DNA of 50,383 nt, taken from NCBI GenBank assembly GCA_025055295.1, contig JANWWW010000004.1:1-50383 (forward strand). Reading direction: 5' to 3'. Under the pieces are notes generated by a model. It did no database searches and had not been told where the DNA came from. It saw only the letters and a list, made by a program, of their open reading frames with translations. Position 1 is the stretch's first letter, and every line of letters starts with the position of its first letter. Both the position numbers and the translations under genes were made by a program. The stretch comes from Deltaproteobacteria bacterium (lineage in GTDB: Bacteria; Bdellovibrionota_C; UBA2361; JANWWW01). This document shows, piece by piece, positions 1 through 50,383 of the stretch.

Positions 1-1
1 T

Positions 2-256
2 GAGGTAGAGAGAGGAGAATTTCTCATCGAGCTAGACAGAGCAGTGGGTTTAAATCACCATAGACTAAAGTATTCAATTCTGGTTTTTTCCTCTCGCAGT
101 CGGAGTACGAATACTCAGCTCGGACGGATAATTCGAATTCAGAAAAAGAATAGTCACAATACCGCCAGAGTATGCGCTAACGGGCGTGTGCTAACGATGA
201 AAGTGAAAAAAAAATCTTTTCCTTTCGATACCATCATGATTAATTTTGAGGAATAA
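2..256 (+). CDS. Partial CDS (5' end outside window); possible C-terminal SAF-type segment of a FlgA-like flagella P-ring chaperone
   Basis: The frame is open from base 2 to the stop at 254-256: EVERGEFLIELDRAV...LGRIIRIQKKNSHNTARVCANGRVL. The layout 'V.RG.....(L)G..IR(I/V)....S....A.V...G.V' resembles FlgA C-termini. By-eye similarity only. Confidence 0.35.
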   Translation, partial: EVERGEFLIELDRAVGLNHHRLKYSILVFSSRSRSTNTQLGRIIRIQKKNSHNTARVCANGRVLTMKVKKKSFPFDTIMINFEE

Positions 257-308
257 GCCGCAAATTAAGCTGAACCATAAAGGATCAATTTTTTGACAAA
301 GTCATATA

Positions 309-1208
309 GTGGAATTGCGAAAAAAAGAACCTGCAAGGGAGACCCAATGGCCTGTAAGAAGAGACAAGGAAGAAGCCCTGCGCATGACCTTAAAGGAACT
401 TCGAAACGGCCAAGCCATAAATCGAGCTGAACCGAGAAACAGACAGAACATGAGAAGGCTTGATGTGTCCGCCCGACGGTTGAACCAAATTAGAACACAG
501 GAAAACGTGGCTCAACAGAACAGAGTCTATCAAGCAAGAGAAAACCAAAAAATCAACAATATCAAACGTAACCTGACGGGGCCAAAAAGCTCCAACTCAA
601 CCACAAACATAAATCTAGACGAGCGTTCCCTAGAATTTGCAAACTTTATAGCGACTCAGGAAAGTCTAGAAGGATTGACTTTAGAGCAAGCTGTTGAAAG
701 AAGGCTTGAAAATTTAGAACAGGAGAAAGCTCGGGCAAACGCTCCAGATCCTTCCGTTGAATTTTCCAAAATCCCGTTTGCCAACGAGTTAAGAATGGCG
801 CAGTATCTGGATATACTTGCAGTTAACCCTTCCCTTATCTTTGCCTCTTACGAGTTTAAAGAAGTTCTAGCTCAGCAGGGTCAAAACAGCCTCGAGTGGG
901 TGGTAGCTTTGTGGAGAGAAATAAACAAGAAAAGAAAAAAATTTAAATACTTTTCCGAAGATGATTTGATGGAAGTCCTTGTCATACAGTTTTACCCTAT
1001 ACTCCTGTCTGCAATAACCAAAGTTCTTTCAAGAGGAGTGACAGAAGACGTCATATCAAGCGAGATGCCGTCATACAATGGCGAACTCGTACAGCTTATG
1101 CGGCAAGCGGCGGCTGAAGATCATCCCGCTCACGCGATTTTGGAGCAAGTCAAAGAATATACACAGTTTTCTGGTGATGTGGCATGGGATGATAGTGATT
1201 TGATATGA
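309..1208 (+). CDS. Hypothetical protein, basic Q/N/R-rich N-terminus and helical C-terminal half
   Basis: 299-aa ORF (GTG start) with a 4-bp ATGA overlap to the next ORF; no recognised family. Confidence 0.7.
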   Translation: MELRKKEPARETQWPVRRDKEEALRMTLKELRNGQAINRAEPRNRQNMRRLDVSARRLNQIRTQENVAQQNRVYQARENQKINNIKRNLTGPKSSNSTTNINLDERSLEFANFIATQESLEGLTLEQAVERRLENLEQEKARANAPDPSVEFSKIPFANELRMAQYLDILAVNPSLIFASYEFKEVLAQQGQNSLEWVVALWREINKKRKKFKYFSEDDLMEVLVIQFYPILLSAITKVLSRGVTEDVISSEMPSYNGELVQLMRQAAAEDHPAHAILEQVKEYTQFSGDVAWDDSDLI

Positions 1209-1594
1209 AAAAAAACATTCCGTTCAAAGAGATATTAAAAATAGAACTTGAGGGCTGGTGCTACGGAATATCAAATTATCCTGGAGAGATCCACGCAGGT
1301 TTAATACATCGAATAATTCAAGAGTTGCAAGGAACAATCTGTAGGGCCATGGAAGAGGATGTAGAAATCGATTTCGTTAAGCTAGGAACAAAAATCGCCC
1401 AAGCGTCAAGGTATATGGTAGACGAACGAGAGGTGACCTTCAGCCTGCTCTGTCAGCTGCCAAACCCAAATTACCTTGATGGAAAAGAGCAGCAGTATGT
1501 TCGGCGGGCAATACAAAAGGCCTGTGAGACATTTCCTGAAATTGAACAAATGATGGAACTTAAATGGAAATTTGATGAAGAAGCGGTAGAGTAG
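1205..1594 (+). CDS. Hypothetical protein
   Basis: 129-aa ORF overlapping the upstream stop by 4 bp (ATGA), suggesting translational coupling. Confidence 0.65.
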   Translation: MKKNIPFKEILKIELEGWCYGISNYPGEIHAGLIHRIIQELQGTICRAMEEDVEIDFVKLGTKIAQASRYMVDEREVTFSLLCQLPNPNYLDGKEQQYVRRAIQKACETFPEIEQMMELKWKFDEEAVE

Positions 1595-1599
1595 ATATT

Positions 1600-3027
1600 T
1601 CACTTATTTTCCCTACACAAAATTGAGGAAAAAAATTTGCCTTTTTGCCTTCTAAATTTATTTCTAATCAATTTGCTCCGGTAAATCGACCAGCAGTGAA
1701 GAAAAAATACCGCCAAAAATATTAAGACGAAAACACAAAAATCAAATTTGGCGAAATTCGAGTTTTCATAAAAAAAACGAAGTAAAGCGACTAAACCGTA
1801 AGTCGCAAAATTTGTAATTGTCCACAGAACGTCCGTGTTGAAAAACAGGAATTCACAAATTCCAACTAAGGCCAGCGCCGTAGAAATAACAGAAAAAACC
1901 CAGCCAAACAAAAGGTTGAAAAAAATCCAGCTCGCGTCAGGGGAGTGTCCAAAAAAATAAAACACAACTGCTGACGCCGTCGAGGCCAACACGGCGCTTG
2001 CTAAGAAATAAACACAGCCTCTAAATTGAGAAGCAACGGCAAATCCCAGCAAGGCGCCAAAGGACAAAAGGTAGCTCATCGTGAACTGCGCGCCCGGCTC
2101 AATAGCAGCCACCAAATAGGCAGATCCAAGAAAAGGGTTAAGGTTCGGAAAAATGAACGTTGCCTGAGCTAAACAAATAAAAATTAACGCTCGAAGAAGA
2201 GGCTTATCAAGACCGACGAACAAGCAATATAAAAAGACAATTAGAATCCCAAACAATCTTGCAAAGACCAGAGACCAAATTCCAAGTAAGCCCGCATTAT
2301 ACCTTAACAATAAGAGAGACCTCTCGATTAAAGACCAAATTACCATCAATTGAAAACCTGAAAGCACCAACAAATGATATAAACCAGTCTCCTTAAATAA
2401 GGATTTAATAGGTGTCTGTAAATTTTCAACTTGTCCGAGACAAAACGATAACAACAAGGGCTTAATTCCAAACGGGTCGTCTAACTGTTTAAGCGTGGTG
2501 CCCAAATACTCGAATACCCCGTTTGCCTTATACGCCAAGGTTGAGAAGCTCTTAAACTTGCACGAATACTTTGTTTTTTTGTAAAAAGCCTGATGACTAA
2601 ATGAAAACGGGTTTAGGCTTTTTCTTATTTTTTCGCATTTTGCCACACCATGAATCCTAGCGCCCTCTCTCAGAAGAGGGCCTTCATTTCCAAGACCCAA
2701 GGGCAGCTTTATATGAACATTTCCAAACCTAGTTTGGGCATAACCCTTTACTAGCCCTTTTGAGTAAACATCACTAAGTTCAAAAATTTCCGCATAAATG
2801 TGTGTCTCAAACAACCGAGGATAATACCTGTCTTCTCCGGTATCCCCAACTATGGCTAATGCAAAACAAAAACCCAGAAATGAAGAGAAAAAAAATTTTT
2901 TATCAAGAACCCAGAAGAAAAAAATAAAAAATAGACCGCTTATTTGAGCGACATAAAAAATGTAACTTCCAAAACTAAACCCTAAAAAAAGAAAAAGCGG
3001 TCCTAAGAGCTCTACAGTTCTCCTCAC
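1600..3027 (-). CDS. comEC: ComEC/Rec2-family competence membrane protein (short, no metallo-beta-lactamase domain visible)
   Basis: 475 aa, multi-TM; signature 'FKETGLYHLLVLSGFQLMVI', as in the ComEC HLLAVSGLH motif region. Confidence 0.8.
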   Translation of the reverse strand: MRRTVELLGPLFLFLGFSFGSYIFYVAQISGLFFIFFFWVLDKKFFFSSFLGFCFALAIVGDTGEDRYYPRLFETHIYAEIFELSDVYSKGLVKGYAQTRFGNVHIKLPLGLGNEGPLLREGARIHGVAKCEKIRKSLNPFSFSHQAFYKKTKYSCKFKSFSTLAYKANGVFEYLGTTLKQLDDPFGIKPLLLSFCLGQVENLQTPIKSLFKETGLYHLLVLSGFQLMVIWSLIERSLLLLRYNAGLLGIWSLVFARLFGILIVFLYCLFVGLDKPLLRALIFICLAQATFIFPNLNPFLGSAYLVAAIEPGAQFTMSYLLSFGALLGFAVASQFRGCVYFLASAVLASTASAVVFYFFGHSPDASWIFFNLLFGWVFSVISTALALVGICEFLFFNTDVLWTITNFATYGLVALLRFFYENSNFAKFDFCVFVLIFLAVFFLHCWSIYRSKLIRNKFRRQKGKFFSSILCRENK

Positions 3028-3060
3028 ACATAGCGTTTATCGAAAGTTGAAACTGAACGT

Positions 3061-3810
3061 TTAACCTTGACTGACTTCGACTTCAGTCGTTTGAGCTTTT
3101 TCAAGAGTCTTGAGTATTTTTTCAGCAATTGTAAAAAAAATTTTTCCGTGCTCTGTAAGGCACACCGGCGTGCCTTGATCGCTGTTTTTGGCAATTTCAC
3201 GGTTTATAGGGATTGCCCCTAAAATTTCCGTGTCTAAATCTCTGGCCAAACTTGTCGATCCATCAGAGCCAAACAAATTTATTTCAGGCGTATCAGTCAT
3301 GTTTTCAATAATACCAAGAATAGGTACGTTTACCTTTCTAAACATTCTTCCTGCTTTCGCTACGTCGCTGACAGACAATTTTTGTGGTGTGGTAACAAGT
3401 ACAACTCCTGCAAGACTTGCAAGTTGACTCAGGCTTAGTTGAATATCGCCCGTTCCAGGAGGCATGTCAATGATCAAAAGCTGAACGTCGTCCCACACAC
3501 AGTCGTTTAACATTTGCATAAGAGCTTTGGTTATCATCGGACCTCGCCAGATGACAGGATCGTCAGGATTCTGAAGGAAAAACTGTATCGAAACATATTT
3601 CACTCCAAACCGGTTACATGGGATTATCCGTTGTTCATGATTGAGTTGTAGCTCCCCCATTCCAAGAAGAATAGGAATAGATGGTCCGTAAAAATCTGCG
3701 TCAATCAATCCTATCGATAAACCTTTACTAGCTAACGCTACCGCTAAGTTGGCCGCTACAGTTGACTTTCCAACTCCTCCTTTGCCCGATGATATTCCTA
3801 TGATTTTCAT
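3061..3810 (-). CDS. apbC: Mrp/NBP35-family P-loop ATPase (Fe-S cluster carrier)
   Basis: MKIIGISSGKGGVGKSTVAANLAVALA Walker A, then LIDADFYGPSIPILLG and LIIDMPPGTGDIQLS. Internal ATG at 3810 preferred over the 304-aa ORF start, which overlaps the neighbouring gene. Confidence 0.93.
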   Translation of the reverse strand: MKIIGISSGKGGVGKSTVAANLAVALASKGLSIGLIDADFYGPSIPILLGMGELQLNHEQRIIPCNRFGVKYVSIQFFLQNPDDPVIWRGPMITKALMQMLNDCVWDDVQLLIIDMPPGTGDIQLSLSQLASLAGVVLVTTPQKLSVSDVAKAGRMFRKVNVPILGIIENMTDTPEINLFGSDGSTSLARDLDTEILGAIPINREIAKNSDQGTPVCLTEHGKIFFTIAEKILKTLEKAQTTEVEVSQG

Positions 3811-3823
3811 GCTTCGATACGCT

Positions 3824-4315
3824 CTATTCGCCAGCAGTATCCTGAAATTCACCTGATTCAACCTCAGAGTCCATAGGTTGCTCCTGTTGACGAAACTGTT
3901 CTTGCTTGCGCTTTTCGATTTTTCTGGAGCCTGAAACAGGTCTGATATCAACACTGGTAACGTTGGGAGACCCAATATATTGACGCCTTTCTATTTGCCC
4001 CGGCGAGACCGAAACAGTGACGGTCGTTCGACCAACCTCGCTACCTTGAACATCCTTGTAAACTATTTCAAAAGTTTCCGTCAGAGTTTTCTTCCCCGGA
4101 TTTGTAAAAATAAGAGTAAATCTTGGAAGATTGTAATCGCCGGTTACAATTAATTTTTCAGGCTGGGCTTTGTCGGGGTTATCTTCTTTTTTTGATGATT
4201 TTATGTCCTTGCCCGAAGCAATCTCTAAAGGATCGAACTCATTCTCTGCAAAGCAATAATTACTCAACAATAGACTTGTCAGTATAAGCCCACTCAAGAT
4301 ATTTCTCGCCAACAT
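3824..4315 (-). CDS. Hypothetical exported protein
   Basis: 163 aa with a signal peptide (MLARNILSGLILTSLLLSNYCFAEN); sits between cutA and mrp on the same strand. Confidence 0.65.
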   Translation of the reverse strand: MLARNILSGLILTSLLLSNYCFAENEFDPLEIASGKDIKSSKKEDNPDKAQPEKLIVTGDYNLPRFTLIFTNPGKKTLTETFEIVYKDVQGSEVGRTTVTVSVSPGQIERRQYIGSPNVTSVDIRPVSGSRKIEKRKQEQFRQQEQPMDSEVESGEFQDTAGE

Positions 4316-4607
4316 AAGAGCAGTCTACTACACAAAACTCAGGAATTGAATAAGGGTGATTACTCATAAAGAAATTTTCCAAATCATTGACTTTTTCTTG
4401 CCTTACTTTAGCAATTATTATTCCCTCATGGTCTTTGACGAGCTTGTTTTCCCAGACGTAGAAGCTGGAGGTCGGAAAAACCTTGGCGCACTCAACGATG
4501 CGAGATGCAACAAGTTTTTCCGCAAATTCTTTCGCGTCTTCTTCGGAAGGGAGAGTGGTGAAAACAATGCAAAGATTTTTTTTCATTTCGCTTAAATTTT
4601 TGCACAT
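4260..4607 (-). CDS. cutA: CutA family divalent cation tolerance protein
   Basis: CIVFTTLPSEEDAKEFAEKLVASRIVECAKVFP...YVWENKLVKDHEGIIIAKV...HPYSIPEFCVVDCSYVGEKYLEW matches CutA1 layout. Confidence 0.92.
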   Translation of the reverse strand: MCKNLSEMKKNLCIVFTTLPSEEDAKEFAEKLVASRIVECAKVFPTSSFYVWENKLVKDHEGIIIAKVRQEKVNDLENFFMSNHPYSIPEFCVVDCSYVGEKYLEWAYTDKSIVE

Positions 4608-4629
4608 TTTTTCCGATATAAAAAGTTAA

Positions 4630-4833
4630 ATGAACATAGGCTTCGTGGCCTTGGAGGGATTGAAAAGCGCTGAACTTAAGGTTTCTAATGCGATAAACCG
4701 TATTTCTCGCGGTTCATACGAAATAGAAGACATAATTGATCTGAAAACCGGTGAAAAAGAGTATAAAACCATGGCGCAACTCATTAAGGTTGATAAAGAG
4801 ATCGCAGACAGTATTCTCAATATGCTTGATTAG
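4630..4833 (+). CDS. Very short flagellar rod/hook-like protein (N- and C-terminal rod motifs only)
   Basis: 67 aa; 'MNIGFVALEGLKSAELKVSNAINRIS' resembles the N-terminal helix of axial proteins (MNI..IALSGL.AA...), and 'EDIIDLKTGEKEYKTMAQLIKVDKEIADSILNMLD' resembles the C-terminal rod motif. Confidence 0.5.
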   Translation: MNIGFVALEGLKSAELKVSNAINRISRGSYEIEDIIDLKTGEKEYKTMAQLIKVDKEIADSILNMLD

Positions 4834-4949
4834 GTTGACCGTTTATTTTTCTTCCCTTCAATAAATTTCAGTAAATCCTGGGAGGTTTAACTTTGTTTTT
4901 TGCCTTCCATCGTTTTTGATTATAATTAGTTTTTGGTCCTCAAGCTTAT

Positions 4950-5023
4950 GGTGGCTGTAGCTCAGCTGGTAGAGCAGCGGATTGTGGTTCCGTTGGTCGT
5001 GGGTTCGAATCCCATCAGCCACC
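4950..5023 (+). tRNA. tRNA-His (anticodon GTG)
   Basis: Cloverleaf: acceptor GTGGCTG/CAGCCAC, D-arm TAGCTCAGCTGGTAGAGC, anticodon loop ATTGTGGTT, T-arm GTGGGTTCGAATCCCAT; extra 5' G consistent with G-1 of tRNA-His. Confidence 0.95.
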
Positions 5024-5456
5024 CAGAGGTGGTTTAAAATAATCAGTAACGTAAAGATTCTTTTCAAATAGCGGGTTTTTTCAGAGAGGCTACAAAAATT
5101 TTGAAGAGTAAGTATTCATTCAGTTTTTTAAGCCTCTCTCCCTTTCTTTTTGTCTGTCTCGTAACTATTAACCAATAAGTCAAACTTGTTCTATTGACCT
5201 AAAAAGTTATGCTTTAAGCTAATGCTGGAAACCGACCTGTTATTTGAGTTTTTGACCCGACTGTTGATTAATTAGAGGTCGAATTTTTAGACTAATAATT
5301 TTGCCTCAATTTTAATCAACTAATGATAGTTGATAGCAACAGCACCGATAATTAAAGCAAAGTTGTGCTCTGCAAATGACAGAAGAAAAGCTAGCGCCAC
5401 TTTTTTATGTTTTTTCGAGAGGCGGCTACTAGCTACGAAGCCATGTAATTTAAAAT

Positions 5457-7109
5457 TTGATTAAAACCTTAAGGGCATTTAAAATGGGTTTATTATCAAA
5501 AAACCCGAAAATGCATCATTTGGAACGGTTAAAGAGGGGCGCTTGCCGAACTCCCGCTTGTCTTTTTGATCAAAATATTGCGGTCATAGGAGTTGGAGCA
5601 AGCGGGATGCTATTTTTCGTAGAACTTGTCAGGGAGATGTCGCAAATGCGCGGAACAACAAAATTAACTTGTCCTCTTCATTTAGTTCTCATAGATCCCG
5701 GTTTAGAGATGCTGGACAATGACGTCACTAGGCCGTTATTTAAATCCAACGGCAGTCTTTCTATAGGAAAAGTCAATGTTGACCTTGACTCCGCTTTTAT
5801 TTTAAACACTCCAGTTGACGAACTCCCTATGTTCGATGAATTCAAAAATGGGGTACATGTGACTAAGGTAAGAAGCAGTGTTGGCGAGTATTTCAATTTC
5901 CTAGTGCAAAAAGCAATAGAGCTTGTTCGTGAGAATAATTTACCACTGACTTGGTCGATAGTAGCATCTCACGCGACGGCAGTCGAGACTGAAAATGGAA
6001 AATTTCGAATAGTTACGGAAGTCGATAAAATTGAGGTGTCTCAAGCGATAGTTTGTCTAGGGTCTCAACCTAACCCCACACCCTTTTGCCAATTTATGGG
6101 ATTAGACCAGTTCTTTAGTTCGCAGTTTGACGTCACTGTGCAACGTGTCAAAAGACTTACTGTAAAGAAGACAGATAAGCCTATTGATTTTATCATCGCT
6201 GGCTCCGGTTACTCGGCTTTCGATGCAATTTCAGTATTGGAGCTGGCAAGGCAGAAACTGGCAATCCCGGAAGCCCGCTTTAGGTACCAGATAATTGGAA
6301 AATTTTCAGGTCTTAGTTTTCTGGACATGGTTGTTAATACCTATCTTACCAGTAGCCATGACACAATGGCACAAATCAGCCATTCAGTTTACGGTTGTGA
6401 GCAGGATTCGCTGCTTTTGACTGAAATTTCAAGATTTTTAGAAATGGCAAAAATGAAGGATTTAGGCGAAGCAGAGAAGCGTCATATTATTCAGTCGGTC
6501 ATTTTTGCGATTGCCGAAAGACGCAATCATGCCGAGGAAACGCAACTCCTAAAATCATTGATCGCTTTTTGTGAAAGAATTGAATGTTCTGATGAAATAG
6601 ACAAAGAAGAGCTACTTAGGTGGGCAAGTGTTATTTCGAGAATACATGTTATTCAGGGCGAGATTGTAACAGAAGATTGTGGATTCAGTGGTGGTCAGTT
6701 CAACATATCGGTGGAGGAAATGAATTCAGAAAATAAATCCTGCATGAAACATAAAAAAGTTGTAGTAGGTGACGCTTTAGTGTGTGCTTTGGGATATTCT
6801 CAGCAAGGACTTTACCCAAAATCCCGTAATCAAGTAGATGTAGACCCTTTGATTTTCTCGCTATTCGAGAATCAATTAGCGGATTTTGAAATTTTGGGAA
6901 CTATCATTGACTCACCCAAAATGAAAGTAAAACAGTCCGGAGAGAACAGCGATATTGACATTCCCCATCCAAAGAGTCACTATCTTGTGTCCCGGCATCC
7001 TCAAATCTTTTTTTTAGGTTCTGTAACGGGATCATCAAAAACATGGAGTTTTGCGGGATTCTGGGAGACTGCAAAATATATCGCAAAACGAGTATTAAAC
7101 AGTCTTTAG
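5457..7109 (+). CDS. FAD/NAD(P)-binding protein
   Basis: 550 aa; N-terminal dinucleotide fold 'NIAVIGVGASGMLFFVELVREM...LIDPG', second 'IDFIIAGSGYSAFDAI' and C-terminal 'IFFLGSVTGSSKTWSFAGFWETAKYIA'. Exact start uncertain (internal ATG candidates). Confidence 0.8.
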   Translation: MIKTLRAFKMGLLSKNPKMHHLERLKRGACRTPACLFDQNIAVIGVGASGMLFFVELVREMSQMRGTTKLTCPLHLVLIDPGLEMLDNDVTRPLFKSNGSLSIGKVNVDLDSAFILNTPVDELPMFDEFKNGVHVTKVRSSVGEYFNFLVQKAIELVRENNLPLTWSIVASHATAVETENGKFRIVTEVDKIEVSQAIVCLGSQPNPTPFCQFMGLDQFFSSQFDVTVQRVKRLTVKKTDKPIDFIIAGSGYSAFDAISVLELARQKLAIPEARFRYQIIGKFSGLSFLDMVVNTYLTSSHDTMAQISHSVYGCEQDSLLLTEISRFLEMAKMKDLGEAEKRHIIQSVIFAIAERRNHAEETQLLKSLIAFCERIECSDEIDKEELLRWASVISRIHVIQGEIVTEDCGFSGGQFNISVEEMNSENKSCMKHKKVVVGDALVCALGYSQQGLYPKSRNQVDVDPLIFSLFENQLADFEILGTIIDSPKMKVKQSGENSDIDIPHPKSHYLVSRHPQIFFLGSVTGSSKTWSFAGFWETAKYIAKRVLNSL

Positions 7110-7278
7110 CGAGTGTAAAACACTTAAGGATTTCGCGAATTAATTTGTATAATTTTTGAACTGTTATTTTAAAATTTTATTTTATGGAAGGATAACTTTC
7201 TAAAAGTATTAGGTCAAAAAATCCTGAGGTAATTTTGATTTGGCTGGGCGCGAGTAAAAGCTATTATTAGTTTTTTTG

Positions 7279-7731
7279 TCACTCCGGGGTTTGAACCAAC
7301 ATATCAAGCGCTTTGTGAAGTAGCCGCAAAACATAAAGTAATAAGATAGTAATTAAAGTTACCTCAACAGCTAATCTGATTAAACCAAGCCCGACACAAA
7401 CGCCCACCGCTGCCGCAAACCAAACCAAAGCCGCTGATGTTAGACCAAGAATTTTGCTTTCATATTTGAAAATAGCGCCTGCACCGAGAAAGCCTACTCC
7501 CGCAGCCACATGACCTGCAATGCGCGTGGGATCCGATCTATCAAGGCTCGAGAAATGTTCACCCAAAATGCCGTATATTGCGGAAGCTATACACAAAACT
7601 GTAAAAGTCTTTAGACTAGGGTCCCGCCTGGCGAACTCACGCTCAAGACCTATCAAAGCCCCCAACAATCCCGCAATTAAGATGCGACCGAAATAACTGT
7701 CTTTGGCGAAATCAATTATGTTCTCTACCAC
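7279..7731 (-). CDS. MgtC/SapB family membrane protein
   Basis: ILIAGLLGALIGLEREFARRDPSLKTFTVLCIASAIYGIL...DPTRIAGHVAAGVGFLGAGAIFK...GLTSAALVWFAAAVGVCVGLG, the MgtC signature. Confidence 0.92.
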   Translation of the reverse strand: MVENIIDFAKDSYFGRILIAGLLGALIGLEREFARRDPSLKTFTVLCIASAIYGILGEHFSSLDRSDPTRIAGHVAAGVGFLGAGAIFKYESKILGLTSAALVWFAAAVGVCVGLGLIRLAVEVTLITILLLYVLRLLHKALDMLVQTPE

Positions 7732-7751
7732 ATACCGATTTTAGGAAAAAT

Positions 7752-8090
7752 TTAACACGAAATGTAGTTCTTCCTTTCAAACTTATTTTCCCCCGGCTTT
7801 AAAATGGAATTAATTAGCTCAACCGAGTCGTCCGCAATTAGGCCGGATAAAACATTAATCTTGTTAGCAATGCTACAAATTGTTTCAAAGCTTGTTGCTT
7901 CAACAATTTGGTTAGCGAGAGTTTTCTGCTTGTCTATGATTTTCATGTACTGATCAAGACGGGCAAAAACCCATGATGGAAGATCCTTCTGAGTGGTTAA
8001 AGACTGTCGGGCCAACAGAACTGATTTCTCAAGTTCCAGTAAAGAAAGCTGAAGCTCATGGAAAATTTTTTCTTTAAGCATTCTATTCAT
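7752..8090 (-). CDS. Hypothetical small helical protein upstream of the MgtC-like gene
   Basis: 112-aa ORF, same strand as the MgtC-like gene with a 20-bp gap. Confidence 0.55.
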   Translation of the reverse strand: MNRMLKEKIFHELQLSLLELEKSVLLARQSLTTQKDLPSWVFARLDQYMKIIDKQKTLANQIVEATSFETICSIANKINVLSGLIADDSVELINSILKPGENKFERKNYISC

Positions 8091-8238
8091 ACGTTATCGT
8101 TAAATTTCTCGGTTTGTATCAGAATACAAAATCTATGCCTAATTTGCCAGAAAAAAAAGGCATTAAAAGCGAGCTTTTTGCAGGCAAGCCTTCGGAAAGT
8201 GTTAAAATAACTTACTCTTGTGTAAAGATTTTTAACAA

Positions 8239-9165
8239 ATGATTCTGGTAGTTGGTGGCGGTTTTACGGGCGTTGGGGTTAGTCTTGCTTTAAAAGAAGC
8301 GGGTATTACAGACTTTTTGTTATTGGATCGAGAGCCGGAGATAATGACTCAAACATCATCGAATTCTTTTAGACTGGTGCATTCCGGAATAAGACACCTT
8401 CAAAATTTCAATGTTTTAGAGTATTTGCGCACAACCAAAGCCCTCAAAGAATTGTTATTTAGGTTTCATGAAATGATCATTCCTGTCAAAGTCGCAGTAC
8501 ACATTGAAAAAATGCCCCTATTTTTACGTTTTTTTCGACTTCTGAAAAACCCGGTTTTCGAAATCATTGAAGGCCGTTTCTTCAAAAAAAAAGGTTTCTA
8601 TTTATCTTGGAGGGATGGTTATTTGCTCGATCCTCAAGCACTAAAAACAACATTCACAGAAATTCTAAAGCCGAACTTAATGGTCCAGGAAGAAGTCGTT
8701 GAGGTTTGTCGGGACAGAGTGATCACATCGAAAAAATCCATAAAGTTTAAAAAGCTTGTGCTGGCGTGTTTCCCCTCCTTTATGAATAAACTAGCACCCG
8801 TTTTCGGTTGGAATATAATCACCGATTTGAAAGCTGTAGAAACAGGAATCTGTGTAGGATTTAGGAAACGAGGACGATACTTGTTTGCTGTTCAACGCCT
8901 CGAAGGATTGGCGTTTGGAACGTGGTACACCAAAAATAAACCGACCAAAGAAAATATTCACGAGAGTTGTCGCGACATAGAGGAGGTTTTTGGTATCACT
9001 TTTAAAAATTATGACTTGGAAATTGGAACCTTGCCAAGCGATCACACTGGTAATCCAATCCGGGTAACCAAAATCTTAAGAAACGACAATATTTGGGAAG
9101 TTTATCCGGCTAAATTCACAACTTTTCTCGTAACTGGTCGTTATGTTGCAAGTCAACTGCTTTGA
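8239..9165 (+). CDS. FAD-dependent oxidoreductase (GlpD/DAO-like)
   Basis: MILVVGGGFTGVGVSLALKEAGITDFLLLDRE FAD-binding motif; 'SNSFRLVHSGIRHLQ' is like the GlpD substrate region. Confidence 0.8.
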   Translation: MILVVGGGFTGVGVSLALKEAGITDFLLLDREPEIMTQTSSNSFRLVHSGIRHLQNFNVLEYLRTTKALKELLFRFHEMIIPVKVAVHIEKMPLFLRFFRLLKNPVFEIIEGRFFKKKGFYLSWRDGYLLDPQALKTTFTEILKPNLMVQEEVVEVCRDRVITSKKSIKFKKLVLACFPSFMNKLAPVFGWNIITDLKAVETGICVGFRKRGRYLFAVQRLEGLAFGTWYTKNKPTKENIHESCRDIEEVFGITFKNYDLEIGTLPSDHTGNPIRVTKILRNDNIWEVYPAKFTTFLVTGRYVASQLL

Positions 9166-9436
9166 TGTTGGCACCTTGACTGCAAAATGTGCCGAGAATT
9201 GAACTAAGAAGAGGAGATGTCAAAAAGAGTAAAAAACAGCAAAAAAAACCAAAAAAAATTCTATCGGAGTAAAGTCCAGCGCCAATAAAGAAAAACACCA
9301 TACCAGCATTTGAAGCAAGAGAAAAACAGTGCGCTTTTTTCATAAGGTCTTTGTAAAAACCAACGCCTATTACCGCTATGACATTAAACATAAGTCCCAG
9401 CCCCATCAGAAAAAAAGAGACAATCTTGAAAGTCAT
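9116..9436 (-). CDS. mnhG: Mrp-type Na+/H+ antiporter subunit G
   Basis: 106-aa, 3-TM protein in the last position of an A-B-C-D-E-F-G operon; 'IGVGFYKDLMKKAHCFSLASNAGM'. Confidence 0.85.
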   Translation of the reverse strand: MTFKIVSFFLMGLGLMFNVIAVIGVGFYKDLMKKAHCFSLASNAGMVFFFIGAGLYSDRIFFGFFCCFLLFLTSPLLSSILGTFCSQGANIKAVDLQHNDQLREKL

Positions 9437-9687
9437 GATAACTCTTTATCAGATAAATCGTGCCAAACGATTAAGACGCTGCCTACAAAAGAAAGCAAAA
9501 CCGATACCAGAACAAAATCGAAAAGGTATTCAAGTTGATTTTCTATCCCTATCAATGTAAGGACGCTCACCGCGCTCAAAAAACACAGATCAAAATTAAT
9601 TGCTCTTTCTACAACAGAATCTGCTTTTGCAAAATTTATGAGAGCCAACACAAAACTAACAACACAAAGAGCCAAAAGTACGTTCAT
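9433..9687 (-). CDS. mnhF: Mrp-type Na+/H+ antiporter subunit F
   Basis: 84-aa, 3-TM protein; 'ADSVVERAINFDLCF' resembles the MnhF 'RVLALD' region; ATGA overlaps on both sides. Confidence 0.82.
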   Translation of the reverse strand: MNVLLALCVVSFVLALINFAKADSVVERAINFDLCFLSAVSVLTLIGIENQLEYLFDFVLVSVLLSFVGSVLIVWHDLSDKELS

Positions 9688-10004
9688 TTGATAACTGCCA
9701 AGAAATCCTCTAAAAACTCCGTGACATCCTCTTCATCTTCTTCGTCAAAAACGTGCACAAGTAAATGAGTTTCATCATAATTGACTGCGATCGTCCCCGG
9801 TGTAAATGAAATAAGAATACTGGCCAACCAATACGAGAAGTCCGTATGCTCAGACGAAAAATGATACATTATGAAACGAGGATTAACTTTTTTTTTGGTT
9901 ATTATCTTATAGGAAAGGTCTATGAAGCTTGCGAAATAACGGGGGACCCACTTAAAGGTAAAAAAAATTAGGAACCTGAATGTTTTAATAATGTAGTAAC
10001 GCAT
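9684..10004 (-). CDS. mnhE: Mrp-type Na+/H+ antiporter subunit E (short)
   Basis: 106 aa; 'ANSITLTPGT'-like 'ASILISFTPGTIAVNYDETHLLVHVFD'; correct operon position. Confidence 0.85.
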   Translation of the reverse strand: MRYYIIKTFRFLIFFTFKWVPRYFASFIDLSYKIITKKKVNPRFIMYHFSSEHTDFSYWLASILISFTPGTIAVNYDETHLLVHVFDEEDEEDVTEFLEDFLAVIK

Positions 10005-11220
10005 AACTTGTTCGAATTGTTAGCAAGATTGTGACCCCAAAAGCAAAAATTTTGTCTGTTAAGGAAAGTTTTTGATCTGTTTTCACGTTAGCCGCAAGAT
10101 TGACTATAAATGCTATAGCCGTAAGTTTATGAAAAACAAAGAAACTGAACAAAATTCCATTTAGTTGAGTATCGAAAAGAATCCACAAGGCGGCCAAAAA
10201 GAAACCGGAAACCGGAAAGCCGAGCCATCCCAACATTAAAAAAATACCTGTAAAGGTATGAATGTTTTTCTCTTTCAAAATAACATAAGTTAGAAAATAA
10301 GTAAAAACGGCGTCAAATGCCAAATAATACACCATCGGATTTAGGCGCGCTATCAGCGCCGCAAGCACTAAGAAACCGCTTTTTGAAATAGCAAAAAGAG
10401 CGAACGATCTTGAAAGATTTTTTTCAAAATAGCTTAGTAAAAATCCCGAAACCAACGATACTGAGGATAAAAAAATTCCCACGCCTTGCAATAGGATGAA
10501 ATTTTCGGCTTCAAGAAAGGAAAAAATTTTAGCCAGGGTATAGACACCCATTTTCGTTAAAATCGCAAAAAATAAAGGCAAGATATCAAGGTCAAACTTG
10601 TGGTAAGAGGCCCCAAGCCAGAAATGAAAAGGCACAAGACCAGCCTTAAGTCCCAGCGCGACAAAGATGAAAAATAAACCTATCTCAAGTTGGGGTAAAT
10701 AAGATATGTGTTCGGATACTTTAGACAAATTCAAGTAGCCCGTATGTTTGTATACCAGGGCAATACCCACAAGAAAAGTCAGACTCCCTATAAGACTCGC
10801 GATAGAATACTTGAATATCGCTTTTGGCGAATACTTGCCAAAGATTGGCATCACAAATGAACAAACCAACAGGATCTCGAACCAGACATAAATGTTAAAA
10901 AGGTCGTGCGATAAAAAAATACCTAATACCGACGCAAAAAGAAAAAGTGCTACGCTAGGTCGGGATTTACTTGAGAACAAAAAGTGAATAAATAACAATC
11001 CTACCGTAAAAATTAAATCTTTGTGGTTTTCAAGGATGCAAAGTTCGATCCCCAGGGCTTTGTTATACGCCCCAACTACTTCGCATGAACCTTCTTCAAC
11101 GAGAAACAGTCCAGCAAGACAAAGAATAACTCCCACCAAGCAAAGTCGTTTTTCCAATTTAGGAAAAAGCAGGGTCACCACTCCGAAAAGCATTAGTACA
11201 AGCGGAAGAGATACCAACAT
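9985..11220 (-). CDS. mnhD: Mrp-type Na+/H+ antiporter subunit D
   Basis: Proton-conducting membrane family: 'LFNIYVWFEILLVCSFVM', 'GLKAGLVPFHFWLGASYHKFD'; 411 aa. Confidence 0.88.
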   Translation of the reverse strand: MLVSLPLVLMLFGVVTLLFPKLEKRLCLVGVILCLAGLFLVEEGSCEVVGAYNKALGIELCILENHKDLIFTVGLLFIHFLFSSKSRPSVALFLFASVLGIFLSHDLFNIYVWFEILLVCSFVMPIFGKYSPKAIFKYSIASLIGSLTFLVGIALVYKHTGYLNLSKVSEHISYLPQLEIGLFFIFVALGLKAGLVPFHFWLGASYHKFDLDILPLFFAILTKMGVYTLAKIFSFLEAENFILLQGVGIFLSSVSLVSGFLLSYFEKNLSRSFALFAISKSGFLVLAALIARLNPMVYYLAFDAVFTYFLTYVILKEKNIHTFTGIFLMLGWLGFPVSGFFLAALWILFDTQLNGILFSFFVFHKLTAIAFIVNLAANVKTDQKLSLTDKIFAFGVTILLTIRTSYALLHY

Positions 11221-11579
11221 TAATCTTCAAGGTCAATTAAGGCAGTGTCGTCGCATCTGCTGCGCTCTGTCGTTTTGCAAGCTATCCCAAACAAAAAACT
11301 CAGCATGCCAAAACCGATAACGATCGCTGTTAGTATTAGAGCTTGGGTTAGCGGGTCAGAAAACAAGTCTGAATTCGAAAAACTTTTGCCAATCGGGGCT
11401 AAGGATTTTGGTTGACTGGAAGCAAAAATAAACAAATTTACAGCAGTGCTAAGGATCGACAATCCTAAAAGGATTCTCATAACGCTTTCCTGAAGTATTA
11501 AATAACAACCAACTCCTGATAAACACCCAATTAAAACTGCTAGTGCAAATTTACCTTCCATAATGGATAAAATTGTCAA
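11220..11579 (-). CDS. mnhC: Mrp-type Na+/H+ antiporter subunit C (NuoK-like)
   Basis: 'GCYLILQESVMRILLGLSILSTAVNLFIF...DPLTQALILTAIVIGFG' matches MnhC; alternative ATG at 11561. Confidence 0.9.
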   Translation of the reverse strand: MTILSIMEGKFALAVLIGCLSGVGCYLILQESVMRILLGLSILSTAVNLFIFASSQPKSLAPIGKSFSNSDLFSDPLTQALILTAIVIGFGMLSFLFGIACKTTERSRCDDTALIDLED

Positions 11580-11958
11580 AAATTTTTGTTCCTGCTCCAG
11601 TAACCAAAAAAAATACTCCTAAGTCAAAAATGAATTCGCTTGTTAATATGAATTCTCCCAACTCGCAAATGGTTACTGACGAAAATAAACTGCCATTGAA
11701 AAAAAGTCCTAGGAACCCAGAACTAACAGATGTCAGGATACCTACAGGTATTAAAGATGTAAAATGAGGCAGTTTTGTTAGTCCCTTGCCGCCATAGGTT
11801 TCTTTGGTCAAACCAATTAAAAGATAAAGAACCGTTGCCAAAACTCCCGCAATAAAACCGCCTCCCGGATGGTGATGACCACGAAGCAAAAGAAAAATTA
11901 CCAGCAAAACGAAAACGTGCTTTAGAAGATAAATGCCTTCACCAAAAAGCCTATTCAT
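11551..11958 (-). CDS. mnhB: Mrp-type Na+/H+ antiporter subunit B
   Basis: 'LLRGHHHPGGGFIAGVLATVLYLL' is the MnhB signature; ATG at 11958 overlaps the mnhA stop (ATGA). Confidence 0.92.
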   Translation of the reverse strand: MNRLFGEGIYLLKHVFVLLVIFLLLRGHHHPGGGFIAGVLATVLYLLIGLTKETYGGKGLTKLPHFTSLIPVGILTSVSSGFLGLFFNGSLFSSVTICELGEFILTSEFIFDLGVFFLVTGAGTKIFDNFIHYGR

Positions 11959-13988
11959 CTTGTCTTTAGCAGCAGACTTAAACCTAAAGCGCATAGACCC
12001 AGAACAGTTATCTCTCCAAGAGTGTCAAAGCCCCTAAAACCCACAACTATAGCATTGACAACATTTTCCGCTTTTAAAATTGGATAGGCGTAAGCCAAAT
12101 AATCTTCTTTAACCCGGCTTTCGGCTAGGTTTTGCTCGAGGCTTAAAATAAACATCATAGCTCCAAAAAGTGTCGCAACTATAAAACGTCCCGTTTGAAA
12201 TTTAATTTTGGGAACGATTTTAAACGGAGGAAGCTTGCTTAAGGATACAGCAATCAGCCCTAGCCAAAGCATATCAACGAAAAATGAGGTTAAAGCCAAG
12301 TCAGGGGCGCCATAGAGTAAAAATGCAAGGTTGCCGGCAAGGCTTAATAGCGCAACAGACAAGACAGTCATTAGTCTCGACTGAGATCTTACAACAAGGA
12401 AAGTGCCAACGGTAACGAGGGAAAGGAAGAGGCAAAGAGTAAGCGTTATCCGTAAAGTTAAGCCCTCTAAAAACAAGGAAGTTTTAACAATAGCGCCAAA
12501 GGTCAGTATCGAGACAAAAAAAAGCACAAGATAGTAGTTTAATTTCTGAGGCTGGAAAAATTTGTGAAAAATCACAAACAGCATTCGCATACACTTATTG
12601 ATGTGATCAAAATAGTATGGCGTCAGGTCGTAAGTTGGGTGAGATAATGCTAGCACGGAACCTCCCAAAAGGATAAAAATTTCCAAAAGTCTTGGCAAAT
12701 CGCCAAACTCCGTTGGTCTTTCGGGAGATAAGTTTAAAGACTGAAACTGCCCCAAAACCAACACAATCACTCCCACTAACAGACAGTTTGTTCCCAGGGT
12801 CGACACCCGTTCCGATTTCTTCGACACTAAACTAATAATCAGCCTCATTCCAAATCCGGTCAGAAAAAAAAGGCTGACTACATTCGAAAAGCCGGTTAAA
12901 AAAAATTTGCTCTGATCGAATAGATCCAAAACCAAGTTAGCTTTTACAACCTCCGTTATTGCCGGCTTTATTCCCAAAATCGTTATCAAAGGGATTAGGA
13001 TCAACATTTTCTCAAACCGCGAGAAAGCTTTGCCAAAATCGTCAACACTCACAAGCCGAGTTCTTATTAACATAATTCCAAACAAGGAGAATAAAACACA
13101 TTTGTAAAGGCCGTGATTAACCAAATAAAAACTGAAGCTGGCGTTGTCATTTGATCCCAGAAAATAGGCCATTAAACCTATCGATGACAAGGTCGTATAA
13201 GCCAAGGAAATTTTCAAATTGTTCGAGTAAAAAGCCTTGTAACTGTACAAAACAGCGGAAAGCGCTCCCAGCCATACCAAAGACTCCGAGAAGAAACTTT
13301 GGTAAACAAGGTTGGAGAAAAGAAATCCAATGTACAAGCCTAGTTTTACTAAAGTGGCTGAATGAAGGAAAGCACTAACAGGTGTTTCGGCGCACATTGC
13401 GGCAACCAACCAATATCCAAACGGAAAAATTGCGCTTTTGGCTACAACAGCAATAAGGAAGGCAAGTTGAGTTTGAAAATCAAGATTCCAAAAATCTTCT
13501 GAGTTTGAGAGGGATACAACGTCCGCTGTGGAGAAAATCTGATAAAGACGCAAAGAAAAGAAAATAAATGCCAAACCTGATATTACAGTTGAAAGAAGCA
13601 CAATCTTTGCGGAAACGATATTTTTTTCATGCCTCGAATATCTCACCAACAAATAAGAAAATATGTTTGTAAGCTCAAAAAAGAAAAGTAAGCTAAATAG
13701 ATTTGTCACCGCGAAAATAAAAAAGCAATTAAATGCAAAACACAGAAGAACAAAGTTGTTCAACCATGAGAAATTCTTTTTCTTATAATAAAAATGCGCA
13801 AAACTTGCCACGATCACGCAGCATAAGCCAAGAAGAAGCAAGAATGGCCTGTTTTTGTTCCAGACACTTATGTCAATCCAAAAATCTCCAAAACTTACAA
13901 GTTCGAAATAAAACTCTGAGGATAAGGATAAAATGGCTGAAGTTATTCCCAACAAAATAAAAATGATCGTTGTTACCAGTCTCATCAA
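11955..13988 (-). CDS. mnhA: Mrp-type Na+/H+ antiporter subunit A
   Basis: 677 aa; 'WLVAAMCAETPVSAFLHSATLVKLG', 'GAPDLALTSFFVDML' and C-terminal 'VGFRGFDTLGEITVLGLCALG' are MnhA hallmarks. Confidence 0.93.
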   Translation of the reverse strand: MMRLVTTIIFILLGITSAILSLSSEFYFELVSFGDFWIDISVWNKNRPFLLLLGLCCVIVASFAHFYYKKKNFSWLNNFVLLCFAFNCFFIFAVTNLFSLLFFFELTNIFSYLLVRYSRHEKNIVSAKIVLLSTVISGLAFIFFSLRLYQIFSTADVVSLSNSEDFWNLDFQTQLAFLIAVVAKSAIFPFGYWLVAAMCAETPVSAFLHSATLVKLGLYIGFLFSNLVYQSFFSESLVWLGALSAVLYSYKAFYSNNLKISLAYTTLSSIGLMAYFLGSNDNASFSFYLVNHGLYKCVLFSLFGIMLIRTRLVSVDDFGKAFSRFEKMLILIPLITILGIKPAITEVVKANLVLDLFDQSKFFLTGFSNVVSLFFLTGFGMRLIISLVSKKSERVSTLGTNCLLVGVIVLVLGQFQSLNLSPERPTEFGDLPRLLEIFILLGGSVLALSHPTYDLTPYYFDHINKCMRMLFVIFHKFFQPQKLNYYLVLFFVSILTFGAIVKTSLFLEGLTLRITLTLCLFLSLVTVGTFLVVRSQSRLMTVLSVALLSLAGNLAFLLYGAPDLALTSFFVDMLWLGLIAVSLSKLPPFKIVPKIKFQTGRFIVATLFGAMMFILSLEQNLAESRVKEDYLAYAYPILKAENVVNAIVVGFRGFDTLGEITVLGLCALGLSLLLKTR

Positions 13989-14731
13989 GTTCTGAAAAGA
14001 AATATCAATACATCGCCCGGAATATCATTAAAGGATTCAACGCTTTTGCCGGTGAAAAAACCAAACGCAGAATTTATTATGCGTTGCTCAGTTTTACTCA
14101 AAGTTCCCTTGATTTTGATATATTCGAAGTTGAAGCGAGGCAAATTAATCTTTAGAATTTTCAGCAATTTTTCGAGATCATTTTTATTACAATCAGGTGG
14201 GAAACCAAGCCCTTTCCCTCCTAAAGTTACAAATACTTTATACTCCGTGTCAGTGAGGTCGTTTTGAGAGCAGTACTTGTACTGCAACTTTTTCAAAAGT
14301 TCGTCACAGGTGAAACTGAAATAACAAGTTTCGAGAACATCCAAGGGCGAGTTGCTTGAAGTCTCTTGAGCAAGTTTTTGCACCTGAGACCGAACATTGT
14401 CCAATGACTTACTATTCTTCATATACCATTCTGCTTTCAACAAAAGAATTTCAGCCTCTCTAAAGTTTCCTTTCTTGGCGGATTTTAAACTACCCTCAAG
14501 ATAATTTTTCGCCAAAAGGTCGTCAGTTAAATGAGTGTTTTTGTTTATATGGCAACTAATTGACACTAGAGCGATACCGAAAGCCAGAACAAAACTGAGA
14601 AAATGAGCAACAAAGTCCAATTTACCTTTGAGGTTATTAAAAAAACAACTGGGTCCTCTAAAGATTGACCCCTGCATACCTTTAACCAAATGGTAGCATA
14701 CCAATAAACAAGTAGAGGAAAAATCATCCAC
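13985..14731 (-). CDS. Hypothetical lipoprotein-like, helical-repeat-like protein; true start probably internal
   Basis: 248-aa ORF whose stop overlaps the mnhA start by 4 bp; internal lipobox-like 'LSFVLAFGIALVSISC' suggests the real start lies near 14.62 kb, inside the longest ORF. Confidence 0.6.
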   Translation of the reverse strand: MDDFSSTCLLVCYHLVKGMQGSIFRGPSCFFNNLKGKLDFVAHFLSFVLAFGIALVSISCHINKNTHLTDDLLAKNYLEGSLKSAKKGNFREAEILLLKAEWYMKNSKSLDNVRSQVQKLAQETSSNSPLDVLETCYFSFTCDELLKKLQYKYCSQNDLTDTEYKVFVTLGGKGLGFPPDCNKNDLEKLLKILKINLPRFNFEYIKIKGTLSKTEQRIINSAFGFFTGKSVESFNDIPGDVLIFLFRT

Positions 14732-15960
14732 AAAAATTCAGGGCTTGAATAGAGGTTTTTTACCGCTTCCGAGTTAAGGTAAAGCAAGAATACCAACGTG
14801 CTCAATAATCCTGAAGCAAGACCAAACGTTTGTAAAAAGTGGATATCCGTTTCAAAGTACTTCCTGCCAATTGAATTACCCTGAATTATTAGTTCAGAAG
14901 CTCTCTTGACGCTGGCCAGGCTTAAAAAAGCAAAAATAAAAAATGTAACGAACCATCCTGTAATGGGTACGGAAACTAAAAAAGCGCCGGCAAAAAGTCT
15001 TATTATGTAAAGAAGCGTCAACGTGAAGATATCCAGAATTTCTAACTTTTTTAAGACCCTTGAATAAAGAATTGCGATTAATAAGTAAATCAACAAAAAA
15101 AGGGCCAAAACTGGAGAAAAGAGAAAGCTAATTGACATAGACGTCAGTATAAGTAAAAAAGCCAAAGCAACACCAAAGAAGCAAGATATCTGATTGCTAG
15201 CAAGGGGACGAAACTTCTTTTTTGAGTGTTGCCTGTCAACATGTATATCAAAAAGGTCGTTTAGAATGTAATTTCCAGAAGACATCAACCCAAAAAGCAC
15301 AAAAGCAAAAAAAAGGTTTGCAAGTGCCGTGATTGAGAATTCATGCGCTAGTATGGCAGGACAAAATAGCAAACCGTTTTTAAACCAGTGGGGGATCCTT
15401 AAAAGTTGATATACACTTGACACAAGAGGTGGCCTCGGGCTGAAAACAATTCCGTGGGGAAATTGATCTTTAAATTTTTGTATCAAACTAGGTCGCGCGT
15501 TTACCAAAATTGGGGTGCGAGCTGCCTCGAAAACATAAAAGTCAACGCTCGTGTTGCCTACATAATCAAATGTTTGATACAGCCGTTTCAGCACTTTTGT
15601 TTTTCTAAAGCCTTTTAAGTTAGTCGAGGTTGAACCGATTGCTTCATCAAAAATATCGCCTTTAAATACTTCCACGAATTCTTGCGGAGACGCCGATATT
15701 AATATTATTTTTCGACCTTTAGCTTTTTCTTGCCTTAAAAAATCGTAAAACTCACTCGGGTGATTATAAAAAAAACTTGACACGTCGACATTCCTCGCCA
15801 GATATTTTTTGAATGCCAGATTTCCGCCACATAGAAAAATGAAAATCGCCAAGATGGCTTTTAAAGGTTCAGACTTAAAAAGCTCGATCCACGCTTCTTC
15901 TGTTACGTCACCAAGTATGTATGTTCCATCTAAATCTACAGCCAAAACGGGAGTGTCCAT
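14566..15960 (-). CDS. HAD-hydrolase / UbiA-family prenyltransferase fusion (decaprenyl-phosphate phosphoribosyltransferase-like)
   Basis: N-terminal HAD motifs 'VLAVDLDGTYI', 'IILISASPQEF', 'YVGNTSVDF'; UbiA motifs 'NYILNDLFDIHVDRQHSKKKFRPLAS' and 'ILDIFTLTLLYIIRLFAGAF'. ATG at 15960 precedes the DLDGT motif. Confidence 0.88.
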   Translation of the reverse strand: MDTPVLAVDLDGTYILGDVTEEAWIELFKSEPLKAILAIFIFLCGGNLAFKKYLARNVDVSSFFYNHPSEFYDFLRQEKAKGRKIILISASPQEFVEVFKGDIFDEAIGSTSTNLKGFRKTKVLKRLYQTFDYVGNTSVDFYVFEAARTPILVNARPSLIQKFKDQFPHGIVFSPRPPLVSSVYQLLRIPHWFKNGLLFCPAILAHEFSITALANLFFAFVLFGLMSSGNYILNDLFDIHVDRQHSKKKFRPLASNQISCFFGVALAFLLILTSMSISFLFSPVLALFLLIYLLIAILYSRVLKKLEILDIFTLTLLYIIRLFAGAFLVSVPITGWFVTFFIFAFLSLASVKRASELIIQGNSIGRKYFETDIHFLQTFGLASGLLSTLVFLLYLNSEAVKNLYSSPEFLWMIFPLLVYWYATIWLKVCRGQSLEDPVVFLITSKVNWTLLLIFSVLFWLSVSL

Positions 15961-16011
15961 GACGTAAAATATACCGTTAAAAAAAAGCTGGTTACAGCCG
16001 AATATCAAATC

Positions 16012-17556
16012 GTGCAAGACGGTTCCATATTCTTGGGACGGTACATCATTATCCGTAAGCTTGGCTCTGGAGCGATTGGGACCGTTTACCTCGTCTGGGA
16101 CCGAGTTTTGGAAATCGAGGTGGCTCTGAAAATTATACCGGCTGCCCAAGACACAGTTGAATTCAAACGTTTTCAAAGAGAGGTACTTTCTGCACGCAAG
16201 GTTAGCTCAAGATATGTTGTCAAAAATTTTGAGTGTGGAGTTACCGACACCCACTTGTTTCTTGTTAACGAATATGTGAAAGGGGGGAGCCTTAGGGAAT
16301 ATCTAAAACAGAAACCCCTGTCATTCGAGGTTAAGCTCGAAATATTCAAAAAAATTATTGAAGGTCTTATTGCTCTCCATGACAAAAACATAATTCACAG
16401 GGACATAAAACTGAGCAACATTCTGTACGATCCTGAAGAGCATATACCTAAGATTGGCGACTTAGGAATTGCAAAAGTCGGAGACTTGATGGCCACGTCT
16501 CAAGCTGATTTTATAGGCTCAGCAACACATATGGCTCCTGAAATATGGAGAGGGGAACAAGTTACAGTAAAAGCTGACATATATTCCCTTGGAGTCTTAG
16601 CTTACGAGCTCTTTGCAGACAGTTTGCCTTTTTCCGCTCAAGACTTGCAGTCAATGATGAGAGCCCACTTACACAGCAAGCCTTACAAACTTTCAGAACT
16701 ATCCGAGGACAAAATCCCGGCTGAATTTGATGAAATAATTTCCGCGTGCCTTGTAAAAACCCCGGAATTGAGGCTATCTGCTGGACAAATTCTTTTAAAG
16801 CTCCAAGCTCTTGACACAATGACTACTATTGCCAGCGATTTTGCTGTAAATCAAACTCCGAAGAAACGTGAAAATCTTGTTTTTTGGAGAAAAAGCGTCA
16901 CGCAAACTTCGGGCACCTTGCCTAACGCAGAAGCAGGCGAACTTATCCATCTTAAAAAAAGCGCTTTGCAGAGCCTTATCATGTTTATTTTTTTACTTGC
17001 CTTTTCCACCGGCCTGCCGAATCTGCTTTTCTTTTTCAGATCAACCGAGTTTGCGAAGCTTGTCCCAGGATTAGCTGTTTTGGCTTTGATTTTAGTACTT
17101 TGGTTTTTTGGAACCTGGCTCCTAAGAAAAAATAAAACAGTTAGGCTTGCATATGCTTTTTTGGTTTTGCTCTTTGGACTTCCGGTTCTTAAAAGCGCTT
17201 TCAGTGTTGAAATTTACTCAACGGACTCTGAAAGCTATCTTTATGTAACCAAATCCCTGACACTCGCTTTTGTGGAAGAGTTTTTTTCATATTTTTCTGC
17301 GTCAACCATCGAAAACTTAAATCCGTCTTTTTTGCTGCTTTTTTGTGGGTTTCTAATTGGTGGTTTTTTTGTTGAAAATCGGATTACTTTTTTGGCTTGT
17401 TTCGTGATACTCATGGTTATTTTTGTGGTTTTTTTGAATGTTGCTGCTTTGTATACAAATCTGCCGGTTTACTTAACCGGTATTACTTCCATTACGTATA
17501 TGCTTTTTGCGTTAAGACTGTCAGTGAGTTTTGCAACGCATAGAATGTTAAATTAA
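16012..17556 (+). CDS. Serine/threonine protein kinase with C-terminal multi-TM region
   Basis: LGRYIIIRKLGSGAIGTVYLVWD...VALKII...IIHRDIKLSNILYD...KIGDLGIAK...IGSATHMAPE...DIYSLGVLAYEL; hydrophobic segments after about residue 320; GTG start. Confidence 0.93.
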   Translation: MQDGSIFLGRYIIIRKLGSGAIGTVYLVWDRVLEIEVALKIIPAAQDTVEFKRFQREVLSARKVSSRYVVKNFECGVTDTHLFLVNEYVKGGSLREYLKQKPLSFEVKLEIFKKIIEGLIALHDKNIIHRDIKLSNILYDPEEHIPKIGDLGIAKVGDLMATSQADFIGSATHMAPEIWRGEQVTVKADIYSLGVLAYELFADSLPFSAQDLQSMMRAHLHSKPYKLSELSEDKIPAEFDEIISACLVKTPELRLSAGQILLKLQALDTMTTIASDFAVNQTPKKRENLVFWRKSVTQTSGTLPNAEAGELIHLKKSALQSLIMFIFLLAFSTGLPNLLFFFRSTEFAKLVPGLAVLALILVLWFFGTWLLRKNKTVRLAYAFLVLLFGLPVLKSAFSVEIYSTDSESYLYVTKSLTLAFVEEFFSYFSASTIENLNPSFLLLFCGFLIGGFFVENRITFLACFVILMVIFVVFLNVAALYTNLPVYLTGITSITYMLFALRLSVSFATHRMLN

Positions 17557-17629
17557 AAACCGTTTTAAATATTTATAAGTCGCTAATATCTAGCAATTTA
17601 ATGAAAGCGCTCGGTAAAATACTAAGTGG

Positions 17630-17703
<74 letters not shown>

Positions 17704-17722
17704 AACTTAAAACTTTTAGATC

Positions 17723-18073
17723 ATGCTGGGAACGGTACTTGTCTATGCTGGAGCGACTGCCTTAGTTTTCGTTGGTATCATAATTTTAAGTACCGTAATA
17801 GGACCGAAGTTCAGAACACCAACAAAAGAAAAGCCTTTTGAATGTGGTAGCATAAGTCTAGACTCAATTGAAACAATAAAGGTCCCGCTTTCTTTTTATG
17901 ATGTTGCGTTGGCGTTCCTCGTTTTCGATGTTGAGATTCTTTTTCTTTTTCCCTTGGCATGGACATGGTTTGAAGGGAATGCATTAGGAGGAGTTTTATT
18001 TCTCTTATTTTTGTTTATTTTGAGCTTAGGGCTTATTTTTGAAATAAAACAGTCCCGGTTTTTCGTTTATTGA
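17723..18073 (+). CDS. nuoA: NADH-quinone oxidoreductase subunit A
   Basis: 'KPFECGSISLDSIETIKVPLSFYDVALAFLVFDVEILFLFPLAW' is the NuoA signature; 116 aa. Confidence 0.93.
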   Translation: MLGTVLVYAGATALVFVGIIILSTVIGPKFRTPTKEKPFECGSISLDSIETIKVPLSFYDVALAFLVFDVEILFLFPLAWTWFEGNALGGVLFLLFLFILSLGLIFEIKQSRFFVY

Positions 18074-19753
18074 ATGGAACTGCCTTACTACGATTTTTTC
18101 GAAAGCTCCCCCGAAACTAATCAAGATAACGGCGACGAGGTTCGCGTTATCTTCGTTGCATGGCCTTACATGAATGGCAAACTGCATGTTGGTCATTTGG
18201 CGGGTTACCTTATTCCTGCTGATGTGATCGCGCGCGCGTTTAGAATGAGAAGGTTTAAAACCTTAATGGTCTCGGGCTCTGATTGTTACGGAACCCCTAT
18301 TCTTTTAACTGCCTTCAAGGAAAAAGTCACGCCATGGGAGGTAGTTTCGTTTTATCATGAGGAGGCTTTAAAACTATTCAGGCTTTTAAAATTGACTTTC
18401 GACAATTATACGGCTACAGTCAACAAAACTCATCATGAAGTTGTCAAGTGGTTTTTCGTGGAAATACTTAGGAACGGTTTTTTCGAAAAAGGGAAAGATA
18501 GGCAATTCTTCTCTCCCTCGCTTAGCCGGTTTGTCCCCGATAGATTCGTAATTGGCGAGTGTCCTTATTGTAAGGCTAAAGAAATCAAATCTGATCAATG
18601 CGAAGAATGTTCCGCTGTGCTGCTTCCCGAACAGGTCATTAATCCGGTATCAATTTTTGACAACAAGCCGGTAGAACTAAGAGAGTCAGAGCATTATTTC
18701 CTTGCTTGGCCTAAATTACAGAGCGAAATTCAAAATTATTTTGAATTACACAGGAGTTTGTGGCGACCGTGGGTTGTTTCTGAAACTGAAAAATGGCTCA
18801 GAGAAGGATTAAAAAAAAGAGCCGTAACCCGTGATCTTGACTGGGGCATTGAGATTCCTGTTGATAAAATTGACGAAAGTTTGCGGTTGGCGGATATCCA
18901 CAAAAAGAGAATTTATGTTTGGTTTGAGGCAGTCACAGGTTATTATTCCTCAACCGTTGAGTACTGTTTGAGAAAAGGTTTGGAAGTTGACAGATTTTGG
19001 AAGAACCCAAAAGCGAGGCATTATTATTTTATGGGAAAAGACAACTTACCTTTCCATACGATTTTTTGGCCAGGTCAACTGATTGCGACACGTAAGGACT
19101 TTTTGCTTCCTTATTTCCCCGCGATCAACCAGTACCTGTTATTTGGCACGGATAAGTTTTCGAAGAGCAAAGGGCGAATAGTAGACAGCTACGATTTTAC
19201 TAATAAATACGGCACGGATTATGTCAGATTTTATTTTTCGGCTTTTGCTCCAGAAGCCTCTGATTTCAGTTTTTCGGAAGAACACTTTAAGGAACAATGT
19301 AATAGCCTTTTAGTGGATAAAGTCGGCAACTTTGTGAGCAGAGTATCAAAACTAGCAGGGTTAGATTTCAGACCTATCCTGTCTTTTGAGGCATTTTTAG
19401 ACTTCGAACCCTTCTTAAAAAAATACATCGAAGCGACAGACAAAGCGTCAACTCGGGAGCTCTGTCAGGCAATACTGGATTTCGCTGATTTTCTGAACAA
19501 AGATTTTACCGATAAGCGCCCTTGGTCATTTGAGCGCGGTTCGCACACTTTTCAAGTTCTAATGAGTAAATATACGGGTTCAATAATTCTTCTGTTAAAC
19601 ATTTTAAAGCCGGTAATTCCAGGTGCCATTTCTAGGGCAGAGAAACAGTTTAATTTAAACTTGACTTACTTGATAGATTCAAAAGAACTTTTCGAAAAAG
19701 AATTATCTAGCTTTAAAATTAATGCGCTTGCTAACATGTTTGAAAAAATTTGA
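18074..19753 (+). CDS. metG: Methionyl-tRNA synthetase
   Basis: 'FVAWPYMNGKLHVGHLAGYLIPADVIAR', Cys knuckle CPYC...CEEC, 'FMGKDNLPFHTIFWPGQL', KMSKS-like 'KFSKSKG'. Confidence 0.95.
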   Translation: MELPYYDFFESSPETNQDNGDEVRVIFVAWPYMNGKLHVGHLAGYLIPADVIARAFRMRRFKTLMVSGSDCYGTPILLTAFKEKVTPWEVVSFYHEEALKLFRLLKLTFDNYTATVNKTHHEVVKWFFVEILRNGFFEKGKDRQFFSPSLSRFVPDRFVIGECPYCKAKEIKSDQCEECSAVLLPEQVINPVSIFDNKPVELRESEHYFLAWPKLQSEIQNYFELHRSLWRPWVVSETEKWLREGLKKRAVTRDLDWGIEIPVDKIDESLRLADIHKKRIYVWFEAVTGYYSSTVEYCLRKGLEVDRFWKNPKARHYYFMGKDNLPFHTIFWPGQLIATRKDFLLPYFPAINQYLLFGTDKFSKSKGRIVDSYDFTNKYGTDYVRFYFSAFAPEASDFSFSEEHFKEQCNSLLVDKVGNFVSRVSKLAGLDFRPILSFEAFLDFEPFLKKYIEATDKASTRELCQAILDFADFLNKDFTDKRPWSFERGSHTFQVLMSKYTGSIILLLNILKPVIPGAISRAEKQFNLNLTYLIDSKELFEKELSSFKINALANMFEKI

Positions 19754-20259
19754 TCAAGGTTGTTAAATTGGATGATGGTCGAAGACAGCTAACCTGTTTA
19801 CTGTTCGCTCTCGTAACTGGAAAAAATTTCTGTTTTCAGAAGGTTGGAGCTTAAAGCCCTCGAAATTTTATGGGATCATTAAAAAGGAAAGTTTTAAAGG
19901 AAATCGTAAGAGGGCCGTCAGAGTGTAAAGTTGAAAAAGGCTTTTTATCCTCTTCATGAAGCATAAAAGACTTGCCAGAAAACCAAGTTTTAAAACAAAA
20001 TCATAAAAATTTAACGTTTATATGAGATAGTATATATGGTCTTTTTGTAAAATTTTTTAAAAAGTTGAGCTCTTTCACGCTATTAATTTTTCTAAGCCCA
20101 TAGGTAATTTGTCACATAGCTCTTTTATCGGTCACCTTAGGTTAGTTGTTTATGGCTATTTTGAACCTTGGCTGATTGTGGTCGTAGCTTGAGGCTTGAC
20201 AGGCTTGTTAACTGGGAACAAAAATTGCTGAGTTATCGATCAAAGGAAAAAATTTCTCA

Positions 20260-21750
20260 ATGCCGATAGCGACATTTTCAGGGTTGGCGTCCGGGATAGA
20301 CTCAGCGTCTTTGATTCAGGCTCTGATTGATGAAAGAAAAAAAGTAAAACTCAAGCCCCTTCAAAGAGATTTAGCGGAAGTCAATGCTGCTAGCTCAAAG
20401 TTGACAGAGTTAAAAGGTTTAGCTCAAAAGCTAGCCGAAAAAGCAAGAGTTTTTAGCCCCGTATATGGAGGTCCGCTTTACAAAAAAGCAACCACTTCAA
20501 ACGACCAAATTGCAACCGCAACAGCCACATCTAATGCGGTTAATGGCACTTATTCCTTGAACATAACACAATTGGCGAAAACATCCTCCGTCACTTTTAA
20601 TCAGTCCTACAGTTCTGCCAACAGCCCTTTAGTTGCCGGCATAAATGACTCTCTCCCAGCTGCAGATCGGACCCTTACGATTACCTATGGACAAGGCTCA
20701 AGTCAGGTTACGAAAAATTTTGTTCTGACGTCTTCCACAACAGTTCAACAGTTTATCGACGACTTTAACACTCAGTTTAGCGGGGTCGCAAGCGCTTTGC
20801 TAATCAATGTTGGGACATCAAGCAACCCTGATTACCGAGTCTTGCTTAAAAGCGCCAAACAGGGAACGCAAGAAGGATTTGTAGACTTCTCGGTTTCAAC
20901 CACACCTGACCCGATTTTAAACAGCTGGGTCATGAACAAAACAGTCGATCAGGCTCAGAATTTAAACATGACGATTTCCGGAATTACTGGGACAATAGTA
21001 AAAACGTCAAACACTTTTTCGGATTTGATACCCGGTGTCACCTTCACAATTAAACAAACAGGCTCCGCAGAAATTACTGTCGACCTGGACCAGACTGACA
21101 TGATTAACAAGTTACAGGCTTTTGTCGACGCGTACAATGATGTGGTTCGATTTGTAAGAAAAGAGAATAAAACTACGGTTGTAACAAACTCTAAAGGAGA
21201 GTCTGATCCAAAGTTTGGCTCTTTGACGAAAGTAAGGGTGGATGATGGGTTTATCGAGCAGCTACGGCAAAAACTCACAAGCTTAAACGCATACTCTGGA
21301 ACACCACCTCCTACTGCAAAAGTTTTTAAACTGCCGGACATAGGGATTTCAACTCAGGGTAAGGATGAAACTGGCGCATTTGACGGAACTTTAGTGTTTA
21401 CAAGCAGCGGTTCAACCACATCAAGTTTCACCAAAGCCTTGCAGGATGATCTTCAGGGGGTGATAAACCTGTTGACGAATCTTGGAAACGAACTCGGAAC
21501 CACAACCGGCTTGATTGAAGAATATACTGCTTACAACAAACTTTTTGACACAAGCCTTAACAGCCTTGGTCAACAAAAGAAAGACATAGAGTCAAAAATT
21601 TCCGAGGCGGAAAAGGCCCTTCAGGCGGAAGAAGCCACACTCACCCAGACTTTTGCTCGGCTCGAAAGCACAATTGGAAGATTGCGGAGCCTACAAACTA
21701 ATTTAGCTCAGGCACTCGCAACATTGCCAAGGTTTGATAATGGGAGATAG
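20260..21750 (+). CDS. fliD: Flagellar hook-associated protein 2 (filament cap), FliD
   Basis: N-terminal 'FSGLASGIDSASLIQALIDERK', C-terminal 'LEEYTAYNKLFDTSLNSLGQQKKDIESKISEAEKALQAEEATLTQTFARLESTIGRLRS'-like coiled coil; no cysteines, consistent with an exported axial protein. Confidence 0.9.
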   Translation: MPIATFSGLASGIDSASLIQALIDERKKVKLKPLQRDLAEVNAASSKLTELKGLAQKLAEKARVFSPVYGGPLYKKATTSNDQIATATATSNAVNGTYSLNITQLAKTSSVTFNQSYSSANSPLVAGINDSLPAADRTLTITYGQGSSQVTKNFVLTSSTTVQQFIDDFNTQFSGVASALLINVGTSSNPDYRVLLKSAKQGTQEGFVDFSVSTTPDPILNSWVMNKTVDQAQNLNMTISGITGTIVKTSNTFSDLIPGVTFTIKQTGSAEITVDLDQTDMINKLQAFVDAYNDVVRFVRKENKTTVVTNSKGESDPKFGSLTKVRVDDGFIEQLRQKLTSLNAYSGTPPPTAKVFKLPDIGISTQGKDETGAFDGTLVFTSSGSTTSSFTKALQDDLQGVINLLTNLGNELGTTTGLIEEYTAYNKLFDTSLNSLGQQKKDIESKISEAEKALQAEEATLTQTFARLESTIGRLRSLQTNLAQALATLPRFDNGR

Positions 21751-22263
21751 GTGTCAGAACGAATAAAAGTTTGATCAGTGGCTTCGATTTCGGAGGAGCT
21801 TTTCAGCAAAATAGAATTTAACTTTAATTGATCTGTAAAGTGTTAGCCTCTGATACACTTCAAGTAGCTTTTATCATAACGCCCTCAAATAAGTACTTAG
21901 GCTTCCAGAAATTATTAATAGCAGTAATTATTAATGAATGAAGCCAAAAAATCTCTACCGTATACCAACCCTTCACTTTCTTTGAGTAATACTAGGGTTG
22001 CCGAGCCTTTCCAGTCTTTAATTGTAGCCAGACGTCTAGTATAGAATACTCCAAGCAAATGTCGTGTTAATCATTAAATTCCTTACTGTTGGCATCCTTA
22101 ATTTGAAGTCCAGTAGCTCCTCCGACTGACTATCAAAGTAAGTTTGGGTAATTTTTGGTTATGTCGCTAAGGAAGCGACAAAAACACATGCACAAACAGT
22201 GTTTACATACTTGGCTCTTCGATTAAAATTCTGCCCTCTTTTCGTGACCTAAAGTCTTTTTAT

Positions 22264-23727
22264 TTATTCGGATTTGATGCCAAGCTTCATCTCTACGGAT
22301 TTTCTTGCTATCTTCGGGTCAATATTGGAAGATTTGGCAAGAACTTGTCCTGTCAGAAAACCAATCTTTTTTTTAACATGTGTTTTGGTTTTATCCTCTT
22401 CACTCAAAATTTCTTTGACAACGTCAGGAAAGCTCTTTAGAACTTCGTCTACAATTGAGTGTACTTTTTCTTCAGAGCTTGCTATGAGCAAATTTTCGGA
22501 AGAAATCGTATGCTCAATATCGAGAGTCGGGTCTCTTAACAATCTTTCAAGAAGGTTTTTTACAGACCTTGAAGAAATTTTGTTGTTTTGATAGTGCAAA
22601 AGTAGATTGGTTAGCTTTTCAACTGGAAAGGGCAAGTCGGACGACTCTAGACCTCTTTCTTTTATTAAACCTTGTATATCGTTAACAAGAAAATTAACGG
22701 CTACTTTTGGCGCAACACCTCTTGAAATTAGGTGGTTCAACAGAGTTGTGTACCTTCTGTCATAACTGACAATTATCGCGTCATCGGGCGACACAGCCCA
22801 ATTTTGAGTTAAATTTAGGAAAGTTTGAGTTGGTAGTATAGGTAACTTTTCCCGTAGACCGTCTACAAATGCGGAAGAAAGCCGTAGAGGAGGCAGGTCT
22901 GGGTCTGGCATGTAACGGTAATCGCTAAGTTCCTCTTTTCGTCTCAAGCTGTATGTTGTTCCAGTCTCTGGATTAAATCCCCTCGTCTCCCTTAAAACAT
23001 CTCGTCCTTCCCTTACTTCTTTTATTTGTCTTGCGATTTCATAATTGATGGCCTGAGTCAAAAATTTAAAAGAATTCAAATTTTTAATTTCAACCCTGGT
23101 ACCCAAAACTAGCGAGTCCCTTGGCCTGATGCTAACATTTACGTCACATCTTAAAGAACCTTGCTCAAGGTTTGCCTCTGAAATGTTCAAATACTTTGCG
23201 AGGTTTCTAAAAAATTTTACAAATTCAGCGGCTTCCTCCGATGACTTGAAACACGGGTCGGTGACTACCTCAACCAAAGGAATTCCTGCCCGGTTTAAAT
23301 CAACAAGAGATTTATTAAGATATTTGTCATGAATGCTTTTGCCGGCATCTTCTTCCAGTTGAATTGATTTTATTGGCACTTGCTTGATTCGGCCATTGAG
23401 CGGAAAAGAGAATACTCCTAGAACCGCAAAAGGTCTGTAGAACTGGGTAATCTGATATCCTTTTGGAAGATCAGGATAAAAATAATGTTTTCTATCAAAT
23501 GTTGATATTTCATTAATCTGGCAAGCTAGAGCTAAGGCAAGCGTTACTGCTTTTTCAACTGGTTCCCTGTTTAAAACCGGCAAGACTCCAGGAAGCCCAA
23601 ACGTGTAAAAATCCACGTTCACGTTCGGTTGATCTGTAAATCTATTCTCCGCTCGACAAAACAACTTCGCTCTAGAGTTCAGCTGCAGATGAATTTCAAG
23701 TCCTATTACAGGCTCGAACTCCGACAT
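22264..23727 (-). CDS. gatB: Asp-tRNA(Asn)/Glu-tRNA(Gln) amidotransferase subunit B
   Basis: 'FEPVIGLEIHLQLNSRAKLFC', 'KHYFYPDLPKGYQITQF', 'IQLEEDAGKS', 'DLNRAGIPLVEVVTDP', 'RCDVNVSIR', 'SDYRYMPDPDLPPL'. Confidence 0.97.
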   Translation of the reverse strand: MSEFEPVIGLEIHLQLNSRAKLFCRAENRFTDQPNVNVDFYTFGLPGVLPVLNREPVEKAVTLALALACQINEISTFDRKHYFYPDLPKGYQITQFYRPFAVLGVFSFPLNGRIKQVPIKSIQLEEDAGKSIHDKYLNKSLVDLNRAGIPLVEVVTDPCFKSSEEAAEFVKFFRNLAKYLNISEANLEQGSLRCDVNVSIRPRDSLVLGTRVEIKNLNSFKFLTQAINYEIARQIKEVREGRDVLRETRGFNPETGTTYSLRRKEELSDYRYMPDPDLPPLRLSSAFVDGLREKLPILPTQTFLNLTQNWAVSPDDAIIVSYDRRYTTLLNHLISRGVAPKVAVNFLVNDIQGLIKERGLESSDLPFPVEKLTNLLLHYQNNKISSRSVKNLLERLLRDPTLDIEHTISSENLLIASSEEKVHSIVDEVLKSFPDVVKEILSEEDKTKTHVKKKIGFLTGQVLAKSSNIDPKIARKSVEMKLGIKSE

Positions 23728-23993
23728 TAAAATTCGTCAGGGCTAACTTCTGTATCTTCAGTGAACCCGTACAGTGTCCAATAGAAATAATCTTCTTTCG
23801 GTTCGATTACGATAATCCAACCTTTCTTTGGAGTGTCTTGTTGGGCATTACTATAAAGCTTTAAAACTCGTCCGTCAGTTATCTTTACAATGTCAAAACC
23901 CTCTAAGCGCTGACTCCAGTTAAAAGGTCTTCTGTGAGAAGCATACCTGCTTGATATTACTTCCTCCACAATAACCTCTTCCTTTCCAACCAT
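23727..23993 (-). CDS. Hypothetical protein
   Basis: 88-aa ORF ending exactly at the gatB start. Confidence 0.6.
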   Translation of the reverse strand: MVGKEEVIVEEVISSRYASHRRPFNWSQRLEGFDIVKITDGRVLKLYSNAQQDTPKKGWIIVIEPKEDYFYWTLYGFTEDTEVSPDEF

Positions 23994-23997
23994 CTCG

Positions 23998-24390
23998 CTA
24001 TTGTTTTTTAGCCGTTGTTTTCGGATTGAGAGTAGCTATTTCGATCGCAGTGAAGTATGGGCTGGCTCCATACTTTAGATCCCGGATCAACTCAGCAGCG
24101 TCTTTTGTTTCGACCAAACTCCACAGAATCTGAGGCTCGCCTTTGGGTCCCGTCTCTTCTATGGAAATAGGCACTAAAAAAAAACACCCTAAAACCGCTT
24201 CGCTTTTCGAGGCTAGCCTGTAAACACTAACTGGTATTCCTTTCTGATCCGCTAACAGTTGAGCGTTTTGGACCAATTGATCCTTGTCTTTTGATATAGT
24301 CCACTGATTTTTACCCCCGGCTGGGCATGCGAAGAACTCACGTCCGAACTCAAGGGATCTTTCAAGATCATAAAGCCAATCGATCGACAT
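23998..24390 (-). CDS. Hypothetical protein
   Basis: 130-aa ORF in apparent operon with the 88-aa ORF and gatB. Confidence 0.6.
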   Translation of the reverse strand: MSIDWLYDLERSLEFGREFFACPAGGKNQWTISKDKDQLVQNAQLLADQKGIPVSVYRLASKSEAVLGCFFLVPISIEETGPKGEPQILWSLVETKDAAELIRDLKYGASPYFTAIEIATLNPKTTAKKQ

Positions 24391-24818
24391 CTTGCTTAAC
24401 GATTATACTATGGTGAAGCTTTGTTTTATATGCTTGGTTTTCTGTTTAATGTCTTTTTCAGATGCCGTTTGCGTATGAGCACGGCTAAAATTTTTAATAT
24501 TTTTCAATCAAACCAAATAGCTTGTTTATGCCTATTTTTTGACTTTGCTAGGATTTCATCAAAGGATCCTTATAGCGACAGTCAAACATAAATTAGACCT
24601 ACACTGTTGATTTCAAAGTCGCCAAAATTGTTTCTTCCGGTGTGATCCATACGTCTTTGCTTAAAAGACATTTTTAGTCGAAAGTAATTGTTAAACCTGA
24701 AACCTTAAGTAGAAACTGTGAATAGTACAAAAGGACCATGCAAAAACCTTTGTTTTTACAGTCAATAGATATGTCTAAACGCCAACATGGAAAATGTCTG
24801 ATATGGCCGATGAATGCT

Positions 24819-26015
24819 TTACCGAGGCAAGAAAGAATTTGTCACACGACTCAGCCTTATCGTATCGAAAAAAGCACGATATTTTACCAAATATTCAGTT
24901 ATGGTTGAGGCTACTGAATTAGGATTTTTTTGTATATCAATAAAAATTTTTCTTGCTGCGCTTTGAAACTGTTGCATAAGTCCTTTTCTTAAAACACAGG
25001 TTAAATCAGCTTGTAAGGTCCCCAGTACATCAATTTCTTTGTATCCTCGAGGGTCTTTATCTAAGATACTGTCCAAAATCATTCTTAGCGAAACAAAATC
25101 AGGAATAAATCCACTTTTGTCTCTTGTGTCAAGCGCTGCGCCAGCAAATTCCATCAATGAGAACAAGATGGAGTAACCTGGGTTTGGGCAAAAACCATGT
25201 TGAAAAAGAATAGCTTCCAGCTCAAATTTAAAATTTCTTTCTTGAACGGTACCCAGAGCATGATAAAACGCCCCTAACCTCATTCCATTTAAGCTTGCGT
25301 TTAGAAATGCCACCATATGCCCGACTTCGTGAAATATAAGAGGATCATAGAGCTCTTGGGCTAGTTCATCCTGCCCTTTCACATCAATTGCAAGCAAATC
25401 GCAAATTTCTCGAAAAGATCTAGCACTTAATACGGGGCTCAATGCAGTGTCTAATAAATCTTTTCTTGCATTGTCGTAAAGATATTTTATGAAAAATGCA
25501 TATTCTCTTAATCTGCGATCGGTGTCATGCCTTACAAATACTAACTGTCCGAAACACATTCCCAAAAAATGTCTTTCGCTTGAAACCACCGGAATCTCTC
25601 TGACAAAATAAACCGGAACTGCTCGTGGAATTTTAAGTCCCGCCTCGGTTAGACTGTGACAAGTTTCTTCCGGTGTTTCAAACGACCTAATTTCGTGCAT
25701 AGTTAGAATTCTGCCAACGCGAAAATGTTCTGAAAGGGTCTGTGATGAGTCTTGATCGCAGCAATAGGCAGGTAAAATAATAACCCCTTGGCGGGCAAGC
25801 TCTTGGATCGACGTCAAATCAGCTCGAGAAAAAGATTGCCTGGGAATTTCCTTAAAATCTATTCGTTCTAAAGTCTGGTCTTCACAAATTCCAGGAGGAG
25901 CGTTAGCAATAGCCTCGCTAACTAATCGCGATAGCTCATAATCAGCGGCTATTAATGATTCATAATCAACACCATCCGAGGATGGCTTTTTGTCAATGAC
26001 GAATTTTAAAACCAT
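24819..26015 (-). CDS. Hypothetical protein with HEXXH zinc-metalloprotease-like motif
   Basis: 398-aa ORF; 'LIFHEVGHMVAFLNASLNGMRLGAFYHALGTVQERNFKFELEAIL' contains HEVGH. Confidence 0.65.
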   Translation of the reverse strand: MVLKFVIDKKPSSDGVDYESLIAADYELSRLVSEAIANAPPGICEDQTLERIDFKEIPRQSFSRADLTSIQELARQGVIILPAYCCDQDSSQTLSEHFRVGRILTMHEIRSFETPEETCHSLTEAGLKIPRAVPVYFVREIPVVSSERHFLGMCFGQLVFVRHDTDRRLREYAFFIKYLYDNARKDLLDTALSPVLSARSFREICDLLAIDVKGQDELAQELYDPLIFHEVGHMVAFLNASLNGMRLGAFYHALGTVQERNFKFELEAILFQHGFCPNPGYSILFSLMEFAGAALDTRDKSGFIPDFVSLRMILDSILDKDPRGYKEIDVLGTLQADLTCVLRKGLMQQFQSAARKIFIDIQKNPNSVASTITEYLVKYRAFFDTIRLSRVTNSFLPR

Positions 26016-26779
26016 ACGCGTTACATAATCGTTATGGCTCGTGGTTAAAATATTGAATACTTTGACTTTAAGTTTTAAGAACTGCAGTACAAGCTTACAT
26101 GTTGAAATATCCGTTTATCGCTCATTTTTTTGGTTTTTTTATAACCAAAATAATCTTGACAAGTTGTCGCAGCGAAGTTGGATACCATACCTTGTTTACT
26201 TTAACAAGAGTTTTTCCCTTTTTGTCAAACAAATTAAAAAGGCAAAATTTCATGATTTTTTGCTCGCTTTAGGAACGGTTGAATTAATCGCTAAATTCAC
26301 TATTGTTTCACTTTGATACTTTAACGTCTGCTAAAGTAATTGTATGCCACCAAAATGCTATAAGCTGCATTACCGGTATGCCTAGCCCTCTCCTTAATAT
26401 CGCAACAGACTAATCCGATAAGCGGCATCTATCGAAAACCCGCTTTTCTCCTTAAAATAAATGCGTTATAGCTTAAAAGATGTTTTACTCCAATACATGA
26501 TGCCTAAAAAGATTGGGTTGTTTTGAGTGTCTAGCTGCGTGGCACGACATAAACCAACTTTTCGGCTGAAATTTTGTTATCAATATTCGAAAACATCGCC
26601 AAGCGAAATTTTTTCGAGCAATTCTTGAGAGTAAATTCTCAAACTCTAAAAAAACGAAACTTCCCTAACCGATGAATGGTATAAAACTACTGCTGAGACA
26701 GCAAGTTAGTCATTTTGTTCGAAATCGCGTCATTTAAGTAACGTAATAGATAACACCGATTTATAATGATGGCACATAT

Positions 26780-27060
26780 ACTAAACAGACGGTCTAAGAC
26801 CACACGCTTTCCAAGGAGTATAGAACTTTACATGAAGTATGTCTTTTAAATCGCTTAAGTTTATCGCATCACAAAAGACAAGCAATAGATGGAGGAACTC
26901 GTATTTTGCAGCAATCTCAAGCGTTACAAAAGAAGGAACCAAAAGCTAGCCTAGAACCCTTCGGTTAGCGCGTTCAAATCGATGCTAAGACTGTTCAACA
27001 TCGCATAATCTACTTTTAGGTTGTTGGTTTAGATACCCATTATGTAGATATTAAGGATTG
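26780..27060 (+). pseudogene. Possible degraded integrase-core (rve, IS481-like) transposase remnant
   Basis: Stop-interrupted reading: 'NRRSKTTRFPRSIELYMK...' then 'EPFG*RVQIDAKTVQHRIIYF*VVGLDTHYVDIKD', reminiscent of 'PGERVQIDTK...Y.F.AVDLYTRYVYIK' around the first catalytic Asp. Confidence 0.35.
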
Positions 27061-27217
27061 ACATATGGGTTAAGGTGTAACTGTTGAAAGCAAACTAAAA
27101 CGACTTACTCATCAAACCTAGCAACTAGTATGTCAGTTATAGATTAAGATTACTTGACAAAATTGGTTTAAAATTTAATAACAAATCGCGACCAACATCA
27201 TCCGTGGAATAAATTGG

Positions 27218-28294
27218 ATGAAAAAAGACTTTTTAAGGCGTATTGAAGAGTTAGCAAATAGAGAAGGCTTTGTGTTTTTGGGCTGTTCTCCTATAACGTC
27301 AGTCTCATCGGACGTGTTTGATCGTTTTACATACTGGTTAAACGAGGGTTTTGGCGGGTCCATGGCTTATCTTAGCAAAGTCAAGCAAGACCTTCGAGAA
27401 ATAATTGACTGGGCTGTCTCTGTTTTTGTATTTGCTTGGCTGTACCCGCGTTATGAGTCGCAGTCACGTTATGGATTTGGCAGGATTGCAAGCTATGCAT
27501 TGTGGAGAGATTACCACAGAGTCTTCAAGAAACGGCTATTGAAACTTGGCAAAAACTTGACTGATGAATTCCCGGGTTTAAGATTTAAATGTATAACTGA
27601 TGCTTTTCCCATTTTAGAAAAAGCTTTGGCTCTTCAGGTTGACAGTGAAAAGTTGTTTATGGGCAAAAACACACTGTTAATTCACAAAAATTTTGGCTCG
27701 TTTTTTTTGCTTGGAGAAATTGTAACGAACATGAAAGTAACGCAAGTTAATTCATTTCGATACGATAATAACAAACTGGGCTGTGGGAATTGTGTTAAAT
27801 GTGTGACTGAGTGTCCGACTAATGCCCTTAATGGCTGTTTTATCGACGCGCGAAAATGCATCAGCTACCTTACAATTGAATACAAAGGGCCTTTTAATTT
27901 AGAGCAAATGCGAAATGTCGGCGACTGGTTGTTTGGTTGCGATATTTGTCAACAAGTTTGCCCTTTCAATCATAAAATCAAAGGAAAAAATTTTTGCTCG
28001 TTTTTGCAAACTGATTTGCGTGTGACACCTTCTTTTTCGCTAATTGAGGTTTTGAGTTTAAATGAAGAAAAATTCAAATCCTTGTTCATGGGAACGCCAG
28101 TTCTACGAGCTGGATTAGAAGGTTTCCAAAGAAACGCGATAGCGGTTTGTTTTAATCAAGGCTTTCAAGAGGCTCTGCCTATGATAAGAAATTTAACGAA
28201 ATCTGACTCCGATACAGTAAATCAAACTGCATCTTTAGCACTGTCAAAGTGGAAGGTTCGATCAGTTCCAACAAAATTAGTCGTTATTAATTGA
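27218..28294 (+). CDS. queG: Epoxyqueuosine reductase
   Basis: Two 4Fe-4S motifs: 'CGNCVKCVTECPTNAL' and 'FGCDICQQVCPFNHK'; 'KIDSEKLFMGKNTLLIHKNFGSFFLLGEIVTN'-like central region; HEAT-like C-terminus. Confidence 0.93.
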   Translation: MKKDFLRRIEELANREGFVFLGCSPITSVSSDVFDRFTYWLNEGFGGSMAYLSKVKQDLREIIDWAVSVFVFAWLYPRYESQSRYGFGRIASYALWRDYHRVFKKRLLKLGKNLTDEFPGLRFKCITDAFPILEKALALQVDSEKLFMGKNTLLIHKNFGSFFLLGEIVTNMKVTQVNSFRYDNNKLGCGNCVKCVTECPTNALNGCFIDARKCISYLTIEYKGPFNLEQMRNVGDWLFGCDICQQVCPFNHKIKGKNFCSFLQTDLRVTPSFSLIEVLSLNEEKFKSLFMGTPVLRAGLEGFQRNAIAVCFNQGFQEALPMIRNLTKSDSDTVNQTASLALSKWKVRSVPTKLVVIN

Positions 28295-28821
28295 AAAGTT
28301 TAGGTCAAAGCAAGCTCACAAGTTGTTGATATTCCAAAGTTTTTGGAAATTTGAATGCTTTGAGGAAAGACCACAGTTGATGGATGCTCGGGATAAACTT
28401 CTAGTTATGCGATGCTTATCAAAAACAGCTTTGATCTATGACTTTTCTGTGTATAACTTGGACTAAGTCGCTAAATACTTCTTTTTGCTGTTCTATTTTG
28501 AAACAAGACATTAACAATTAATTGGGTTTCTCGTTCTCCGAGAAAGGCTAATTATCTAAAAGGTGAAACAAAAAACTATTGGAGATGATTTTATAATTGT
28601 ACGGCATCAGGACAACTGCGTAAACCTTTATAAATACTAATCAATATCGTACGTACGGTTCCTAAAAGAACGTCTATTAAGCCTATTTGCTAATGAGCAT
28701 CAGGTCAGGCATGCATAAAATTATTTCTAGTCGATATAGCGGGAAAGTCGCACACCAAATACTTGAAGCTTTGGGTATAACTTTACCTCAAAATCGTAGA
28801 TATTGGTAGTGATCTTAACAG

Positions 28822-29067
28822 ATGGGGTGTGATCATATGAGAAGAGAAGGAACTCCTACCAGGGTTAAATTTGCGACAAAAATTTGTCTTGAAAAAAACT
28901 ATCAACAGATAGCGTCAAAGAGGCTTAAATTCAAAGCCGGGTCGTCAAAGGTGGAGAAATATTTTGATATCGACTTTTCATGTAAGGACTTAAATGAAGT
29001 TTTTTTGCGGTTGGCATACTCAACAAGCCGACGAATTTTTTTTAAGCAGGATGTAAAAATAGATTGA
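28822..29067 (+). CDS. Small hypothetical ORF in decayed region (may be a remnant)
   Basis: 81-aa ORF with no neighbours in operon; no family recognised. Confidence 0.25.
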   Translation: MGCDHMRREGTPTRVKFATKICLEKNYQQIASKRLKFKAGSSKVEKYFDIDFSCKDLNEVFLRLAYSTSRRIFFKQDVKID

Positions 29068-29225
29068 TAAGAATTTGTAACGTAATTGCAAACGATAACA
29101 CTATATACTGTTGAAAGATTATGTGAAATTTACAACATCAGCGCCAACTCAACACGTAAGTTCTACAGAACTCGCTAAAATTATCATGAACGTCTTTTTA
29201 TTTGTGTAACTTTGACTTTTAGCAT

Positions 29226-29835
29226 GTGGTAATAGAATATCGAAGGAGGAACAAGCCAAGATTGTATGGAGGCGCTGAAAAGGTTTTTACGAAAACCCCT
29301 AGCTTTGCAAGGAGGCCGTCATTGGGACTAAAAAATACCAAAGAAACCCCGAACGAAGGAACTACTGTAATGGTACTTACAAAAGACTTGTTAAAACAAC
29401 CCTGGGTGACATCGAAATTAAAATACCTCGTGACAGAAATAATAGTGAGTATAAACTAGTGTTATTAAAAAGAAGAAAAAGAGGTTTTATGAGATTACAG
29501 GAAGAAAGTGTTCCCCTTTCCAGAGATGGGGCTTAAGGAGTTAAAGGCTAAGTGGAATGGGAAGTATCCAGATGTAGTGCGTATGTGGGAGAAGGACTTT
29601 CAATCTATAACATCTTTTTTCAAGTATCTATCTGTTTGAGTTTAGAAGACTTATTGCGACTACTAATGTTATTGAGAGTGTCAACAGCAAGTTAAGGAAG
29701 GTCTTGTATGCCAAGGGGTCTATGCCTCAAGAGAGGCTGTTAAGGTATGTTATGGTATTTACTTAGACCTTTATAAAAGGTGGTCGAGGGACGGTATTCC
29801 TAAATTCGGCGTTTTATGCTTGTTTTAAATTTAGA
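29226..29835 (+). pseudogene. IS256-family transposase remnant (copy 1), internally deleted and frame-shifted
   Basis: N-part 'RRNYCNGTYKRLVKTTLGDIEIKIPRDRNNSEYKL' (cf. 'NGY..KT..T.LGEIEI.IPRDRN..FEP') followed shortly by C-part 'GLKELKAKWNGKYPDVVRMWEKDFQSITSFFKY...FEFRRLIATTNVIESVNSKLRKVLYAKGSMPQERLLRYV'. Confidence 0.8.
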
Positions 29836-30424
29836 GTCAGTTTGAGCAAAAAAATTTTGTTTTAAGCCTAGCAAAAATTGAACTTTTAAACGAAGATGAC
29901 AAATAAGATCATAATTTTCAAAGAAAAACATTTTATTTTTTCGCTCGTTTTAATATCGCGCATTTTTCTTAGGGGCATATTACTTTTTGTATATCTTTTA
30001 TGTATTAAAAAGCTTGTTAAAGAAGTGGCGATCTTGGTCGAAGCCCAAAGGCGGGAAAGTTAAAAAAGGGTGCTTAGAAAATATTGTGTCCGATGAGGCT
30101 AACAATCAGGTCAAAGTCAAAGAATTATAACTATAAGGTAATTTTTCTCGATAAGTTCTAATAGTATTTTTTTAAAAATATCCGGCTTTCCAAGATAAGT
30201 GGGAGAGTTAATTTGATTAGTTTATGATTTAGTCTTCAGGGACACTATGACTCCAAGTATACTGGATATGTCTTGTCATTTGCTTAAGTATTTAATAACA
30301 GGCCTTTCGGGCTTCATCATCAGCTTAATTTTAGCCATCGTTTTATTTAATCTTGCGACATTTAATTCGAAAAATTTTGGAGTAGTTTTTTTTTGATATA
30401 GATCTCACTAAGGGGAAAGTTACC

Positions 30425-30751
30425 TTGAGTGTACATCCAGCAAGGGAAATAGAAATCGTTTTTCCTCTACCATTTTCGCTGAAAACCTTTACAGCTGGTA
30501 AAAGGATCGAAAATTTCGATTATCACAAAAACATAGAAAGTCCAGAAGATTTCACGCTCGAACAATTTCCGTCAGTCAAAGTAATGCCTCAATTGCATTG
30601 GTTGATACTGTATGCCTTGTCTGGGGCGCTTGTAAGGTTAACTCATAGCTGGAAAACCTTTCTAATGGTCGAAACGTTTATGATTATATGGTTAGGCAGT
30701 TTCCTTCGGGTAGCAAATTTTTATTATCCTCTGTTTTTTAATTTTCTTTGA
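30425..30751 (+). CDS. Hypothetical membrane-associated protein, probably continuous with an upstream out-of-frame TM segment starting at 30247
   Basis: 108-aa ORF (TTG start); an upstream ORF in another frame (MTPSILDMSCHLLKYLITGLSGFIISLILAIVLFNLATFNSKNFGVVFF*) ends at a T9 tract. Confidence 0.5.
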   Translation: MSVHPAREIEIVFPLPFSLKTFTAGKRIENFDYHKNIESPEDFTLEQFPSVKVMPQLHWLILYALSGALVRLTHSWKTFLMVETFMIIWLGSFLRVANFYYPLFFNFL

Positions 30752-32340
30752 CATTATTTTGGATCATAAACAAGGTAGTTTTTAGACCTAATGGGTTAAT
30801 AGTATCAAATCGATTTTCTTGCTTATTATTTACTATATTAATTTTCGCTTGCGCCATGTTCGCTGTTATGGGTTTTTATTACAGACTCGGATTAATAAAC
30901 CGGGCGGAAAAATTTTTGGACCATTCGGATGAACCTAAAATGATAAATCTAGTTTCTGCTTATCCTAGCTCAAATGCCAAAAAATTGATAGACCGAGGAC
31001 GTGGCATCTTTAAGCATCCTCCTACTACCGCCAAGTTTCTGGCTTTTGCATCTAAACACACACAGTGGAAATTAGGCTTCAGACAGAAACTGAGACTAAT
31101 TAACTACATTGTGGGATTGTCATTTGTTCTTATTGTGTCCGGCATTTGCTTTCAGACCTCTGGATATTCAGGATTTTTCCTTGGCATGGCTTTGACCGGG
31201 ACATCGATACTTTCGAGTCTGAGTTCTTTGTTTTTGTGGAACGATATTTACATATCATTTTTCACAGCTTGCTTCTGTTTTTCTTTGATTTGGTTTCTAA
31301 AGACTCAAACTCCTATTTTTTTGCAGCTCGTCTCTTTTTTTGCGGTTCTCTCTGCTATTTTTAAGTATTCAGGATTAATTAACCTACTACTCGGCATTTT
31401 GTGCATGTTTTTTTGCGCTAATCATGTAAAACAATCTCTTAAAAATTTGCTCCATTACACGATTGGAGTTGTATTAGGGCTGATATTCGCCTTCATTGTG
31501 GTGCCTGAAATTTTCATACACGGTTGGAAAACAATTGCTGGACTTTTGTTTGAGCTTGACAGAGGTCTAATCGAACATTTTGGTTTTAAAATTCCGGCGA
31601 TCGATTATCTCGGTCTTTTCATGTTAAAAAACGTTTTTTTCAATTACGAAAGTCCATTTTTTGGCTTTTTTGCAGTGTTTGCTTTGATTTACGGGATAAA
31701 AAACCGGAACAACAAAATTATTTTTGTCCTGACAATCTGTTTTCTGGTTAACTTAATCTTGTTTGAAATTAGTTCTGGTAAGCCGGTTCCGCAATACCAT
31801 AGATATATGTTGCCTTCATATGTGTTTCTAATACCACTAATATCCCATGCCTTGGTAGCGTACTGGAACAATTTATGCTTTGTTCTTCTGCCGGTATTGG
31901 CTTTGTTGCTTATTGATAACCTGCGGACTCTTAGAGAATTGTCAGTTTGGCAAAAAGCAACGGAGTTTAAAAGAGAGCAATTTAAAAACATGTATCTAGC
32001 AAGTTGCGAGAGGACGCTTGCAAAATGCACCTTTATAAACAAATTCAATCCGTCTAAGTCTCTAAAGCTGTCCGAAGAAACTAGAAGCGTGGCTTATGCA
32101 ATCACCGATTTTGCTTTAAAGCGGTATTTTGAGGCCCGGCTCAACACCATGCGCCAGTTAGAATTACAGAAAATCTACGTCCTGTTAAGACACTCCAGAT
32201 CACTTAATGTCATTAAGCCTAAAAACGGCTCCAAACCGTTTCTTAATCCAGCTGTTTTCATTTATGAGCTTAATAACCCTAGGGCTGTCATTTCTGCTCT
32301 CAAATTTTTAGACAATGCTAAAGCAAAGTTGATTAACTGA
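30748..32340 (+). CDS. Polytopic membrane protein, GT-C (PMT/GT39-like) glycosyltransferase candidate
   Basis: 530 aa; first TM followed by a loop with 'DHSDEPKMINLVSAYP' and 'FKHPPTTAKFLAF', then multiple TMs: GT-C-type layout; TTG start overlapping the upstream stop. Confidence 0.65.
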   Translation: MTLFWIINKVVFRPNGLIVSNRFSCLLFTILIFACAMFAVMGFYYRLGLINRAEKFLDHSDEPKMINLVSAYPSSNAKKLIDRGRGIFKHPPTTAKFLAFASKHTQWKLGFRQKLRLINYIVGLSFVLIVSGICFQTSGYSGFFLGMALTGTSILSSLSSLFLWNDIYISFFTACFCFSLIWFLKTQTPIFLQLVSFFAVLSAIFKYSGLINLLLGILCMFFCANHVKQSLKNLLHYTIGVVLGLIFAFIVVPEIFIHGWKTIAGLLFELDRGLIEHFGFKIPAIDYLGLFMLKNVFFNYESPFFGFFAVFALIYGIKNRNNKIIFVLTICFLVNLILFEISSGKPVPQYHRYMLPSYVFLIPLISHALVAYWNNLCFVLLPVLALLLIDNLRTLRELSVWQKATEFKREQFKNMYLASCERTLAKCTFINKFNPSKSLKLSEETRSVAYAITDFALKRYFEARLNTMRQLELQKIYVLLRHSRSLNVIKPKNGSKPFLNPAVFIYELNNPRAVISALKFLDNAKAKLIN

Positions 32341-32747
32341 TTATCGGATTATTAAACCAACTTGACTTAAAGGTTAAATTAAGGCTAGGATGACTAATGA
32401 TAGCAAGTTTAAGACACGTTTTTTATCATTAACAAACCAATTTTTAATCCACAGAGAAGTTATCGCTTTCTCAGAGCAGATCAGTCTGCGTTATGGTTTT
32501 TAGAAGATATATGAAGCAGAATAATTTCTATTTCAAAAGGTTATTCAGTGGCATGTGGCCTAAAGGGTGTGTTTGAGGTTTTCGGTTTGTGTTTAACGGA
32601 AAATTTGCTGGGGCATCGGATCACTTAAACTGGCTAGTTTGAGATCTAAAGTTTAAAAAATTTGATATCTTACAAATTAAATATCTATTATTTCTCTAAA
32701 ATCAAAACCAGATTTAGTCATACAATTTTTTCGATTATGACTTTTCC

Positions 32748-33968
32748 TTAGTCTTCTTTTTTAACTATTGGGTCTAAAATTGGCACTAAACATGCAATCT
32801 TAACCAATCGTTCAATGATTTCTTTGTCTAAGATCGTGTCCTGGTCAACCAGTTTTCTACCTTCAAAGTCTACAATGGGTTTGGCGGTTTTAAGACCTTG
32901 CTTGAGATCTTTTAGGTCCACCACTTGTTCATCTGGCATTAGGGGGTCATTAATAACATGAAAAATTTTTCGTATCTGATCTTTAGATAATTTTTTAGGG
33001 CTTGCTAAAACTTTTGCAATTCTGTCGCTTATAACTTCTGCTATAAAATCCGTAACCGCTTCTTTGATGCTTGGCTCAACATTTGGCTCTTGAGACAAGG
33101 AATTTAAAAGCAGATAAGCACCGTTGGGTCTAAATACACCTCGTGGAAAACACGATAGATATACTTCTTTGGCCATTAAATATACGATTTCAATCTGTGT
33201 AAGATTAACCTTTTGACCCTCAAGGAAGCTGGCTATCCTATGAATTGATTCGGTCAAACGTTCGTTCTTTAGTCTTATGCTTGTCATGATCGCAACATCC
33301 TTCAAACGAGATATGGTCTTCCCACTCGTTTTTTTTTCCGATACGAATTCCCAAATCCCGTGTCGAAAGCCTATACCAGTCACGAAATGCAAAAAACCGA
33401 GATCCTTTACATAGTCGGCATTTAATTTAGACATAATGCCGGCTCCTATAAGGGAAAATCGTTTCAAGTTTATGAGATTTTTTTCAGTTATGTCAGACAA
33501 ATGCTCGTCTAAGAAACGAGTTTCAGTGTGATTTGAACAAAACATAGTCCAAGAAATTTTGTTCAAATTTGAATTTCGCAGAATGGCCTTTGTGAAATTT
33601 ACCGATGGTTTTGATTTGTGGCTCTCCTGCCACCATGAAAAATAAGAAATGATTTCCTCCGCTAAGGCGGAAATTGAGTGTTGTTTGGGAAAGTATTGGG
33701 CTTTAACGTTAACTGCAGCCAAGTCGTTTAAAGTTTTGTTGTTTAAAACGGCGATTGGTAGCGCCTGAAGAAAGGAGGCATATTTTTGAAGATCTAGGTC
33801 GTCGGTTTCAACGATCACAAGTCCTTTTTGCTTGTCTTCATTGACCCGCTCAAAAAATTGGTCATCTAGAGCGCAAAGCTCGGCTTTTAAACCAAAACTG
33901 TAAAATTTCTGCAATAAGTCCTCCGTTGATTTTGACTCGCCTACTACGTAAATGGAAAATTTCTCCAC
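32748..33968 (-). CDS. Hypothetical protein; N-terminal receiver-like segment and helical domain
   Basis: 406-aa ORF; 'FSIYVVGESKSTEDLLQKFYSFGLKAELC...KGLVIVETDDLDLQKYASFLQALPIAVLNNKTLNDLAAVNVKAQYFPKQHSISALAEEI' has receiver-like beta/alpha alternation. Confidence 0.65.
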   Translation of the reverse strand: MEKFSIYVVGESKSTEDLLQKFYSFGLKAELCALDDQFFERVNEDKQKGLVIVETDDLDLQKYASFLQALPIAVLNNKTLNDLAAVNVKAQYFPKQHSISALAEEIISYFSWWQESHKSKPSVNFTKAILRNSNLNKISWTMFCSNHTETRFLDEHLSDITEKNLINLKRFSLIGAGIMSKLNADYVKDLGFLHFVTGIGFRHGIWEFVSEKKTSGKTISRLKDVAIMTSIRLKNERLTESIHRIASFLEGQKVNLTQIEIVYLMAKEVYLSCFPRGVFRPNGAYLLLNSLSQEPNVEPSIKEAVTDFIAEVISDRIAKVLASPKKLSKDQIRKIFHVINDPLMPDEQVVDLKDLKQGLKTAKPIVDFEGRKLVDQDTILDKEIIERLVKIACLVPILDPIVKKED

Positions 33969-34018
33969 CCTGATAGAGTTTAATCGGAAATTTTTCTAAA
34001 ATACTTTAAGACTTTTGA

Positions 34019-35467
34019 ATGCAGCTCCCAGTCAGGCTTGAAAAAAAGATAAGCAAAGAGAAAAAACGAGAAATCTTCGTGGTTATTGGCGCCGGTATTG
34101 ATCAAGTTTCAAGTTACGTTAAGCGAGATTTTTCCGATCTCAAAGACAAGCTCATAGAGCCTAAAGAAGGCGTAACTCCACTATATCTGTCGAACTCAAA
34201 ATCATTGATCAGCGTCGTCTTAAACAGTAATGCCTCAAAACGTGATCAAATGGAGTCAGGTGCTCAGTTGTACAAATTAATTTCCGACCTAATCACTTCC
34301 GATACGCTCTTACGATTTTGCGGAGACCAGTCTTTTTTCCATATTGTGCTTGAAGGTCTAACGCGTGGCGCATATAAATTTAAATCCTCTTTTGATCAGG
34401 TTTTAAAGGAATACTCAAAAATTTCCTTAATGGATGTAGACTGGGAGGTAAATTTAAAGGAGTTTTTTTCATACCTTTATTGGTTAACTTATTACCGATG
34501 GCTAGTTGATTTGCCCTCAAATATTTGTACGCCTGATTTTTTGTCTGAAGAGGCTCGAAGGGTGTCGTCCAAGTTAGGCTTGAGTTGCAAGATACTTGGC
34601 AAAAGTGAACTAGAAAAAAAAGGGTTTGGTGGGATTATTGCCGTTTCAGGCGACCAAAATGCATATGTGATCGAGTTGTCATACTCTCCAAAAACCAATA
34701 GATCAAAAAAATGGGATTTAGCTGATCATAGCCTGTGTCTACTAGGAAAAGGTGTAACTTTTGACACCGGAGGCATATGCTTGAAACCTCCGGAAGGAAT
34801 GTCGGCTATGAAAGCTGACATGTCAGCTGCAGCTCTAATATTGAGTCTTCTTTGTCTAGCTTCAGATGTACAGATCAAGTTTCCTTTAATCGGTCTAATT
34901 GGGACTACTTGCAACGGTATCTCGCGTAATTCAGTAAAGCCTGGAGATGTCATCAGAATAAAAAATGGACAATTAGTTCAAGTTGAAAACACAGATGCCG
35001 AAGGAAGGCTCATACTTGCTGATCTAATAAGTTTTTGCGGAGAACAAAATTACAAAAACATCGTTACGTTGGCTACACTTACGGGCGGCATTAGAGTAGG
35101 ATTAGGGCTGTTTCATGCAGGATTCTTCTCAACAGACAAAAAATTTGCTAATTTGATACTTGAAGCCGGGGAACTTTCTGGAGATTTTTGCTGTCTTTTT
35201 CCTTTTGAACAAAAGTATGCCAAAGAGCTGGAGGTGTCTAAAGAGATAATATCAAACATAGGCACTTCAAAAAGTGGCGCGCCGGTGCTTGCGGCAATGT
35301 TTTTAAAACATTTCACTAAGCCGGATATGACATTCATTCATTTTGATATAGCAGGGGTTGCTTACCATACAGGGGAATTGGTTAAACACTGGGGGAAAGG
35401 TGCGACCGGATTTGGATTTAAGTTGTTTTATGAGATTTTTAAGAGACTTGAAGACACACAAATATGA
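34019..35467 (+). CDS. pepA: Leucyl aminopeptidase (M17)
   Basis: '[32 protein letters not shown]' and '[16 protein letters not shown]'. Confidence 0.95.
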
Positions 35468-37878
35468 CCCAGATAAGAATTGTTCCAATAGCTGAGGAAA
35501 TGAAACGAGCCTACCTTGATTACGCTATGAGCGTAATTGTTGGTAGGGCGCTTCCGGATGTGCGAGATGGCCTCAAGCCTGTTCAGAGACGAATTCTGTA
35601 CGCAATGTATGAGGAAGGCTTGCTGCACAACAAAAAACATTCGAAGTGCGCCGGTGTTGTAGGCACTGTTTTGAAGTTTTTTCATCCTCACGGAGACAGC
35701 AGCGTCTACGACGCGCTAGTTCGCTTGGCTCAAGAATGGAATATGCGTTATCCGTTAATTGACGGACAAGGCAACTTTGGATCAATCGATGGAGACCCGC
35801 CGGCAGCTTATCGTTATACCGAAGCCAGATTGGCAAAAATTGGCGAGGAGATGCTTTTTGAAATCGACAAGGAAACGGTGGTTTTTGTTCCTAATTTTGA
35901 TGAGACAAAAAAAGAACCAGTTGTGTTGCCCGCGCGTATTCCCAACCTAATTATAAACGGGGCAGATGGTATAGCGGTTGGGATGGCGACTCACATTCCC
36001 CCACATAATTTAGGGGAAGTGATTGACGCTCTTGTTTTCCTTATTGAAAACCCAAACGCCTCAGTCGAGGACATCATGGATTTTATCAAAGGCCCGGATT
36101 TTCCTACCGGTGGCCAAATCCTTGGCCGCAAGGGCATTGTAGATTATCTAAAAACCGGAAAAGGGCTAATTAAAGTCAGGGCAAAAGCAGAGATAATAGA
36201 AGATAAGAAGGGATCTTATATTGTCGTATCAGAAATTCCCTATCAGGAAAACAAAGCGCGCATTTTGGATAAAATAGCGGGACTTGTAAATGAGCGCGTT
36301 ATAGACGGTATTGCAAGGATTAAAGACGAGTCGAATAGAGATGGCATACGAATAGTCATAGAACTCAAAAGGGATAGCACGCCGTCGGTGGTTTTAAATC
36401 AGTTATTTAAACATACCCCTCTTCAAACAACCTACGGTGTGATTTTCCTAGCTCTTCAGAATAATAAGCCTGTCGTTTTCAACATTAAGTCGTATCTTCA
36501 GGCGTATTTGGATCATAGGTTAGAAGTTTTGACTAAACGGTTAATCCATGACTTAAGGATTGCCAAAAACAGATATCATATAATCGAAGGGCTCATAATC
36601 CTTACCCAAAACCTTGATGAAGCTATCAACATAATTAAAAACAGCGAGGATGCAAGCGAAGCCAAAAAAGCTCTTTGCACGAGATTTAATTTGGATGACG
36701 TTCAAGCTCAAGCAATATTGGATCTAAGGCTTCAAAAGCTAACCAGACTCGAGATGTCCGGATTAATCAAAGAAAAGGAGGATCTAAGCAATAAAATTAG
36801 GCACTTGAATGAGTTGCTAAACGACAGATCGAAGATGAAAACTGAACTAAAGCAGGACTTGCTTGAAATGAAGAAAATTTACGGTGATCAACGCAAGACC
36901 GAAATTTTGGACGCAGATGAAATCATTGAAACTGAGGAGCTTATTGAAGACGAAGAAGTCGTAATAATGCTATCGAACCTTGGGTATATAAAAAGAACCC
37001 CCCTGTCCTATTTCCGTGTTCAGAAGAGGGGTGGAAAGGGAGTCGCAGGCGCCTCAACTTTTGAAGAAGATTTCATATCCAGAATAATTTACACGACAAA
37101 CCTTTCCATGATTCTTGCGTTAACGACCCATGGAAGAGTTTTTTCATTTAAAGCTTACAAAGTGCCTGAAGGTTCTAGGACTGCCAAAGGAAGGTCTATC
37201 CAAAATTTCTTGGAACTAAAAAAAGATGAAAAAATTTCTGCCTTAGTGCCTGTTAGAGAGTTTAACGACAATTTTTCATTAGTCCTTGCGACCCGTTCCG
37301 GGTTAATAAAACGAATGCGCCTTTCTGATTTTGAAAAGATAAGGAGAACTGGAATAGTGGCAATATCTCTTAACGAGAACGATCACGTAATAGGAGGTGG
37401 AATTTGTCAAGAAGCTCAGGACATCATAATGACGACACGTTGTGGTTTAAGTATTCGGTTCAGATCCTCCGATGTTCGTGTTATAGGAAGAGCTGCAAAA
37501 GGGATACAGGGAATAACTTTAAGAAAGGGTGATGAGGTTGTTGCGATGCTTGTTGTTGAAAGAGAATCAGACACCCTTTTGTCTGTCTGTGAAAATGGTT
37601 ATGGTAAAAGAACTTCTCTCAATGAGTACAGACTGCAAAAGAGACGTGGTCGCGGTGTGATTGACATCAAAACCTCAGGCAGAAATGGGCTTGTAGTGGC
37701 CTCGTTCCCAGTCAACGATGATTCGGAATTAATTCTTATGACCTCCAAAGGAAAGGCAGTAAGGATAATGGTCAAAGATATCAGAATATCGGGACGAAAC
37801 ACTTCTGGAGTTAGGTTAGTTGACTTAGCCGAAGGCGAGAAGGTTGTCTCAGCGAGCTTAATTTTTTCAGAAACCTAG
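35464..37878 (+). CDS. gyrA: DNA gyrase subunit A
   Basis: '[37 protein letters not shown]', '[35 protein letters not shown]', GyrA-box-like 'QKRGGKG' in the C-terminal domain. Confidence 0.95.
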
Positions 37879-37879
37879 T

Positions 37880-38848
37880 TTGCGTATTGGAATAGTTGGA
37901 GGAGGGTCATTCGGCACAGCCCTTTTAAGCGTGTACTCAGCTTTTTACCACTGTGTTGTCTGGGATAGAGATACAGAACTGTTAGACACTTTAAAAACTC
38001 AGAAATCCAATCCAAAATACTTGGTAAATATTGTCATCAGGGACGAATTTGAAATTGCGTACAAAATAGGTGAATTAGGTGAAGCAAATATCATTTTTGT
38101 GGCCATTCCATCACAAAACCTTGATGAGGTCGGCTTAGACCTTCTTCCAAAAGATGTTCCATTGATCCTCACTTGTAAAGGTTTTACAAGAGAAGGATGG
38201 CTTACTTTCGAGTATTTGAAAAGTTTAGGTTTTTTGAATGTATTAGCTTTATCAGGTCCAAATTTTGCCCAAGATCTTGGTTTACGCTCGCCCTGCGCGT
38301 CAATCCTATCAGGTACAGATTTAGAGACAGTTTTCCCTATAGCGAAAATGCTATCCAACAAATTTTTCAGGCTTTATCCAAGCGACGACATTAAAGGAGT
38401 TCAGCTATGCGGTAGTTTGAAAAATGTTTACTCAATAGCCACAGGTTACGCTTACGGGGTTGGTTTTGGTGCTTCATCGATTTTTTCTATTTTGAGTCGC
38501 GCGGTTTCAGAATTAGCCAGAATACTCAGGGCATTTAATTGTAAGGAGCATACAGCTTTTGGCCTGGCTGGGATTGGTGATCTTTTTATGACAGGCTCTA
38601 GCGTTCAAAGCAGGAATTTTTTGTTCGGCAAACTTCTTGCAGAGAATTATTCGCCAGAAAAGGCTCTTAAAGCAGTTGCTCAAACAGTCGAAGGTTACAA
38701 CTCGGCATTTTTTGCCGAAAGTAAAATTCTCTCTCGTGGTTTGGATTTGCCCCTTCTTGAAGCCGTGGTTGAAATTGTAAAGGGAAAGTTTTCCAAGGAG
38801 AGAATTGCAGGTCTTCTTGAAAGGCCGGTCAAAACTGAGTTTCCATGA
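37880..38848 (+). CDS. gpsA: NAD(P)-dependent glycerol-3-phosphate dehydrogenase
   Basis: 'MRIGIVGGGSFGTALLSVYS...VVWDRD', 'ALSGPNFAQDLG', 'CGSLKNVYSIATGYAYGVGFG', 'GLAGIGDLFMTGSSVQSRNF'; TTG start. Confidence 0.95.
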   Translation: MRIGIVGGGSFGTALLSVYSAFYHCVVWDRDTELLDTLKTQKSNPKYLVNIVIRDEFEIAYKIGELGEANIIFVAIPSQNLDEVGLDLLPKDVPLILTCKGFTREGWLTFEYLKSLGFLNVLALSGPNFAQDLGLRSPCASILSGTDLETVFPIAKMLSNKFFRLYPSDDIKGVQLCGSLKNVYSIATGYAYGVGFGASSIFSILSRAVSELARILRAFNCKEHTAFGLAGIGDLFMTGSSVQSRNFLFGKLLAENYSPEKALKAVAQTVEGYNSAFFAESKILSRGLDLPLLEAVVEIVKGKFSKERIAGLLERPVKTEFP

Positions 38849-39723
38849 AAATCATCTTTTGCGGGAACACGGATTTTTCTTGCAGGGTGCTAGAAGTTTT
38901 ATCCAAAAATTTCGATGTTATGGTCATAACGAAGAAAAATTCCGTGGTGGAAAAAGTTGCGCTCGAAAAAGGAATACTAACAATTTCAACGCTCTCTCTG
39001 AAAAAAGAGATATTTCATATTTTGCCGCAAGTTGAACAACCTGACTTTATTTTGTCGTGTGATTTTGGATTGTTTATCCCACGGGAGCTTTTTGCTAGAC
39101 CCCGTATAGAAAGCATAAATGTTCACACGAGCCTTCTGCCAAAATACAGAGGGCCAGCTCCAATACAAAGAGCCATAATGAACGGCGAAAGCAAGACCGG
39201 CATAACTTATATAAAAATTTCCGAAAAAGTAGACGCAGGAGATATTTACGCTTCCTATGAAATTAATCTGTCTCAAAGTCTTATTTATTCGGAAGTTAGG
39301 GAAGAATTAATCTCGCTTACGTGTAATACAATTTGTTTTGTAATCAGCAGCATAGCCAGAGGGTCTTTAAAGCCAAGTCCTCAGGACGAAGCGGGAGCGA
39401 CTTATGCTCCAAAAATCACCCCTGAAGAGGAAAAACTGGAATTGAAAAACGCGCTAGCAACTCTTCGGCATATTCACGCTCTCAGCTATAATCCAGGGGC
39501 TTATGTTATTTTTCGTGGAAGACGGCTGAAGATTTTAAGGTGTAAACTTGCTGAAGTATCGGTTGAACCCGGCTGGCTTGCTGTTTTCGACAAGAGAATA
39601 TTTCTTGGTTGCAGTGATCAACCAATCGAAATTTTGGAATGCCAAACCGAGGGGGGTAGAAGGTTGTCCGGCTTGGATTTTGTTAATGGATATCATAAAC
39701 TTCTTCCTTCCAAAGTTTTATGA
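38845..39723 (+). CDS. fmt: Methionyl-tRNA formyltransferase
   Basis: 'SINVHTSLLPKYRGPAPIQRAIMNGESKTGITYIKISEKVDAGDIYAS'. Confidence 0.96.
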   Translation: MKIIFCGNTDFSCRVLEVLSKNFDVMVITKKNSVVEKVALEKGILTISTLSLKKEIFHILPQVEQPDFILSCDFGLFIPRELFARPRIESINVHTSLLPKYRGPAPIQRAIMNGESKTGITYIKISEKVDAGDIYASYEINLSQSLIYSEVREELISLTCNTICFVISSIARGSLKPSPQDEAGATYAPKITPEEEKLELKNALATLRHIHALSYNPGAYVIFRGRRLKILRCKLAEVSVEPGWLAVFDKRIFLGCSDQPIEILECQTEGGRRLSGLDFVNGYHKLLPSKVL

Positions 39724-40319
39724 AAGTGCTACCAAGTTTATTGGCAGGCGATCTAGGAGCAGTGAGTACAATTTTAAAAAAACATAAAATCTCAATCTGC
39801 CATTTCGATGTTATGGATGGACACTTTGTGCCAGAGATTTCATTCGGTTCATTTTTAGCTAAGTGTCTTGTCGGAAGCAACCCAGAGACAAAACTTGATG
39901 TTCATTTGATGGTTTCCAATCCAGTCTGGCAAATCAGCCATTTTGCGGGTTTGGATAATGTTTACAGAATCTTTTTTCATTGGGAAGTTGCTTCTCATCA
40001 CAAGAGGTTGCTTGAAAAAATAAGGTCTTACAAGAAGTTGGCTGGTATTGCTTTAAATCCGGAGACCAGCCCTGAACTAGTGAGCTGGGTGTTAGAGTTT
40101 GTTGACTCTGTATGTGTTATGTCTGTGTCCCCGGGATATTCGGGACAAAGTTTTATCGAAAGCGCGTATTCAAAAGTTAAGTGGTTAGCCGACGAAAGGC
40201 AAAAAAAAAATTTAAGGTTTTCAATAGTTGTTGATGGCGGAGTGACGGAGGAAATAGCCAAAAAACTAGAACAAATGGGTGTTGATGAATGTGTAATGGG
40301 AACAAGTTTTTTTAAATGA
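39720..40319 (+). CDS. rpe: Ribulose-phosphate 3-epimerase
   Basis: 'MKVLPSLLAGDLGAV', 'HFDVMDGHFVPEISFG', 'DVHLMVSNP', 'VCVMSVSPGYSGQSFIESAYSKV', 'VVDGGVTEE'. Confidence 0.95.
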   Translation: MKVLPSLLAGDLGAVSTILKKHKISICHFDVMDGHFVPEISFGSFLAKCLVGSNPETKLDVHLMVSNPVWQISHFAGLDNVYRIFFHWEVASHHKRLLEKIRSYKKLAGIALNPETSPELVSWVLEFVDSVCVMSVSPGYSGQSFIESAYSKVKWLADERQKKNLRFSIVVDGGVTEEIAKKLEQMGVDECVMGTSFFK

Positions 40320-40873
40320 ATTTGGGGTCAATCTTTTTTATTTACCTGATAGGCGCTTTTCCAACAGGCATAATTGTTTCGCGGCTACGTGGAATAGACG
40401 TGACAAAATCGGGAAGCGGAAATGTTGGGGCTACAAATGTTGCGCGAGTTCTGGGTTTTAAGTTTGGCTTACTGGTTTTGTTCATCGATATCATGAAAGG
40501 CTTGATTGGGACATGGTTAGGCAGACATTTTGGTTTGCAGGAAGCCCTAGGTTGTTTGGTATCTGTTCTGGGTCATGTTGTATCTCTTCCTTACCTTTTG
40601 AAAGGGGGGAAAGGCGTGGCCACATTTATAGGTGGATTAATTTGTGTAAATTTTTTTTATTTTGTGATTTTTTTAGTTTCCTTCATCCTGTTTTTTTTAC
40701 CTTCGAGGATAGTTTCGCTTAGCTGTTTAGTTTCAGTTTGGATTGTTATTTTATTTTGGTTCAGTTCATCGTATTCTTTCATACCTTTTGTGATCGCCTG
40801 TGTGATTACTGTCGCGCACACAAAAAACATCATTCGGTTGATACAAAAAAAAGAACCTAAGTTTAACTTGTGA
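40316..40873 (+). CDS. plsY: Glycerol-3-phosphate acyltransferase PlsY
   Basis: 'IGAFPTGIIVSRLRGIDVTKSGSGNVGATNVARVLG', 'GHVVSLPYLLKGGKGVATFIGG'. Confidence 0.95.
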   Translation: MNLGSIFFIYLIGAFPTGIIVSRLRGIDVTKSGSGNVGATNVARVLGFKFGLLVLFIDIMKGLIGTWLGRHFGLQEALGCLVSVLGHVVSLPYLLKGGKGVATFIGGLICVNFFYFVIFLVSFILFFLPSRIVSLSCLVSVWIVILFWFSSSYSFIPFVIACVITVAHTKNIIRLIQKKEPKFNL

Positions 40874-40922
40874 CGATTTTTTTAAATCCAGAAATTTAGT
40901 AGCCTATTAAGAGTGAGGTTAA

Positions 40923-40996
40923 GTCCCCGTAGCTCAGCAGGATAGAGCGCAAGTTTCCTAAACTTGAGGTCGCGCGTTCGAATCGCGCCGGGGACG
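40923..40996 (+). tRNA. tRNA-Arg (anticodon CCT)
   Basis: Acceptor GTCCCCG/CGGGGAC, D-arm TAGCTCAGCAGGATAGAGC, anticodon stem CAAGT/ACTTG with loop TTCCTAA, T-arm GCGCGTTCGAATCGCGC. Confidence 0.95.
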
Positions 40997-41464
40997 TTGA
41001 GAGATCAGTGAGGGTTCTTGTGCTCTTATCGAAACAGGTTTTTGGAGAAAGGACGTTCTAAGGTTTTAGCCGATATTTCTTCTTGGATGATAAGCTTGTG
41101 TTTTGTGAATAGCGTAACAATATTGCTTTAGCTTCGATCTTAACAATCCTTTAACAAAGACCAGTAAAATTTTGTCACTTTGTTTCTTATTTTATTGTTC
41201 GGATCTACAACAACCTCTTGGGTAACGGTACCAGGATTGACCAGAGTATCTGTGGTTGAAAATAACACTACCTAAGATTTGTTGCTCCTAGCTGGGGGAC
41301 CACTGCCCTAACAAGCTAAAGATTCAATATTTTTCTGATTTTAACGATAAATTTCTGAATTATTTTTAACACACTTAGATTATCTTCAATAATCAAAAAG
41401 TCATTGATTGTGGAGTTAGGCGCGAATTTGACTAAGGTCACCAGAGGGTTTATAAATAAGAGTT

Positions 41465-43030
41465 ATGCATGAAGAGCGTGTAACGAAGCAAACGTCAGTC
41501 AGCTTTCATCCTGAAATTCCAAAAGATTTTGCTGATCAGCTCCTTGACCAGCTTGATGATATTCTTACCCATCTGGCTTCTGCCGGGCTACGGGTAAGCT
41601 TTGGCCTTAAAGGCAGAACAAATAATGAAGGTGAGTTCCCTGCCCAAATTTCACTTGGAGATGTCATGAAAATTGATACCGTGTCAATCGGCCTTGAGCC
41701 TGATTTCAAGTTGTCACATATCCGACGAACTAAGGAAGTGCTTGAAGGTCATTATTATTTGTATCTCTTGGCTCGAAATGTTGAAAGGTATTTCAGAAAC
41801 CCTGATAAAGATAGATTAGCTTTAATTCTTGATGAACTGGTCGATGAGGAAAGGAAACTTTCTATCATATCTCAGGCAAATTTTTTACATGCAAAGTTAG
41901 CTTCATCATTTGAGGGCAAAGCAGGTCATGCTTGGACGCCTGCTGCTTTGGTAATTGATCTTTTGTGCAGTCAAATTTTGTGCCAACGAGGCTTTCGAGT
42001 AAAAGGTAAAGCCGGTCTGGCTTCGGCCAACGTCTCGGATTTTATTGTTAGTAGCGTCTCGAAGCTTGATGATTGCGTCTACGTGGAACTTGACCTTCTT
42101 GGAATGGGACCAATGATTGAAATTAGTTTAAACGAACGGATCCGTGAACCAGAATTAACTGCCGGTGGCTTGTTAGTTTTTTCTCAACGAGAGCTGATCA
42201 AGCTTTTGCTGCATGCAAACGCCAATTTACCACCGTTACTTAGATTGCCGCCCTCAGAGATTATGAAGTTCTTTCCATTATTCTTAGCAAACTTGCTTGT
42301 TAATCATAAAAACAACCCCAAAGATTTGGTTGCGAAAAGTATTAAGTACAATCTGCATACATGGATCTTTATTCAGTACTGTTATCGCCAACACTACATT
42401 GGGCACGGAAGTGAAAAGAATTCTTCAGAAACTGCTCAGGTTCTTAAACCAAGTTCTTTTCTGGAGAGAATTTTAAATGAACAGAGCTTAACGGGATCAA
42501 TTGAAGCTCAATCTAAAACTTGGTTTATTATCCACCATTTAAGGCGCCTTTTAAGAGAGCCTGATTTATATACGTTATCTTTGCTTGAGCAGAACATATT
42601 TGGAGCTGCCTTATCAGCATACATACAAGGTGAGGAGGTTTTATGGATGACAGACGCAATATATGTTGTTGGTTTATTGTTGCAAAAAGCGGAAGGAATT
42701 CAGGGAGACTCCGTGATGGAACACTGGCAACAATACATTAACGACGTTAAAAAGTTGGGTTTACCCAGTTCGGACATAGAAGTAAAACGGACTCTGATCA
42801 GGCGACTATTCCGGCCGTTGTTTGATCTAGCCCAAAATCCTCGCCAATTCAAAAGACGTGTTAAACAAATTTTGGATGAAAATTTCAGCTTCTCCATTTG
42901 TCCAAAAGAGGAACAAGAAATTCGACGCAAGGTGGAGAGGGTTTACAAGAGTGTCACACGGGTAATAAGGCTGGAAGTGCCTAGCAGTTTTGATTCCCAC
43001 AGCAATTTTTCGGGTCAACTTTTAAATTAG
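41465..43030 (+). CDS. Large hypothetical protein
   Basis: 521-aa ORF, long uninterrupted, no recognised family. Confidence 0.7.
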   Translation: MHEERVTKQTSVSFHPEIPKDFADQLLDQLDDILTHLASAGLRVSFGLKGRTNNEGEFPAQISLGDVMKIDTVSIGLEPDFKLSHIRRTKEVLEGHYYLYLLARNVERYFRNPDKDRLALILDELVDEERKLSIISQANFLHAKLASSFEGKAGHAWTPAALVIDLLCSQILCQRGFRVKGKAGLASANVSDFIVSSVSKLDDCVYVELDLLGMGPMIEISLNERIREPELTAGGLLVFSQRELIKLLLHANANLPPLLRLPPSEIMKFFPLFLANLLVNHKNNPKDLVAKSIKYNLHTWIFIQYCYRQHYIGHGSEKNSSETAQVLKPSSFLERILNEQSLTGSIEAQSKTWFIIHHLRRLLREPDLYTLSLLEQNIFGAALSAYIQGEEVLWMTDAIYVVGLLLQKAEGIQGDSVMEHWQQYINDVKKLGLPSSDIEVKRTLIRRLFRPLFDLAQNPRQFKRRVKQILDENFSFSICPKEEQEIRRKVERVYKSVTRVIRLEVPSSFDSHSNFSGQLLN

Positions 43031-43245
43031 CTTAGGAGGCTTTTGAATGTTAATTGGTGTCGAGGATACAAAAAAAAATCAGTTATCCAGGTTAACTGTC
43101 CAGTTTCATAAGTAAATCCTACGTATTCCCCATAAACGAATTTCTTTTTGCTGTGCAACTTAAACATCAACTATTGGGCTTGATGAAAAACCTAATCTTA
43201 AAACAAGGTACTAAAAAAATGTGCGTTTTACTAATTCGCTATTTT

Positions 43246-43306
43246 GGGCTTTGTTCGAAATTCCAACCCAAAGCTGAATTTTGAAAAAAGCCCCTAATTC
43301 TTTTTT
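43246..43306 (+). terminator. Terminator-like inverted repeat with an alternative overlapping hairpin, downstream of the 521-aa ORF
   Basis: GGGCTTT (43246-43252) / AAAGCCC (43287-43293) followed by TAATTCTTTTTT; competing GCTTTG (43248-43253) / CAAAGC (43269-43274). Confidence 0.3.
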
Positions 43307-43658
43307 CTGTTCTAATACGGCTTACCTAACCTACGGGCTTAATTACTGACACTATGAGATGATTTCTGTCTTTCTTCTAGGAGATAGAGTGTTGGAGTGT
43401 TTTTGTGTTGTTTGCTTCACAGTTTGAAACCTACTCACTACCTGACGTGCATTACACCTAGGTTTTCCAATCACACGTCTTAGAATTTCGTGTTTTCGGT
43501 CGGCCCGTATAAAGAGTTTAAAATGGTCACAAGATCGTCGTGGAAAAGACTCTTGAGCCTGTTAAATCACGCAAAATGACCTCAAACCGGTTCAGGATGA
43601 AAGTTCAAATAACGTTTTACGAAAAAATGGTTTTCGAGCCCTTTTTTCTCCTAGAATC

Positions 43659-45698
43659 TCAAACAATTCCTAAAATTTTGCCAAAGTCGTAATCAGGTAC
43701 GAATTTTAGGATCTCGTTTGGATTTTGTCCATTTCTGCAAGCCTCAGTTTTTCTTGCGAGGTCAACTAGTAAGGAGTAATATCTGAGGGGATGAGAAAAT
43801 GGATTGACCCTGGTATCACCGTTCGATTCGTTGCCCTCGAATCGCAACAGGCTGTCTAATAACCTACCCTCCTCGGAAACAACCATTATTTCTAGCCCGC
43901 TTCCTGATTGCAATTGATGACCAATTGGGTTGGCAAGGTCAACGACGGCATATTGCTCACTTAAATCTTGGTTCTCACTGGTGTGACCCTCAAAGAATAA
44001 CGGCGTTCGAATGTACTGCGCTAAGGCTCGCCCAAAAACCTCCTGCGCATGATGGTTATCCGGAACAATAATTTTCCCTCTAATAAGATCGGGTATCATC
44101 CCGTCATCAAAAGTTAAACTGGCTATTCTAATTTTTAAATCCTCAGGTTTGTTTAATCGTCTTCTCATTAATTTAAGTACAGCACTCAATGTCGGTTTAA
44201 CATCCCAAGCGACGTGAATCTTTTCGTAAGTTTCCCTGTCATTTTTGTAAAACTCTTTCAATATCCGCCTTAACCGTTCCTCATAGCAAAGTGAGACTAC
44301 CCATGCTAGTTCTAGCCCCCAACTCTCACCTAGGTCGAGCCTATCAGGTGCTTCACCGAGCATCCTTAAAATGAGGCTCTCCATTTGCGATCTATAAAAT
44401 TCCGCTAGCTCTGGAAACATGAAATACATTAAGAGTTCTCCCACTACTCTGTCTATTTTGTCCGCAAACAAATGACAAAAGCCTTTGGTTTCATAACGAC
44501 CGTGATGAGACAAAAGGTAGAGAATCATTCCCAATCTACAGCTGCCTACTTCGTCGGCTCGGGTTTCTGTGAATGGATTTATAACCAGCAGAATGTCTTC
44601 AACGGTCAACTCTTCAAAACTTTTTTCAAATCTAAAAGAGCCTGCGTTTAATTTTACGAAGGTATACCCTACTAACAAACTAAAAGCTAAAAGTTGTCGT
44701 TCTTGTTTTGTTAACTCGCTAAACATGGGGCCATTCAAGTTTTCAATTTCGTTAACGATCAGGCGGAATTGGGCTCCTAAGTTATGCATAGCTTGATTAA
44801 TTTCTTTGTCGGTCGGATGATTAATATTAATGGCTATATTTCTGATAAAGCTTTTTAGACCTTCAAGGCAACATGTTGATTGAGTTGAAAGCACACCTTT
44901 AAAAAGGTAAGAGAGCCTATCAGCAAGTTCAGGGCGAGAAGGCGCTGTCATGCTTAATACACAGTAGGATAGCGCGTCAAAGATTTGTTCACATACTGCG
45001 TGACCTTGTTCACTCAAAAACCGGTATAAAAAAGCGTAATTTTTTAGCACTCTGATCACATCGTCTCCCTTTTTAGGAGAGTATTTCCCCTTTTTTGCGA
45101 AAGGTCTCAACGTACTGTCGAATAAGCTTTTCAACAGAGAGTTCAAATCCCGAGGGCTATAGCACGCAAGGTGTAAAAACGTGTTTGAGTCAATTAAAAG
45201 TTTCAACTTAAAGGCTTGGGTTTGCGGTTCATCAAGCTCTGAATTTGATTTGACCAGAAGATATACAGATCGCTGGCTATCTCCTGAATTGAGACCTAGG
45301 ACCGATGACTTTACGAGAATATCGTATATAGGTTGGGGAACAAATTCGATCTCCAAAGCAATGCCATCCTCAAACCAATCGGCAAGAGCTCTTTGAAGCT
45401 GAGCTTTAAAGCCACCTAGCACAAAATGAACAAGATCGGTAAAACCAAGCCTACCTGAAGGGATAAGTGTTCTTGGAACAAGCCCCATGTTCAAAAGCTC
45501 ACTGGCTTTTCCTCCAATCTGGCTTAAGTGATGAGAGCCCCGATTACCGTTGGAAATTACAAATTGACCTTCTAGATAATGGTTTCTAATCGCTCGAACA
45601 AATTCTTCCCAGGTTACCGGCTCAAGTAACGGCAATATCCATGAGCCTGAAATTTCTTGATGACGGGACCCCTGGTGATTAAACAAGCCTGACAACAT
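43659..45698 (-). CDS. Large hypothetical protein
   Basis: 679-aa uninterrupted ORF, mostly helical-looking, no recognised family. Confidence 0.7.
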   Translation of the reverse strand: MLSGLFNHQGSRHQEISGSWILPLLEPVTWEEFVRAIRNHYLEGQFVISNGNRGSHHLSQIGGKASELLNMGLVPRTLIPSGRLGFTDLVHFVLGGFKAQLQRALADWFEDGIALEIEFVPQPIYDILVKSSVLGLNSGDSQRSVYLLVKSNSELDEPQTQAFKLKLLIDSNTFLHLACYSPRDLNSLLKSLFDSTLRPFAKKGKYSPKKGDDVIRVLKNYAFLYRFLSEQGHAVCEQIFDALSYCVLSMTAPSRPELADRLSYLFKGVLSTQSTCCLEGLKSFIRNIAININHPTDKEINQAMHNLGAQFRLIVNEIENLNGPMFSELTKQERQLLAFSLLVGYTFVKLNAGSFRFEKSFEELTVEDILLVINPFTETRADEVGSCRLGMILYLLSHHGRYETKGFCHLFADKIDRVVGELLMYFMFPELAEFYRSQMESLILRMLGEAPDRLDLGESWGLELAWVVSLCYEERLRRILKEFYKNDRETYEKIHVAWDVKPTLSAVLKLMRRRLNKPEDLKIRIASLTFDDGMIPDLIRGKIIVPDNHHAQEVFGRALAQYIRTPLFFEGHTSENQDLSEQYAVVDLANPIGHQLQSGSGLEIMVVSEEGRLLDSLLRFEGNESNGDTRVNPFSHPLRYYSLLVDLARKTEACRNGQNPNEILKFVPDYDFGKILGIV

Positions 45699-46014
45699 CC
45701 CTTTTTTTTAGACAAAAAAAACACTTTGAGGGTTCTTCTATTTTTTATGGTAACATGGAATCACGCTTTGTCAACAAAAAAAATAATTTTTAAATAGGTT
45801 AAAAGTAAATATGTATTCTTTAGCATTGCCAAGCACTTTGATTGAGCCTATTTTTCATTCCAAATTGAACACAATACAAATTTTTTGTCCGCAGTTTTTG
45901 TCGAAAGTCAATTCGATTTCTGCTTGATATCGCATATACAAAACGAACACTATAGATAAGTGTTTAGTAGCCAATAAGAGGGAAAAAAATGTTAATATAG
46001 GGGGTAAGACATCG

Positions 46015-47115
46015 GTGGCAGTATCAAGTAGTTCAAATTTTTACCCTGTGATGATTAAAGTTTTGGTCTGGATTGGGCTTTTTGTGATTCTTTATATTTT
46101 GCGGGGGTTTTTTTCCCTAATATTTCTTACCTTCGTTTTTGCGTATGTTCAATCAAGACTTTCCCAAAAATTGGAATCATTTCTCGGCAACCGTATCCTA
46201 AGTGTCGTCGTTGTCGCTCTTGTGGGTTTAATAATTATTGGGACACTGTCAGCTTTTCTGTTACCCAAAGCAAGAGTTGAAGCCATAACATTTGCAGAAA
46301 AAGCTCCTTCATATCTGAAACAGCTGGACCAATTGCTGGTAAGTTTTTTGCAGAAATATCCGTACTTAACACAAACGCTAGGCGACGGTTACGATGAAGG
46401 ATCTTTAACACTTAAGATTATAGCAAGCTTTCTGGGTTGGGAATTAAACGGCGGTAGTGAAGAGTCAATAAAGCAAAGTGTATCCTTGATTGCGGAATTT
46501 GGAAAAGTTGCTTTGAATGTAGTTTCGGTTTTCTTTCTGTCGCTTTTATTTTCGTTTTTGATAGTGCTTGACATACCAGCATTGCGTGAAGGAATTAAAT
46601 CACTTGAGAATTCAAAACTCAAAAGTGTGTATCACGAGGCCGCTCCCACAATAGGCAAATTTTCCCAGGTTTTGGGTCGCGCTCTTGAAGCCCAGCTTGT
46701 AATCGCTATCGTAAACACAATTCTTACCGGTTTAGGACTTTGGTTTCTTGGGCTTTGGAGAGAGATAACATTTTTGCTTGTTATTGTGTTTTTCTGTAGT
46801 TTTATTCCGGTTGCAGGTGTTTTCATTAGCTCAACCCCGATATGCCTAATCGCGTTGCAGGAAGGAGGATTTTATTTAGTCTTTTTAACAATTTTACTAA
46901 TTACCATTGTTCATATTATTGAAGCCTATATTTTAAACCCGAGAATTTATGGCCATCATTTACGAATGAACCCCGTTCTTGTACTAATAATTCTTACCAT
47001 AGGCGGGAAATTGTTTGGCATCTGGGGTTTAATCCTTGGTGTACCTGTAGCGAATTACATTTTTCAGTATGCTATAAGGGATAACGCGGAAGAACAGCAA
47101 ACGAAGCTTTGTTAA
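46015..47115 (+). CDS. AI-2E family / PerM-type transporter
   Basis: Multi-TM; 'FFCSFIPVAGVFISSTPICLIALQEGGFYLVFLTILLITIVHIIEAYILNPRIYGHHLRMNPVLVLIILTIGGKLFGIWGLILGVPVANYI'; GTG start. Confidence 0.92.
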   Translation: MAVSSSSNFYPVMIKVLVWIGLFVILYILRGFFSLIFLTFVFAYVQSRLSQKLESFLGNRILSVVVVALVGLIIIGTLSAFLLPKARVEAITFAEKAPSYLKQLDQLLVSFLQKYPYLTQTLGDGYDEGSLTLKIIASFLGWELNGGSEESIKQSVSLIAEFGKVALNVVSVFFLSLLFSFLIVLDIPALREGIKSLENSKLKSVYHEAAPTIGKFSQVLGRALEAQLVIAIVNTILTGLGLWFLGLWREITFLLVIVFFCSFIPVAGVFISSTPICLIALQEGGFYLVFLTILLITIVHIIEAYILNPRIYGHHLRMNPVLVLIILTIGGKLFGIWGLILGVPVANYIFQYAIRDNAEEQQTKLC

Positions 47116-47225
47116 AAGGGCTCGTAAACTGGACAAGATACACAGTTGAATGCAAATCTGTAAGCATCACGAAAAGTATTAACTATAAATGGAAATGATT
47201 GGATCATAGTAGGAATACGGGATAA

Positions 47226-47272
47226 GCCAGGGCGACTGAGTGGTAGACGCGTATGCTTAGTAGCATGGGAGC
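47226..47272 (+). other. tRNA-Leu-like fragment (degraded)
   Basis: GCCAGGGCGACTGAGTGGTAGACGCGTATGCTTAGTAGCATGG resembles acceptor 5' side, D-arm and anticodon arm of a class II tRNA, but no T-arm or 3' acceptor strand found. Confidence 0.25.
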
Positions 47273-47794
47273 GGTTTAAAAAAAATAGGTTTTCTCCAAA
47301 ATTCCAGCAATCGTCGTGGATAAGCCATTCAAAGAAAAAGCTTCAAGTCCCCCAACAATTCTTTTAAAACCGGGTCCTCTGCAACGCGTAGGATTTGAGG
47401 ATTTCGACAGTAACTGCACTATATCACGGTCTGGCAAACCCTTTTACTTTAATCAAGCATTCGGTGTGAATTATTGTTCGAGAATTTTTTAAACTCTCCC
47501 ACGTTGCCACTAATTCCATGATTCATATTAAGGGTACACTGTTAAATTCTCAAATGCGACGTAAGTGTTTATTGATTAGGATCGCCGAAAATTTTGGTTG
47601 AGAACAATAATTGTCGCTGGAATGCTTAGGTATTTAAAGACCGGATAAATGAATAAGGTCGTTTGGCATTCGTGCAGTTCTTCTGTAATTCAGAAATTTA
47701 AAATAAATTACCTAGATCGGTCTCGAAGTTATTCAATCACCAAAAGATTCCAGTGGCGGATTTAAAAACTAAAAAAACAACGCGGAAAAACTAT

Positions 47795-48805
47795 TCATAA
47801 AAGAACTAATCTACCTTTTTTGCCTTCGCTCAAGTTGTTATTTTGATTAAATTTTTGGTTGTCATTCGAAAGAAGATGCGAACGAATTTTTGAGACCAGT
47901 ATATGAATTTTTTTTGCATAAAGTTTATCCGTGGCATATCTGCCCCAACCATCTTTGCGTTTACAGTCTGACGCCAAAAATTCCTCAGCTCTTTTATGAT
48001 ATTTGGTGCTTAACAATCTGCAGTATGCTTCAACGCCTTCCTCGAAACTCTTATATTCGATGGTGCCTCCCTCATCTGTTATCCCTACATTGAAAATGTT
48101 ACGCAATCTTGCTCCGATTCCCACAGTGCCAAAGCGTGTCTCTAAGATAGCCTGTGCTAGTGCTAACGTAGGATCTACGTTATATTTCGCGCAAATTTCC
48201 AAAAACGTTCTCACTGAGATAGGTGGATTCCCCCCTGTTATGTCAAGGCATATCTCCTCAAATTTTTGGTAAAGATGTCGATTGGTTAAAATCTCCTTGG
48301 CTGAGAATGAGCGAGGAAGTCTTTTTGTAACTTTATATCTGCTAAGGCAGGTAGTTGCTTTTATCTCTCTTAACCTTCGATACTCCGCTTCGGATAGAAG
48401 TGGAAAGTACCGCCTTTCAAATTCTTTCTTTCCTAGGTTCCTCGATGGGTTTACAGGGTCAAAAAAGTAACGGGAAAAGAACACCCTAAACATTTCGGTT
48501 CCAATTATACCGTCTGGTTTAATTCCATGTTTTATTTGAAAGTCTTTAATCAGGTTTTCAAATTTTGGATTGCTTTTAAAAGAGCCGGTAACTAGCATGG
48601 AACTGTATTTCTTTCTGAGGTCTGGGCAAGTCATTGCCCAAGCTTTGAGTTGGATCTGCCAAAAACGCACTATCTCGCCTGTATGGTTGTGTTTGGCTGA
48701 TACAAATCCATGACGGTTGTTAAGCACTTGATTTTCAAATAAATCGACTTTTAGTTGTGTTGCCCACGGGTATGAAATTACGAGACTTAGAACAGTACTG
48801 CTCAT
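47795..48805 (-). CDS. Peptidoglycan-binding domain plus glucosaminidase-like domain protein (putative muramidase/lysin)
   Basis: 'FENLIKDFQIKHGIKPDGIIGTEMF' (PG_binding_1 pattern); 'FLEICAKYNVDPTLALAQAILETRFGTVGIGARLRNIFNVGITDEGG...YKSFEEGVEAYCRLL...GWGRYATDKLYAKKI' (glucosaminidase pattern). Confidence 0.82.
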   Translation of the reverse strand: MSSTVLSLVISYPWATQLKVDLFENQVLNNRHGFVSAKHNHTGEIVRFWQIQLKAWAMTCPDLRKKYSSMLVTGSFKSNPKFENLIKDFQIKHGIKPDGIIGTEMFRVFFSRYFFDPVNPSRNLGKKEFERRYFPLLSEAEYRRLREIKATTCLSRYKVTKRLPRSFSAKEILTNRHLYQKFEEICLDITGGNPPISVRTFLEICAKYNVDPTLALAQAILETRFGTVGIGARLRNIFNVGITDEGGTIEYKSFEEGVEAYCRLLSTKYHKRAEEFLASDCKRKDGWGRYATDKLYAKKIHILVSKIRSHLLSNDNQKFNQNNNLSEGKKGRLVLL

Positions 48806-49619
48806 TTCGAAGCTTTTTATTTAATTATCTTTATGAATAAGCAATTTGGTTCATTTGAAAGCAGAAAAAAAGTCTGACTCTCTCGCAGAATGCCCGCTCA
48901 AATTCAATCGTAAAAACTTTTTGCCGTAAAAGGGGTAAAATTGGCAAAAATGAGGTTTGGACAACTAGATACCCCAATTTCAGAAAGAGTAAATGTAGCT
49001 AGTCTGCCTTGAGTCACAAATTTCAAAAGATTTTTTTCAAAGAAAGAATAATTAGCAATATCAGAAATTCCTGTGCAAAAATTCAGTATAAAATGCATTC
49101 TTGGTATCTTGATTTTGGGTCGTTGGCGAACGAAACGATAAAAAAGTTAATTTGTAAGCAGTTTTTCCCGTACTCGTACTTCAAACTTCATGGTTGAAAC
49201 GTGTAGTGATAGAGCACGTGAATTCTTCAAAATTTGATTTTCAAAGGTTAACAATTTTAGAACTTTTTAGCCCGACTAATATTAAAGAAGGCGAAAACTG
49301 TAAAGGGTAAATTCAGCTTTGATTTAGACCTGACCCAAGAGCCTTCAAGTAAAACTATTCAAATAATTTGACCAGTCCTGACTACGCAAGTTTGATAAGT
49401 CTTAAGAGGATCCGGGAAATTATAACCAAGCATGTTTGCAAGTCAGTCGCAACTGACTTACCTCTCTACATGTCCACTTTCACGATTAAGTCACTTGGAT
49501 TTACCTTAAACAAATCACCCCTATTACTATACCACTCCTTTATTACCTCCCATAGACTACTGTAACTAGGACTTCCCTTTATTCGTGTAAATTTGAGTTG
49601 CAATAGAATTGGAAGTGGT

Positions 49620-50120
49620 TAAGAAGTCATGAAGTGGAAATGCGTGGAGCCCATGAAAAATTTCTTACAAACAACCAAGTGGGGATAAAAAATACGGAAA
49701 GAGCTCTAAACGAAGGAACTGCTGTGACGGTACACATTCAAGATTTATAAAAACACTAAACCGATAAATTAAAGTTGCCGGAGACAGAAATGAGAAGTTT
49801 AAATTTTTTAGTGTTATTAAGTTGACCCAGGGGCTTGAGGAGTTTAAGGTTAAGTGAAACGAGAAGTATCCAGATGTTATGAGAATGTGGGAGAAGGACT
49901 TTCAGTGTATTACATCCTTTTTCAAGTATGCGTTTGAGCTTAAATGACCTATTACTAATCCAAATGTAATCGGGAGTGTCAACAGTAAGTTAAGGAAGGT
50001 ATTATACGCAAAAAGGTCAAGGCCTCAAAATACCTTCTTGACGTTTGTTACGCTGTTTACTTCGACCTAGATAAGTTGTGAGCCATACACAGTATCCCTA
50101 ACTGGCGTATAATCAACAAG
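49620..50120 (+). pseudogene. IS256-family transposase remnant (copy 2), internally deleted, stop-interrupted
   Basis: 'RRNCCDGTHSRFIKTLNR*IKVAGDRNEKFKF...' then 'GLEEFKVK*NEKYPDVMRMWEKDFQCITSFFKYAFELK*PITNPNVIGSVNSKLRKVLYAKRSRPQ'; nucleotide similarity to copy 1 at 29226-29835 is obvious by eye. Confidence 0.78.
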
Positions 50121-50383
50121 CAACCTCAAATTTTATCTGACGAGTATAAGTGAGTGTCTTCGAATTAAGACAACTAAAAAAGCAATTTTGGAAATTATGA
50201 ATTTTTTCCTAAAGTAAAAAATAACACTTTCATTTATTACTCTATAAAATAAATTTTCCACAATATCACTCAAAACATATTAATTAAGTTAATCAATCCA
50301 CATGATATTCCGACAATGTGTCTAAATTTTTGTTTGATCCCTCGAAAAAATTCCATGACCATTATAACCCATAAATAGCAGGC

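What the first reader, a model, noticed from the sequence alone, without database searches (positions are those of the whole stretch)
49620..50120. Second IS256 fossil shares almost the same internal deletion: possible mobilised deletion derivative
Copy 2, same orientation and about 20.4 kb away, also jumps from 'GDRNEKFKF...AGTGTTATTAA' to 'GGGGCTTGAGGAGTTTAAGGTTAAGTG'. It keeps the same left flank motif (AGTGTTATTAA) as copy 1. Two independent copies losing the same block suggests either a non-autonomous (MITE-like) deletion derivative that spread in trans before decaying, or a recombination-prone junction.
Basis: partly seen in the sequence, partly recalled or inferred. Interest (0 to 1): 0.6.

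Follow-up and report, generated by a model that had tools for sequence, protein, structure and literature searches.

The report
Mobilised internally deleted IS256 transposon fossils
The two decayed jumping-gene remnants in this window lost their middle through two different deletions, but each deletion recurs in other copies around the same genome, so shortened elements probably spread with a borrowed transposase; this is well-known behaviour for bacterial insertion sequences.

Summary
In detail: window 29188-29803 and 49568-~50190 are decayed IS256-family elements, same strand, both lacking the central transposase region. They do not share one deletion. Copy 1 keeps ~50 nt more on the left, and the joins differ. 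In the whole genome (~20 IS256 fossils) each join recurs. Type A (copy 1) is in 4 copies. Type B (copy 2) is in 3 exactly and probably 2 more. Left-end and right-end trees both split the elements into two subfamilies; A lies in one and B in the other. So two deletion derivatives arose separately. Flanks are mostly unrelated, and several copies keep IS256-type inverted repeats (TGTAAA motif). The region holding D1, D2 and the helical insert survives in one decayed copy and part of a second. Best reading: non-autonomous derivatives spread by transposase in trans, with recombination between copies; transposition itself is inferred. Copy 2 is a mosaic: from 49893 to the contig end it matches contig C48 (one mismatch in ~490 bp), so its right half may belong to a rearrangement or a misjoin. 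No target duplications survive, no intact parent is assembled, and the elements (600-720 bp) are too long for classical MITEs. New members of a known kind; modest interest.

The parts
29188..29213 (+). Left terminal inverted repeat of copy 1 (..ACGTCTTTTTATTTGTGTAACTTT)
   Evidence: Matches the left-end consensus CCCTTTATTTGTGTAAATTT with 3 mismatches; core at 29197-29213
29188..29803 (+). Copy 1: IS256 type A deletion derivative, right end lost
   Evidence: 83% identical to the C51 copy over 29191-29803; PF00872 match 43-106
29458..29542 (+). Copy 1 type A junction: left stub (..VLLKRRKRGFMRLQEESVPLSRDG) joined out of frame to GLKELKAKW
   Evidence: Junction pattern found at C51, C84, C96 and C48 only, reversed-pattern control 0; alignments
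49568..49594 (+). Left terminal inverted repeat of copy 2 (..ACTTCCCTTTATTCGTGTAAATTT)
   Evidence: Consensus match with 1 mismatch; core at 49578-49594
49568..50190 (+). Copy 2: IS256 type B deletion derivative; right part mosaic with C48
   Evidence: 76% identical to C57 over query 3-542 of 561, through the junction; PF00872 match 288-358
49810..49849 (+). Copy 2 type B junction AGTGTTATTAAGTTGACCCAGGGGCTTGAGGAGTTTAAGG
   Evidence: Exact IUPAC-pattern matches at C57, C84 and C89, reversed-pattern control 0; variants in C66 and C61
49893..50383 (+). Segment matching C48:~17200-17691 with 1 mismatch (right end of copy 2 plus ~190 bp of flank to the contig end): recombination, duplication or misjoin
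50160..50190 (+). Degenerate right terminal inverted repeat of copy 2 (TTCGAATTAAGACAACTAAAAAAGCAA)
   Evidence: Aligns with right ends AATTTACACAATTAAACGGACA of other copies

Best explanation
Two subfamilies of one IS256-family insertion sequence in this genome each produced an internally deleted derivative. Type A is ~700-720 bp and includes copy 1. Type B is ~610-625 bp and includes copy 2. Both lost the part of the transposase carrying the first two catalytic aspartates and the helical insert, and both joins are out of frame in most copies, so neither could make an active transposase. Copies with both ends kept the terminal inverted repeats. Transposase from intact relatives is taken to have mobilised them in trans by the family's copy-out/paste-in route, after which all copies decayed and recombined with each other. 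Shown: the shared joins, the two subfamilies, mostly unrelated flanks, inverted repeats, and depletion of the central region. Inferred: transposition in trans, and the existence of an intact parent.
For: Type A join in C84 copy 1, C51, C96 and C48b. Type B join exact in copy 2, C57 and C89, variants in C66 and C61. Left-block and right-block trees separate the two subfamilies (100/99 and 98/99 support), with A in one and B in the other. Flanks share no similarity except C48a/C84b and an upstream repeat of another transposase at C51/C57/C126. Inverted repeats with TGTAAA, exact or nearly so, at both ends of C57, C51 and C96; the motif is noted for IS256 members (PMC7780238). Central region covered by one copy at profile positions 185-245; a 641-bp central query finds only C78, C111 and a short piece of C51.
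Against: No target-site duplication survives in any copy with both ends. No intact autonomous parent is assembled: C78 is decayed and C111 is frameshifted and cut by a contig end. Copies without the deletions (C106, C78, C54) lie inside the same subfamilies; type B as one clade on the right block is rejected at p=0.018, type A is not (p=0.10). So the joins may have moved partly by gene conversion.
Confidence: 0.75

Rival explanations
1. The joins spread mainly by gene conversion or ectopic recombination between resident copies, not by transposition of the deleted form.
For: Copy 2 switches to C48-identical sequence at 49893. The small hairpin region needs at least 5 changes of state on the left-block tree and the deletion occurs in both subfamilies. 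C89 carries a stretch like the other subfamily. Type B as one clade is rejected on the right block.
Against: Each large deletion stays within its own subfamily in both flanking blocks. Conversion alone does not readily explain why nearly all copies lack the central region.
Confidence: 0.17
2. A deletion hotspot removed the same block repeatedly after insertion of full-length elements.
For: The right endpoints of A and B lie within a few nt of each other, and a third class (C106) also lost the central region.
Against: Joins are identical to the base or nearly so in 3-4 dispersed copies each, which independent events would rarely give. The two left endpoints differ by ~50 nt.
Confidence: 0.06
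3. Assembly artefact from collapsed or misjoined repeats in a fragmented genome.
For: 139 contigs; C111, C112, C89, C58 and C126 end inside the element; the copy 2 right part is near-identical to C48.
Against: Most joins lie inside contigs (C51 is 86 kb, C57 24 kb, C66 17 kb, and C84 copy 1), and the copies mostly differ by 10-30%, too much to have been collapsed together. It remains possible for copy 2 from 49893 on.
Confidence: 0.02

Closest known systems
IS256-family insertion sequences (NCBIfam NF033543, Pfam PF00872; ISCth4 as the structural example)
   Same: Transposase fragments match NF033543 (E=3.8e-43 and 7.1e-28); inverted repeats carry the TGTAAA motif noted for the family (PMC7780238)
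   Different: These copies lack the region with D1, D2 and the C/DxxH helical insert, carry stops and frameshifts, and show no 8-9 bp target duplications
Non-autonomous IS internal-deletion derivatives and MITEs (for example MITECca01 from ISCca4, PMC9769881; MITEs described as IS derivatives mobilised in trans, PMC3189936)
   Same: Internal deletion of the transposase, retained inverted repeats, several copies alongside parent-type copies
   Different: 600-720 bp rather than under 300 bp, with long remnants of both ends of the gene; two separate derivatives from two subfamilies; strongly decayed

Membership tests
IS256 family | Transposase related to PF00872 / NF033543 | tested here: met
   Fragments of other copies score 147.8 and 97.6 bits against a whole-protein cut-off of 150, as expected for pieces; both window copies pass the PF00872 cut-off
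IS256 family | Terminal inverted repeats with subterminal TGTAAA | tested here: met
   Left ends of both window copies and both ends of C57, C51 and C96, some with a mismatch; copy 1 right end lost, copy 2 right end degenerate
IS256 family | 8-9 bp target-site duplication | tested here: not met
   No duplication better than mismatched flank pairs in five two-ended copies; age may have erased it
IS256 family | Intact DDE triad (needed for an autonomous member) | tested here: not met
   D1 and D2 lie in the deleted block, only the E region (TTNVIESVN) remains; stops and frameshifts. Expected for a derivative, so this bars 'autonomous IS256 element' only
MITE / non-autonomous IS derivative | Several dispersed copies sharing one internal deletion | tested here: met
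   Type A 4 copies, type B 3 exact plus 2 variants; flanks mostly unrelated
MITE / non-autonomous IS derivative | Length generally under 300 bp (classical MITE) | tested here: not met
   Core spans 701-716 bp (A) and 607 bp (B); limit from PMC3189936. So not filed as a classical MITE
MITE / non-autonomous IS derivative | Mobilised in trans by the parent transposase | not testable with these tools
   No intact parent assembled; needs an experiment or strain comparison

The most novel reading that the evidence does not exclude
The near-coincidence of the right endpoints in two subfamilies, plus a third class missing the same centre, reflects a recurrent, sequence- or transposase-driven way of cutting out the catalytic core of this IS256 lineage, so that it repeatedly produces non-autonomous parasites of itself.
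Probability: 0.08. Interest if true: 0.45.

Novelty: new member of a known kind. Interest (0 to 1): 0.27.

Why it matters
It documents, in an unnamed small genome (1.76 Mb assembled, 85% complete), an IS256 lineage that was nearly replaced by its own deletion derivatives before decaying, a plausible route by which an insertion sequence goes extinct. It also warns that copy 2 is mosaic, so adjacency at the right end of this contig should not be trusted without reads.

Tried and rejected
One shared deletion for both copies: rejected, the left endpoints differ by ~50 nt. Empty-site proof for C51, whose left flank lies in a repeat encoding another DDE transposase: the repeat does not resume on the right above shuffled scores. 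Target duplications: none. Relatives: no DNA match to the type A element in 45 other genomes of the class; the nearest proteins in named genomes are mostly 39-44% identical, one 54% over part of the query. The organism could not be named because own-genome records may be left out of that search.

Full report
Check of the observation. Both places are decayed IS256-family elements on the + strand, ~20.4 kb apart. Right blocks align at 78% over 249 bp (E=1e-53), with a 76-bp left block at 72%. Both lack the centre of PF00872: the copy 1 match ends at position 106, the copy 2 match begins at 288. But the deletions differ. Between the two motifs copy 1 has 59 nt, largely further transposase sequence, and copy 2 has 9 nt.

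Whole genome. PF00872 finds 20 matches in the window's own assembly, which is 1.76 Mb in 139 contigs and 85% complete; DNA searches with both copies add more pieces. Copy 1's join recurs at C51:54299, C96:998 and C48:27259, and nowhere else within 3 mismatches. Copy 2's join recurs at C57:3009 and C89:11534; C66 and C61 carry a variant of it. Reversed-pattern controls gave none. C106 is a third deletion class.

Two subfamilies. Trees of the left block (hairpin columns excluded) and of the right block (mosaic C84b/C48a excluded) both split the copies in two with strong support (100/99 and 98/99). Type A copies fall in one subfamily and type B in the other, so the two deletions arose separately. 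Copies without these deletions lie among them (C106, C78, C54), and type B as a single clade is rejected on the right block (p=0.018), so the picture is not a clean one-deletion-one-clade story. Gene conversion or mosaicism is the likely reason: C89 has a stretch resembling the other subfamily.

Anatomy. Left ends carry GG..CGTCCCTTTATTTGTGTAAATTT and right ends the complement of that type, AATTTACACAATTAAACGGACA. The TGTAAA motif is a noted feature of IS256-family ends (PMC7780238). Core spans are 701-716 bp for type A, 607 bp for type B, 638 bp for C106 and 1169 bp for the nearly full-length C78. The lost block holds the first two catalytic aspartates (LDCIY in C111, TDNLAG in C78) and the helical insert; the E region TTNVIESVN stays. 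The assignment of residues to D1 and D2 is by comparison with the family, not by experiment. Both joins are out of frame in most copies. A second, small deletion removes a hairpin (for example AAGCTCTGTTAGCAGAGCTT in C66) and is shared by C111, C112, C57, C84b, C61 and C107, across both subfamilies.

Depletion of the centre. At PF00872 position 65 six copies are present, at 185-245 one (C78), at 320-335 twelve. A 641-bp central query finds only C78, C111 and a short piece of C51; C54 and C106 keep ~95-150 bp of the centre's right edge. Random decay would hardly leave this profile; spread of already deleted elements would.

Copy 2 is mosaic. Up to about 49890 it resembles type B copies, C66 in particular. 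From 49893 to the contig end (50383) it matches C48:~17200-17691 with one mismatch, including ~190 bp beyond the element, whereas C48 has a different left side. This may be a real recombination, a duplication, a strain variant or a misjoin. The junction at 49810-49849 lies before the switch and is unaffected.

Mechanism. [quoted passage not shown] MITEs are thought to be IS deletion derivatives mobilised in trans by the parental transposase (PMC3189936). The same is inferred here. Not shown: target duplications, an intact parent, or transposition itself.

Verdict.

Noticed in passing
L106 (G000:C77:1-13490), 12400-13490: Two adjacent repeat arrays: a ~25-bp repeat GCCCTTTTCCCGTATAGTTACGGTG, 14 copies with different ~18-nt spacers (period 43), then a ~30-bp repeat ATTTAAATTCCATTAGGGTTCGATAATTAC with ~36-nt spacers (CRISPR-like). 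No cas gene was recognised by eye among the listed ORFs; no family search was run on them.
   Followed up: partly
L105 (G000:C48:26900-27300), C48:27176-27234: Two units of the same 43-bp-period repeat with one spacer directly abut the truncated type A IS256 remnant at C48:27235, as if an array fragment sat beside or inside the element.
   Followed up: partly
L001 (G000:C111:1-508) and L057 (G000:C112:7213-7345): Two contigs end inside an IS256 copy and are 98% identical over 142 bp, suggesting recent, unassembled multi-copy elements despite a frameshifting hairpin deletion.
   Followed up: no
L084-L087: G000:C57:2006-2766, C51:53742-53958, C126:4442-4748, C124:4977-5231: A repeat encoding part of another DDE transposase (PF13612 E=5e-10, PF01609) lies just upstream of, or is interrupted by, three of the IS256 copies.
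   Followed up: partly
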